Positions 1 to 64,000 of a DNA stretch of 64,000 bases are shown here, piece after piece. Origin of the DNA: Diadema setosum (taxonomy: Eukaryota > Echinodermata > Echinoidea > Diadematoida > Diadematidae); the NCBI RefSeq assembly GCF_964275005.1, contig NC_092688.1, forward strand, positions 26,142,934 through 26,206,933, in the 5' to 3' direction. The notes under the pieces are model-generated. The model saw only the letters and a list, made by a program, of their open reading frames with translations. It was not told the DNA's origin and did no database searches. The translations under genes and the position numbers were made by a program. The number at the start of each line of letters is the position of its first letter. Within the stretch, counting starts at the first letter, position 1.

Positions 1-1146
1 CATTGTGCCTTGGTAGCACAGTCTGCTACCTTATCACCTTGGGCAGAACGGCTGGGCAGGGGTCATTATTATTCTCCTGTTACCAGGAGTGCGATATAGT
101 CCACACTTCAAAGGGTTTGTTGCATTGCTGTTTGTGAGTAGTGACATGGCATGCTTGTGTGCTAACGCTGTGATGCACTCGCAACAAGGACTTGTAAGTT
201 TTTGCTGTTTTTTTTTTGTTTTTTTTTTTGGGGGGGGGGTCGCATTAAACAAGGGACAACATGATTTCACACAGTAACTATGGTCTAACTGTGCCTTTGA
301 CCTGTGATCTTTTTCAGCTAAAAGGGAGACCTACTACTTCTAGATTTATCTCATCTTCCTGGACACCATGTTGCTTCATGCTTTCTTACATTCCCTTTCC
401 ATTCAGATTACTGACTGGTTCCTTTTAAGATTCCCAAGATTGCTTGCATAATGTGAATACACACTTGGGGTCATATATATAGAGTGTCGTTGCAGTTTAT
501 TGCATACAATTCGGGCATCCGTCCACAAGATCTTCTTCAAGTTTCTGGAAAGTTCCAGATCACACCTACACGAAACATGACAACAGATTTATTCCTACTG
601 AGAATTAGATTTGTAAATAAACCAACAAATAAACAATCACGCAAGCATACTGCATTTGTACTTGTTCTCACATGAAACTAATTGCAAACTCCCACAGAGC
701 GTAAGATGAGCATTCAATTACACAGTTTATAAAATGGGTGCAAGAATGTAGCCAATTGGAAGCGCTGAAATGAGTCACGTGTGCATACATTAATTTCTCA
801 CTAACATGCACGGCCTGACGTTACAATGTTTACACTAGCAGTGCGCACTCAATCAGTTGTTACAAGTGCGTCGCGCGCTACTATACGCGCTGTCAATCCT
901 GTCAACAACTTCTAGTTCGGGCTGCCGGCCGGCCTTTCTTGTGTGCATAACGTGTGTGGCGTACGTATACTCTTATACGTAATACAGTACTTATATATGC
1001 TGGATTTCCGAGTGCGACGTGCGTAAATGTTTGGGACGAACATCTTCGGACATCTTGACTCTTGAGAGAGTGCTACATGTAGCTGACTGGTATTGACCCA
1101 CAAAGGTACGTGAAAAATGCTGTTAGTTTTCGACCCATTTTTTAAA
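1..1146. other. Non-coding stretch, no gene seen
   Basis: No open frame here shows a recognisable domain. The stretch contains a T-rich then G-rich run at about 208-239 and AT-rich unique-looking sequence. If inversin continues to the left of the window, this is part of its downstream intron. I looked on the minus strand for the expected IQ-motif exon of inversin and did not find it. Confidence 0.5.
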
Positions 1147-1319
1147 ACAAATGATGCACAGGATTATTTCGTGGCATAAGTGGAGATGCAGCTCACTCTC
1201 AGGTATTTACAATGTAGTGCAACATGCACTCGGCTTCGCCTCGTGCATGTTTCACAATTGTAAATACCCTCGAGTGCTCTACATCTCCACTAACGCACTC
1301 TATCCTGTGCATCATTTGT
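1147..1319. mobile_element. Short inverted-repeat element (MITE), about 173 bp
   Basis: The 18 bases at 1147-1164 (ACAAATGATGCACAGGAT) are exactly repeated in reverse complement at 1302-1319. Further inside, the arms still pair (AGTGGAGATG with CATCTCCACT; GGTATTTACAAT with ATTGTAAATACC). A central hairpin (CATGCACTCGG with CCTCGTGCATG) forms the loop. A foldback of this size without coding capacity fits a non-autonomous DNA transposon. No clear target duplication was found, so the superfamily is open. Confidence 0.7.
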
Positions 1320-1497
1320 ATACTGTACGCTTTTCAGATCAGGAAAGGGGAATTTCCAACTTCATCCCTTCAAATATCCACCTCTCGATCCCCTCCTCCT
1401 CCATCAAAGAGAATACAGAGGAATAGATAAGTGGGTAAATATCACAATGATATTTTCAGAAGTTGTCTTTGCTGCTCAGCACGAAAAACTTAGAAAC

Positions 1498-1511
1498 ATG
1501 ATCTCCCAACA
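1498..1511 (+). repeat. Left target-site duplication of the LINE
   Basis: The 14-base word ATGATCTCCCAACA occurs here and again at 7305-7318, directly after the tail of the LINE. A perfect duplication of this size flanking a truncated LINE is the normal trace of target-primed reverse transcription. It places the LINE's 5' edge at about 1512. Confidence 0.75.
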
Positions 1512-1643
1512 CTTCAACGAAATCCTTGATAGACCACCACCAATAGAAGAGGCAGAATATACAGAAAGCGGAAACTGACCTGGAAGTGGATACCACCCCA
1601 CCTCGCAAAGCTGAAATTGTAATAGTTATAAAATCACTCAAGA

Positions 1644-2648
1644 ATGGGAAAGCACCAAGGACAAGACAATTTGAATGCAGAACTGTTTAAAGCAAACTCA
1701 GAGTTTGCAGCAGAAGTACTTCAACAGCTGTTTGCAATGATATGGAATGAAAAGAGATTACCAGCAGAATGGACAGAAGGTGTTATTGTTAAAATCCCCA
1801 AGAAAGGAGCATTAAGTAACTGCAATAACTGGCGTGGTATCACACTCCCGTCAGTTCCAAGTAAGATCTTAGCGAAAATCATCATACAGAGAATAGCAGG
1901 CGCAGTAGATGAAGAGCTCAGAAAGGAACAAGCGGGATTTCGAAAAGGAAGAGGTTGCATAGACCAGATATTCACACTATGGAATATTATAGAGCAGTGT
2001 ACTGAATGGCAGAGGCAGTTGTACATCACCTTCATGGACTTTGAGAAGGCATTTGACGGTATACACAGGGATAGTCTGTGGCGAATATTACAAATGTACG
2101 GCATCCCAGGGGAATTTGTTCTTCTTTACATCAAAAGTTTCTATGGCAATTCCAAGTGTTGAGTTGGAAATGGCAACCTAAGTTTCGCAGTGAAGACTGG
2201 ATGTGCCATGTCATCGTTACTCTTCAATCTTACGATTGACTGGGTCTTGAGACGAACAACAGAAGACCACGCAAGGGGAATCTAGTGGACACCCTTCTCT
2301 AACCTAGAAGACCTTGATTTTGCAGACGACTTAGCACTGCTCTCACACACGCACAGACACATGCAAGAGAAGACAGCACGGCTCAGTAGATATGCACAAC
2401 AAGTTGGGCTGCAGATAAATCAAAAGAAAACTGAGATAATGATGCTAAATGTTCCAAACCCCTCACCCACCCATGTTCCCAAAGAAGAATTGTCAACAAC
2501 AGAACAGTTTACTTACCTGAGAAGTACAGTTAGATGTGGTGGAGGAGTAGGCATTGACATTCGGAACAGCCTTAACAAAGCCAGAAATGTATTTAGGATA
2601 CTAAACAAGGTGTGGCAGTCATCACAGTATAGAAAAAGACCGAACTGA
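1644..2648 (+). pseudogene. Reverse transcriptase fragment of the LINE
   Basis: This is the best preserved coding part of the LINE. An uninterrupted 172-codon segment runs 1644-2159, and a second segment (2361-2645) covers the thumb region with QVGLQINQKKTEIM and TYLRSTVRCGGGVGIDIRN. Two in-frame stops and at least one frameshift separate and end these pieces. The catalytic Asp residues of FMDF and FADD are still present. It once copied its own RNA into the chromosome; it is now a fossil with no host role visible. Confidence 0.85.
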
Positions 2649-3415
2649 AATTGTATCAAAGCTGTGTATTAATGGCTCTCCTTTACAGATCAGAATGTTG
2701 GAGGATGACTGATAGTGGTCTTACAAAGCTCTTGACAATCCACACACACACACACAAAAAAAAAAAAAAATCTAAGGCGAATTCTTCGTATACATTGGCC
2801 AAACATGATATCTAATGAAAAGTTATTAACACAATGGAAAACATCAGAATGATTATCAAGAGAAGACGATGGAGATGGATAGGCAGGGCTGCACACTGGC
2901 GCCGGTCCGACGGTCAAAGACCGGTAAAAGTCACTGTCGGACCGGTAACTTTTCAGGAAATCCACAAGTTACCGGTCCGACATGACCAGTAAAAAAAAAA
3001 AAAAAAAAAAAAAACATTGGTGGGGTCAGTAGAAAGGAAAAGAGCAGCCCCGATCAGGGAGAAACAGAATGCAAGATATCGCACTGTTCAACAAGTTTTA
3101 CGCAAGTTTTCGTTTATGTCTACCGGTGCAATTTGTACAGTAAACGGGATTAGTTTTGAGCACTAGCAGTCGACCAGTTATCGCAGTCGCGCTAGCTTGC
3201 GCATTTGGCGTTGCTCACGCACTGCATGCAATGCAAAGCATGTATACAGTGTAACTGCTTTTCGATTGCTTGCGATCGGCGGTCATGCCAGACAAGAAGC
3301 ATTGATAGAAGCGCACGCATTTCTGGGTCATTTTACTCATGATTTTTAACGCAAGATCGATCCGATCCCGGCTTCGCTGCAGCGTGGCAGTTATGTTAGA
3401 ACTAATATACTAGTG

Positions 3416-3534
3416 TCGATTTTTAGAAAAAGTAAAAACACATTCGATATTCAGCGATACAGTAAATGGCACTGATTGCGTTTATTTTCATTTTACACAG
3501 TCATTTCACAAATGAATATTTTCATTCGCTCAGA
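3416..3534 (+). repeat. Left copy of a direct repeat bracketing the satellite array
   Basis: The segment beginning GTCGATTTTTAGAAAAAGT and ending in a CATTTTACACAG...TTTCACAAATGAA block resembles 6708-6795 in the same orientation, just past the other end of the array. It suggests the array grew between, or together with, two copies of an older internal sequence of the element. Confidence 0.6.
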
Positions 3535-3544
3535 ATGGTCTCAT

Positions 3545-6500
3545 AATGAAGATAGGCGCAAAAAAGGATCACGAAATCGGCCCTTCCGTGAACTTTTTAA
3601 GAACGCATGCACAAAATGTGAAGAGATAATACTACGGAGAAAAAAAAAATCATGAAATCATGGCAGTCCCGCTTACATATTTGAGGTAGAAATCGTCCCA
3701 AAAAGGATCATGAATTCGACCGGCCGCGTCGTATCTTTCAAAAGCTTATGATGTACGAAATGCGAAGAGATTATAGAGGAGAAAAAAAAATAGAGGAAAC
3801 AGTTTGGTGAGTGCATCATAAAAGATTACAGCCGAATAACAATTCATGAAATCAACGCAATCCCGTTGAAATTTTATGAAACAATAGGCGCAAAAAGGAT
3901 CTTGAATTCAGTCCTGCATGCCGTGTTGTTCATCAAAAACGCATGCACAAATGCGACGAGATTGTCGGGAGAAAAATAAAAAACACATTTTTACCCTTCT
4001 GGTGCGTGCATTACAAAAGATTACATCCGAAGTAATTCATGAAATCGCCACAATCCCGCTGATATTTGCAGGTAGAAATAGGCGCAAAAAGGATCGTGAA
4101 TGTGAACGCATGTACGAAATGGGAAAAGATTAGCGGGAGAAAAATAAAGGACACATTTTCACCCCTTTTGGCGATTGCATCATATAGATTACAGCCGAAT
4201 AGTAATTCATGAAAATTTGGCAATCCCGTTGGAATTTGAGTAAACAATAATAGGCGCAAAAAGAATATCGAATTCGGCCCTGCATGCAATGTATAATTTT
4301 GAAAACGCATGCACAAATGCGAAGAAATTATCGGGAGAAAAATAAAGAACATATTTTCAACCCTTCTGGTGAATGTATCATAAAAAAGATAACAGCCGAA
4401 ATAATTAATGACATATCGCAATCCCGCTGATATTTGGCGCTAAAAGGATCGTGAATTCGGTCGCGACGTATAGGCATGTACGCAATGCGAAGTGATTATT
4501 GGGTGAAAAATACAGGACACATTTTCAACCCCTTTTGGCCCGAGCATCATAAAGATTAGAGCCGAATAATAATTCATAAAATCATCGCGATCCCGTTGAA
4601 GTTTGAGGAAACGATAGGCGCAAAAGAATCATGATTTTTGGCCGTGTCGTGTATCTTTTAAGAACGCATTTACGAAATGCGAAGAGTTTATCGGGGAAAA
4701 ATAAAGGACACATTTTCAACCCATTTTGGCGCGTGTATCATAAAAGATTGCATCCGAAGTTATACATGTAATCATCGCAATCCCGCTGATATTTGAGGTA
4801 GAAATAGGCGCAAAAAGGATCGTGATTTCGGCCGTGTCGTATACCTTTCAAGAACGCATGTACGGAATGCGAAGATTATGGGGAGAAAAATAAAGAACGC
4901 ATTTTCAACCATTCTATTAGTTGGTGCGCGCATCACAAAAGATTACATCTGAAGTAATTCATGAAATTGCCACAATTCGGTTGATATTCAATGTAGAAAT
5001 AGACAATAAAAGGATCGTGAATTCGGCCATGTCGTATACGCAAGTACGAAATGCGAAGAGATTATTGGGAGAAAAAAAAGGACACATTTTCAACCCCTTT
5101 TGGCCCGTGCATCATAAAGATTACAGCCGAATAATAATTCATGAAATCATCGCAATCCCGTTGAAGTTTGAGGAAACAATAGGCGCAAAAAGAATCATGA
5201 TTTTTGGCCGTGTCGTATATCTTTTAAGAACGCATTTACGAAATGCGAAGAGTTTATCCGGGAAAAATAAAGGACACATTTTCAACCCATTTTGGCGCGT
5301 TATCATAAAAGATTACAGCCGAAGTTATTCATAAAATCATCGCAATCCCGCTGATATTTGAGGTAGAAATAGGCGCAAAAAGGATCGTGAATTCCGCCGT
5401 GTCGTATACCTTTCAAGAACGCATGTACGGAATGCGAAGAGATTATGGGGAGAAAAATAAAGATCACATTTTCAACCTCTTTTGGCGCGTGCATCACAAA
5501 AAGTTACATCCGAAGTAATTCATGAAATCGCCACAATTCCGCTGATATTTGAGGTAGAAATAGGCGCAAAAAGTATCATGAATTCGGCTGTGTGGAACAT
5601 CTATAAGAACGCACTTACGAAATTCGAAGAGTTTATCGGGAAAAAGTAAAGGACACATTTTCAACCCATTTTGGCGCGTGCATCATAAAAGATTACAGCC
5701 GAAGTAATCTATGAAATCGTCACAATCCCGCTGATTATTTGAGGTAGAAATAGGCGCAAAAAGTATCATGAATTCGGCCATGTGGTGCATCAAAGAACGC
5801 ACTTACGAAATTCGAAGAGTTTATCGGGAAAAAATAAAGGACACATTTTCAACCTCTTTTGGCGCTTGCATCAGAAAATATTACAGCCGAAGTAATTTAT
5901 GAAATCGTCACAATCCCGCTAATATTTGAGGTGGAAATAGGCGCAAAAAGTATCATGAATTCGGCCATGTGGTGCATCTTTTTAAGAACGCACTTACGAA
6001 ATTCGAAGAGTTTATCGGGAAAAAATAAAGGACACATTTTCAACCCATTTTGGCCCGTTATCATAAAAGATTACAGCCGAAGTTATATGTGAAATCGTCA
6101 CAATCCCGCTGATTATATGAGGTAGAAATAGGCGCAAAAAGTATCATGAATTCGGCCATGTGGTGCATCTTTTTAAGAACGCACTTACGAAATTAGAAGA
6201 GTTTATCGGGAAAAAATAAAGGACACATTTTCAACCTCTTGGCGCTTGCATCAGAAAATATTACAGCTGAAGTAATTTATGAAATCGTCACAATCCCGCT
6301 AATATTTGAGGTGGAAATAGGCGCAAAAAGTATCATGAATTCGGCCATGTGGTGCATCTTTTTAAGAACGCACTTACGAAATTCGAAGAGTTTATCGGGA
6401 AAAAATGAAGGACACATTTTCAACCCATTTTGGCGCGTTATCATAAAAGATTACAGCCGAAGTAATTTATGAAATCGTCACAATCCCGCTAATATTTGAG

Positions 6501-6672
6501 GTGGAAATGGGCGCAAAAAGGATTGCAAATTCAGCCCTGCATGTCGTGTGCCTTTCAAGAACGCATGCACAAATGCGAATAGATTATCGGGCGAAAAATA
6601 AAGAACTCCTTGGAGCGCATACATCAGAAAATTTCACAGCTAAAATAATTCATTAAATCGTCGCAATCCAAC
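3545..6672. repeat. Tandem array, about 16-17 units of roughly 190 bp
   Basis: A unit holding ATAGGCGCAAAAAGGATC, an AAGAACGCA block, TCGGGAGAAAAATAAAGG and GATTACAGCCGAA recurs from about 3545 to 6672. Starts of the GGCGCAAAAA block fall near 3884, 4077, 4250, 4435, 4612, 4804, 5178, 5368, 5560, 5750, 5936, 6127, 6316 and 6507, so spacing is 174-192 bases. Left units are more diverged than right ones. At the right end the sequence at about 5840-6090 matches that at about 6225-6470 almost exactly, a two-unit (about 380-bp) step. Short open frames within it repeat with the unit and are not genes. Confidence 0.92.
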
Positions 6673-6707
6673 TGACCACCAAGAGCAGGTTACGCAGCAA
6701 GTTCGTG

Positions 6708-6795
6708 CGCCGATGTTTAGAAAAAGTCACAAACGCATTTGATACAATCTAATTTTGTTCATTATCATTTTACACTGTAATTCACAAACAAACAT
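6708..6795 (+). repeat. Right copy of the direct repeat bracketing the array
   Basis: Begins CGATGTTTAGAAAAAGTCAC and continues to a TCATTTTACACTG...ATTCACAAACAAACATT block, matching 3416-3534 imperfectly. After it come T- and A-runs and a G-run (about 6887-6896), then the right end of the element. Confidence 0.55.
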
Positions 6796-7304
6796 TCTAG
6801 TTTTTCCCATTTTTTTTTTTAATTTCTTGTGCAATAGATAATGCAAGTTAAAAAAAAAAATATTAATCTGTAAAATGTACATGGGTGGGGGGGGGGTACG
6901 TCCATAAAAAACAAGAAAATAAGTTTATTTTTTAGGTTGTCGTTGTTGACCGGTAAATTTTCCGTTCAGACCGGTAAAAAATGTTAAAACGGGGCATTTA
7001 CCGGTCCGACAGAGACAGGTTGGACCGGCAGAAAAAATGGGTTAGTGTGCAGCCCTGGGATAGGGCATGTCGTTAGACAGAAAAAGGACAATGTTACCCG
7101 CACAGCCCCTCCATTGGACACCTGAAGGCAAACGTAGGAGAGGACAGCCCAGGAACACCTGGCGGAAAACGGTTGAGAATGAGCTAAAGACCTTAACCCA
7201 AAATTGAAGAACGATGACAAGGATGGCCCAAGACAGGCAGAGGTGGAGAACCTTTGTTACTGCCCTACATGCCAATCGGCATAACGGGCAGTAAGTAAGT
7301 AAGT

Positions 7305-7318
7305 ATGATCTCCCAACA
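7305..7318 (+). repeat. Right target-site duplication of the LINE
   Basis: Exact second copy of ATGATCTCCCAACA (first copy at 1498-1511), directly after the GTAA-repeat tail of the LINE. Confidence 0.75.
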
Positions 7319-7452
7319 ACAATATTGCAGTGAACAAAAGCCATGTGTGACTATTGTTCTTATTTCCATGTTCATTATATTCTTATCCCGGTGCAAGCCC
7401 AAGCAACCCCAAACTCCACTCTCCAAAACATTGCGGTTGCAGAGTTTAATAC

Positions 7453-7677
7453 CTGAATACGCGTGGCTGCCATGTCCCTGATGCCTGTGATGGACAGGGC
7501 CCCCTGTTCCACCATGTACTGGGAGACCTCATGGTGGTCGTTGAGCAGGGCGTAGTCCAGCGGTGTGAAGCGGTCCTCGGTCAGCTCCATGTGGTTGGGG
7601 AAGGCCCTGTGGTCAAGGAGGAGCTTGACCGCATCCAGGTAGCCAGTGCTGCAGGCCCAGTGAAGAGCCGTCATGCC
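7453..7677 (-). CDS. INVS: INVS exon, 75 codons, last repeats and start of IQ1
   Basis: Acceptor TTCTACCCACAG, donor GTATTA. It encodes GMTALHWACSTGYLDAVKLL, then LDHRAFPNHMELTEDRFTPL, then DYALLNDHHEVSQYMVEQGA, ending MAATRIQ. Human has LDFAAFPNQMENNEERYTPL and ends this exon region at AAFKIQ, where the IQ motif begins. This is the last inversin exon visible. Confidence 0.95.
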
Positions 7678-10600
7678 CTGTGGGTAGAAGGCCAGCTAGC
7701 TAGTTCATCTGTGCTCTTTGTATAACTTTTCTGAACTTTTGGGGGAAAGCCTTCATAAGACCCTAAAACCAGAGTCTCAGGATAGTCTAAAAATGAAGAC
7801 AAGCTGCCATTTAAATGTTCCCTTTATATAACTTACTGTTATTCAAACAGTCATACAGTTTCAAGTATTGGTAATGGTTTGTGAACTTGCAATTTTTTTT
7901 AAAATCAATATGTGCGTATTCAGTAAAATCATTCTGTGAAAACAGCTACTAAATTAATCTATCCAGGGTCTACTGTACCCATCACACTTTTTCCTGGCAC
8001 TTTCTTCATCAAAGTCTTACCTACAGCTATGCTGCCAATGTTTATTTTAAAACATCTTGATAAAATAATTTCAAATGACACAGCAAATCATAGGAAAGAG
8101 GCATACGGCCATGGTTACCTCATTATCCTGAAGGTTTGGGTCGGAGCCCTGCTCTAAGAGGAGCGTCATGCAGCGGATGAAGCCCCCGTATGCCGCACAC
8201 TGGAGCGGGGTGCGTCCGGCGTTGTCCTGCACGTTTGGGGTGATGTCGTGCTGCATGAGCTCGTGGCACACACAGGAGTGACCACCTAAGGCAGCCCTGG
8301 GTGAGAGAGGAAAGCACACAGATGTTGCAGGTCTCAAATTTCAGATTAGCATTTCATAAATTATTCTGCAAAGTTATCATACGCATGACAATGGTGATAA
8401 TAAGTATAAGACTATAAAAGTCATCATAGGCATGACAATGGTGAGATAATAATTGGATAAGACTACCAACACCTTCATCACTTCATACTCCTCATACTGA
8501 ACAGTGCGATTGAGACAGCAATTACACAGTTTCTGCACGTACTATGAAAAGGCCATCACAATTATATCTACTAGCCTATATAGTGCAGGTTGACATGATG
8601 CATGACACTACTTCAATTCTCTGAAAAGCACTCCTTTACAGCTTCTATTTTGCAATTACCTGATTCAAATTTGTTCCAAGGAAAAGAGAGGCCCTCAAAC
8701 ATTCATGTTGTGCCATGAGCTTGCAATTACAGTTTCTGCCCATACTGTAAAAAGGCCTTTACAATTAATTCTGCTGCTGGTCTAAACATAGTGCAACTTG
8801 ACACGGTATATGACACTATTTTAATTCTCTGTAAAGCACTCCCGTTCCTTTACATCTTCTATTGTGCAATTATGTGATTTCAATTTGTTCCAACTAAAGA
8901 GAGTGGCACTGCAATTTTCATGCAGTGCCATGAAAAATAAATAAAGCACGGACTTGTTCTTCAACAGCACATTGGCTTGTGCTTTCTATGTCAACGACCT
9001 CTGTAACATCACCGAGACCTTTATTACAAGGTGTTGACAAATCACCAGCAATTCATAGTCAGGATCCTAATTTGAACATTAGTTTCACAAGTTCAGTACC
9101 ATATGTGACCATGCATCACAAAACGAACAAAAAGTCGCACGCAGTGATTTTGTGTGAGGACTGAAAATAGGTGAAATGGGTCAACCTAATTAATCTTGAG
9201 TTTTTCATATTTTCTGAAAAAGCAAGACCTTAGTCTTTTTCTATACTATATTAAAGTTTGGAATCATAAAACAAACAGGAACTTGTGATTTCAGCAGTTT
9301 TCCTCGAACACTTTTTGGTGGACTAGTGTGATTAGTTGTTTCTCATGGAACCCTCTTCCCATTTCTAAAAAAAACCCTGTCCATACACTTCACTTTCAAC
9401 TCCAATAACTTTGGAAAGAATGATGACAGTACATTGAAAGTTGGCATTAATCATGTACAGAATGTGCTAATGAAGCATGTCCAATTTCAGCTTAATCTGA
9501 TAATCCCTTCATTGTTGTTGCTCCAGTGGTCAACATCCTGTTTTTTGTTCCATTCATCCCACAGCTAGCATAGCTTGGTAAAGATTATGTGCTTGAATAC
9601 ACCCTGTACTTCAGAGCCTGTTTTCTCAGTTCACACTTTCCAGAGTGTGTCCTTTCTTTCCAATATTTGGATAGGTTAGGAGAATCCATTCAAATTGAGT
9701 TATACATCATTTTAAAGCTTAGAGTCTGCTCTTTCAGAATCTATTTTTAACTAAAAATCCATGTCTGGCGACTTTTTGTTTGTTTTGTGATGCAGGGTCT
9801 CATATTACACTACACATCGACTTGCTGACACAACATACTCTCATTTATAGGTTTTATTTGTTGAGATGCAAATTTCCTTCAAGTTGTCTTCCTCTACAAA
9901 ATGAAATTTGTAAGATTGCAACTGCTGATCTGTAATTTACAGATTAGCAGTTGTAGGGGGAAACAAATTGAAGGAAATTCACATCTCAACCTTCACCCCT
10001 CTAACTAGTATTCTCTTGCTTTTTATTTGTTTCTAACATTCTTTTTTTTAATTATTATACTCTACATTTTGAAGATGAAGAAACATACCAATGGAGAGGC
10101 GATCTCCCTTCCTGGTCAACAATCTTCACTTGTGCACCCCCTGGAGCATAGATCAAAACAACAATCAAGAAGAGTTCCAACAACAGCACACAATTTAGTT
10201 TACATTCTCATTTATCAATTGAGTAAAAAGGGAGCTTTCACAGTGGTAATGCAGATGTCAGAGTGTGCATGGTTTTTGAAAATGTTGGCAGTTGGCACAG
10301 TTACGAGTTTGAAATCCTGCATCCACTCAAATTTACAATGGTAATGGGCCACAGCAGCATTGGTCAAGAAGCCATGGTGCAGCAGAAGGAATGTGATGTC
10401 ACGTGCACATTTGCATATGGATAATTTGTAACTCAGCTGAGCTACAGTGCTGTGCATATGAGAAAGTGCTTGTAAAGCAGAATGGCTTGAAGAAAGTACT
10501 ACCATCAAGATTGGTTTTTGCCTGCATCACACAGCTCACTACATCACCTTTCAAAAATTGAGGGTCCTATTGATGGACAGTGTACTACAATCCCACTTAT

Positions 10601-13600
10601 TTCCTTGCCTGGGGCTGCTAAAACTCTCCATAGGGTAAGTAATGTGAATTCCAGTTGCTTGTTAATTGTTGCCCGTGTTCTTAGCAGGAGAAATATCTCT
10701 TGCAATGACCTCATGGTTGATTTGAAAGAAAACAAGCAAGTTTTGCCCTCATGCAAACATTGCATAGCTGTGTTACAGCAGAACACAAACAATAGTACAC
10801 AGCTCAATAGATGACTTAGATGATGCCCTTATATTCAATCACTATTATGACAAAATTATGCTTGAACTTTTTCAAACTAAACAAAGCAAGCTGTTCTGCA
10901 GCTACAACTTTGGCAAAAATCTTTCACTGTGATTTTCACTAAACAGCAAATTACTGCATAAGACTTGACTTTACCTTCAGCCAGTGACCTCATGACCTCC
11001 AGATGACCCATCTCAGCTGCCCTAAAGAGGGGCGTGTGCTTCGTCTGGTCTTGTACATCCACAGCAGCTTCATGCTTGAAGGTTGGAAACAAAAGGCAAT
11101 CACATGGATCAAAATACTCAGATGTTTCCTCAGCTCTTTTGAATGGGAAAGAAGTTCCTTCTTGTATGACCAACATTTTGGGATTTCTGTGACTCTGGAA
11201 TCTGTACCATGGTACAGTTGGACAGAATTTGGATACTTGTAATACAAAGACTTAGAAAGCATGGTGATGTTGGTATTAAAGTGAATATCTCAAGCCAAAA
11301 ACAAAAGGGAATCCGTGAAATGAGTCATTCATACACATCAATTCCAATTTTTATTTGCACAATCATTAAAGATGTTTGTGTCCAAAAGATCATTTCCTCA
11401 AAACTTAACTTGTCAAGAATATTAGTTAACATGTTGTAAAATAATATGTCACCACATAGATCTTGCAGTATGACAATTCTCAAATATCAGACAGTTTGTG
11501 GGTTTGTTTGTTTTTTTTAACAACAAGGGGTTTAGGAGAGAGCCGAAAAGGAAGAAAATCCGTAATGCTCTAAATGACACAACAGTGATAGGACTGTTCA
11601 TTGCTACTAACCCTGAGTAAAACTCCAACAGTGCTGGCATGGCCTGACATGGCAGCTGCATGCAGAGCTGTTCAAAACAAAACAAATAGAAGGGGGATAA
11701 ATCATCATGATTTTTTTTTTAATTTGGAGTCAACATTCTCTTCTGCATCTGTCCACTGCAGTGCCTTGGAGTTTGGTTCTTGAATCGATTATTCATGACA
11801 TACTTCACTAGACATCTCCACTACTTAAAAGTTTATCATGATATTCATAAAGTCAGCATAGATTTTGGATTGTTCAGACAAGCCAAAAAGATTGATTGTA
11901 GATAAGCCAAAAAGCTTGATTGTAGAAGATCATTCACTGAAAATAAGGATAGATAAAAAAAATAATTTGCATGTTAGCGATTTGTTGATATTTATTTCAC
12001 TATAAGCAAATGATAAATTAGTACTTCTGGTCCTTAATATTTCTGTTTTTTGAGATTTTTTTTTTTTTTTTTTTTGGGGGGGGGGTTTCAATCTTTTTTT
12101 TTTTCCTTTTTTTTTTTTGGGGGGGGGTTGTGTGCAAGGCTTACTCTTACATCTGAGTCTAAATGACTCGATGGCTCTCATAACCATAATCAGAAACAGA
12201 GAGAAAGAACAAAAACATAATGCCTCAGGTACCCTTTGAGGAAGAGGCATAAAGATGTGTTTAATAATGCATTTTGAGTCTTGATTTAAGACTATTAATT
12301 GGAGATTTCTTGATTTCTAATAGTAAATCATTCCAAAGTTTAGGAGCTGCACAAGCAAATGCACACTCTCCTGATATCATTTTTTGTTTTAGGTGTAGGG
12401 ATATGTGGAAGAAGAATGTCTTTATTTTTATCTTATTTGCTTTTATTAATGGTTTAAAAGAAAACTACCATGGCAGCCAAAACAGGCCGAATTGAGGTAG
12501 TTTACACAGTAATACAACATAAGATTAACAATATCACATACAAATTGCTTATGAAAAAAAAAGACTTACATTACAGAACATATGTATATGATAACATAAT
12601 TGCATATTCATTCTACAGCTCAATTTCTAAAACACAGATATAATATCAAAAACCGCCAGACATTAACACGTTCATATAATACAAATAGAAATGCATATGA
12701 TTACAGTCTTGAACACACTTGACACTTTTACCCCTTCACACATAGTGTACACCTCCCTTTGGCAAAAACTTTGCACCTATTGTCATACACCCACTGTGCA
12801 CTTTATGAGTGAGTCTATGAGAGTTAACTCGACCAAGTTTGACACTAGCTAGGACTGTAGTGTAGTATCAATCCCAGGCTGCTCGCCACCAACCCTCACC
12901 TGTTGCTCCCGTCTTGTCTGTGGCATTGATGTCCTGTCCGTATCTCATCATGACCTCCAGGACACCATCGGCCCCCTTGCCCGCAGCCCACATCAGGGCG
13001 GACCGGCCCTCGAGGTCCGGCTCGTCTGTGATGCCTTCCCTCTGGAGGAACAGCTCCACCGTTTCCTAGCAACAAGAGAGAGAGAGAGTAACATCATATG
13101 GCTTTAAACTCTGGCAAAACTCTGGCAGTTAGAAGATGTGTTTGTCTGTTTGTTTTTTAAATGGCAGTAGTGCTACTCTTTTTAGCCTTCCCCCCGAGAT
13201 GCAGAGATGCTAAACTTGTAAGCAGCATTGCAGCATTTTGAGGGCTAAAAATTTGTATTTTTGGTGAAAAAACAGTTATTTCTGCCTTTCCTGCCATAGA
13301 TGTATGTAGTTAATTATAATTTGGGACAAACATCATTGTCCATGCTACCTTCAGTATCTTTGGCAAAACACGGTACAAATAATGCCACAAAAAGGAATGA
13401 TTGGCATCTCCGGAGTTGGCAGAGATGGTTTACAATCAAACATTAGACAAGCATGCAAGAAAGTCAGACTGTACTTTATGGTATACAAATATACTGCAAA
13501 ACAAAAACTTTTCTCAACAGATAAATCCAATCCAGTACATACTTTATACACCATATGTTCAGCAAGTCCAATCATTTCACTAATCAGAACTGCCCAACAA

Positions 13601-16600
13601 TTTCGCAAGTGGTTAGATTAGCGATCATGACGTACAGCAATTGTCATGCACCCTGTTCATGTACAGTGTACTGCGTACCAGTACATGTACGCGTTCATGT
13701 TGCTTTCGCATCAGGATAAGAGTTAATATTTTCGCCTGTTTTTAAATTTGCAAATAGTAGATGACTCGCAAAACTTTTGCAAAATATAAACAGTTTAGAT
13801 TTTGCAAAAGTTTTGCGAGTCGACAGTTTAAAACTGTCGACAGTAAATGGAATTAACCCCTCTCATTAAGCATTTCACTCTCGGTGTAGACAAACACTCA
13901 CTGTGTGGTTGTTTTGTGCTGCGTAGTGGAGGGGCGTGGCGCCGTTGGAGTCTGAGCAGCTGTAGTTGGCATTCTTGTCCAGCAGTATGCCTACCATGTG
14001 GGTGTGGCCCAGGACCGCCGCCCAGTGCAGCGGGGTGCGGAACATGTTGTCCAGGACGGAGATGTTACACTTGACCAAGGGTGTCTGCAAATCAGGAATA
14101 TGAGGTAACCGGATCTGAACTGAATACCTGACCAATAGGCAGGGCTCAACATTAGCAGTGGAACGGTAGCCCAAGGCCACTAAAAATTGCTGTCGGGCCA
14201 CCAAATTTCCACAAAGATTATCTGTTGGTGGCCGTATCAGGCAACCAAGATTGTTATATTTCCTCATTTTATCGGGCTTATACATTTCTTTTTTTTTTCG
14301 TGCCACCAAAATGTAAAATTTAAAGCTTTTAGTTGCCTGATAAAAGAAAAAAAAATAGTGTCAAGCCATGCCACCAGGTCAGATGAAAATTGAAAAAATG
14401 AAGAATTCAAGGAAAAGCTCCACTCTAAGTTCACACAGACTTTCATATAACATGGATTAAAATCAAACAAACAGAAAAGAGAAAGTTCCACACAAATTAG
14501 GTAAGAAAAATAAAAGTCATGATATCTTATCTTTTCAAGTTTCCCATATCTTTACAAAAGAGGAAAATCCGTCCCTGTAATATGCAAATTACTAGGGCGA
14601 TGATGTCACTGCCTCATGACTGTCCTGTGAACCCTTTTTGTGCCCAGATACTAATAGCTTAGCTTGTCGAGCTTTTCTATCAGCACTCGGTAATCCAACC
14701 AAACTTGACCTAGCTGTAAAAGTTAGCAAGCCCACTCAGGTGTAGCAATGTACCTCAGCCTAACAAAAGGCCATGACAACAGAATGGGGATTAGGGAATT
14801 AGGTAATTTCTATTCATTTACACTCAGTCTCCAGTCTTAGCAAAAAATAGAAAAAAAAAGTAAGGCTCAAAACACAACACTACAGATCTCGATGTACTCT
14901 TTATAGAAAAGGAGTCATTTATGTTGACACCCATCTTAATGCTCCTGACTAACCTGGAAATCAACAAGCTGCTGGACAACGGAGGTGTTGCCATTGGCAA
15001 CGGCAAGGTGAAGCGCTGTCCTGCCCTCGTAGTCCTGCCAATTTATCACACTTGGTTCAGTGTCCTACAGGGGATAAAATACAAGATGATTTACTATCAA
15101 GAAAATAAGATTTGGCTCAATTTTCCAACACTGGACCCTGATTATGACATACATCAAAGGCTGTACAGCAGTGCATCATAAAGGATACCTCAACATAGGA
15201 GCTATGAAAATTACCTCGTGATAGAAATTATTCTGCTAATCAGGTTTGTAAATAACTTTCATCTATATATTAGATGCAGAATGTTGTGATACTACTGCTT
15301 AGAAAGGTTTGCTCATCTTTTTTATTTAAATTTGGAACAGATTCCTGGAAAAAAGTATATTACATCCAGGAGGTATACACTAAATTTAGCTGCCAAATCT
15401 GTTTACGTGTGCACACATACCTAGATACAAACACATACACATACATTTACAAACTCACATTCGCAGTCACACTTGCTAAAATATAGATTTTCTCACCAAT
15501 ATCAGCTGGACCGTGCTGATGGCAGTAGGAGAATCCCCAGCATTGGCTGCCCAGTGTAAAGGGGTTTTCCCATCCGTGTCTGGGATGCCAATGTTGGAGC
15601 TCTGGCATGTACAAAGAAGAAGAAGAAGAAGAAGAAAAACATTACAGGTCACACAGTTAGTGACCTTTAACAGTTAGCTAACGCAAACTACATTGTTCCA
15701 GTAAAATTGAACTACTATCCTCGGCATCAGTTTAGACATGGCACTCTCCATCACTATCCACATACCTGTGCTGTCAAAGTGGTGAGGGGGACACGCAGTT
15801 ATGCAGTTGTCATAATGTCATATGAACAGAATAACATTTAATTATCAGAAGTTATATCACTGTGATTGCTCCTGACTAGTCATTAAGATGAATTTTAAGG
15901 CTAGCTGGTGGTTCTGTGCATTCAATTATGATATGTTATATTGGTATGGAGTTACAATGTTTTGGGCACTGCAATGGTCACTTTGTGCTGTTACGTGTCC
16001 CTATCAATGGCAACAAGATGGCACTGTCCATTTTATATAATTTGAAATAAAATATTAAGGCATTCATATCATTTTTGAGAGTGGCATCTATATATGAACC
16101 GCACTGCCGTCTGTGCTCCAACCATTCATTCCATGGGACCTAAGGATGTGTGAAATGCTAGAACATGTAACAAAAGATGGCATGAGGTTGAGAGTTATTG
16201 TCTTCAGGGCATGAATTGTTTTAACCCTTCAAACCTTCCCTGCATCAATAAACAACTGATTTTCTATGCAGTATTATTGTTAGAGGTACAGACAGAGTTA
16301 AGATCACTCACATGTTTGATCAACATCCTCACTGCTTCCTCATTGCCATAGGAAGCACTCCAGTGAAGAGCAGTTCTCTGTCATATGAAAAGAAAGGGAG
16401 AAACAAAAATGATACTACTACTGCATAAACCAGAGTCTGTCTGATTGTATCTACATCAAATCACTGGAACCCTACCTCCCTCCCCCCCCCCTTCTCCTCA
16501 AGACATGTGAACATAATTCACTTCAGCTGCACTTAACAAAAGAAAGTGTAATCTCACCTATGGATTATGCAAATTTTGACTGCACAATGAGCATGACACA

Positions 16601-19600
16601 ATGAATGCATATGACAACAGACATCCAGTAAAGAAAGCATGCCGACACATGCACAAGCAAGATGAAAGGTACACTTATTTCATGTCTGTTTTAGTTCATG
16701 GACTAAACTTAAACCACAAACTACTGTCCTGAATTTGGGCCTGTATGAATTAATCTGGTGAGGCAAATACAAAATCCATGCACATTACCAAGCTGCACTG
16801 ACTCCAGCTGGCACAAACCGTACCCAAAGCAACAGCTTCAAGACCTGTTAGCACAGGGAAACATGGGTGGTACAATTTGAGAACGTGCACAGTCATAGCA
16901 AGCGTAGGGAGTACCGTAGCAATCACTGTGAGAGAGTCCAAAAATTATTGCAAGCTGCTTTTGCGAAAGGCTAGCCACGTGTCTATGAATGTGTGCATCA
17001 AAGTGTACGACGATCGGTAACAGTCAACTCAAGTTGAGATTCTTTGGTTGTGTGTAATTAAATAGAGATCAGTGATAATCCTGTACATAATTCGTTACAG
17101 GGATTGTCTAATATATCCAAGCCAGGCCAGCCTTCCCACTTCACGATATCCCCAAGTTACCGAGTGTACCGGGTGGTTGAAATCGAAATATACCTTCAAG
17201 AAACACAATAATAGGGAGCTTTAGATTTGCGGCGTGGACATTTGAGATGACGATTGCATTGGACGTTCTCCTCTCTCCCTACTTTGTTGAAAAGTAGCTT
17301 TAGATTACGCAGAGACGCAACCTATAAAAAATAAAATGGCGCCCCCATATGATCAGTCCATCAAGTAGCTCTCTGCGTCGTGAATTGAGCGGATGTAAAA
17401 ATAGCCTAGAAAGCTCAGATGACGTGAGCTATAAATAGATCGAGTTTGATAAGCGATTTTGCACATGCTCAGAACAAGTTTTTTCCCCTTTGAACATCCC
17501 CGTCGCAAAAAATCTAAAGCTCTCTAATCATCTGATTTCCCTTTGTACCTTGGAGTTATCCTGCTCGTCCATCTCTCCGGGCAAGAGCTGCTTCATGATG
17601 AGGGCCAGGCATCGGGTGTCCTTGTGTCTGGTGGCAAAGTGGAGACACGTCTGACCGTCGTTGTCCTTCTCCCGCCAGTACGCTCCCTTCGACACCAGCA
17701 GCTTGCACAGTCGGAAGAGCCCCTGTAACACCACCGACATGACAGGTGAGTTTAATGAGGTGGCAGCACGAGTCACAAACACAATGAACATGTCCTTAGA
17801 ATTCCTTACGAATACGCCACAGTAGTGCTTTGCATTTTACAGGAATAAGCTACATATTGCATATAACGTAGATGTATGTTATTTGAGGAGCTACATTTGT
17901 ACTTCCAAAAAGGAAAGTACAGAGGAAGGATAGCCATTAAAAATAGCAATATACTATCGATTCTCAATCAGTAATAAAGTTATTGCATGCTACAAAAAGT
18001 AACTTCATTTAAAGGGTACTTTCTGGTCATTTTGAAATATAGACCAATTTAAATTGCACACTGCTTCTCTAAAATTTACTACAGATTTTTCCAAGTTATC
18101 TTTGGTGCCTATTTCAATGCAATGAAGAATACACTTAATTCTAGTTAACCCAAGGAGAAGACAGAAAGACACACACATAAACAGACAGGTTTGGCTCATT
18201 GCTCTCAAATATTTCCTGACTGCTAAAGTCTTCAGAAATTAAAGAAAAAACAGAAAAGCAATGTGAGAGTGTAGACCTCTGCCAAGCAGTTCATTTCCAC
18301 CCATGACACGTGCATGCTGAAAATCATCAAATTTTCCTCATGATAAAGAAGCCTTTATTTACCTCATCAGGTTCCTGCATGCTGCAAGGCAACTTGAGCA
18401 GAACATGTGCTTCTAGTGCAAATATGCAGACCCCATGTACCTGTAGTTTGAACTCCAAAGTTCACTGACTCTATTTGTTAAAAGCTACAAAATCCTTCAA
18501 AAACTCATAAAAAATTCCCCTGATTACTTCCAAAATTCAATCATCTACTCCTTGTGCCATTATCAACTTTTTCCTGCAGGTTTCATTAAAATCCTTCCCT
18601 GGTTTTTGGAGTTATTTTGCAAACAGACAAACAAACAACAAACCAATGCAGATAAAAACAAAAAACAAAAAAAATAACTCCTTAGCGGAGGTAATGAAAT
18701 GCACAATGCTCTGAGATGACCTCATCTCCAATAGAAGGGGGGGGGGGGGATGCCTACAGGTACGGTGTACAGTGTATCTCCTGACCTTGTACGTTGCCCA
18801 GTGGAGGGCCGTCCTTCCCCCATTGTCCTTGGTGTCTACATTTGCACCTTTCTTGATTAGAACTTCAGCACACTCAAGGCGGTCAGCGAGGACGGCAAAC
18901 ATGAGGGGCGTTCGCCCAAACTGGTCCGGCTGATCCACCTGCTTGGGATAGGCTGTTTCAGGATTGAACACATAAACAATGTGAATAGGATCTGATTACA
19001 TAGTGCTCCATGCAATTTATAGCAAACGGATCAATGACATTTGCTCCTGCGACAACTGCTCCAATGAAATATCTGCACTCTAAACCAAACACAAATTCTA
19101 CCCACAAATATAACCCTAACCTTAATCCTAATCCTCACATCAAACTAAACCTAAAACCTATCACAACCCTACCCTTAAGCCTAAGTAAAATAAGATTGGA
19201 ACAATTGTCATAGGAGCAAATATTGTATCACCACAGCAAACACACACTCAATCATTATCACACAGAAACACATTTAAAATCCATAGCAAAACAAACCTGG
19301 GGAAAAAATGCCCACACACATATTTCTCTAAAGTTCCATTTCTAGAGTCTTCTCATCTAAGGGAGCGGGGGTGGTTATCATGTACTCTCCTCAATATCAG
19401 CATTGAATTTTATATTGAAAACTGCTTCTGAAAATGTTCCTTAACTTTCTAAGACAGGATAGCACAAAGAAGCAATAGTGGACAAGCCTTGACTCTAAAA
19501 GTGAGATCCAATGTATACAGTCTCATGTATCTTGCTTACTCCTGAAAAAAAAAAAAAATCTACTGTTTGCAACAGACTTTGAAATTACCAGTTTTATCTA

Positions 19601-20385
19601 AACTCATACAAATGGGAAAAATAATTACCTATGGGGAAACTGACAAATATCATTTAAACACAAGCATTCACTGCAATAGTCAGCAAGTGTGCCTAGAATA
19701 CATACATTGTACTGGTTTGTGCACAGCAATTTGCCCACTGTTGAGACAACACTGACTAACCTTTAAGGACTTTCACAAGGGCATTTTTCTGCCCGTTGAC
19801 GGCGGCCGCGTGGATCTGGGTGGCTGGGGAGGACACTTCTCGCTGCAGGGAGGTGCTGGAGTCCATGACACCAGTCCTGTGGGCCAGTGAAACCTGTCCC
19901 CTCACCTCAGGTATGGTCTTGTCCCCCGTAGAGGGCGCTGCTACCTGCATCACTTCTCCCTTCTGCCTTTTCTACACAAAGAGGACAGAGAGGGAACGAT
20001 GATATTCAAGATGAACAAAAAACAAACGAACAGACAGAAAAAAAAAAAGCCGAACATGTGAAGCAGGGGTGCCAAGCTTGTAAATAGCATTGCAGTTTTT
20101 TGACAGGGCTAAAAGGGGGCATTTTTGGTAGAAAAACAGCATTTCTACTTTTCCTACGGTTGACATACAATTGTAATATGTAGAGATACAATTTGGGAAA
20201 AACAGTATTTTCCATGAAACATACAGGATTTTTTTTTTTTTTTGCCCCCTCCCTCCATCAAAAAAAAAAAAAAAAAAGCCAAAAAGGAAAGTTACAGTTG
20301 GCATCTCCAGTGAAGGTATGAAATCACTCAACTGTGTTTTCAGTCTTTCAGATGATACAGAATGAGGTCCACCAAGTACAGATCT

Positions 20386-20431
<46 letters not shown>

Positions 20432-23255
20432 TTTTTGACCAGTATGCATTTTTCCTATACATGTAACACATACATGTACTTCCTATAGACACCTGCCAAA
20501 GTACCGTATGCTTGGGATTAGTCTTCAACGGGTTAACAAGCAACAACTCACTTCACACTTCAGTCTGATGTGAGTCATGTGATTGTCATTGTAGAAAAGT
20601 CATCAGAGCTAGAGCCTGTCATCATTATGAAATTAAAACAAGGTCAAATCCATTTTTTTTTCCTCTCTTGCTCAGATAGCACATGACTGCGCATTCTTTC
20701 TTCTTTTTTGTAAATCAAAGTCTGTACAGTACATCACATGTGTACTGTTTTTTTTTTTTCAGATACATGTATAAGCATGTGCTTCCACAACTCTTTTGCC
20801 CTTTCAGGATCAGTACACATGTATGGTTGGACCTACTACTCATCGACCGCCGAATGTTTATTTGCTTGATAAGAATATTTAACACTGAAATTCACGTAAA
20901 AAACTTGACCTACATGATTGAGAAAATCCAGCTCTATCAAATGCCGTTGTTCCCTTTTCGATTTGAAGTTTCAGTGCAAAAATATCGCCGACGAACTTGC
21001 ATGGCCTCGTTTCAGCTCCCCGCGGTAAATCGCGTTATTAGGATCGACCGCTGTTTTTGCATTGACAATGCACGTAAACCGAGTTGTATTGAACACCGTG
21101 TTGTACGAAGCTTTTTAGAAGCCTTTTAGAAACTTCCATAGACATTACATTGTGCTGTCATTACAATTCGGTGAAAATATTCATTCGAAATTTTGTCCTT
21201 GATTAAAACCATTAATGAACAGTGAATTATCGCGTTTTCCCACACCATCCTCATCTACATTCAAAGCCGATCCATTTTTATGTGCTTTGCACGCAGAGAA
21301 GTGCGTACTAAGTGTTCAGTGCGCGAATTATACGCGGTCAGTTTAAAAGAAGGTGGTCGATATGTAGTAGGGCTACCATACATACTATTGACATCTTAAA
21401 TGCAATATATGTCATGTATTTGTAATAAAATCAATCTTTAATATCATTCTTCTGCCCTGTGTTATCACAGATTTTTACATGCTATACCTAAACAAGAATC
21501 AGCATTTTTCATGATGATAATTTGATTTTTTTTTTTCCCCCACAAATATCCAAAGAGTATTAAGAGTCAACCATCATTAATCTACATGAACAAAATACAT
21601 GGTACTGCTATAACAAAAATAGTGAGAGAGAATGAGAATTTTTAACAAGGTGCCCTGGTATGTTATTTCTGAAGGGAAAAATCTTGAGTAAATCTAGCAA
21701 CCATAAGCATTATAGATAACTGGAAATATCATATCTTTTTTTTTTAATCAATAAATTCATTTACACTGTAAGCATGCACAATGCAACAACATACTTGCCA
21801 ACATTTTCATTTGAGAAAGCGGTAGAATCCAGGATGCCTATGCGAGCAGCGCTAGCTTGAATGCTGATAAAATCTTTCAAAAGCGGTAGTCTACCGCCAA
21901 ATGCGGTAGAGTTGGCAAGTATGCAACAATGTGCACATGGTAATCCATTCGCATGAAGATACACTTCACCATCACCAATATCATGCATTCAGAAAACATT
22001 CTCAAAACATTCTGTGATACAACAAAACTTACAGGCCAGGCTATCTTCTTTTCTAAACACGAGAACATGAAGATACATATGTATCAAGACGTGTGCCTAA
22101 ACCAATAACAAATCCAATGTATGAAGCCTCCTATGCATCTGTACAACACAATGGCACATATCCTCTCAAGCAGGAGAACAGTGAGGTATTGATGCAGCAG
22201 CTCTTTCAAAAATCATTCACTGTTTTCTAAAGTGTATGAGTTCCATGGTATTCTCATTCCAAAAGTCTCGCTCAGTCAATGAACTGGTTGCTATGATAGT
22301 TTCACTGCCTTCTGATAAGCAGAATCCTTAGACGTGGCAATTATAATCGCGTGCATCATTGAGAGAAACCACGCATGACATCTCAGAAACTCCTCCATGT
22401 CCATGCATTATACACCATATGAGGCACACAGAAACTTTGTCAGAATTTATTTTGTTTGCCAGAGTTCTTTTCTCCAAGAATCGGGGCACAAAAGCTGGCT
22501 CAACACATCAACAATGGGACGCATTGTTCTCGCAGTCCTTCTCTATGGCTAGCGGGTGTAGTCAAGCATGCTGCATGGTGATAACGTCACAAAAGTAGCG
22601 CTTTACAGTCTTTTGTGTGGTGGTATGGGGATAAGGCAGTAAAAAGTTCTGATTGCAGCAAATCCCCCATTATTTACTGCTTCTACCCCCCCCCCCCTTG
22701 TGATGTCACTGCCTTGAGATTACAATTGGACAGAATATTCCCTGTTGTAATAAAGTGACTAATGAATTGATACTAAAAGACTGCAAATGTTGTAGACATT
22801 TACTGAATAAACTCCTAATTAATGAAATTAGGAACAAAAAGTTTTCGAAGTTAACTCAAAGACTGTATTGTCTTAGGATTCCCTCCCCCCCCCCCCCTTC
22901 ACCTTTTATCTGGACCATAGTCCACAATAATATATTCTTAGTGATCTGAATACTACCACATGTACAAAACACTGTATGATGGCACTGCACACAGCAGGTT
23001 GATCATGACCAGACTATATTTATAATCTATTACAGAGAAAATTACTTGACTTTGATATGGATACAGCATACATTTTGAAGATGGAGATGTATAATTGTAT
23101 CTGACAACTGTAGATTCCAAAAGGAAAATACAATTATTTGTAGTTAAATACCTCCATAAATCAATGCATAAGTTAAAAAAAAAAAAGTGAATAATGTTTT
23201 CGTTTTTATATCCACTTACAGCTTTAGGCACCATTTTCCCAGAGATATCTGCCAT
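7453..23255 (-). CDS. INVS: Inversin (nephrocystin-2), N-terminal two-thirds, 14 exons
   Basis: Inversin is a ciliary and cytoskeletal scaffold of the inversin compartment. In vertebrates it acts in left-right patterning, kidney tubule integrity and the switch between canonical and planar-polarity Wnt signalling. Fourteen minus-strand exons (listed below) have consensus GT/AG borders and consistent phases, and add to 1830 bases (610 codons). The product is almost wholly ankyrin repeats: QIHAAAVNGQ, DQFGRTPLMFAVLADRLECAE, TRHKDTRCLALIMKQLLPGE, NWQDYEGRTALHLAVANGN and FRTPLHWAAVLGH all match vertebrate inversin in order. It ends at AATRIQ, the start of the first IQ (calmodulin-binding) motif. 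The second IQ, the D-box-containing region and the C-terminus must lie left of the window. Introns hold many mobile elements. The family call is secure; the first exon is less so. Confidence 0.93.
8119..8296 (-). CDS. INVS: INVS exon, 60 codons (NVQDNAGRTPLQCAAYGG)
   Basis: Acceptor TCTCACCCAG, donor GTAACC, 178 bases. It encodes AALGGHSCVCHELMQHDITP, then NVQDNAGRTPLQCAAYGG, then a segment ending DPNLQDNE. Human has NVQDYAGRTPLQCAAYGGYI. The coding part is GC-rich against its AT-rich intron. Confidence 0.95.
8519..8935. repeat. Tandem duplication, about 205 bp x 2, in an INVS intron
   Basis: The segment from about 8519 (CAATTACACAGTTTCTGC...) to 8723 is repeated imperfectly from about 8724 (CAATTACAGTTTCTGCCC...) to 8935. 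Landmarks such as AAAAGGCC, GACACTA, TTCAATTCTCTG and ATTTGTTCCAA recur in order. Just to the left, 8370-8440 holds a smaller duplication around CGCATGACAATGGTGA and GGCATGACAATGGTGA. Confidence 0.75.
9101..9805. mobile_element. Inverted-repeat element, family D, about 705 bp
   Basis: The left end (TATGTGACCATGCATCAC followed by AAAACGAACAAAAAGTCGC) pairs with the right end (GCGACTTTTTGTTTGTTTT, GTGATGCAGGGTCTCATA). A second copy with the same ends lies at 27181-28378, interrupted by two other elements. There is no coding capacity. A TA duplication is possible but not certain. Confidence 0.8.
9859..9990. mobile_element. Short palindromic repeat, about 130 bp
   Basis: GTTGAGATGCAAATTTCC at the left pairs with GGAAATTCACATCTCAAC at the right. 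The centre is itself palindromic (AACTGCTGATCTGTAA against TTACAGATTAGCAGTT). The AAATTTGTAAGATNGCAAC core also occurs at 31007-31040 and 36328-36350, next to tRNA-like SINE sequence. It is therefore either the 3' part of that SINE in foldback form or an independent MITE. Confidence 0.6.
10089..10140 (-). CDS. INVS: INVS micro-exon, 52 bases (GAQVKIVDQEGRSPLHW)
   Basis: The exons on either side require a missing piece of 1 mod 3 bases, about 52 long by comparison with human GARVDLVDQDGHSLLHW. Exactly 52 bases here, between acceptor ATGCTCCAG and donor GTATGT, encode GAQVKIVDQEGRSPLHW when joined to the carried bases. The length and content both fit, so this small exon is well supported although it is too short to stand out alone. 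Confidence 0.92.
10975..11074 (-). CDS. INVS: INVS exon, 33 codons (TKHTPLFRAAEMGHLEV)
   Basis: Acceptor AACCTTCAAG, donor GTAAAG, 100 bases. It encodes HEAAVDVQDQTKHTPLFRAA and then EMGHLEVMRSLAE, with one base left. Human has VDATDVMKHTPLFRACEMGH. Confidence 0.92.
11612..11667 (-). CDS. INVS: INVS exon, 19 codons (ALHAAAMSGHASTVGVLLR)
   Basis: A 56-base exon between acceptor TTTTGAACAG and donor GTTAGT. With the carried G it completes the GA-T-ALHAAAMSGHASTV stretch, matching human GGTALHAAALSGHVSTVKLL. Confidence 0.9.
12056..12470 (-). mobile_element. LINE 3'-end fragment (Jockey/CR1/L2-like tail)
   Basis: Read on the minus strand, about 12391-12252 encodes GECAFACAAPKLWNDLLLEI and then KKSPINSLKSRLKMHY before a stop. 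This is the well-known C-terminal AAPKLWN-LP-EI...FKSRLKTHL pattern of many LINE reverse transcriptases. A-rich and C-rich runs (seen on plus as T/G runs at 12056-12127) follow as the tail. Only the last 300-400 bases are left. It is inserted antisense to nothing coding, inside an INVS intron. Confidence 0.72.
12900..13065 (-). CDS. INVS: INVS exon, 55 codons (DLEGRSALMWAAGKG)
   Basis: Acceptor TTGTTGCTAG, donor GTGAGG, 166 bases, leaving one base. It encodes ETVELFLQREGITDEPDLEG, then RSALMWAAGKGADGVLEVMM, ending INATDKTGAT. Human has DLEGRTSFMWAAGKGSDDVL. Confidence 0.93.
13202..13412. mobile_element. hAT-like MITE (CAGAGATGC ends), copy 1
   Basis: Starts CAGAGATGCTAAACTTGTAA and ends TTGGCATCTCCG. 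The internal GCATTGCAG...GGGCTAAAA...TTTTTGGT and the AATTTGGGA block match the element at 20064-20309 in the same order, so these are two copies of one family with imperfect inverted ends. Confidence 0.7.
13763..13841. repeat. Two adjacent perfect or near-perfect palindromes
   Basis: 23 bases at 13763-13785 (GACTCGCAAAACTTTTGCAAAAT) are exactly complementary to 13799-13821 across a 13-base loop. The right arm ends in GTCGAC, which starts a second palindrome, GTCGACAGTTT...AAACTGTCGAC, at 13819-13841. This could be a tiny foldback element or a strong hairpin in the INVS pre-mRNA. Confidence 0.75.
13902..14084 (-). CDS. INVS: INVS exon, 61 codons (FRTPLHWAAVLGHTHMV)
   Basis: Acceptor CTGATTTGCAG, donor GTGAGTG, 183 bases. 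It encodes TPLVKCNISVLDNMFRTPLH, then WAAVLGHTHMVGILLDKNAN, then a segment ending GATPLHYAAQNNHT. It is matched by human CNITSYDNLFRTPLHWAALL and GATPLHYAAQSN. Confidence 0.93.
14140..14370. mobile_element. hAT-like MITE, about 230 bp, beside an INVS exon
   Basis: Left end CAGGGCTCAACATTAGC pairs imperfectly with the right end (TAGTGTCAAGCCATG). Flanks CCAATAGG and CCACCAGG agree at 6 of 8 positions, consistent with an aged 8-bp hAT duplication. The inside repeats GGCCAC/GCCACCAAA motifs. The left edge lies only 56 bases from the acceptor of the exon at 13902-14084. Confidence 0.65.
14954..15064 (-). CDS. INVS: INVS exon, 37 codons (NWQDYEGRTALHLAVANGN)
   Basis: Acceptor CCCCTGTAG, donor GTTAGT. 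It encodes DTEPSVINWQDYEGRTALHL and then AVANGNTSVVQQLVDFQ; the NWQDYEGRT stretch is identical in human inversin. Confidence 0.92.
15497..15601 (-). CDS. INVS: INVS exon, 35 codons (SSNIGIPDTDGKTPLHW)
   Basis: Acceptor ACATGCCAG, donor GTGAGA. It encodes SSNIGIPDTDGKTPLHWAAN and then AGDSPTAISTVQLIL, matching human SNIGIPDVEGKIPLHWAANH. A GAA/AAG microsatellite follows the acceptor side (about 15616-15637). Confidence 0.9.
16312..16377 (-). CDS. INVS: INVS exon, 22 codons (RTALHWSASYGNEEA)
   Basis: A 66-base exon with acceptor CATATGACAG and donor GTGAGTG. It encodes RTALHWSASYGNEEAVRMLI and KH, matching human QTALHWSAYYNNPEHVKLLI and KH. Phase 0 at both ends. Confidence 0.9.
17214..17524. 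mobile_element. TA-flanked MITE, 311 bp
   Basis: Left end GGGAGCTTTAGATTTGCGGC pairs with the right end (GTCGCAAAAAATCTAAAGCTC TC), and both sides carry TA (17212-17213, 17525-17526). This fits a mariner/Tc-like non-autonomous element. It ends 24 bases from the donor-side edge of the INVS exon at 17549. Confidence 0.75.
17549..17722 (-). CDS. INVS: INVS exon: ankyrin repeats (GLFRLCKLLVSKGAYW)
   Basis: Acceptor GTGTTACAG, donor GTACAAAG, 174 bases, phase 0 on both sides. It encodes GLFRLCKLLVSKGAYWREKD and then HFATRHKDTRCLALIMKQLL, ending at PGEMDEQDNSK. A short mobile element (17214-17524) ends only 24 bases beyond the donor side. Confidence 0.92.
18265..18695 (-). repeat. Dispersed repeat of about 400 bp, copy 1
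   Basis: On the minus strand it reads CCTCCGCTAAGGAG...(TTTG/TGTT)n...TTTGCAAAATAACTCCAAAA...and ends near GGCAGAGGTCTACACTC. A second, similarly diverged copy lies at 25305-25745. I recall this kind of sequence as abundant in marine invertebrate genomes, but I cannot name the parent element. Confidence 0.65.
18786..18952 (-). CDS. INVS: INVS exon: ankyrin repeat (DQFGRTPLMFAVLADR)
   Basis: Acceptor CCTGAAACAG, donor GTCAGG, 167 bases. With the carried G it reads AYPKQVDQPDQFGRTPLM, then AVLADRLECAEVLIKKG, and ends GGRTALHWATYK. Human inversin has DQFGRTPLMYCVLADRLDCA here. Confidence 0.92.
19029..19230. mobile_element. MITE with telomere-like CCCTAA-type interior, copy A
   Basis: Left end GATCAATGACATTTGCTCC, then GCGACAACTGCTCCAAT, pairs with the right end (ATTGGAACAATTGTCATAGG, AGCAAATATTGTATC). 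Between them lies a degenerate run of CCCTAA/CCTTAA-type hexamers (about 19100-19190). Confidence 0.7.
19761..19971 (-). CDS. INVS: INVS exon: N-terminal tail and start of ankyrin repeat 1
   Basis: Acceptor TTTGTGTAG before 19971; donor GTTAGT after 19761. It encodes KRQKGEV...DSSTSLQREVSSPATQ and then IHAAAVNGQKNALVKVLK; the last part matches human QVHAAAVNGDKGALQRLI. It leaves one base for the next exon. An internal ATG at 19866 (MDSSTSLQREVSSPATQ) would start a protein aligned with the human initiator. Confidence 0.85.
20064..20309. mobile_element. hAT-like MITE (CAGGGGTGCC ends), copy 2
   Basis: Starts CAGGGGTGCCAAGCTTGTAA and ends GTTGGCATCTCCA, flanked by GTGAAG on both sides. Its interior matches 13202-13412 (GCATTGCAG, GGGCTAAAA, TTTTTGGT, ATTTGGGA), with T- and A-homopolymers added near the right end. 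Confidence 0.72.
20387..20429. repeat. (CT)n microsatellite
   Basis: About twenty CT units, inside the long first INVS intron. Confidence 0.95.
20478..20537 (-). mobile_element. Truncated copy of the TTAA-CCCGTTGAGGACG MITE
   Basis: Only one end survives: reverse-complemented it reads TTAACCCGTTGAAGACTAAT and continues into CAAGCATACGG...CAGGTGTCTATAGG, the same order as the full copies at 27766-27850, 37136-37234 and 44056-44140. Confidence 0.6.
20540..21789. other. Intron or spacer sequence, no gene seen
   Basis: This lies in the proposed first INVS intron. A 148-codon plus-strand open frame (20683-21129) opens in a T-rich run and has no recognisable domain. Its middle (20990-21110) is richer in CpG than the surroundings. 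I treat it as non-coding. Confidence 0.5.
21790..21923. mobile_element. Short inverted-repeat element, 134 bp, 9-bp flanking repeat
   Basis: CATACTTGCCAAC at 21790-21802 pairs exactly with GTTGGCAAGTATG at 21911-21923. ATGCAACAA stands just left (21781-21789) and again at 21921-21929, overlapping the last bases of the end, so a target duplication of 8-9 bp is likely (hAT-like). The interior carries GCGGTAGA motifs on both arms. Confidence 0.75.
23220..23255 (-). CDS. INVS: INVS proposed first coding exon
   Basis: ATG at 23255 opens MADISGKMVPKA, then a good donor (GT at 23219-23218, GTAAGT). The phase is 0, matching the phase-0 acceptor of the next exon at 19971. An in-frame TGA lies just upstream, so this is the first in-frame ATG. 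A five-codon upstream frame (MAMPE, stop) ends just before it. An X-box lies about 170 bp upstream. There is no homology to prove it. The alternative is that this is untranslated and translation starts at ATG 19866, which gives an N-terminus the length of the human one. Confidence 0.45.
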
Positions 23256-23337
23256 AAAATTCACTCCGGCATTGCCATGTCACATATTAAATCATTTTAA
23301 ATCATTTAAATCCTAAGGATTCCATGCATCAGATAGT

Positions 23338-23436
23338 TGTTGTGACAGCAACTCTTGCCACAATGGCAAGTGTCATGGAAATGAGAAGAAGTCTACTTCC
23401 TGATTGGCTCTCACTCCAAGAAGTTGCTAAGGGAAC
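23338..23436 (-). promoter_or_regulatory. Probable INVS promoter: X-box, CCAAT and palindromes
   Basis: GTTGCTAAGGGAAC at 23423-23436 fits the RFX X-box (GYNRCY, two-base spacer, RGNAAC). About 20 bases closer to the gene lies ATTGG (CCAAT on the minus strand, 23403-23407) beside AGGAAGT. Two weaker inverted sites follow: GTTGTGACAGCAAC (23338-23351) and CTTGCCACAATGGCAAG (about 23355-23371). RFX factors drive ciliary genes through such sites near the start, so the setting fits inversin. Function is inferred. Confidence 0.55.
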
Positions 23437-23749
23437 CAAATAGTGCTATGACCGCACAAAGTTGTGACTTTCCTACCTACTTCACATAAAAGCAAATAAA
23501 TTATGGTTATTCTACTTTCAATGACATTTATTTGAATTGAGTTCTAATCTTCTATTGTTTGGATAAGACATTGAACTGGTGGTGTTGTAGGACTATTTTC
23601 ACAGACTTAAAGTAATCCACATTTCATCATAAATCAAAACATCACCAATATACCAATTATCATGCACTGGTAGTCATTTGCCCACCACTATATGAACATA
23701 ATTCTATTTCTCTTGTACCAGTATGTCTGCACTGTTCGACACACCATCC

Positions 23750-24089
23750 CAGGGCCCTGTTTCATAAAGCTGTTCATAAAGTTATGCAAAGGAGTTTATG
23801 TCTGATAACTCCTTGGTTATGCACAACTTTACGAATGACGAATATGGCAAGCCAAGTTGGTTTCCTACTCATTGTTAATTTCAATATAATTGAAGTTGAA
23901 ATTTGCAGATGATAATGACTAATTTCATCTTACAGTCATGTTAACACACATTTTCAGTTGAAAGTGTATTTGACATGGAATACAGTCATACATAATTTTT
24001 AAAATGGGCACACATTTTGGCACTTCATATTCCAGTCGTTCGTAAAGTCATGTGTAACTTTACGTACAGCTTTATGAAACAGGGCCCTG
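23750..24089. mobile_element. MITE with CAGGGCCCTG ends, 340 bp
   Basis: Left CAGGGCCCTGTTTCATAAAG, then CTGTTCATAAAGTTATGC, pairs with the right end (GTAACTTTACGTACAGC, TTTATGAAACAGGGCCCTG). It sits upstream of the proposed INVS promoter. No coding capacity and no certain target duplication. Confidence 0.75.
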
Positions 24090-24669
24090 TTAGATTTTCT
24101 GAAGCTGCTGCAAGGGACTACTAATTCAAGGTTCAAGGTTCACTGGGCCCTACACATAAACAATCAAAAATTCATGGCAATAATGACGTATATTGTAAAA
24201 GCATAACGGGCGAGGAAAATCATTGGTACAAGATGGCATTCAGAGGATGATGCAAAACAAATACCAATATGCCATAATCTATCACACAAAGCACGCATCT
24301 CAATTGTAATGTAAAACTGAGCAGTGACACTGCACAGATAGGATTGCAGGCATCAGTGCTGGTAAGAGTTAGAGCCCCAGCCCAGCAGAAGTGCCTTTTG
24401 CCAAGGCACTTTTTTTTTCTTACTTTTTTTTTTTTTACCAAGTCTTTCGGAGGGACATCCCCTCACAAAAAAAAAAAAAAAAAATTAAAGAGAAAGAGAA
24501 AAATATTTCCTTCAGAATGATACAAAAATAGCAAAAATCGGATATGAAATAAGGAAGATATAATATGGCATTCTGAAATTTCGCATTTTTTTATTCATTT
24601 TTGGGGGGATCTCGAGCTTTAAGAGCTGTTGGTCCCATGTATACATGTAGTAGAGCTATACCCTATTAA

Positions 24670-25085
24670 AGGTACATGGTCCCGGCGGTTTAGTCAAATG
24701 CGTATGCGGGTGCATGGTGCAAGTTTCCTATAGAGACCTACGCTATCGACTCCTCTTTAGCACTTACGCTGTGGCCCACTTCCCCGAGTCCGAAGAAGTC
24801 CGATCCACTGTAGCCAGTGGTCCGATCACAGTTCGGTTCATGATTCGGGTGAGGAGATGACAGCTTTAGCAAACTTCTTTTGTGATGTCATAAATATATG
24901 CACGCACCCTGGCATTACTACAGACTGCATGATGCGCAGAGAAGACAACAAAGGCAATGTTACTTAGCAACACCTACGCGCTTTACTCTTGATGACAGCT
25001 CAACTTTGGCAATCTTCGTATTAACGCTAACGGTGATCGGCAGTGTCATCAACAGCGCCCTCTACACTACTGGGACTATGCACCT
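24670..25085. mobile_element. TTAA-flanked MITE (AGGTRCATRGTCCC ends), 416 bp
   Basis: TTAA at 24666-24669 and 25086-25089 flank inverted ends AGGTACATGGTCCC and GGGACTATGCACCT. The inside is CpG-rich compared with the neighbourhood (GTCCGAAGAAGTCCGATCC and similar). TTAA duplication suggests a piggyBac-type transposase in trans. Confidence 0.75.
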
Positions 25086-25304
25086 TTAAAGGAACCCACT
25101 TCACTTCTCTCACTAAGAGCAGGGTGAAATTTCCATGAAGTTGTCAAAACAGACAAAAACTGGCTGATATCAGTTAGAATCTTTAAGACTGAAGGATGCA
25201 GATTAACATGGAAAAGAAGACATCCAATCTCCCCCTAGGAAAAAAAAAATGAATTCATTTACAGCTTTTACAACATTTGAGGAGATTGGATATAGAACTA
25301 GAAA

Positions 25305-25745
25305 AACACTCTGAGAGCACACACCTCCACCAAGCAGCTCGTTCCCACCATACACACATGCTGAACATTGCCCAATTTCCCCCAATGTGTTAAAAAAAAA
25401 AAAACCAAAAGCTTAGAAGCTTGTGTTAAACCTCGTCAGCTGTGCAGCTCCTTGAGCAGAGCACGCAGTTTAGTACGCATGTATAACTATGCAAACCTCA
25501 AATATGCACAGCTTGAACTCCCACAATGTATTCATTGACCCTATTTGCTAAAATATAAACAAATCCTTCAAAAATTCCTAAAAATTCCTGGATCACTACC
25601 AAAATCTAATCATCTGCTGCTTGTGTCATTATTGACTTTTCCTGTATGTCTTATTCAAATCCATTCACAACTTTTGAAGTTATTTTGTAATCAGACAAAT
25701 AATCAAACCAATCCTGACAAAAAAAAACTTCCTTCCTTCCTTCCT
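25305..25745 (-). repeat. Dispersed repeat of about 400 bp, copy 2
   Basis: Same order of blocks as 18265-18695 (CCAAGCAG, TTGAGCAGA, TTGAACTCC, CCTATTTG, AATCATCTGCT, GAAGTTATTTTG, CAGACAAA) and the same orientation. Confidence 0.65.
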
Positions 25746-27180
25746 TTGCAACTAGGTAACAATTTTACATTACAGGTCAGCATTCATACACATGATTGAT
25801 TTAATAACTTGCCCATAAAGGCTAAGAGAATGTTACACACAGTCACTAGCATCTAATCAGTACACATCCCAGCAAATTAGCACTTACAACAAGACTGTTG
25901 CTGGATCATGACCATGTATGCATACACTATGAATGGATGGGCAGTGAATGGCATGTACTGTACACTCTACAAACTTTCTGGTAAAAGCAGAGTTTACATC
26001 ACCAAGTGCTTGTGTCATTGCATTTAATTCAACTTCAACTTATTCAAGTTTTAAAGGTCCTGTTTAATTTTCAAGATATCACTTTTGATGCATAGTATGT
26101 AGATTATGTGTAGGTCAGTTGCATCACAAAACATCCTTCCAAATAGAATTTTTGCAATAAAGCCTACAAGTAGAATGTAAGGAGATATCACTATTTTTCT
26201 TATTAAACCGTAACTGTAGACGGTTTAGTCTGGAAACATTTTAAATTCTATAACTATTTTTCACATTTTGTATATTCAACAATACTTAACATTGATTATA
26301 CTGGCTAAAATTTTCAAATTGGTTGTTTCTATCCCTAACTCACATTTTAGAACTACATTTTACTTTCATCTGCAAATGGTAAATTATGCCTTTAACTCCA
26401 AATTTCAACCCTCAAATTTCAACTCCCAAATTCCAAACCCAAAATTTATCTTTCTTCCGACAACCTCCTTTGCACTTATAATATGTATATCAAGTAGTAG
26501 TACAATCTCTATGGACCTACAGTGTACGTCTCAACAACAATACGACATCATTTACTCTCTGATCATGTTGCCTTCTCACTGACAACATTCAGCTAAAAAA
26601 AAAAAGAGTAAATAAAATGTGTTTAAAAAAAATTAGGTAAACAAGAAGACATTGGTAAACAGAATACAATAAGTGTTAAGCAAGCTGCCCATGATTCGAT
26701 CATAACGCCGTCCAAAATTCGACCACCTGCTACATGTAAAACCTATGCATTTGTGTGCGATTGAATCTTGGCAAGGGGAGGTCAAACCTTGGCATTTTTG
26801 CTTTACAGTTGTAAGTGTATAAACAGTAAGTAGTGTATGTAAAAGGTTAACAGTCAGACATCATTCTTGCATTTTCATGAGGGAAAAAAAAAACACAAAT
26901 ATTAAAAAGAAAAAGATCAGACTCAGAGTCAGAGTGACACAATGCCTGATCCTGAAACTGTCTGGATAAGACCAAGTCAGAGTGTGACTAAATTAAGAGA
27001 GGAACAAATACTACAGCTTCAGATCTATCATAGGCCAGATCAGGGATAGTTTATGTACATGTACTGTACCTGTACATGTAGATCTAGACTAGACGCAGTT
27101 CTCTAGCATTGAACATTTATTTGCAAATCATAACTAGTCTAGACTACCTAGACCATTAGGCTTATTTATAGCTTGACTAA
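25746..27180. other. AT-rich spacer between INVS and the TLC-domain gene, no gene seen
   Basis: No domain-bearing open frame. It contains short palindromic GTACATGTAC words (about 27053-27080) and A/T runs. The head-to-head genes imply their promoters flank the 23.3-32.3 kb interval, but nothing else in this stretch is recognisable. Confidence 0.5.
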
Positions 27181-27765
27181 ACGTGACTGTGCATCACAAA
27201 ACCAACAAAAAGTCGCACACAATGATTTTGTGTCAGGACTCAAAATAGGTGAAATGGGTCAACCTAGTCAATCTTGAGTTTTTCATATTTTCTGAAAGAG
27301 CAAGACTTCTTCTACATTTATATGGTAAAGTTTAGGATCATAGAATGAATGGGAAATTGCATTTTTAGCAGTTTTCCTACACTTTTTTTTTTGTAGAATA
27401 GTGTGATTAGGTGTGTCTTAGACTTAGAGTTCCCTTTTCCTTTCGCAAAAGCTCTCTACACACTCTTCACTATCAACTCTATAAAGGATGATGCTATTGC
27501 TTTGAAAGTTGGTCGTAGTCATGGATACAAAGCACAATCAATTTCGGCTTTACTACGACAATCTCTTCATTGTTGTTGTTGCTGCTGCGGAGTTTTACAT
27601 CTTTTTGTCCCATTTATTGCACAGACAGCTAGCACGGCTTGGTATTAAGATGAAGCACTTGAGATAGACCGTGTACTTTAGAGCCTCTCTTCTTAGCAAA
27701 CATTTTTCCATAGGCACAGTAGAAACTATGTCAACTATGTGATGTGTTTTCTTTTCAATATTTAA

Positions 27766-27850
27766 CCCGTTGAGGACGAGTCCCGAGTATACTCGGGCAA
27801 GTGTCTTTGGGAAATGCGTGTTGTAGCAAAATGAAACCGTCCTCAACGGG
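27766..27850. mobile_element. TTAA-flanked mini-MITE (CCCGTTGAGGACG ends), 85 bp
   Basis: TTAA|CCCGTTGAGGACG at the left and CGTCCTCAACGGG|TTAA at the right are exact inverse copies. An inner palindrome CCCGAGTATACTCGGG follows the left end. The TTAACCC start is typical of piggyBac-type ends. Related copies: 37136-37234, 44056-44140, truncated 20478-20537. Confidence 0.85.
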
Positions 27851-27900
27851 TTAAACAGGTTAGGAGAGTCCGTTTGAGTTTACAGTATTCAAAAACTTAA

Positions 27901-28284
27901 AGGGACTGTACATAAATAGTGGTTGAGGTGGGGATTCATGTTTTGAAAATTCCTAAGTGAGATAATGAGAAACCTCTTATGAAATATGAAAGAGCATGCG
28001 ACTTTAAGAAGGGTTCAACGTTTGACGAAAATTGGTTTTCAAATGGCTGAGATATCAAAAAAGTGATAAAATAATAAATGGTGACAGGCCACGCCTTTTA
28101 TTAGGATCTCTTTGTTTCACCGTGTTTTTGGATATCTCAGCCATTTCAAAACAGATTTTCATCAAATAAACTTTTTATACCCCTTAGAATTGCATGCTCT
28201 TTGACATCTCATAGAGTGGTTTCTGAATATCTTGCAAAATGTTAAAAGCTAAATCCTCACCTCAACCAGAACTGTACATATCCT
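27901..28284. mobile_element. TTAA-flanked MITE family B, 384 bp
   Basis: Outer ends AGGGACTGTACATA and TGTACATATCCT stand between TTAA at 27897-27900 and 28285-28288. The inner arms pair over a long distance (TTTCAAATGGCTGAGATATC with GATATCTCAGCCATTTCAAA). Same family: 34005-34391 (387 bp) and about 31330-31710. Confidence 0.85.
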
Positions 28285-28422
28285 TTAAAGTCCACTCTTA
28301 ACTCTTTTAGAATTTGTCCTTTAATGAACTAAAAATCCATGTCTGGCGACTTTTTGTTGGTTTTGAGGTGCAGGGTCACAAATGATCTGATGTCCGACAC
28401 TGATGATGATGTCTAGTCGAAT

Positions 28423-29082
28423 TAGCTACACGCAGCCGCTGTAGAGACAGCGGCTGCACCTCTATTCCTTCGCAGACGTTGTCATTTTTCAGCGTGGTTG
28501 TGCGACTCCTTCATGAATATCTTTATCAATCGTGGAAAACTAAAATACAAGGAATTATCGTAATCTATGATAATCATTCAATAATCGGTATGCGATTTTT
28601 TGTTTAATTACGTCAAAAACTCACCGAAATCTGTGGCTGAAATCAGGTCTGTAAACGTCCTTATTGCTTCACTCCTCATCTGCGTGTTATTATGAATGGC
28701 ATTCACTCTCGTATACTACAACGTACAACGTAGGTAGTCGGAGAGGCGCCCTCTAGCTCTCCAACTACCTACGTTGTACGTTGTAGTATACGAGAGTGAA
28801 TGCCATTCAAATAACACGCAGATGAGGAGTGAAGCAATAAGGACGTTTACAGACCTGATTTCAGCCACAAATTTCGGTGAGTTTTTGACGTAATTAAACA
28901 AAAAATCGCATACCGATTATTGAATGATTATCATAGATTACGATAATTCCTTGTATTTTAGTTTTCCATGATCGATAAAGATATTCATGAAGGAGTCGCA
29001 CAACCACGCTGAAAAATGACAACGTCTGCGAAGGAATACAGGTGCAGCCGCGTCACTTCGCGACAGCGGCTGCGTGTAGTTA
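28423..29082. mobile_element. Mutator-like foldback element, 660 bp near-perfect palindrome
   Basis: Arms of about 315 bp (28423 to about 28740, and about 28765 to 29082) are near-identical inverse copies. The ends are TAGCTACACGCAGCCGCTG and CAGCGGCTGCGTGTAGTTA, with a loop of about 25 bases (GGCGCCCTCTAGCTC). It is flanked by an exact 9-bp duplication, TAGTCGAAT (28414-28422 and 29083-29091). Long inverted arms plus a 9-bp duplication are the signature of Mutator-like elements. It has no coding capacity. Few mismatches between arms imply youth or gene conversion. Confidence 0.88.
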
Positions 29083-29091
29083 TAGTCGAAT

Positions 29092-30730
29092 ATGCATTTG
29101 CCATTGTCTAGATTAATGAGAATCGATGACGTTGGTCAAGAAGACCCACACAGAACACAGTGCAGTTTACAGTTCAACATGATCAGTGATGATTAGAATC
29201 CATTCCAGTTATTCAGAATCTATTTTAAAAAATAGTTTAACGTTAAGTGAGCACTGTGCACTGCGGCTGTTAATCGTTGGATACAGAATAGGCAGCTGAT
29301 AAAAAAACAATGTCATTACATAGGCGATTTTCGCGTTATATATGTCCGCGTCCAATGGCAATGGCAATGCAATGCACGAACTCGTCAAAACTCCCATCGA
29401 ACTAGATGCGTGGGGCTACACAACGTCACACCACAACACTCACCGACCGTCATAGATAAAAATTGAGTTAGCGATTACTACCAAAATCTTCATAGTAATC
29501 AAGAGATGTAGTATGCGCATCAATCAAATCAACAACAAATATTTTGTCGATTTTTTGTATCATTTGACACCGTTACCTACCTAAACGACAACTGAACAGC
29601 AAGCAACCATGATCCTCGAGTTTCGCAAAAGTTTTGATACTGTGGGAAAGTTTGCGGTTTTCGCACAAGCAACAAGTTCACACTCGCGATAGACACATAC
29701 ATTGTACTAGTAGGAGAATAGGAACTTATTAGCGAATTAGCGACCGCATACCAGTTTTGCGCACCCCCGGGGGCCCCCAAAGAGGTACGTTGTCAAGGTG
29801 CGCAGTGAACACAAAACAGGTGCATCAAACCCTTTTGTGTTGGTACAGTAGTGTTATCTGCTGCTCTTTTCGTGAAGAGTGATCGAAGAGATTGTCATTC
29901 TCTTTGTATCGGGAGTGATTGATTTAAAGAGGCAATAGTGAGAAACTGTTAACGATAATATTGTATTCATGCGAAATAAGACGAAAACCCCGCTGTTCGC
30001 TATAGAATGTGTTCATATTCATTATTGTAGATTCGAGGGTTTCAATTATAGTTCAATACTACAGAAACTGATCTTTCTGCCTCCTTTAGTTGCACTCTTT
30101 TCTCGTCGTTTCATTTGTCCACCCCGTGTCTCATTAAACGTTAGTCTACTAGCTATTTTGAAACCTTTTAACCTATTTGCATTGTGGCATATACTTGCCC
30201 ATTTTTCATATCTCTGTATATATCTGTTTGTTATCCTTTTCTCCAGTTCTCATTTTGATTTATTTTGTTTATTGCATAAACTTTTCGTGTTACACGTTCT
30301 GATCACATCTTTTTCATTGTTACTTTGTTTTAAAAAAACACACAAAACCAGCAAACAGGTGAAAACAGGCTTTTATCCGTGATGAAGTAAAGTCAATCAA
30401 CCAATCAATCTAGATTAGGTATGTACTCTGATATATGTTCTTCCAAATGTTAATCATTATCATGATATTGATTATCAATGCAGAAGTAAAATTTCAACTT
30501 TTAACTGTATTAATGCACATGCCGGATTTTTGTTTAATCCATATAATTACATCGTGTTGTGAAGCAAGAAAACCATCATTACATCAAGAACTAAAGTATT
30601 TCGACCACCATTAAAATGCAGACTTCTCAGCTTAGTTTCTAGGTTATGTTCACATGGACAGGCGCAGCGGAAGGGGGTACGGGTAAGGAGCCCCCCCCCC
30701 CCCCTCCCCCGAAGAGACCCCCCACAACAC
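29092..30730. other. Spacer, no gene seen
   Basis: A 137-codon open frame at 29969-30382 is hydrophobic and T-rich without a recognisable domain. The sequence after it ends in GTCAATCAACCAATCAATC, which could be the short-repeat tail of a LINE. I could not confirm that. Confidence 0.4.
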
Positions 30731-30731
30731 C

Positions 30732-30732
<1 letters not shown>

Positions 30733-30786
<54 letters not shown>
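30733..30786. repeat. (CA)n microsatellite with flanking C- and A-runs
   Basis: About 27 CA units, preceded by a C-run at 30691-30710 and followed by A-rich sequence. Confidence 0.97.
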
Positions 30787-30791
<5 letters not shown>

Positions 30792-30959
30792 AAACGAAAA
30801 AGAAAAAAAAAACGTTCTGCGGCCCCTGACCTAGATCATTTCATTTCATATATTTCCAATCGTGCTCGGAACTATCTACAAGAAGGTTGTATTCTATCCG
30901 TAACCCTTGGTTCACATGGTTCACAATAATGAAAGCAACAGAGTAGTAGAGGGGCGAAG

Positions 30960-31173
30960 GTTGAGGCGTGAATTCTCTTCAGTTTGTCTCCCTCTAACAA
31001 ATCAAATTTGTAAGATCGCAACTGCTGATCTGTAACTTAACAAACATGTCGGGAAAAAGGAACCACGGGACTCGAACCTGTGATCTACTGCTTTCCGGCC
31101 ACCGACACTACTACCAGGTTAACCCTGGTTGCCGGCAGTCAAACCATGGAGCTACCAAAAGTAGCTCCATGGT
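30960..31173 (-). mobile_element. tRNA-derived SINE with a hairpin head
   Basis: On the minus strand GGTTCGAGTCCC (about 31067-31078) is a perfect RNA polymerase III B box. TGGTAGTAGTGTCGG about 45 bases upstream is an A-box-like site. A non-tRNA body follows, shared with 9859-9990 and 36297-36400 (ACAGATCAGCAGTTGCGATC, TTACAAATTTG). At the head a 13-bp stem (ACCATGGAGCTAC / GTAGCTCCATGGT, 31143-31173) closes on a 5-base loop. It cannot be a working tRNA: the acceptor and anticodon arms do not pair. Confidence 0.65.
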
Positions 31174-31329
31174 CAAACGATGAACTTGGACAATGTTGGA
31201 GCAAAATTTGATACCCAACCTCCGAAATCTCGATGGTGGTATATTATCTAATCATTATCCCGACATAATTTAACAAACATGTCGTTTATATTTGTTCACC
31301 ATTTATTAGGAAAGATGTGGAAATTTAAT

Positions 31330-31710
31330 GTTTTTGGCGGCCATCTTGAAGGGATGAATTATAGTATTGCTTGCAGTTGTGTTGCAGTGTGAAAGAATTC
31401 AGCTTTTACTTTTTGGAAGATAATTATAAGAGGAATTCAAAGTTTATTTGATGAAAATCAATTTTGAAATGGCTGAGATATCCAAACCAAAGAAAAATTA
31501 TTCTAATAAAAGGTGGGTCCCATCTTTATCCCTTTTGTCGTGGATATCTCAGTCATTTCAAAACCGATTTTCATGAAATAAACTTTTAATTCCTCTTGAA
31601 ATTGTATGCTAGATAGAAGGATGTTCATTATCTGTTACAAAAAAAGGGGGAGGGAATCATCGGTAAAACGTTGGAAACCTCAAGCTAAAACTGTTTAATC
31701 CCTTTTTATA
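31330..31710. mobile_element. MITE family B, third copy (edges uncertain)
   Basis: The arms AGTTTATTTGATGAAAATCA, TTTTGAAATGGCTGAGATATCC and the inverse GGATATCTCAGTCATTTCAA, AACCGATTTTCATGAAATAA are shared with 27901-28284 and 34005-34391. The outer ends have decayed, so the borders are approximate. Confidence 0.65.
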
Positions 31711-32272
31711 TCTAAAAAAAAAAAGTCCTCAAGAATGAAAGAGTTGCATCATCCAGGATTAGATTCAGATTCAGCACCCTCCTATAGATACAATACTCAG
31801 AAAGCATCGTGATCGGGCGGACGGTCAATCAAGGTTAGGCCCAAAATCTGACTTTGTTACTTAGGGGATGTTGCAAGAAGGTTTCAATCTATTGCAACTC
31901 CCCAAAATCAATCGCAAATCTTGTAACTGATTGCAACTCGACTTTCTTGCGGCACCCTTTGACTCTCTCTTGCAACACCCTTTGACTCTTTCCTGCATCG
32001 AAATTTCGGAAACTTCACTCAGTCCAGTTCTGACAGCGAGTCCGATGGATCACGCCATCCTTTGACCTTAAACCGAACAATCTATGTCAGGCGAGAGTGT
32101 GCGATCGAGTGTGAACAGGGGAGAGACGCGGTGTGCACCCGTTGCTCTCTCCCAGACCAGTGCCAGACAGATATCAAAGCACCCGTCCCGTCTACTGCCG
32201 TCCGGGCGCGGAAGTTTAGTCTCATGCGATCAGCGATCATCAATCTCCGTTACATAACATTTGCGTGGGAAT

Positions 32273-32517
32273 ATGACCATCTTCCATCCGGAACAGCACG
32301 GAGCGGGGCAAGACATTTCGATTTCGAAAATGATGATCCTTTCGGATGTCAGCATAGCCACCTCGTGCTTGTCGTTTTTCGGCTTCTTCTGTCTGAACAA
32401 GTCTCTGAATTATGTCTCGCCACCCGCGAAATATGCCGACAAAAATCGACACAAATGGCGCAACGCGATGTGTTCGCTTGTCCACGCCCTGATTGTCGGA
32501 ATATACGGCACGTACTG
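32273..32517 (+). CDS. TLCD exon 1
   Basis: ATG at 32273 (MTIFHPEQHG...) or at 32330 (MMILSDVSIATSCLSFFGFF). The latter starts directly with the first membrane span, as in vertebrate relatives. It ends GTY plus TG before GTAAGT. A long open frame in another phase (32062-32580) overlaps it and is a shadow of the GC-rich 5' region. Confidence 0.85.
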
Positions 32518-35500
32518 GTAAGTGGTTATCTCCCTCGCCTGAGCGGCCCTGCATCTATGCATCTATCACCGTGTACGTGTTGAGGGGTTACTGAGCTGAC
32601 TGTTAGTATAGTGTTGGTTGTTCTTTTTCAACAGAGGTGGAATGATTTAGTACCTAAGCCAGGACTGCTCTTTCAATGCTTACAGCTATGCTGTCATTCG
32701 AAATGCGGCTGACAAAACATGTGTTCATTTGCTTTGTGTTTAACACTAACAGCAGCTCTCTTCAGTCTTATGACGGTATTATTGGCGATAAAATTTACTC
32801 GTTTCACATTACATTGAAACGTTCAATTATATGGCAACGGAATAGCAAATGTTGACATCATTCCACTATTTAGTATTACCAATGCAATCATATCATTCGC
32901 ATGTGATATGTGTGAATGGTTCTGGGGAGTTCAAATACCCCTGGACATACAATAGGACAATTACCCCAGACCCTCCCCCTGACCCTATCCCTAAATGCTA
33001 ATCCTGAACCTTTAATCCTAACCCTAACCCCAAAATCATAACCCTAATGACTAACCCTTTGCCCTAATCTGTGGCATGTTGAGTTTACTCTAACCTTTAA
33101 TTCTCACTAACCAGTATTTGGGGGGTGGGAGGAATTAGAAGGTACATAATTGCCCTGTAATATGGTGTGAACACATTCAGCCTACATATTCTTCATGCGA
33201 ATCATGGGTTGGGTGGAGGTCACCCAGAATGTGACCTGGCCTTTTTTATGATGTCTACAATAGTAGACAAACTACCTCACGCCCACGCTCTGCCGCTCCC
33301 TATTCCCCCCCCCCCCCCCCAATATACAAACAGCTCCGCATTGGCAAACAGTAGACATGAAGCATTGAAATGTAATCCAGTACAAGACAAGGAGACATGC
33401 AGGAATTGTTCTGTGGCTGTGTTCTTTGCTGTCGGCTATTGTACTTGTGTATTTGGCTGTCGTTTCCCTTTTACGGGAATGAAACGCAAATGAACATGTC
33501 GATATCAGTTTGAATGAATGCAGCAATATTATAAGAACACATCAGTGAAAGTTTGTGGAAAATATGACAATCCGTTCAAAAGTTTAAAGGACAAGTTCAC
33601 CTTCATTAACATAAGGATTGAGAGAATGCAGCAATATTAGTAGAACACATCAGTGAAAGTTTGAGGAAAATTGGACAATCGATGCAAAAGTTATGAATTT
33701 TTAAAATTTTTCGCTGGATGAGAAGTCTACGACAGTTCATGTATTTGCATATAAATAGAAAATATTTCAAAGAAAATATAAAGAAAAATCTTGACTTGCC
33801 TCTTTTAGAAAACAGGGAGAATGATATTACCCTTACCATACAGGATAAAATCAGTAACAAGTTGAGGGAATGTGTACTTTTTATGAAAAACAGAAATTGG
33901 ATATTGTGATTAAAAATATATATATATTTCTTTATATCGTTATCCATACATCCCAATCTGTAGTATAGTCTTTTCATCTAGTAATAGCAGCACCAAAACT
34001 TTAAACTGATGGTATAGTATTGGTAGAGATGAGGATTAGGCTTTTAACTGTTCATGAGATACCAATAAACCACTTGTGAAATAATGGAGAGCATACCATT
34101 CTAAGAGGAATTCAAAGTTTATTTAATGGAACTCGGTTTAGGAATGGCAGAGACATCCAAAAACAAAGTAAAACAAAGGGATGGTGGGACCCACCTTTTA
34201 TTAGGATTGCTCTGCTTTGGATGTCTCAGCCATTTCAAAACCGATTTTCATGAAATAAATGTTGAATCCCTCTTGGAATTACATGCTCTTTCATATTTCA
34301 TAAGAGGTTTCTCATTATCTCACACACACACAAAAAAAAAAAATGTTAGAAACCTGAAGTTAGGTCTCAACCAAGACTAGGGCCTATCTCTTTAAAAGTT
34401 CATTACTTCTGAATATATCGTTCAGTTTTCCTCAAACTTCCAATGATGTGTTCTACCATTATTATGCATTTACTCAATCCACATGTATTTTCAGGTTTCA
34501 TTCCCCTATTGTTTGAAATGCAATTTGACTCCATAGTCCCATTGACTTAGACCCCATTTACAGTGCGGGGCTGGGGCGAGCCGCGGCCAAGCCGCGGCCG
34601 AGCCCAGCCTCAATTGCGAGGCCGGGCCCCGCAATTTTGTCTGTTTACACTGCCGGGCTCGGCCGCGCTTTTGATTCAAACCTTTCAATATTTTGTCGTA
34701 GTGGCGCTCTGCTTGTAAACAAATGCAATTTGGTATTGTCTGGTTTTCAGACCCTTTGCCAAATGAATTCCGTGGCGACGAAGTCGCCGTTCGGGCAAAG
34801 GCCTTTGCCGAAGGAAAGAATCCTTTGCAGGACAAAACCACCTTAAACTATACTAGTTTTCGACGTTGAGGGGGTAAATATTCTGAATAGCAAAATATAC
34901 ATGCAGAGGGTTTGGAAGCCAGACTAAAATTGGCCGCGCAATTGGCCGCGCATTTGGCCCAGTTTGCGTTTACACCAAGAAAAGGCCGGGCTCGGCCGCG
35001 GCTCGGCCACGGCCGAGACCACCTCCAGAGCGAGGCCAAATGCGAGGCCAATTTTGGCCTCGCATTTGGCCTTTTGCGCGTTTACACTGAAGCGGGGCTG
35101 GGCACGGCCGCGGCTGAGCCGCGGCCGAGCCTCGCACTGTAAACGGGGTCTTAGAGGATCAAAGAACCAATGAAGAATAACTTGAACAGAATAGTGGAAG
35201 TTTCAAGAAAATCAGAAAATTATCAAATTAAACTAGTCTTGTGGAGGTGATACTCCTGCTTTGTGAAAATATGGAAAAACCTGTAGAGTCCAATAACTTA
35301 CCTAGTTTATTCTGTTTTCAAGAAATATCTGTATACATTTTACCCTGTGATTCCTTTTGAATGAAATGCTGGACCTGGTATAAGTTCTACCCACATTGCC
35401 TTGAACTTTGTAGATAAAGTCATGATTAAAGGGGAAGGCTAGTAACTGATCAGTGGGAATCAGTGGAAATGCTGGGAGATGATTGTTCCAATCCTTGTGG

Positions 35501-38500
35501 GATTCATTCAAGAGTTCATTGTATATCTATTGTTGTGTGAAAATGATTTGCTTCAGAACGGTCTCATATTCAAGTAATGTGCAGATTAATGCTCCGTCAC
35601 TGACCAGGGACGCTAACCTGGAAGCATTAAACTGCACATTACTTGAATATGAGACCATTCTGAAGCAAATCATTTTCACACATCAATAGATATACAATGA
35701 ACTCTTGAATGAATCCCATAAGGATTGGAACAATCATCTCCCAGCATTTCCACTGATTCCCACTGATCAGTTACTAGCCTTCCCCTTTAAACAACAGGCT
35801 AGCTTTTGTTGACTAAGAACTTTCTGAAGCTGAGTGATTATTTCAGAGTGATGCATTTGAGATCACTGGAGAAGAGATGAGGGACAATAAATGTGTCATA
35901 CAGAGTCCCTATTCAAAGTAGGATTAGTCCTCCTGATCCAGATCTCTTTATATTAAATTGACCTTCCTTGACCAAAAGTAGGTTCCCAAGTCAATTATCC
36001 AGGCTTCATCCTTCCCTTTGTTGTTGACCACCCAAAGTGTCAATAGCATGCTCAGCGATAGCTGTGTGGCTTCTGAATGTCATTTTGTGATTTCTTAATC
36101 TGTCACCTAGTGATCCCAATTGAAGCTTCACCAGAAAGGCAGCAGAGGTGTGAAAGAACCATTCTGTTGTGAGAAAGTCCACTGTACAGCATTATATGAA
36201 AGTCAAATATAGAGGGTGGAAGAAGCTTTGATTTTAAATGAGAGCAATATTAGATTATGAAGCAGAAGGGAAGATGTGATGTGTGTGAGTTTTCTTCATT
36301 CTGTCTGAAGGCCCTCTGTGCAAATGAAATTTGTAAGATCACAACAGCTCAAGTACATTTTTAACAAACATGGGGGGGGGGGGGGGAGGAACCAGCAGGA
36401 ATTGATCCTGTCAACAAAAGATGACAAGTAAAAAACCAATGATTTTCAGCAACCCTTGATGGCAATGTCCCCACATTTCTCAATGTTTGTTTTTCATTTT
36501 TATAGGTCAAAGCCATATCAGGAAAGAATGATTTTTAGTTTGAAATCTTTTATCAAAGAAATGGATAATCAAAAACATCAGTGATGAATGAAAAGTGGAG
36601 ACCCCCGAAGGGAAGGCATCTTTAACTTTTATGTGCCATGGTGGAAACCCACCGTGTGCCACGTTATTCTGAGACACCAACATAGGCATGCGTTGAGAAG
36701 ACATTCTGTTTTTCAAATCTATATAACTTGGATAGATTTATGTTGAATAGTAGAGGAAGTGAGCAAATTTGTAGAGAAAATGCCAAACTTGGCATCGATG
36801 TAAATTCTTTGACAAATATGTAGTTGCTTTTCTTTCAAATGCGCAGTAGCTACATTTATCATAAATATGATATGACTTTTGCGCACAAAGCAGTGACAGA
36901 AACTTAGAATTTACAGGCATATCCAGTATGAAACACTGCTTGTTAGTCAATCACCACATAAAATGCAAGCTATAGACGAGATGAACATAATCGTGAGAAA
37001 CACTTTCATTGTACTGTGGCATTCGGCAATTTATCGATCAGTTTGGGCGGGTTTGTGCGTTTGAGAGGAATAATATGCGAAGTTGGCATGCCGTCGACTG
37101 AGTCGGAGGTGCGAACGTGGCACATCAAGAGTTAACCTGTTGAGGATGGTTTGATTTTGCTACAACATGCATTTCCCATAGACACTTGCCTGAGTATACT
37201 CGGCAGAGTATACTTGGGACTCATCCTCAATGGGTTAAAAAGAAACATGTTTCTTTCCTGTTTAAAAGCAATCCCTGAGATATGTGTAAAGTGCAGTTTG
37301 CTGAGATTTGGTTGATGATGGTTTGTCATTTCTTATTTTTTTTAACCCGAAGACACTCCACAGATCGCATTCAGACGTGCGACCTCCCCCCCCCCCCCCT
37401 TGCACCATGTGTGATGGGCCCTGGTCAGTGGTATGATTGATTCTGTATTAGTGGTATAGGCATTCTGTATTATCAGCATTTTCATAGGGGAATGTTAGTG
37501 CATCAGTTTGAGTTTTATTCAAATCCAGGTCAAAAGTACTTATATAGTAGCCAGTCATCTGCAAAATAGACAATCTGTGACGAAAATGTAGCCTTGATTG
37601 AGGCCAGTGAGGTACCACTGTCATGCTTTGTGTCCCATGTGTACAATGTAGGGCTGCCAAGTCCATAGCTTCACCCATTTATCATGTTCTCTTCCTCTCA
37701 CTGTTTGGGTACACACCTGATTGCACACCATTTCATGATAATAAAAGAGCCTGTCTACCACCCTTTTCTTTTCTCACTCACACTCCCTGTTCAGTGCTGG
37801 TAGCCCTGTGTATAAATGTTGTTTACAAGCAGGTTGTTTTCATGTGCTGTGAAGACATCTCAGGGGCATTTACCCCCCCCCCCCCCCCCCAAAAAAAAAA
37901 AAAAAAAAAAAAGGAAAGAGGAAAAATTTAACAAAGAACAGAAAATAAAACAACCCCCCCCCCCACAACTGAACTAAAATGAAAGAAAAGAATATGTACA
38001 AAGAGGTTTACTGCTATTATTTCTCAAATGCTCTACTACCCCATTCTCAGGCCACCGTCATTTCAAGCATCTAGGCTTACGATGTGCATTGTGTTGCATT
38101 TTCCCTTCATGAATATTCCTTTCATTTGACATTGATTGTAGTCTTTGTTGATAAGAAATCTGCTAGTTCTGTTTACATCGTATATTCTGGTGTCAGTAAT
38201 GTTGAAAAATAATCAGCAATGTTATTTTTTAGTGAAATGTTGAAATATGCAAAAATTAAAACCAAACCAAGTCAAACCAACGCGATTGTAATCTGATGAA
38301 AAAACTGGCTAGTGCAATTCTAAAACTAAATTCTAGCAGTCATTGAAATTTGTGAGCATGGGGAGTTAGGAAAGAAGCTTAATGAGACATTCATATCAGC
38401 AAGTCTCATCCATGCTCTTCACAAATCTTCACATCAGATCAATTATCCTTTGCTATCGAATACTTTAAATTGGTAATATGCAAAATTGTGTGTATTTCAT

Positions 38501-41500
38501 GTTTTAGTTCAGCAAAACAATTTGAAAGAAAATACATATATTGTTTTCGTGGAAATGCTTTCATTAATCCTATCTTATGTTACTGTTTTCCCCCAAGTCT
38601 GTTAATTCTCTAGGAGAAATATATGAAATTACGTCATATTTGCTTTATGCCATGAATTTGAAGAAAAAAACTACATGTAATGTTCTCACATATTCTTTTG
38701 TTCATAGTATTCATTCTTTCATTCACTCTGTAATTAACTGATTATTTCTTATTAAATCTATCATGTTGCTTGTTTCATCTCTTTCCATGATCTAGCTTCT
38801 TTTCCAACCCAGAATTACAAGAAGACTTGGTCAATGGCTACACCCTGGGTTCTGAGGTCATCATAGCTCTTTCTGGCGGTGAGTATTCCTATTCAAACAT
38901 TCTAAGAGATGCCAAACAAGGTTTACCGCATTTCCTGTCATGGACTAACTAGGCCATGAGAGGAAGTCTGTTTGTTACTATGAACGTTGACCGTGACGAT
39001 ACTGTCACATGTTCATATTTCCGCCAGGAATGTCATGTGTTTGAAGTTTGAAGCTGATTGTACAATATTATCGTACAAGTAGTTTGCATTTTGCTCAACC
39101 CTTTCAGCACTTCAGGAGTTTTTGTGCAGTGTGAACTTCTACTGTTTATCATATCAACATTAGCACAAATTTTGGGCAAAAGAAATAGGTCAGCCCATGA
39201 AAAAGTTCATGTATGTTCCACAGTAGCCTCAGTCAAGTTAGAATGTGGAAATAGTTGTTTCCAGATTCACCAGTAACGGATTAATTGTGTAAGGGGAATT
39301 ATGGACTAAAAGTTATTCTGAAAAGAAAAGAAAAAATGACAAGCATAACAGTGAAAGTTTGATCAAAATCAGAGTAAGAGTTAGGAAGTTGTGAAATTTT
39401 AAAGATTTGCACATTTCTGCAAAACAGTTCTTGAACAGTTGATATGAACATAATATGCAAATAGTGAGCTGACAATATAATCACCTCCCAGTTTTCCATT
39501 AATCATCTACAAAAAAAAAAAAAAGGTGACAAAAGTGCAATTCTTGAACTAAAAAGTTTAGAACATATGTTATTCCAGGATGAATAACTCCAAACTAATG
39601 TAAAGTCAGATATATTAGGATTTAAGACTGGGGTGTAATTGCTTTTCAACAAAAAGTAGGAAATTTCAAGATTTTATGTACAAACTATAAATGCATGTAT
39701 GGCAAGTTGTGACTCAATGACATCATCATCATAAATCATGACTCTATCCTTTGCTAAAGTGTTGTGGTTTTCATGTCCTTGATATTTTGTGGACACAATA
39801 CCTTCACAAAAGAAAGATGTAATAACTACTCGTTTGAAACTTATATCTTCACAAAATTGTTTAAATGTTGCTGTCCCCCCCCCCCATATGAGATGACCAG
39901 TCAGTTGTATTATAGGCTTTTAATTATTGAATGACAATGTTCACAGCTGATGATGAAGGTTGTAGCACACATTTTTTGTTTGTTTGTTTGTTTGTTTGTT
40001 TGTACAGAATAATTTCGTTGGCTGTGTAATGTATGCACCAGAAGTATACATGCACATTCAACTGTTTGTATAATTCCCATGGGCAATACAGAACTTGACT
40101 GTGCCAAATCTTGCATTTCAATTTTCCTGTTGGCCTTGGAACAAGACTTGCACTGTATATAATCAGCACTGACCATTTGATCATCATAATTATTACACCC
40201 TCTACACTAGCCAAGCAGAGCCAAGGTTACAGAGTATATACATGAATATTCATTGTATTGGAGAGGGAGAAAATTCAGTTTTTTCTCCAAGTTGCACAAT
40301 TGTATCATTTGAACAGATATGATAACCTAAAGAATACTGATCATGGTAAACATGACATACACTGTTCAAGGTCTACACAAAATACTTCTGTGTAGTAGAG
40401 CAAATAATGCCTGAGTTCTCCTGTGCAGTGATCAAGGATCATTCAAACAAGTGGAAGGAGGAAAAAATCAGAATTTTAAAGATGCATCTTGGACAGAGTA
40501 GGAATTTAAATGAAGCAAAAAGATGATGTAATTTATCCCAACTCTTTGAGTCGCTATTGCATACAAGTTTCACAATATTGATTCAAAGCAGATGTGCATG
40601 TAAACTGTAGATTTGCTAAGTGTTGATGTTATCTCAAGTTAGCGGTTCAAGGATTAACTCCTCAGTATCAAAGTTACCAAGAATTTGTTTGCAGTCCTTA
40701 ATCTCTGATAGGTGTAATTGGTGTAGATTACAATTGTTTAGTACACTAAGTGACATTTCTGTGATAAAGAAGTTAAGGAGAGACTCCAACTGTCCTGCTT
40801 AAGGTGGGAGATTCCCGCTTTGAGGCCATTTTCTCAAAGCCTCTCACTCGCCCACACAAGATGTATTTTCTCCCACCCAACATAAAATTGTTATTATGGC
40901 CCGAATTCACGAAGGTGGTACAATTGAAACCATGGTTTAAACCATGGACAAAGACCATAGCTCTGCATGGGGCGCCAAGTGTGGCATGATCTATTTAGTT
41001 ACAAAATCAGTCATTTCGTCGACGTAATGTTCATTTCGTTACGAAATGTTAACATGACAAAATGACTGATTCCGTAACGAAATAGGCCATGCGACATGTG
41101 GTGCCTCATACAAAACTACGGTCTTTGTCTACGGTTTAAACCATGGTTTCAATTGTACCACCTTCGTGAATTCGGGCCTTATGTATCAAAATATGTCTTA
41201 AGTTAGCACCAGAGTGCATAGATACAACCATAGAGCTTCCGCGGCCCTTCAGCGGGCCCTGCACCCTGGCCACATTGGAGTCCCTAAAGTTGTAGACTTG
41301 GCAAATGTACAGATTTTCAAAATTATTCTGCACTTTTAATCACGTCAGCCAGGTAAGTTTCTTTGTAGTCCCTTTCAATTTATTTGAAGGAAATTCCAAA
41401 TGATGGAAGATGAATTTTGGGCCCTTCCAAGTACTATATTTTGGATTTGATAATGTTGCTTTGTTGTAAGAAATGTCTTTCCTTAATACTCCATCCTCTG

Positions 41501-43885
41501 TTTCAAAAAGTATTGAATATTGTGAGTGATGTAATAACTGAATAAATAGAATGAAAGGAAATAGTCTTTGAAAATCAAAGTTGCAAAATTTGATTTAATA
41601 AATATAGAAATATCCCACAATACTAGCTATCTCCAGTGCAGAGAGGCAGCATGCAAAAGATGCCCTTTTGTCAATTGATCGGATAGATGAAATTGCGAAA
41701 TATAAAGAATGTTTTGTGTACAAAATACATCTATAGGCTATGTTCAAGCAAGAAAAATGCTGAATGAAAGATACATTGTACCAATATCATAATAATTATA
41801 AAGTTTCTCTGGGCACTTCTAAAGGATAATTCTTGTAGCATTGATAGTTTGAATATAATGATGCTCAAGTTGATATCAGATGGAATGCTGAGACACAGAC
41901 TTGTAATCTGCATTCGACCAAAACTGCAGTGTAACGGAGTGTACTGTATGTACCCTTTAAATGTGGGTCAGCAATGCATGTTTGATTATGAGTGTATCCC
42001 AGTCACTTTGTTTTGGGCATCACAACACACGCTTGATGTGAAACGAGATTGGTTGCAGTGTGCTCATTATTGTTTGATTTCTGTCAATTGGGGGTTCAAG
42101 ATATTTGTGGGTGTGATCCTTGAGTATTGGTTTCTGTTTCTTGTTTGCTTCCAAATATTAGATATCATGTTTTAAAGTCCCCCTCATTTATCAAAGCTCT
42201 AGATTATCTGTACAAAGTTTAATAATGAGAATCTCTGTTTGTAGCTTGCAATGATGTTTGAGTGACTCTTGAATTCAATATGAACTTACTGAAGCTGGTT
42301 GGGATATAAACAGTAAAAAATATTTGCACCAAGTTTACAGTTACTGGTGTTAGCTGCAACCCAAGCAAAGTGTCAGTTTTGTTTATTGTGTTAAGTGGAA
42401 AAAGTTAAAAAATTTGCATCTAAGGAGGGTGCAGTTTTAAACACTTTAACAACACACAACTCTGATTTATTCTTCTGTTAATGGGATTGACTTTACATTT
42501 CCTGTCTGTTTCAACATTAGGTGACATTTCATTTATTAAATACTGATGAATTGACAAGCAGAATATTCCTGACATTACGTTAAAATTCAGAATGAATCTT
42601 TAGATTCCTTGCAGAGAGGCGGTGGCTTCAAACTCTGATCATCAAAGGCACAAATGCTCTGCCAGAATTCCTTTACATCCATCCATAGAAATTTATTGTA
42701 CAGAGCTCACTGTTTTAATAGCCAGTTGGAAATACAGGGCTTGAACCTCCTTAATGATATCGAGACTCCATATAATTTTCATGCTGAACATTGCAACCTG
42801 ATATCATTGCTCAATGAAAGCAGTACCAAGGTAAGAGCCTCATTTGAATTCAAATACGTTGTATGTCAGCACTGAAATATGATCATCTGATAGTTCACTG
42901 TAATATTTGAAGTACCAGCATGATGTGCAAAATCCCTTTTGTCTACGATTCAATTCAACAGTCGGCATTGAAAGTTTCTGTGACTATTTGATGTACAGTA
43001 CATTATTCTACTTTATTTTTTCCCCAATATTGACAATGACCGCATTCCTCCCTATGTGGTCTCTATATGAACAAAAGCAGATGTGATATAATGAAAATAT
43101 GTCTGGTAAATATCAAGAGTATTAGGGAACAGATGTTCGAATGAATGAGTAACAGAACTATTTTACAAATCACTGAAGTAATGCATCTACTGAGAGGAAC
43201 CAGTGTACACAACCTACTTGTACACGGGTCGAGTATCTAGTTAATCATTGCAGGTGTATGTACAAGTACTTAACAGTGATGTGACGTAAAGATAACAAGA
43301 TCATGTTTGGGCGGGAGAGGCAAACTTCAATGATGTGAATGGTGAATGGTGTGTGACCATCAAGCTACACTGTGCATGGTTATATCCATGTATGAATGGG
43401 GCAGACTAATTTGCAAGAACCTTTCAACAAGGAAGGGTGCATGCAATCTTTATATCTACAGTGTAACTAACCAGCTAATCTGTATTTCTTTCAGTAGCCA
43501 AGCATTACACTGTAAGAACATAAAAATTAATTTGTTGTTGCACTGATGGCTCACAGTTTGAAGTCATAAATATCAGAAAGTGGAAACTTTCAAATTTTTT
43601 TTTCATCTTTCAAGCATTGAGCCAATTTTAATGACCTTGTTTGTTTTTGCAAATTATAATTTTTTTTTTAAATTAAATATTTCCAAATCTGTTTGTTGGT
43701 CATTGTTTTCATATTTTCTAATAGAGCATTGACATTTGCAGCATTGCAACATTCCATGTTTACAGTCCCTTTTACCTCTTTGGAAGTACTCAAACAAATC
43801 TTTGCATTCAATTAGTACAGATGAAGGAAGCTCTATCATGTTAAAATCCCAAAGCATAAAGTGTACTAACCCAAACAAATAACGC

Positions 43886-43916
<31 letters not shown>

Positions 43917-46900
43917 CATGGTTGTATCTTAGTGTGACCTCCAGTAGTTAGGGTATACTTATAAACTCTCATGTTACGAAACTTGTATGATCTAAATGTT
44001 ATACCACATTGATACAGTATGTCGTTGTTGAATTGTATGTACACATAAATTTTAACCTGTTGAGGACGAGTCCCGAGTGTACTTGGGCAGGTGTCTGTGG
44101 GAAATGTATGTTGCAGCAAAATCAGTCCATCCTCAATGGGTTGAAGAAAAGAAGCAAACAATGTTTCTGAAGCCATGTCTTAATGATGTTGTGCCCTGTC
44201 AAGTGTATGGTTATAACGTTCATGCCTTTCCTCAACCCCACCCCCCCCCCCAACACACACACACATACACACACCAGCACACACACTCAACAGATGAATG
44301 GAAATAAAAATGAAAAACAAAGGTTTAAATCAAAAAGATAGTGAAAGTGCATTTCAGGCCATTTGACTGGTTATTTCTTTCAGATTTCATCCTTTCAAGT
44401 TTATGACTAAACTTAGGCTATCAGTCAAGCGCTACGTTCTGTTATTAATGCCTTTGCTGTAATACAACCTGCATGTCCTTCGATGGCAAGTATCCTATTT
44501 ACTTGCTATATCAGCTGTCACCTTGTTCCCTGAGAATATTTGTATGATATTCATATACATAAATGTGTATAAATTGATCAGTCTGATGCTAGGTCACAAT
44601 CTCTGGTTGTGCTAGCTGAGAAGGTGTTTTGAAGATAGAGGCTGTATGGGTCCCTCTGCTAATGGAGATGATTGATTGAAGCAACTGCATTTTATCAACA
44701 AAAAAAAATGAGATTAAGATTCCATGTTTACAAAGTGACAGGTTTGATCAAACTCCAGTTGGAATGAGTGCTGATTTTATACACAAGAGTTTTGCTGCAG
44801 AGAAAACAAAATCATCTTCAAGTGATGAAGAGTAAAAAGAATGAAAGAGATTTGAACAATAACTTCCAGCTGTGTGTCAATACTATGCTAGCATGAAATC
44901 CTGCTGGAATGGAAGATATAAAATATGGTTATGTAAGAGAGAAATTGTGTCATAAACCACCTTTTCTTTTTTGTTTCTTATCTTGCAAAGAATTTAACCT
45001 GTCTGTGAGAATTTTGAAATCCCTATAATAATAGACTTTGGCTAGGACCAATCATGTGCCCATCTACAGGCAAAGTGTCTAGATGAATGATATTGCATTT
45101 TTGACAGGTAGTAAAAAGAGGCAGCAGAATCATTGTTAAGAAATGTTGTGTATTTAACCCATTTCGTATGGGAACCTGGTGACCTGTGTATTGAGTCTAT
45201 GGGCATTTCAGAATTCAGTATGGAATGGGTTAAAAAGTTCTCATAAGGCATGGTCAGACTGGCAAAAGATTGCGAAGTTTAAGATCGCGATCTTTAAGAT
45301 CTCAAAGTTTTGCCAGTGTGACCGCAAACTTCCTGCGAAACTTCCCGCGAAACTTCTCGATCTGTTTGCGGGCGGTGCCTCCGAAGTGCGAGGCCATTGT
45401 CATGTACAGATGTGCATTGTTACGTCACAATCACTAGCCATCGGACGGCGCACTCTTGCTTGCGCGCGTACCAATGGCCAAAACTTCGCGATCTTAAACT
45501 TCTCGATCTGTTGCCAGTCTGACCGCGCCTAGTGTGTGCTTTGATATGCATATAACCATGCTGTTTCCAAACTTTGTCCCTTTTTAAATTGAGTTTTGCT
45601 TCTTTGATTGCATGTTTCAAGTGCTTTTTCTTCTTTACTAGAAAAATCAACTTTTCTCTGTACATTAAAGGGAAAAGTGATCTGTAACAACAAGTTATGT
45701 ACATATTATGTGCTAAAACAGCCATCGGATCTTCTGTTTAATATGTTTCCTTTGTGTGATTCCACCCCAGGCTACTTTATGTACGACACACTCGACCTGA
45801 TGTCCAATAACACCTTCTCTACCTCTTGGCCTCTCTACACTCACCATCTGGTGGTAAGATGACCCAAGTTTCAAAATTTTATTTTTTATTACTTTTGTGA
45901 CTAATTTTGACAAATTGAAAACTATAAGATTAATGACATTTTGTGTATGACATACTAGACCTCAAATCAAGTTACCATCAAAGTGGTAAATAACAACATA
46001 TCTATCTTGTGGCCTCTCCACACCCACCATCTGTTGGTAAGATGACCAACATTTCAAACTAATTTTGTTTTGGTTTGTTTAATGACTTTTGTGACTAATT
46101 TTTGACAGATTAAGAACAACAAGGGAAAGATCCATAGAAACATGGTATATTACAGAGGTGGTTTGATACAAATATACTGCATCAAACTTATAGGAGTACA
46201 TCATGAGCTGAATGTCAGTAGCATGTGCATGCCCAACTTTGAAATTTTGATTGTCAAGACTGATAATTGGTAAGACTGGATCTGCCAGTACAGGGGTTAA
46301 TGAATTGATCCATTTGCTTTGAGGAAGTTGAGGGTTTTGATTTTGTGTTCTCAAACATATCTCGAGGACTGTGAGTTTTATAGACATAATTTATTATCTA
46401 AAGCACTTCTAGATCCTAACAAATGCCGTGTTGACCATGAGGTGTCGTCTAGCTGTAACACACCAACATCCATATTGAGAAAAGATGATGAAATGATCCT
46501 GGTTGTATTTTAAAAAAACATTTGTTAAACTTGTAGTCAGAGTTTTGAATCACATTATGTAAGAAACTGGAAATGTCCATACTGCTTGAAAGTAATGTTG
46601 AGTGATATGATTTATATCTGTCTGTCTGTCTGTCTCTCTCTGGCATTTCTGCAGGTTCTTTTCCTGTGCTTCACCATCCTCTCCCTACGGCAGCTCTACG
46701 CCACCATCAACATCGCCATGATCCTGGAGCTGAACTCCATCTTCCTGCATGCTCGCCAGCTCCTCCTCATGTACGGCTACTCCAAGCAGGACATCGTCTA
46801 CCGCATCAACGCCGCCCTCAACGTCCTCACCTACGTGGTGTGCCGCTCGGGCTCCATGGGGTTCCTCTGCGTCTGGGTCATCGTCACCTCGCAGGACGTG

Positions 46901-47044
46901 CCGCCGATCATCCGCAAGACCGGCCCCTTCACCCTCGGCGCCATCTTCGTCATCAACCAGATCCTCTTCTACCGCCTCATCCTCAGCGACTACCTCCGCA
47001 AGAGCGCGACCCCCAGGCACGACGTCGACATCATGGATTCGTAG
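32273..47044 (+). CDS. TLC-domain membrane protein, TLCD1/TLCD2 family, 4 exons, complete
   Basis: Exons 32273-32517, 38796-38878, 45771-45853 and 46655-47044 join in phase (801 bases, 266 residues). The family's TLC domain is seen: RNAMCSLVHALIVGIYGTY, GGYFMYDTLDLM, then the hallmark His pair in YTHHLVVLFLCF, then MILELNSIFLHARQLLL, close to human TLCD2 LLELNSACLHLRKLLL. Five to seven hydrophobic spans indicate a multipass membrane protein. TLCD1 and TLCD2 (FLD-1 in C. elegans) limit long-chain polyunsaturated phospholipids and so lower membrane fluidity; the same role is inferred here. From the second start (ATG at 32330) the protein is 247 residues, the length of human TLCD1, so that start may be the true one. 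Confidence 0.92.
32946..33164. mobile_element. MITE with telomere-like CCCTAA-type interior, copy B
   Basis: The ends (CATACAATAGGACAATTA; TAATTGCCCTGTAATATG) are imperfect inverse copies. About 32970-33090 is a degenerate series of CCCTAA/CCTAACC hexamers. The layout parallels 19029-19230, although the end sequences differ. Confidence 0.55.
33588..34490. mobile_element. TTAA-flanked MITE family C, copy 1, carrying a nested family B element
   Basis: Begins after TTAA (33584-33587) with AGGACAAGTTCACCTTC. It shares AACATAAGGATTGAGAGAAT and AGTGAAAGTTTGAGGAAAAT with 63312-63871. Its right arm (TCAGTTTTCCTCAAACTTCC, ATGATGTGTTCTACC) lies at about 34425-34490 and fades before the end. A partial third copy abuts at 33505-33583. 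The centre is broken by 34005-34391. Confidence 0.78.
34005..34391. mobile_element. TTAA-flanked MITE family B, nested copy, 387 bp
   Basis: TTAA at 34001-34004 and 34392-34395 bound it. Its size and its long inner arms (GGAATTCAAAGTTTATTTAA; AACCGATTTTCATGAAATAA) match 27901-28284. Joining the flanks restores the AAAACTT..AAAAGTTCATTAC arm of family C, so B jumped into C. Confidence 0.82.
34550..35150. mobile_element. Harbinger-like GC-rich MITE, 601 bp
   Basis: Inverted ends GACCCCATTTACAGTGCG and CGCACTGTAAACGGGGTC are flanked by TTA on both sides (34547-34549; 35151-35153), as in PIF/Harbinger elements. The interior is very GC-rich (runs of GCCGCGGC and GGCTCGG). It repeats the end-like word GTTTACAC at about 34642, 34970 and 35080, each next to GC-rich blocks, in an otherwise AT-rich intron of the TLCD gene. 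Confidence 0.8.
35430..35786. mobile_element. TTAA-flanked foldback MITE, 357 bp palindrome
   Basis: Arms of about 160 bp (35430 to about 35592; about 35625 to 35786) are near-perfect inverse copies. The ends are AGGGGAAGGCTAGTAACTG and CAGTTACTAGCCTTCCCCT, between TTAA at 35426-35429 and 35787-35790. The loop contains CTGACCAGGGACGC. No coding capacity. Confidence 0.87.
36297..36420 (-). mobile_element. Degraded SINE copy
   Basis: The GCAAATGAAATTTGTAAGATC, ACAACAGCTC and TTAACAAACATG blocks match the SINE at 30960-31173 in order, and a weak B-box relic (minus strand AGGATCAATTCC) follows a G-run. Confidence 0.5.
36421..38795. other. TLCD intron 1, right part
   Basis: AT-rich intron sequence with homopolymer tracts (C-run then A-run at 37872-37911; C-run 37956-37965) and one small element (37136-37234). 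No open frame with a recognisable domain. Confidence 0.6.
37136..37234. mobile_element. TTAA-flanked mini-MITE, 99 bp
   Basis: TTAA|CCTGTTGAGGATGG...CATCCTCAATGGG|TTAA with the inner CCTGAGTATACTCGG palindrome. It lies inverted relative to the copies at 27766 and 44056. Confidence 0.8.
38796..38878 (+). CDS. TLCD exon 2
   Basis: Acceptor ATGATCTAG, donor GTGAGT, 83 bases. It encodes FFSNPELQEDLVNGYTLGSE and then VIIALSG; the junction codon reads Cys. It begins the second third of the TLC domain. Confidence 0.9.
38879..40897. other. TLCD intron 2, left part
   Basis: AT-rich. It contains a (TTTG)n run (about 39977-40004). At about 39340-39500 it holds a stretch with GTGAAAGTTTGATCAAAATC that resembles family C arms only loosely and may be another dispersed repeat. 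No gene seen. Confidence 0.5.
40898..41178. mobile_element. Foldback MITE with GGCCCGAATTC ends, 281 bp
   Basis: About 46 bases at each end are near-perfect inverse copies (GGCCCGAATTCACGAAGG ... CCTTCGTGAATTCGGGCC, including ACCATGGTTTAAACCATGG-type palindromes). TTAT flanks both sides. A second inner inverted pair (AAATCAGTCATTTCG / CAAAATGACTGATT) surrounds the centre. Confidence 0.82.
41179..44051. other. TLCD intron 2, right part
   Basis: Mostly AT-rich without coding signs. A GC-rich patch at 41236-41276 (CTTCCGCGGCCCTTCAGCGG, GCCCTGCACCCTGG) stands out. It looks like a piece of some dispersed element, but I cannot identify it. An A-run lies at 43887-43911. Confidence 0.45.
44056..44140. 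mobile_element. TTAA-flanked mini-MITE, 85 bp
   Basis: TTAA|CCTGTTGAGGACG...CATCCTCAATGGG|TTGA, same orientation and length as 27766-27850; the right TTAA has one change. Confidence 0.8.
45158..45229. mobile_element. TTAA-flanked mini-MITE, 72 bp
   Basis: TTAA|CCCATTTCGTATGG...ATGGAATGGG|TTAA. The ends resemble, but are distinct from, the CCCGTTGAGG family. It lies 16 bases from the next element. Confidence 0.65.
45246..45530. mobile_element. Inverted-repeat element, 285 bp, 240 bases before TLCD exon 3
   Basis: About 45 bases at the left (AGGCATGGTCAGACTGGCAA, then GAAGTTTAAGATCGCGA) pair with the right (TCGCGATCTTAAACTTC, then TTGCCAGTCTGACCGCGCCT). Inside are repeated GCGAAACTTC motifs and CpG-rich sequence. 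The target duplication is unclear. Confidence 0.8.
45771..45853 (+). CDS. TLCD exon 3 (TLC His motif)
   Basis: Acceptor TTCCACCCCAG, donor GTAAGA, 83 bases. It encodes GYFMYDTLDLMSNNTFSTSW and PLYTHHLV. A decayed copy of this exon with its donor lies 183 bases downstream. Confidence 0.92.
45939..46110 (+). pseudogene. Decayed tandem copy of TLCD exon 3 and its donor
   Basis: TATGACATACTAGACCTC, then TCTTGTGGCCTCTCCACACC and CACCATCTGTTGGTAAGATG, align with exon 3 (TACGACACACTCGACCTG; TCTTGGCCTCTCTACACTCA; CACCATCTGGTGGTAAGATG) at an offset of about 183 bases. The following intron (GACTTTTGTGACTAATTTTTGACAGATT) also matches the intron after the true exon. The copy contains stops, has an expanded middle and lacks a clear acceptor, so it is a dead duplicate exon. 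Confidence 0.8.
46655..47044 (+). CDS. TLCD exon 4 and stop
   Basis: Acceptor GCATTTCTGCAG, 129 codons plus TAG. It encodes VLFLCFTILSLRQLYATINI, AMILELNSIFLHARQLLLMY, GYSKQDIVYRINAALNVLTY, and ends ATPRHDVDIMDS. Nearly every third codon base from 46680 on is G or C, in sharp contrast to exons 1-3 and to the AT-rich flanks. As a result other frames on both strands also stay open here. Confidence 0.93.
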   Translation, partial: VLFLCFTILSLRQLYATINIAMILELNSIFLHARQLLLMYGYSKQDIVYRINAALNVLTYVVCRSGSMGFLCVWVIVTSQDVPPIIRKTGPFTLGAIFVINQILFYRLILSDYLRKSATPRHDVDIMDS

Positions 47045-47268
47045 CAGCGGGTCGCCGTCAACAGGCGTATACTACACTGCATGGCTGAATAACATATTTA
47101 TCCAATGTTGGTATCCACTATGCTTCCAATCAATTCTTCATGTATGTGATATAATTCAGCTTTGACTTACAACTCTTCTGTTTCTCCCTCAATCTGGAAA
47201 GTATGCAGAGCATTTAATTCTATAGAAAGGAAAATTAAAGTTAGCCCAAATTTTCATTATGCACAGAC
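47045..47268 (+). other. Probable TLCD 3' untranslated region
   Basis: AT content rises abruptly after the stop. No AATAAA is evident within the first few hundred bases, so the transcript end is unknown. Confidence 0.35.
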
Positions 47269-47421
47269 CGGGTGCCCATTTCATAAAGGAGCGTACAATG
47301 AAACATGTTGCTGAGATCACAGTCACTATGGTAGTGTCTCAAAAACTAACATCTGATTGGTTGCTGCATGGCTGTTGCCATGGAAACAGTAGTTGTAAAG
47401 AGTTTTAAGAAATGGTGCCCA
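47269..47421. mobile_element. MITE, about 150 bp, containing an X-box
   Basis: Left GGGTGCCCATTTCATAAAG pairs with the right end (TTTTAAGAAATGGTGCCC). Inside, GTTGCCATGGAAAC at 47374-47387 is a full match to the RFX X-box, next to GATTGGTTGC. I recall that this sort of sequence recurs in deuterostome genomes. Confidence 0.65.
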
Positions 47422-49311
47422 GGTGCTCGTGTCCAGTTGTGACCCATACTGTAGACCCTGCTGAAGAGTAAACTAACAAAAAAAAAAGTGAATTGATTAG
47501 TCTCCTTTCGCCAAATTAACATTATACCATCTATGCAGTGGCACTAGTATTCAACAACTTTGAGCCAGTTACAAGGGATAAAAGAATTTGGATCAGGAAA
47601 GGGCTTTGCCACAACATTAGGTGTCTTAGAGGTCACCAAATCCTACAGATGATCACTAAGGTCAAATCAGGGTGCGGGTTCAGTACTCTAGATGCTGTTT
47701 GACAAGAAGTAAAGAATACATCAATTTTATTTATTTATTATAACATGTGACAGAAAAGCCTAGTATGCAACTAAAGCATTTGTTCTGTGGGACAATGTGT
47801 AATGCTACAATTCTATGAAATTCATTACAGATATTCGACACAATTACACTCTTAAAAAAAAGCAGCATATTTTACAGTAAAAACATACAGGTATGTTGAG
47901 CATTTCTGCAAAAACGAACTCATGACTGATCTATTTGAATTAAAATGTAAGAGAATAGACCTCTTAAGCAAAGGTTTGCAGTGAAGGGTAAAAATTATCA
48001 GACTTTTGGGAATTATTATGTAACTTATCACCCCCTTTCCCTACTCTGCCACCTGCATGATGAATTCTTTCTGCATATCATGTGTGCTTTCTGACAGAGT
48101 GGAGTTAAAAGAAAAAAGCAGAAATGGCCTTTTCCTGCATGTAGCCTACATTGCACTGTGGCCATGAACTAATTGATAATGTTAGCAACAAGATGCTACA
48201 TCCCAGTATCAAACTAAGTTGTAACCTGTGGTCATGTCATTACAGGCTTTGCGCACCTTATGGCAAGATCTCTAGTGCCAGGCTTGCAGTATTGCATATG
48301 AGCTGTGGGTGGACAGGCAAAGAATGGTAATGTGTGTGTGTGTGGGCATGTGTTGAATGACTTTCACGTCCTCACTGGTGACCATTCATATACTAGCAAG
48401 TTTCTAGGGAGGAGCTGTATAGATGTGTATTGTCATTTCCCAAGATAGTATCATAATGTGGGCTTGAATCCATGACCTACCTATAACAGTGAATCATCAA
48501 TGAAGGCTATGAGCAACTAGACCTGTGTTGTTTTGCATGGTCATGAACACAAGCTAAGTTTATTGACAAATTGTGCATGAAGAAAAAAAAAAAACACCCA
48601 CCCAAACAAACAAACCTCTTTATCGTGCCAAATACATATTTTGTATGGAATATAACCAAGGCCTGGTCCTTCAGGATATGAACCAACAGCTATGAAAGCA
48701 TTACGATGCTGGAGCTGTGGTAGTGGCCGTTGTATGTCATCCAGCCGAGTCACATTCATATCAGGAAAATATCTGTGTGATGTCCTTCCCTGTTAAGAAA
48801 AAAAAAAAAGAAAGCTCTACAGAATTAAGTCGCAATTGTTTGTATTTTGGTCTTCCATTCTTCAATAGACAGGAAAAATTGATCCAAAAACGTAAGATCA
48901 ATGATAGCAGAAGAATTTGCTCGGCAGTTAGACAGAAACATAGAGTGCCATATTTGTTGGTGATAAGGTCACAGCATCATAGAAGCTGCATCTCAATTTT
49001 GTAATTAAAAGAACATAATTTGGATGTGGTAATGTAAAGACTGCACCCCAAATTTACTTTGATCTCTATTTAAAATAGCATCTAGCCATATCATCACAAA
49101 TATGGTGTTTGAAATAGAAAAATGTCCCATTAGTGAATGTGTATCAATAGCCAGAAAAGAGATATACCCAGGGAAATATAAAGCTTTGTGTATACTCATC
49201 TACACATAGTATAGTCACACACTCTTCCAAAATGCCTTGCCTGATGTCCCTGTGGTCTATATCTCAACTAAATGTAGCTTTTCTCATTTTCATCTGGTGC
49301 ATATTAGGGTA

Positions 49312-49368
<57 letters not shown>

Positions 49369-52300
49369 CCATGAGTTTGTGTTTATGAATATGTGATGTT
49401 TTATGTAACTGAGACAATTCAAAAGTATGCTGTATTTCAGTCAAAGTACAAGTGCATGATATTCCTTGTGAGTTCACTGCAAGTTTATAATGTGCACTAT
49501 AGAAATATAATTGTTTACACAGTTCTTTCATTATACCTATAAAGGGGCATGCCTGCCAAAATTGATAGATGTTTATATAGGGACAGAGACTTCAGCCATA
49601 TTTAGCACAGAGTGAAGTTAGTTCAATAGTTAAACTCTTTTTATCAGGTTGTGTAATAGACGATAGTGATATTTTCTTGCCTAGAAAAGTTCATAATGAG
49701 GGAAGTTACTTTTATTGGTGTAATGAGTGACATTACATTCACTAAAGTTACAGAGAAAATGAACACTACATAAAATAAGTGTAGTATAAGAGGAGATGGA
49801 AAAATGTTTGTAAGGACTTGAGAATATGGAAGTAAGAAATAGAGAGGAAACAGACATGTGATGCAGGGAGTTAGAGGAACATGTATAACATTTTATGTAG
49901 TCGTATAATTGCCAGTAATTATTCAAAGAAAAATGAACCTTTCTTGTTTAGCCCCTTGCCGTTATAAAAGAGTCTCTGCGTACTTCAGCCTCTCAGAAGA
50001 ATCAGAGCATTGACAGCAGGTTGACATAGTGAATAAGATCTGCTAGTATGTTATGTACAGAGCTGTTGACTATGAATCCATTAAAAAAAAGACGACAAAA
50101 CAAAACAAACAGACAAACAAACAGAGATGTACGCATGCATCAATGATGGTGCACTTAGTCCATTGTTGCCATCTCTTTTCCTGTTCAACTGTTACTTTAC
50201 CCTTTCCCTGCAAATTGTACTAAAACTGTAGAATTTTGAGAAATCTGATGCTGTGTTCACTTTATGTAACTACTAAAGAGATAGCTTCTTTTCTTTTCTT
50301 TTTTTTGTTGTATATGGGCCTTCTCTGGAAATGAGTGTTTCTAAATCATGGTGCTACTGCTACTCCTTGATCTCATTTTTTTTTCCTGCAGATTCTACGA
50401 AAACTGCAAAAATGTTTAAAATCTCAAGATGTCATGCTTTACCTTGAACAACTTTGAAAGATACATTTTTATTTATTTATTTTTTTTTTTTTTTTGTGTG
50501 TGTGTGTGGGTCTTCCCTATAACATGTTAACATGTTTCCAAATCATGGTGCTACCTGCTATTGAAGGATAATCACTCCTTGATCTTTGACTGGAAAGGAT
50601 ATCTTAACTGTGTTCCTTTCCAATTCAATCAGGAAATCAATACAAAATCCCATTTACGGTATACTTTATCTCCAAAACAGACTGTATTTTTTTTGTACAT
50701 TTAAGAATATCAATATAATGCTAACATTTTGAATGTTCCAGAGAGTCAATGACACAATTTCAAATTAATTACTTGAATAGCCTGTTTAGTCTTAACTGTC
50801 TGATTAAGAATGAAATTCCATTTGCAATATCACAATCTTTATTATGTCTTAATGCATAGTTTGCGTAATATATACATACAGTATATGCACTATATCAATA
50901 ATGCATTCCTGTCTCTATGGCCTGAAATATTTAGGTCTGAAAAGTTCTGTGATAATATAAATGAATTATTTTTTTTTTCTTCCAATATAGATAATGAATG
51001 TGATTCTTGAAAATTTAAATACCACAAGGATTTCTTATCAACAGACCAATAATATAAAGTAAACATCAGATGTATTTGCTTTGGTGATTACAACATTACA
51101 GATGCATACATTGTACATTACTGCCAATTATTGTTGCACTAAAGTTGATTAAAGTAAATTGTACTTACAGGTACAGTCAAACAAAGTGAAAATCATCTGC
51201 TCACCTGTCCATATGCAAAAGAGATGAACAGTGAATATCAGAGGTGATATATTTTTAGTCACAGGATTACCATGGTTATGTTTAGGTGTCCCTTTCCAGA
51301 AACCTTGAATAATGTAATGATACTTAAGATATCAAGATTTTGTTTTAGCTCATTTGATCTTGTTTTAATTATTACTGACAATGCACAGTTTATATGTCAC
51401 TTCTTAAATCTTCTTAAATGCCAACTTTTACATGTTTTTATATACACTCATAATTTTCTTTTTGATAATGATTCTTCCAAACACTAGAGTAGAATATGTA
51501 CCAGAAATTTCATATCAGGTTTGTTTTCCATGACAATGTCAGCCAGTAATGGGGAAATTGAGTGCCAAAGAAGGGAAATAGTTCATTTTCTTTCTATTTT
51601 TTTAATCTATTTTTTGGTTATATCCTTCACTCTTGAAGGCAAATGGTTTAGACTTGCAGTATTCTGTTCCAGTACTGATGAATGGCAGTTCTAGGATTTA
51701 AAGGTAGGGAATCCCATTTGCATGCCTTAAATGAAGAGTTCTATAAATACAGTGGTATGTTGAAGAGAGTATCATTTTAGAAACTCCCATAAAGTATTGA
51801 AAGTGGAAGGTAACATTTAGTACATTTTTTTGCCCGTTAGATTTTGAATTGAATTGTTTTCGGGGCTCACCGTAAATTCCAGTACATTACTAGGCTACCT
51901 TTGCAGACCCATGTACTGCATGTGTGTCCATCATGTATATTTTGTGAAGAAAGTTCATCAACACTTACAAACATTTCTATGTACATTCTTGCCACACACT
52001 CTATATGTTATTACATCAGCTCTTGTACTTTTAGATTTGTGTTTATAGATCACAAATACAGAAGAATGCAACAAAAAGGCGTAAGTGTGGCTGACTGACA
52101 GAACTACTGAGTAGTTGAGTTTTGTGCATTATTCAAATTTTAGATAACTGTTGACTTCCAAATTTCTAAGCAGTGGCCTAAGCAAGTCCCCTGAGGTTCA
52201 TATTTAATGTTTTGCTGCATTTTGGGAGGTCAGTAAAAGGTATCCCCTACCTTTAAAGAGTGTCTTCTTTGTTAAAGTGGGCCAGTGGTCTTGTGCCATT

Positions 52301-54213
52301 GTCTCCTAGGTATAATATTTTGTAGAAGTTCTAATAACGAGACAGTATTTGCACTTTAAAAGTATCTTTATGATGGAATTTGAAACATGATAATGCTAAT
52401 CACTTTCTTGTGTAAGATCAGAGAATATCTTGTGTTGCCATGATAGGGTATGAAATCAGATATACACTCATAATTTGAGTTATTAAATCATATGTTAATA
52501 TGCATGTATTATGTGAGGGATCATGTAATTATGTACACACCAACATTGTCTGTTGGTAAGGGTAGGACCCTAGTGACAAAATGTTTACATTTGTTATGCT
52601 ATAGGGAGAATTTGAAAAAAAGTTGATTGGCTGGAATATGTTTCTGATAACTACTCAGCTGTAAGCACTCACAGATTTATCATGTGTTGCCACCTTCTCT
52701 GTTACCTTTGAACCTGCAATTAGTTATAACCCATGCCTTCAAAATCCCCCAGCTGCCTTGAAATGGGGGAAAAGGAAATTACAAACACTGAACCTTGAAT
52801 GTGGGTTATAACCCCCACATGTTGATATCCATGACTACCAGTCAGTGCTTGTCTTAAAACCTGATATTTTTGTGTCTTTCTGTGCTAAATATGTTTACTG
52901 ATTGTTTTGTTTTGTTTTCAAAATCATTGACAAAACCTTGAAATGCATAAAATGTCTTTGAAAAAGCCAAATATTTTTTCAAACATTCAAATTCTAAATT
53001 TTGGGTTAAATAATGTACAAAATAGCACAGTGTCATGATGATTATAGGTATCTACATTTATGAAATTATATAAAGTTAGCAGTCTGCACCAAGGGGAATA
53101 GACAATGGAATTGTCATTGCTTTATGCAAAAAATTTGAGTGCCCACGAATTGACCTTTGACCTTGAATGTGATATGTCACAGAACTTTCAAATTTGCTGT
53201 GGAATATTGTGTCCAACTAAGAAGGAACCTATGTATTACATGTCATAAAAAGAAATTATAGCCGAATTCATTCTGTTCTGAACTGGCTATATTATTTCAT
53301 GTTTACAACAAGCAAACAACATGCAGGGTGTGATCTTTCATATTTTTCCATTTTTGTGGATCTGGAACTTTGTTCCATTATTATCCTCTGTGTGTGCATG
53401 CTTTCATTTACTGTCAAAGGATGTGTTTGCCTTTGTTGCTGTGTATTTTATTTTTTATACGAGGGTTTGCATTGGCAGTGGTTTCATACAGAGTACAAAG
53501 ATGTGTGAGTTTAATTATTGTATGTTGAGATAAAGAAGTATGCTCAAAAGTTACATGGTGGTCATATATCATTGATTTTACAGCATGATGCCATTCAAAA
53601 TGTAGATACTTTTTTTAGCTAAGTTATGAAATGGGGCCTAGAAGTTTCATTGGTTACTGCCATGTGTTTTGTCCTACACAGTGTAGATCAGGCAGACCAA
53701 GCATTATTCAGTCATATTGTCAAATTGTTTCGGGAAAGATATTTTGCGTGAATTACACACCTAGTCAGTATACATTTCTAATCTTCCCATTTTGTACGTA
53801 CTGAGGCAATTAATGCCTGCAAAAGCGGTGTAGCCAACACTTTTGTATTGTGATAGAGTGCTTTTGATGGAAAATATTGTCGTATATTTCAAGAACAGCA
53901 GTCAAATTTTGAGTATTCTCATGCCCTAAAATGTAGAGTAGCGATAAATGGATATTTGTGAATCAGACAAATAGTTCAGAAACATGTAACCATTTAAATA
54001 ATGTCAGTCTTAATTTGATATGCTGTTCAGTTAGCAACTCAGGGGTTGGCAAGGTCATAATACTAAACTGCTATGTATGTTTTTTTTTAAAAAAGTGTTA
54101 AAAAGCTGGTTTTGGTAAGAGACAGCAAAGATGGCTGATTTTTGGAGGAAGTTTTCACTTCATTCAGAACAGAGGAAGTGAAGTCCTTTCTACAAATTTG
54201 AGAAAATGATCTA
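47422..54213. other. Long AT-rich spacer, no gene seen
   Basis: No open frame here has a recognisable domain or a pair of good splice sites that I could connect. Visible: a possible SINE relic around 48455-48500 (minus-strand GGATTCAAGCCC), a short duplication around AAATCATGGTGCTAC (50343 and 50540), and a small inverted pair GTTATAACCCA / TGGGTTATAAC at 52723-52812 that may be another mini-MITE. It may include TLCD 3' UTR. Confidence 0.5.
49318..49366. repeat. (GT)n microsatellite
   Basis: About 24 GT units. Confidence 0.97.
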
Positions 54214-54746
54214 CAGTGCACTCCCGTTATAACGAAATGCTCGGGACCGGCAGTTTTCTTTCATTATAACGAAATTTCGTTATAACCGAACAATACAATA
54301 TATAACGAAAACAAGGAAACCATGCATATATATCATATTCTGTTTGGTGAATCCTTAGCATACACTGGAAAGCTATGTAAAATGTGCCTTGGGATTATTG
54401 TGTTACTATATTAAACGCTCCCTTCAGAAACTGTGCGTGACACAAGGAGCGAACACGTAGTGATGTGAAGCATTCGCCCATGCAGAGACGCTGTAAATGC
54501 TTGTTCTGCTACGTATTTTCGAAAGCAATTCGTATTTCGTTATAACGGAGCACATTTCTCTTGTTTTTCTTTGTCTGTGGCGCTCGGAAAAGACTTCGTT
54601 ATAACGGAAATTTCGCTATAACCGTGTTCGTTATAAGCGAATTTTGTACCATAAACTTTAATGGTAATAATTTTTGGGACCAGAAGTTTTACTTCGTTAT
54701 AACGAAATTTCGTTATAACCGTGTTCGTTGTAACGGGAGTGCACTG
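54214..54746. mobile_element. TA-flanked pogo/Tigger-like MITE, 533 bp
   Basis: Inverted ends CAGTGCACTCCCGTTATAAC and GTTGTAACGGGAGTGCACTG stand between TA at 54212-54213 and 54747-54748. The words CGTTATAACGAA and TTCGTTATAACC recur at least eight times in both orientations, towards both ends. CAGTG-type ends with TA duplication and these motifs suit pogo/Tigger elements. No transposase inside. Confidence 0.83.
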
Positions 54747-54748
54747 TA

Positions 54749-57700
54749 TTTCCTGTAATTGTGCCGACATGGCAAATGGGGAAACTCCACACAAGTGATT
54801 ACATGGTCAGTATACCAGCACATTTTAGGTCCAAGATTTGTGGTTTCCTGATGTTACAATGTTCATTTTTCTCAGTTTTGCTTCAGCTTGCTTCAGCTCT
54901 CTGTTGCCCTGATTGCACATTAGAAAAGCATTATAATCTGTTGTTGTTGTTTTTTTATGATGGACTCCAGGGAGTTACATTTATTCACAAGTCCTATTTT
55001 TATTTTGTTTGAGTCTAAAACATGACATAATATCACCTTGGTTTGTGGACTCTACCGGTAGAAAACTCAAGCAGGTACATTCTTTGACCAGATCTAGAAA
55101 TTTCAGTTTTCTGCATTCAGAGATGCTGATATACAGGTGAAATGTTTTTGCAGAATGTTAAAGAATTTAGATTTGTGACATGCATGCAGAAATTAAGACA
55201 GACAGATTGGACCAATTAACATACAGTCTGTAATTTAATTTGAGTGATGGTGACAGATGGAGCCATATCTGTCTTTTTTTTTTCTTTTTGCCTTCTTTGT
55301 TTTTTAATGCTAAAAACTTTCTGTTCTTGAGCTTCCATGAGTCATTTTATGCACAAGATATCTTTATAAGCAGATAATGTAAGTGATGCTATGCAGTGTA
55401 TGATTTTGCCTTTATCAGTGTCATGATTTGGATGTGTATCAGGGTCATTTTTTCACTTTTCAGTGATAGGGAATTTGTTGTGATATTCCATTGGCATTTT
55501 TTTTTCTCTATGAAATTTGCTTCTAGAAAAGGGCAGTATAGGTTTGACTAGAATTTGTGTGGGATATGAGAAGTCTGCATTTTGTTTTTCTCGTAGAGAG
55601 TCTGTTTGCAGTTATTGAATGATCTTGTTTTAGGGCAATGTCTGTACAAATCATTGTTTGTGATAGGTCAGTGGTGGTCATAGTGGATTCAAAGTACAAT
55701 CTTTGTAGTTATGTGATAAGTTATATCACCTTCTGCCATCTATTTTGTTCATGGATTGACTTCAGGTTCATATATAAATTGGTCATAACAGGGAATGAAT
55801 AAGTCACGTATTGTGTTTGTTTTCCCCCCTAACATTCTTTTCTTTCCAAGATCTTCCATTTTTCTCAAGGAGACATTATTGTCCACATGTATCTTTTTCT
55901 TCTCATTTTGTCTCACCAGAAACAAAGAGTTGCCATTTTATTTTCAAATTGAAAATATCTTGAGTACCTTTGTATGAATTTGTTTCTGTCTGGACAAGTT
56001 CTGATCACGGCTTTCTGTTTAATCGTATGATTGTGCTGTTACACATGTATCTACTATGTATCAGAAGCTGCCATCCATGATGAATTTTTTGCTGAAATGA
56101 CGCTGTATGTGTAAACATGAATGATTTGTAGTAAATTTGCAGGTGATCATATCGCTCTTGTTACAGTACACAGTCATGTAAACACATAATATGCTTTTTA
56201 CAAAGAATGTTTGGGGACACAGGATAAGTGCTGTAAGTGCACATAGGTCATAAGTCCTTTATAGTATTTTGTGGGAATCAGGAAAGCAGTGCCAGTGATC
56301 AACAAAACAAAGTCTTGCTAACATAAATAAAAAAAAAAAAAAAGTCTTGCTTTTTATTTACTGAAGGAAAACTGTTAGTGTTAATATCCAAAGCATTTTT
56401 GCATGAATATATGAAACTCTAGCACCTTGAGATGTGGAAATATGCTTTTATAAGTTGGAAGGTAGGGATTAAGACATCTCTTGTGTTGTCTTTTTAGTCC
56501 ATTTGATTTTTATTCACATCCACTGAACTACTCCAAAGAGTTTTTACTGAGCATCTGGTTGAGTCAAAATTTCTTCCTGCAATACAAAGTGTGATGAGTC
56601 CAGATGCTGTTCTAAGGCTAGTGTGGAGATGGAGAGAAGATACACAAATCACTATTTCTGAGAATGTGTACTTTGTCAACAACAACAAAAAGAGAAGAAA
56701 ATTTGCATGGATCCTTTTTGAAGTGACAATATGTGTGCAATCAAATGCATGTTGCGGAGTATTTTCATAATATCTGATAAATTATTTTGCTTTGTTTTGA
56801 ACATGTTCATGGTATGCATGGATTGGTGATTTACGTGTCCTAGTTTTGAAAAGGTGAAATTTTGTAATGGATTTCTTGTGACTGTGTTCACTGGAAATTT
56901 TTAACATTGCACCCGTGTGAATAATTTTTATGAAAGCAATGATGTTATAACTGGCAGTCTTAGTATTATTACTATAATTGTCATACTCAATCATCATGGA
57001 ATTTGGACAATATGTGCTGTTGAAGTGGTAAAAAATGCATGATGCAGCTGATTTGCTCTGCACAGAACATTATAAATAGTTTTGTGGTTACATCATTTCT
57101 AGGCTTCTGAAGAGATTTTGTTCTTTTATTTTTTTTTTCAAATTTGCATGGATATTTTTCTATTTACTCCAAAAGTGTGTAATATCATGCCTTGGAAATA
57201 CTTGTGTGCAGTGTATGAGCATTCACAGAGAAAAGTCTCTGTCTGTACAAGAAATGTTTGGGTAATTTATGTGATTTGCTTGTCTGTTGTAGAGAGAGAG
57301 AGAGATTAAGTACGAGGTGGATTTCTTGGATTCTTGAGTTAATGATGGCACAGTGTGGTGGCAACCTTGAGAGAGTAGAACAACTCTTCACTTGCAACAT
57401 ACCAGACTGCCCTGATGACCAAGAAAATGATGAGTGAAAGATATTCATGTATGATTTGTTATTAGCTGTAGTTATGGAAGAATCATCATCTTCATTGTCA
57501 TCATCATCATTTTGTAAACTGTACCATAGTTTTATTGTACAACTGATTGTCTTTTATGTGAGTGATTGTATAATACCATAGTAATGTCAAGCATTGTTGT
57601 TTTGAAGCACCTGGTAGCTTGATCCATCCGAGATGGAATTATATTTGTTTGGAATTTTTCCTTTCTGTCCTTTGTCTGCTCTTACATTAGGGTTACTGCA

Positions 57701-59000
57701 ATGCAAATTCTTATTAGATGTGTATTCTTTCTTTTTTACATCCACTTTTGCATGTTTTGCATCCTTGTGATTTCTAGTGACGAATGATGTGGAAAAGGTC
57801 TCAGTGAAACGCATGGCATCTTCTTCTCCTCTGTGAATGAAAAATAAAATAAAAAACAAACTGAGTAAAACTTCTGTGCAGCTGTGTCCAATATGTTGCG
57901 TGATGTAGCAAGTGGAAGTGAGTGGATGCGATGTAGAGTTTGCCGTGGAAATTTACATCACAGGATAAAGATTGTTGGAACTTGATAGAAAAAATAGTGG
58001 TTATTTGGGTTGGCCTATTTTGTTATTTTTAGTATACATAATAGGCATCTTGGAGGATGTGAGTTTCTCTTCTTCTTCTTCTTCTTCTGGTTAAGTCTGC
58101 CTCCTTCAATAGCCTGAAGATTCTTGCAGACTGGTGCTTACAGTAGTATTGGTAATGATTTCTTTTTTTTTTATGCTTTGAATGATGATGCATTTTCTAA
58201 TATTCTAACTTCAAAGTAAATATTCACACACAAGGACTCTCAGCTGGTACTGAATAAAAAAAAAAGTATTAAATTTCAAGAATTGATACCGTTTCATTTA
58301 GGCTCTAAGTGCATACATATACCCATGAATATAACTTTTAGTATACTCTATTTAAATTCAGAAAGTATGAATACAAGGGACTTGCCTGATAGTGCAAAGA
58401 TTCATGTACAGGGTTAACTGTATACACAACCCTGTCGCTGTGCTACCCACGGCAGAGGCTGTGCTTTGCACGACGTCTGGTCGGGCTACTACAGCGAGGT
58501 ACAGGGTATTTCAATAACTTTGGTGTGACATACACATGTATTTCATTTTTGCATATCAATTAATAGCCTGCCCTCTGATAGCCTGTAACTCACTTAAATA
58601 GATATTATAATAACAGTTTTTGTGTTTGTTTAGTCTGTGTTGGTAGCTTTTCGTTTGTGTGTGTGTTTTGTTTGTTTGTTTTGTCAGGGAAATGGATTTA
58701 AATATATTGAAATGACAATGAGTGGATATTCACGTTCAATTTGTGAAATGAGCGAGGTTATATCAATAAGGCAACAAAAAAAAGCTAGCACTATGAATAT
58801 GTTTCAATGAGTGGGTGTTGCAATTTGAAATAAAGGGACAGAGAGTAGGTATAAATCAGGCCTAGAAAAACCATTGATGCTCAAACATAACAAAATCAAC
58901 AAAGTCAGGAAATGAAAAGCAAAATGGGCAATAATACGCATTTCTCATATAGGCCTATGCCTTAAAATGATAAAATCCAAGAAATATTTGATTGATGTTG
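54749..59000. other. AT-rich spacer, no gene seen
   Basis: Only short frames without domains. A (CTT)n run lies at about 58069-58088. A GC-richer patch around 58430-58500 (CGCTGTGCTACCCACGGCAG) is unexplained. No promoter or exon could be argued. Confidence 0.5.
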
Positions 59001-59178
59001 CAGGGCTGCCAACTCTCACTCATTGAGAGTGAGACTCACTCATTTTGGTCCTTTCTCACTCTGAAACTTTATTTCATTTGCATGCACTTCTATTGATCTC
59101 ACTCATTTTGACTCCTAAATTATAGCATTGGCCTATGGGAGTCTCACTCTCAGCTAGTTTCCAATGTTGGCAGCCCTG
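59001..59178. mobile_element. hAT-like MITE (CAGGGCTGCCAAC ends), 178 bp
   Basis: Perfect 13-bp inverted ends (CAGGGCTGCCAAC ... GTTGGCAGCCCTG). TGATGTTG precedes it and TG|ATGTTG follows its right end, giving a 6-8 bp duplication depending on where the end is drawn. CTCACTCATTTTG occurs twice inside. The ends share the first nine bases with the large element at 2884-7057. Confidence 0.85.
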
Positions 59179-59196
59179 ATGTTGATATCTTTCAAT

Positions 59197-59790
59197 GTGG
59201 AAATTGACTGTAAAGAAGAATGATGAAACCCCCAAATCTAGTTCATGTGAATTATGCAGAAATATGCCCTAGAATGCATCAGCGAAGTTTGAGGAAAATT
59301 ATAGACAGACCCTCAAAAGTTATGAATTTAGAATATTTCATGCAGCCATCACTGGATGAGGAGACTATGACAGCATTTTATGTGTACCTATTATGTATGG
59401 AAAACCTGATGGAAAATGTTAGAGAGAAAATTCAACACATTTTCACTTTTCTAGCATAGTGAAAGGGCACTTACTTCCTCTTTCAAAAATAGGGGGAATT
59501 ATACTGCCCTTTAAATAAGTAATATGTCAGTAAGAAATCAAGGGATGAATGTGTACTTTTTATATAAAAAAAGAACATTTTGTGGAAATCTCGTATATTT
59601 CTTCATATCATTGTACAGTGATGTGCGGACTGTGTAGTATTCTCATCCAGTAATATGCACCTGGCTGCAACCAAACTTTAAATGTCTTTTTAGCAGATTG
59701 TTAGATTTTCCTCAAACTTTGCTGATGTGTTTCACTAGTATCACTGCATGCTGCATTTTGTTTCGGATTCATTCCCCATAATATGATTTA
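59197..59790. mobile_element. Old, diverged family C MITE copy
   Basis: GAAGTTTGAGGAAAATTATA, AAAAGTTATGAATTTAGAAT and CTGGATGAGGAGACTATGAC at the left, and AGATTTTCCTCAAACTTTGC, TGATGTGTTTCACTAGTAT at the right, follow the order of 63312-63871. Its ends have decayed. Confidence 0.7.
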
Positions 59791-59799
59791 CGAATGGAG

Positions 59800-60040
59800 G
59801 CCCAGCAAGCTCCACTGCACTCCTAGGCCGTGGGTGGGGTGTCGCGCAGTACCGGTAGTGTCAAACGAGTGGGCGGATCGACATCTATCACAGTAGATAC
59901 ACTTCATGTGAGTGAACGATTGATCTGGCAGTTGGCATGAGCGCGAGTGAGTATCGCGATCGGGATCCGAGTAGATTATGAGATAGGAGATAGCAGTTCC
60001 GTAGTCCAGCGGATTACATTCGGAGCTTCGTGGAAAAAAT
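59800..60040 (+). promoter_or_regulatory. Possible promoter and untranslated first exon of the 3' gene
   Basis: A CpG-rich stretch (GGGTGGGGTGTCGCGCAG, GAGTATCGCGATCGGGATCC) ends at 60040 in AAAAAAT|GTAAGTG, a strong donor. The next gene's coding exon (61988) is preceded by a T-rich tract and AG, so splicing of an untranslated exon here to it is plausible. No direct evidence. Confidence 0.35.
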
Positions 60041-60666
60041 GTAAGTGTGGGCCTAAGTGTGTGTGGTGAGAAATATAAAGATGCATCAAATGATTTATCT
60101 TTCTGATCGCGTCAAATCAGTATCGATTTTATCTGTCGCATGTGTGTGAAGTGAAGCATTCAATTGTTTATAGGTAGTTACCACATTTTTAACAGTCCCA
60201 CATATTGAGGTTGTTGTTATCAGCTGGTTATGTTCACTATAATTTGTGGTAACCACCAATTTCTACTTGGTGTTGTAAATGGTAAAGCGCGTTTATTTAG
60301 GCTGTCGATCATGGAGTTCATCTTATCTTATGTTTTCGGCATCGAGGACAAGATTAACATACGCGTAATTAATGTTTTTGACATTTTCATAACATCATTT
60401 TGCAAATTATAGTGTCATGTGTCACTACTACTAGCACTAACAGACACTCACTAGTGTGACGCAGAAACATTTTGTGGAGTTGGAAGAATAGGATTTTGAT
60501 TTTGATGGTTTTGAATGTATAGTAATACAATATAGATAGAATCTAACGCTTAATTTTAACGTTAGTGTCTTAAAAAAAGAAGAAAACCAAGTAATGGTTA
60601 GGTCTAGACCTAGGCCTACTACTGACTAGACAACCTTGGGTCAACATTTTAGAATGGCAGTGTATA

Positions 60667-61534
60667 CAACCACACGCGTGTGTCTTTACCATCCAGCCAC
60701 ACGAGTGTGGTTGTAGCCATGGCCCGAGTCGCTGGATACAGCCACACTTGTGTGTAATGTACATGTACATAGGGATACAATGTACACACACGGTACGGAG
60801 AAGATGATCGCCGTGCGTGCATGTCAAACACGTAAACGCCACACAATCAGCTTGCTCACAAAGTGATGAAAGTAACCTCATTTTCATACCTTTTAATATT
60901 GCTATTTTACAAATACATTTTTCGCTCCATTCTCATCTTGTTTGCTTGATATGATGGGTTTAGAATTAATAGCAAAGTTACAGCTGCCGCTAAATTGGGG
61001 GACTTTGGATTGACATCGCTAAACTGCTGGTGGTGTGCTAGCGATCGCTCAGTGCAGCTGCAGCCTAGCCAGCGCAGTTGTGCCGCCTGCCCCAGGAGGG
61101 ACCCGGACTCGCGCGCCGGCTGCCTGTGTTCGCTGGATCGTGGATGCGCGATTTGCGAGTACCCGAACGAACGATACGAAGGCGAAGTCTCAATAACGAC
61201 ACGATGTATCAAAATCAATTATAACTTTAAATTTACCTCATCAAATCAAGAAAATGAGAATAAAGTTAAAAATTAAAAAAAAAGTAAATTTGTCTAGATG
61301 GTGTGATAATATTAAATGGGATTAATCTAGGAGGCAGGTTCATGTTCATTGCTTTGCAGTGGTGCATGATCGCGTGTTGATGTGGCCGGCCACACACACA
61401 TTCCCGCTACGCGTTTGTGGATATGTACATAGTACAGTACATTATACACACGAGTGTGGCTGTATCCAGCAACTAGGGCCATGGCTACAACCACACTCGT
61501 GTGGCTGGATGGTAAAGACACACGCGTGTGGTTG
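60667..61534. repeat. Inverted pair of about 108-bp arms around a CpG-rich core
   Basis: 60667-60775 (CAACCACACGCGTGTGTC ... CAGCCACACTTGTGTG) is about 95% identical to the reverse complement of 61425-61534. Each arm repeats CCACACGNGTGTGG palindromes. Between them lies a GC-rich core (61045-61160, GCCTGCCCCAGGAGGGACCC). It may be a foldback element of about 870 bp; no target duplication is clear. Confidence 0.72.
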
Positions 61535-61897
61535 TTGGTCAGAATTTGAGATATTGTGTTGAAAAAAAAAATAATAAGATTATTTTTGGTGTTTGGTTGG
61601 TGTGTTTGTTTTTTTTAACCTGTGCTTTTGCGTGTTGTTGAATTTTGACATGGGAGATCGAACCTTCGTGCAGGTTTTTTACCTGAAACAAGAATTAAAG
61701 ATCAGTCATCTTGAAGGCCCATATAATAATAAACAAATTTGTATAATGCAAGTATGGGCATATATTGTAAACAATTCAAGATTTCTTTAATGTAATAGGG
61801 TAACATGATTTTTTTTTTCTGTCATCTCATGTAATATGATGTTTTAATTTTGTTCTGCGTACAGTTGTAAATTTGCTACAAATTAACAATACGGCAA

Positions 61898-61900
61898 ATA

Positions 61901-61922
<22 letters not shown>
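61898..61922. repeat. (AT)n microsatellite then T-run
   Basis: About twelve AT units followed by T-rich sequence to 61938, directly before the first coding exon of the 3' gene. It could serve as its polypyrimidine tract. Confidence 0.9.
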
Positions 61923-61938
<16 letters not shown>

Positions 61939-61987
61939 CCCTCCAAACATGAATGGCACCACGAGCAGAGCCTAGGTCTCGCTCAGC

Positions 61988-62080
61988 ATGGCTCACCCAA
62001 CTGCCAACTTATGGCCGAAGTTTGACTCCTTCAACATAGGCATTCTTCCTGTCCCTCCTCACCCAAAGCTCAGCCTACAT
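61988..62080 (+). CDS. Unrecognised gene, coding exon 1
   Basis: 31 codons ending CTA CAT before GTAAGT, phase 0. Upstream GTCTCGCTCAG just before the ATG could be an acceptor, in which case the untranslated leader is spliced. Confidence 0.7.
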
Positions 62081-62931
62081 GTAAGTATTTTGTTCATGAA
62101 GATTGGGTTTATATGCTAAAACCAATATGTATGTCAATTTCAAATTTGCTAAAATATGGCCATCAAATACAAATATATCTCATATATATATATCTTTTCA
62201 TTTAATTGATACTGCTCTCACAAGGAGACAAACATTTTTTTTAAAGATATTATAAAAATAATCACATATGTTTCAATTATTTTCTCTCCTTTTCAGGCCA
62301 ACAGATTTAGTCTTACATGTATTTTGCTAACATTAAGATGATCAGATACAAATGCACCAGTTTTGCTTGAAAGAGTTTGTGTGTTAATAAGCATAGCAAG
62401 TAATGAATACAGGTTCTTCCTAATGTTACAGTCCAATCTGATGATTAGCTGAGAGAGTATGTAGTACTAGTATCATATGAGTCATTGCGTTTATCATTTT
62501 GTTATTAGCAAGGTGTGGATCAAATTCTTACAAGAATAACAACTCTAATAAATTTTGTGCACCCATAAATTGTGCATATCACATGAACATTCTGAGGCAT
62601 ACCGGTAGTTCTGTATCAATAAAACAAAGTTTGCATCTGAAAACTGCAGTGGTGAGGCTTTAGAAAAAAAAAGATATTTATTTATTTATTTATTTATTTG
62701 TTTGTTTATTTATTTATTTGTAACATGTATTTATTTATTTGTCTATTTATTTATCTATTTATCTATCTATTTATTTATCTATTTATTCATTCTTCATTTT
62801 CTGCAGTATCTAAAGAAGATTGCGAACTATGCTCGTAATAAAGGCAAGGCTGGATGTCCGAGACTGAGTTATCCAACATGGAAGCACATCGCCTGCAATA
62901 AGCTGGGTTTACTAGAGGACCTGGCGTGGAT
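61988..62931 (+). CDS. Unrecognised protein, first two coding exons (partial)
   Basis: Exons 61988-62080 and 62807-62931 join in phase into about 72 residues: MAHPTANLWPKFDSFNIGIL, PVPPHPKLSLH, YLKKIANYARNKGKAGCPRL, SYPTWKHIACNKLGLLEDLA, W. I do not recognise the family. The start is chosen because the ATG has a good context (A at -3, G at +4) and an upstream ATG at 61950 opens a frame that stops after eight codons. The sequence has a Pro-rich N-terminal part and a basic, probably helical part, with no signal peptide or membrane span. The gene continues beyond the window. Clean splice sites and unbiased codons support it as a real gene. Confidence 0.72.
62670..62790. repeat. (TTTA)n / (TCTA)n microsatellite
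   Basis: Tetranucleotide repeats with interruptions, immediately before the acceptor of the exon at 62807. Confidence 0.92.
62807..62931 (+). CDS. Unrecognised gene, coding exon 2
   Basis: Acceptor TTCATTTTCTGCAG, donor GTAAGA, 125 bases, leaving two bases (AT). An in-frame upstream extension through the (TTTA)n run is only an artefact of the repeat. Confidence 0.75.
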
Positions 62932-63311
62932 GTAAGATTTCATAATTGCAATACTGAAAAATGTTCAGTCAAGAAATAGAGAGAGAAGGGGGCTGGGGGG
63001 CTGGGGGGCGGGGGGAGGAGCCAGTAGCAAAATACTTTAATTGTTATCCACAATGTTTTCTTTCACCTATTGCCCTGATGTATGGGTATTTTGTGGGAAG
63101 TCACAGACATTATGACTGGATTTACTGTGAGTGCACCTGGGACTGCCTTGAAAGCTGTTAGAGAGTAGAATGTGTCGGGGTGAGGTTGAATTACAATGTA
63201 TAGTAATCGAAGCTATGATAAAGTGTAAGAATGGTATGAACACCATGGATGCGTCTTGTCATAAAGCAAATATTATGATTATCATAATAAGCGTGTCATA
63301 TCATCGATTAA

Positions 63312-63871
63312 AGGACAAGTTCACCTTCATAAACATAAGGATTGAGAGAATGCAGCAATATTAGTAGAACACATCAGTGAAAGTTTGAGGAAAATTGGAC
63401 AATCGATGCAAAAGTTATGAATTTTTAGAATTTTTGTGTTGGAATCGCTGGATGAGGAGATTACTAAGGCTCGTGATGTCATATGAGTACAACAGTATAA
63501 AGAAAATGTAAAGAAAATTCAACATATTTTCACTTTTTTTCGCATAATAAAAGAGCACTTGACTTGCCTCTTTCTAATGGCAATTGGAATAATATTACCC
63601 ATAACATATGTCAGTAACAAGTCGAGGGAATGTGTACTTTTTTCAAAAGATGAAATTTTGTGAAATTCTCTTTATATTTTCCTTATATTGTTGTACGCAT
63701 GTGACATCATACACTGCAGTAGTCTTCTCATCCAGCGTTGACTGCACAAAAACTTCAAAAATTCATAACTTTTGAACGGATTGTCTGATTTTCCTCAAAC
63801 TTTCAATGATGTGTTCTACTAATATTGCTACATTCTCTCAATCCTTATGTTAATGAAGGTGAACTTGTCCT
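63312..63871. mobile_element. TTAA-flanked MITE family C, complete copy, 560 bp
   Basis: TTAA at 63308-63311 and 63872-63875. The arms are inverse copies for about 125 bases (AGGACAAGTTCACCTTCAT at the left; ATGAAGGTGAACTTGTCCT at the right). The centre has CGCTGGATGAGGAG with its inverse CTTCTCATCCAGCG. Best preserved copy of the family in the window. No coding capacity. Confidence 0.9.
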
Positions 63872-64000
63872 TTAAATTCCAGCACAGAACACTTTTACAA
63901 AGATTCAAATTATGATAAGGGCCAAAAACAGGGACTTATTCCAAAAGATATTTTGTTTGTATGAATTAAAGTAATTTGAAATTGCCAGCAGCATGGCAAT

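Follow-up and report, generated by a model that had tools for sequence, protein, structure and literature searches.

A tandem array carried as an apparent passenger by a non-autonomous DNA transposon nested in a LINE of Diadema setosum

Internal arrays of transposons have been proposed as seeds of satellite DNA. Among the closest described systems, Galileo, a P-superfamily element of Drosophila (PMC4168063), makes mostly 7-bp target duplications and contains tandem repeats of ~140 bp, which lie in its very long inverted ends and, in the case of D. willistoni, are limited to one copy. Tetris/TIR-220 of D. virilis (PMC4079207) is a DNA transposon with ~220-bp tandem units in variable copy number; these repeats lie in the inverted ends, the target duplications are 8-10 bp, long satellite-like arrays exist, and the repeats have been proposed to aid transposition. 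The Cg_HINE/Pearl non-autonomous Helentrons of oysters (PMC7492417) carry dispersed central arrays of ~165-bp units; on average, an array has at most some 5 monomers, and the longest has 29.3. Finally, miDNA4 of Xenopus, as summarized in a review (PMC12628747), is a non-autonomous element of the Tc1/mariner type with inverted ends and a variable internal satellite bracketed by short AT-rich direct repeats.

Here we describe a nest of three layers in the window, i.e., the whole 64,000-nucleotide stretch of the Diadema setosum genome that was analysed: a tandem array within a transposon-like element which itself interrupts a LINE (Table 1). All parts of this nest, as proposed in a preliminary description made from the sequence alone, were recovered in place. 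The LINE as a whole spans positions 1512-7304 and is interrupted by the 4,174-bp element. In the open-frame list, its coding sequence is split over several frames, with reverse transcriptase pieces at 1632-2162 (PF00078 RVT_1, E 5.3e-18) and 2286-2648 (E 3.6e-07). The 14-bp sequence that had been read as its target duplication, ATGATCTCCCAACA, is found exactly on the plus strand of the window in two copies only, at 1498 and 7305. When window positions 1420-1700 were searched against the same genome (912.7 Mb, 102 contigs), all five candidates, including the window's own copy, were scored, and the alignments of the four other LINE copies start at window positions 1508-1510. Allowing for a few bases of chance match, these starts confirm the LINE boundary. 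The alternative that LINE coding sequence reaches beyond 1498 on the 5' side, in which case the 14-bp duplication would not stand, is thereby rejected.

Table 1. Features of the nested locus (positions in the window).
Feature	Position	Strand	Basis or remark
LINE target-site duplication (14 bp), 5' copy, ATGATCTCCCAACA	1498..1511	+	exact match
LINE 5' part, 5'-truncated, decayed	1512..2883	+	PF00078 matches; copies elsewhere
Left 7-bp target-site duplication, GGATAGG (LINE sequence)	2877..2883	+	
Non-autonomous cut-and-paste element, 4,174 bp, without a transposase-length open frame	2884..7057	+	
Left terminal inverted repeat, CAGGGCTGCACACT, 14 bp	2884..2897	+	exact; identical in 21/21 copies
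GTCGGACCGGTAA-related subterminal motifs at the left end, in both orientations	2899..2981	+	three sites
Left member of imperfect direct repeat around the array, ~105 columns	3417..3520	+	
Tandem array, 17 units or part-units of ~190 bp	3550..6611	+	unit profile
Right member of imperfect direct repeat around the array	6711..6796	+	
Right subterminal motifs related to GTCGGACCGGTAA	6959..7031	+	four sites, up to 3 mismatches
Right terminal inverted repeat of CAGGGCTGCACACT	7044..7057	-	exact in window; exact in 19/21 copies
Right 7-bp target-site duplication, GGATAGG	7058..7064	+	
LINE 3' part with (GTAA)n tail	7065..7304	+	joined to 5' part in other LINE copies
LINE target-site duplication (14 bp), 3' copy, ATGATCTCCCAACA	7305..7318	+	exact match

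LINE copies without the insert, for which the preliminary description had suggested a search, are present in the genome. A probe of 301 bases, consisting of the two LINE flanks joined without the insert, gave 18 candidates, all of which were scored, yielding 20 matches: nine lack the insert and continue through the junction, two correspond to the halves of the window's own LINE (probe positions 1-113 and 107-301) and nine stop short. Three of the crossing matches cover nearly the full probe at 83-87% identity (C13:14294348, C6:24522552 and C6:24603607), and the other six align over probe positions 64-173 (one match, 83%), 67-245 (one, 67%) and 26-297 (four, 65-66%). These nine LINE matches are paralogous empty sites.

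Beside the nest, ankyrin-repeat frames are found on the minus strand (window 7375-7695, 8071-8340 and 10877-11251, the third match being under the Pfam cut-off); we take this sequence to resemble inversin. Farther along the window, at 45266-45509, there are short tandem repeats of AAGATCGCGAAGTTT together with, in the opposite orientation, AAACTTCGCGATCTT, possibly a palindromic element.

The inverted ends of the inserted element and its GGATAGG duplication are exact. The insertion point falls within the GGG codon of the RRRWRWIGH stretch and, on our reading of the sequence, the duplicated bases restore this codon on the right side, in agreement with the interruption of the WRWIGH codons noted previously. 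Sites related to GTCGGACCGGTAA are confined to the terminal ~100 bp in the three elements scanned, with none in the array (up to 3 mismatches allowed), and a 17-bp inverted repeat is located at the left end (2935-2951/2966-2982). The subterminal motifs are possible transposase-binding sites; given their terminal position and absence from the array, the latter is probably not a binding platform. The direct repeat that brackets the array aligns in the window over ~105 columns with 72 identities (score of 47 versus the best of 30 among 200 shuffles), and in three other elements it scores 60, 44 and 41 versus shuffle bests of 27, 27 and 28.

The longest open frame in the window's element is at most 142 aa. 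The sole long frame in the fetched copies, a 568-aa one with a DDE_1 transposase domain in copy L031, was rejected as the element's own transposase because it belongs to a later-inserted DDE_1 transposon, which we assume to be pogo-like. The remaining frames within elements reach 241 aa; the Pfam scan covered, besides the L031 frame, a 163-aa frame left of the array in L049, for which there was no match up to E 1.

The exact 14-bp end occurs 1,141 times in the genome (549 + 592) versus 0 for the reversed control, indicating that the ends are not a product of chance. A search with the left end produced 825 candidates, the best 40 of which, the window included, were scored at 89-100% identity; the further 40 listed matches represent the inverted self-match of the same 40 places. 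From the 39 others scored, the 20 copies most similar to the window's left end were fetched, a choice by which young, array-bearing copies are over-represented. In all 20, the left end, the array and the right end follow in the same order. The copies examined are 3.4-6.8 kb long. Several of them, including the two longest, contain stretches that the rest lack, among them those in L031 (element positions 302-3405), L047 (1618-4503) and L044 (1433-2347). With the window counted, perfect 7-bp target duplications flank 19 of the 21 copies and 8-bp duplications none; L036 agrees at 6 of 7 positions and L045 has no duplication. The right end deviates in L044 and L045. With L045 set aside, 15 of the 20 target sites have A at position 5 and 18 have G at position 7. 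Copies with different duplications are spread over 11 contigs.

Three pairs of near-identical copies were tested for shared flanks, and the flanks proved unrelated in all three. In one such pair, L032 and L033, which have 22 unit hits each and are 99.69% identical over 5,188 bp, the duplications differ as well, implying that a 22-unit array moved intact. Because other copies have the same ends and target duplications of their own, the insert stands as an independent mobile element nested in the LINE, as the preliminary description had it, and it withstood both of the tests named there as able to refute it. The family moves as a unit between its 14-bp ends, and the array travels along with its unit order fixed.

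A few individual copies deserve mention. L043 and L045, on C14, face each other with ~14.6 kb between their outer ends and are 99.91% identical; a duplication flanks one of them, whereas its partner lacks one and is altered at the right end, possibly reflecting local or aborted transposition. Their origin by duplication was dismissed, as the 100% flank match is a single stretch of genomic DNA contained in both fetched sequences and their own near flanks do not match. At 7305-7465 of L033 (reverse complement) lies a relative of ~165 bp with almost joined ends, no array and the 7-bp duplication TGTTATC, which by its sequence represents an array-free short form of the family. A 295-aa open frame with a SCAN domain adjoins the element in L032 (5486-6370, minus strand).

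The preliminary description considered the element hAT-like. The end sequence alone speaks for this label, the CAGGG-type ends resembling those of hAT elements. However, hAT duplications are usually 8 bp, whereas those of the element are 7 bp in 19/21 copies and never 8 bp, a length that fits Galileo or a hAT lineage with 7-bp duplications. A value of ~8 bp for hAT also appears in a source consulted for the definition of Dada. Mobilization by a transposase from a hAT lineage that makes 7-bp duplications is a reading to which we assign slightly less than even odds: the genome contains 40 matches to the dimerization domain (PF05699), and the worked extraction example of the Repbase paper, 'hAT with 7-bp TSD', implies that such families exist, but none of the 21 copies has the 8-bp duplication usual for hAT. 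The positions of the domain matches have little power here, with one of the 40 in a stretch with listed ends, ~65 kb from the nearest of them.

A P-superfamily transposase related to Galileo/1360 is a genuine contender, even if we would bet against it. The duplications of the element (7 bp in 19/21) lie within the 7-8 bp of this superfamily; those of Galileo are mostly 7 bp, with tandem repeats within the ends of some copies, and those of zebrafish Pdre2, also of the P superfamily, are 8 bp. Furthermore, the genome encodes P-type transposases, with 22 matches to PF12017, eight of these in open frames of 605-925 aa, and 22 matches to PF21789, the two domains being found in 0 of 14 control genomes. 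By contrast, the target preference of the element (A at position 5, G at position 7) is unlike the palindromic GTANTAC of Galileo. Nor was such an end found in the 1.0-1.5 kb examined beside three P loci, i.e., upstream of one (1.5 kb) and downstream of all three, the same one included (1 kb each); the best end-like sequences there are three matches with 4/14 mismatches each, and the upstream piece seems to begin within an intron and may stop short of the end of that element. Location again has little power, no P-type match falling in a stretch with listed ends, and neither hAT-type nor P-type transposases could be tied to the ends of the element in these comparisons. The P-type genes whose open frames measure 735-925 aa, some of which score identically, are located at C2:19576442, C3:27095087, C6:40661092, C6:39084809, C18:36246441 and C10:36436415, and P-type families might have been recently active in this animal. 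The Dada superfamily, characterized by 6-7 bp duplications, insertion into multicopy small RNA genes and the lack of terminal inverted repeats, was rejected in view of the clear 14-bp inverted ends and varied target sites.

At ~3.06 kb, the array makes up 73% of the element, close to the 3.1 kb, roughly 190-bp units and about 75% of the initial estimate. TRF detects periods of 190/380 at 3803-6606, and the unit profile widens the array to its limits in Table 1. Across the 21 elements, the profile gave 333 hits, 13-22 per element, of which 301, each covering at least about 120 positions, were used for unit comparison. The closest relative of a long unit is found in another element in 292 cases and in its own element in nine. 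Among the nine basic elements with 13-14 hits (L036 and L048, in each of which a pair of units is fused, and elements with other hit numbers were left out), units of the same rank in different elements are 95.1% identical on average versus 79.8% for units of different rank. Moreover, in eight elements the array diverges much like its surroundings, with between-element identities of 95.7% for the array, 97.1% for the left flank and 95.4% for the right flank. The rank-matched similarity, combined with this parallel divergence, implies that the unit order was fixed in the founder and has hardly been homogenized since.

Earlier steps have left traces in the resemblance of units 6-8 to units 9-11 (87, 92 and 91% identity) and in the bracketing direct repeat. 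Window units 13-16 are a local re-amplification of the ancestral unit 13, whose copy number is 4 in the window and 5, 6 and 8 in L037, L043 and L032, respectively, the same variants being common to several elements. The re-amplification took place in a subfamily that includes the window. In L039, units 6-8 are partly duplicated, in place of the unit-13 re-amplification. Thus, apart from the unit-13 zone, the array appears to have been made once and then copied intact without homogenization. On balance, we favour the view that an array of ~14 satellite-like units has come down, each rank from the same rank, over a few hundred transposition events and without homogenization, with unit 13 still re-amplifying. 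If so, every array would be a readable record of the descent of its element, and the family would offer a natural control, in which tandem arrays, when short and dispersed, do not homogenize by default.

It had further been suggested that such an element could seed satellite DNA around the genome, and a search for the unit as free satellite had been recommended. An exact 16-mer of the unit occurs 684 + 723 times in the genome versus 0 for the control. Pairing of units with ends, based on the first 100 listed places of each, covers C1 and C2 up to 13.7 Mb, that is, 7.25% of the genome. Within this portion, there are 18 exact end pairs, 3.4-7.1 kb apart, all 18 with units inside, and 26 unit clusters. 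Of these clusters, 25 lie within 8 kb of one or more exact ends, and 18 have both ends. The exception is a cluster of 4 hits at C1:35573467 with no exact end within 8 kb. The largest cluster comprises 6 exact hits and the longest span is 2.4 kb, so that by exact 16-mer clusters and element ends no long free satellite was found in this 7.25%, and the suggestion gains no support here. Of the 100 listed ends, 64 are unpaired, and 57 of these have no exact unit within 8 kb, indicating that array-free or decayed relatives exist. The same portion holds 94 unit hits versus 102 expected from the genome total, which leaves little room in the assembly for a big free array with this exact 16-mer. Scaling to the genome, we infer ~250 two-ended loci and ~360 array loci. 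A 380-bp array probe gave 993 candidates, and the best 40, which were scored and gave at least 236 matches, show, by eye and among the matches listed, dispersed short arrays only. Going by the assembly, the array is element-bound.

These counts bear on the idea of a live satellite that acquired the ends of a transposon and is homogenized and exchanged with free satellite. The ~190-bp unit and 380-bp higher order are satellite-like, the copy number of unit 13 varies, and one cluster in 26 lacks an exact end nearby. Nevertheless, rank-frozen units with little homogenization in cis, the 25 of 26 clusters beside an element end, none of them long, and the little room in the assembly for a large free array with the exact 16-mer make this idea very improbable. 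That the nest or the family is an artefact of assembly or a segmental duplication has virtually no chance, since, for all the proneness of arrays to misassembly, the distinct 7-bp duplications on 11 contigs and the unrelated flanks in the three near-identical pairs refute it as regards the family; the array length given for any single locus is that of the assembly.

We propose the following history. The LINE would have inserted beside the ankyrin-repeat exons and then decayed, and a non-autonomous cut-and-paste DNA transposon would later have entered it via a 7-bp staggered cut. In the founder of this family, the array may have arisen by repeated local duplication, of single units at first and later of a three-unit block, from 6-8 to 9-11, the growth having taken place between the bracketing direct repeats, which would be older. 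Mobilization in trans would depend on a transposase of hAT or P type that recognizes the ends together with the subterminal motifs CCGGTCCGAC but ignores the array. Changes in array length would be confined to sporadic events of local slippage or unequal exchange, most of them at unit 13, and the array would be a tolerated passenger without a demonstrated role. We place the probability of this account as a whole, namely, LINE insertion followed by an array-carrying non-autonomous transposon that is mobilized in trans with the array as passenger, at roughly 93%. From its unit order and genomic distribution, the array would seem to be a stable passenger and not to give rise to free satellite DNA.

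Thus, in a young family with an array in all fetched copies, there is no long free satellite in the 7.25% of the genome covered and almost no homogenization. Two questions that are usually merged, dispersal of an array through the genome and its conversion into satellite, are hereby separated, and the unit-13 zone, with 4, 5, 6 and 8 copies, allows the initial step by which an array grows to be compared across insertions.

A literature search by general terms, rather than by sequence, found no published report of this family. In kind, however, the element is already known: it is a non-autonomous TIR transposon with an internal satellite-like array, combining inverted ends, a target duplication, an array in many copies and no transposase. 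The long free arrays outside elements that distinguish satellite DNA did not appear in the 7.25% of the genome covered, and the genome-wide unit count leaves little room for them in the assembly. The element shares with Galileo the 7-bp duplications and internal tandem repeats (PMC4168063) but differs in its 14-bp ends, its central array and the presence of this array in every fetched copy. It resembles the Cg_HINE elements in its dispersed central arrays, from which it is set apart by inverted ends, a target duplication and 13-22 unit hits (PMC7492417). With miDNA4, it has in common inverted ends, a non-autonomous nature, a variable internal satellite and a direct-repeat bracket, although with a 7-bp duplication and a bracketing repeat of ~105 columns (PMC12628747). 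Like Tetris, it is a DNA transposon with tandem units in variable copy number, but its motif-free array departs from the proposal that the repeats help transposition. Furthermore, Tetris units mostly do not cluster by array (they do in 2/3 complete elements), whereas here rank predicts similarity (PMC4079207), and this rank-frozen array is the less usual part of the finding.
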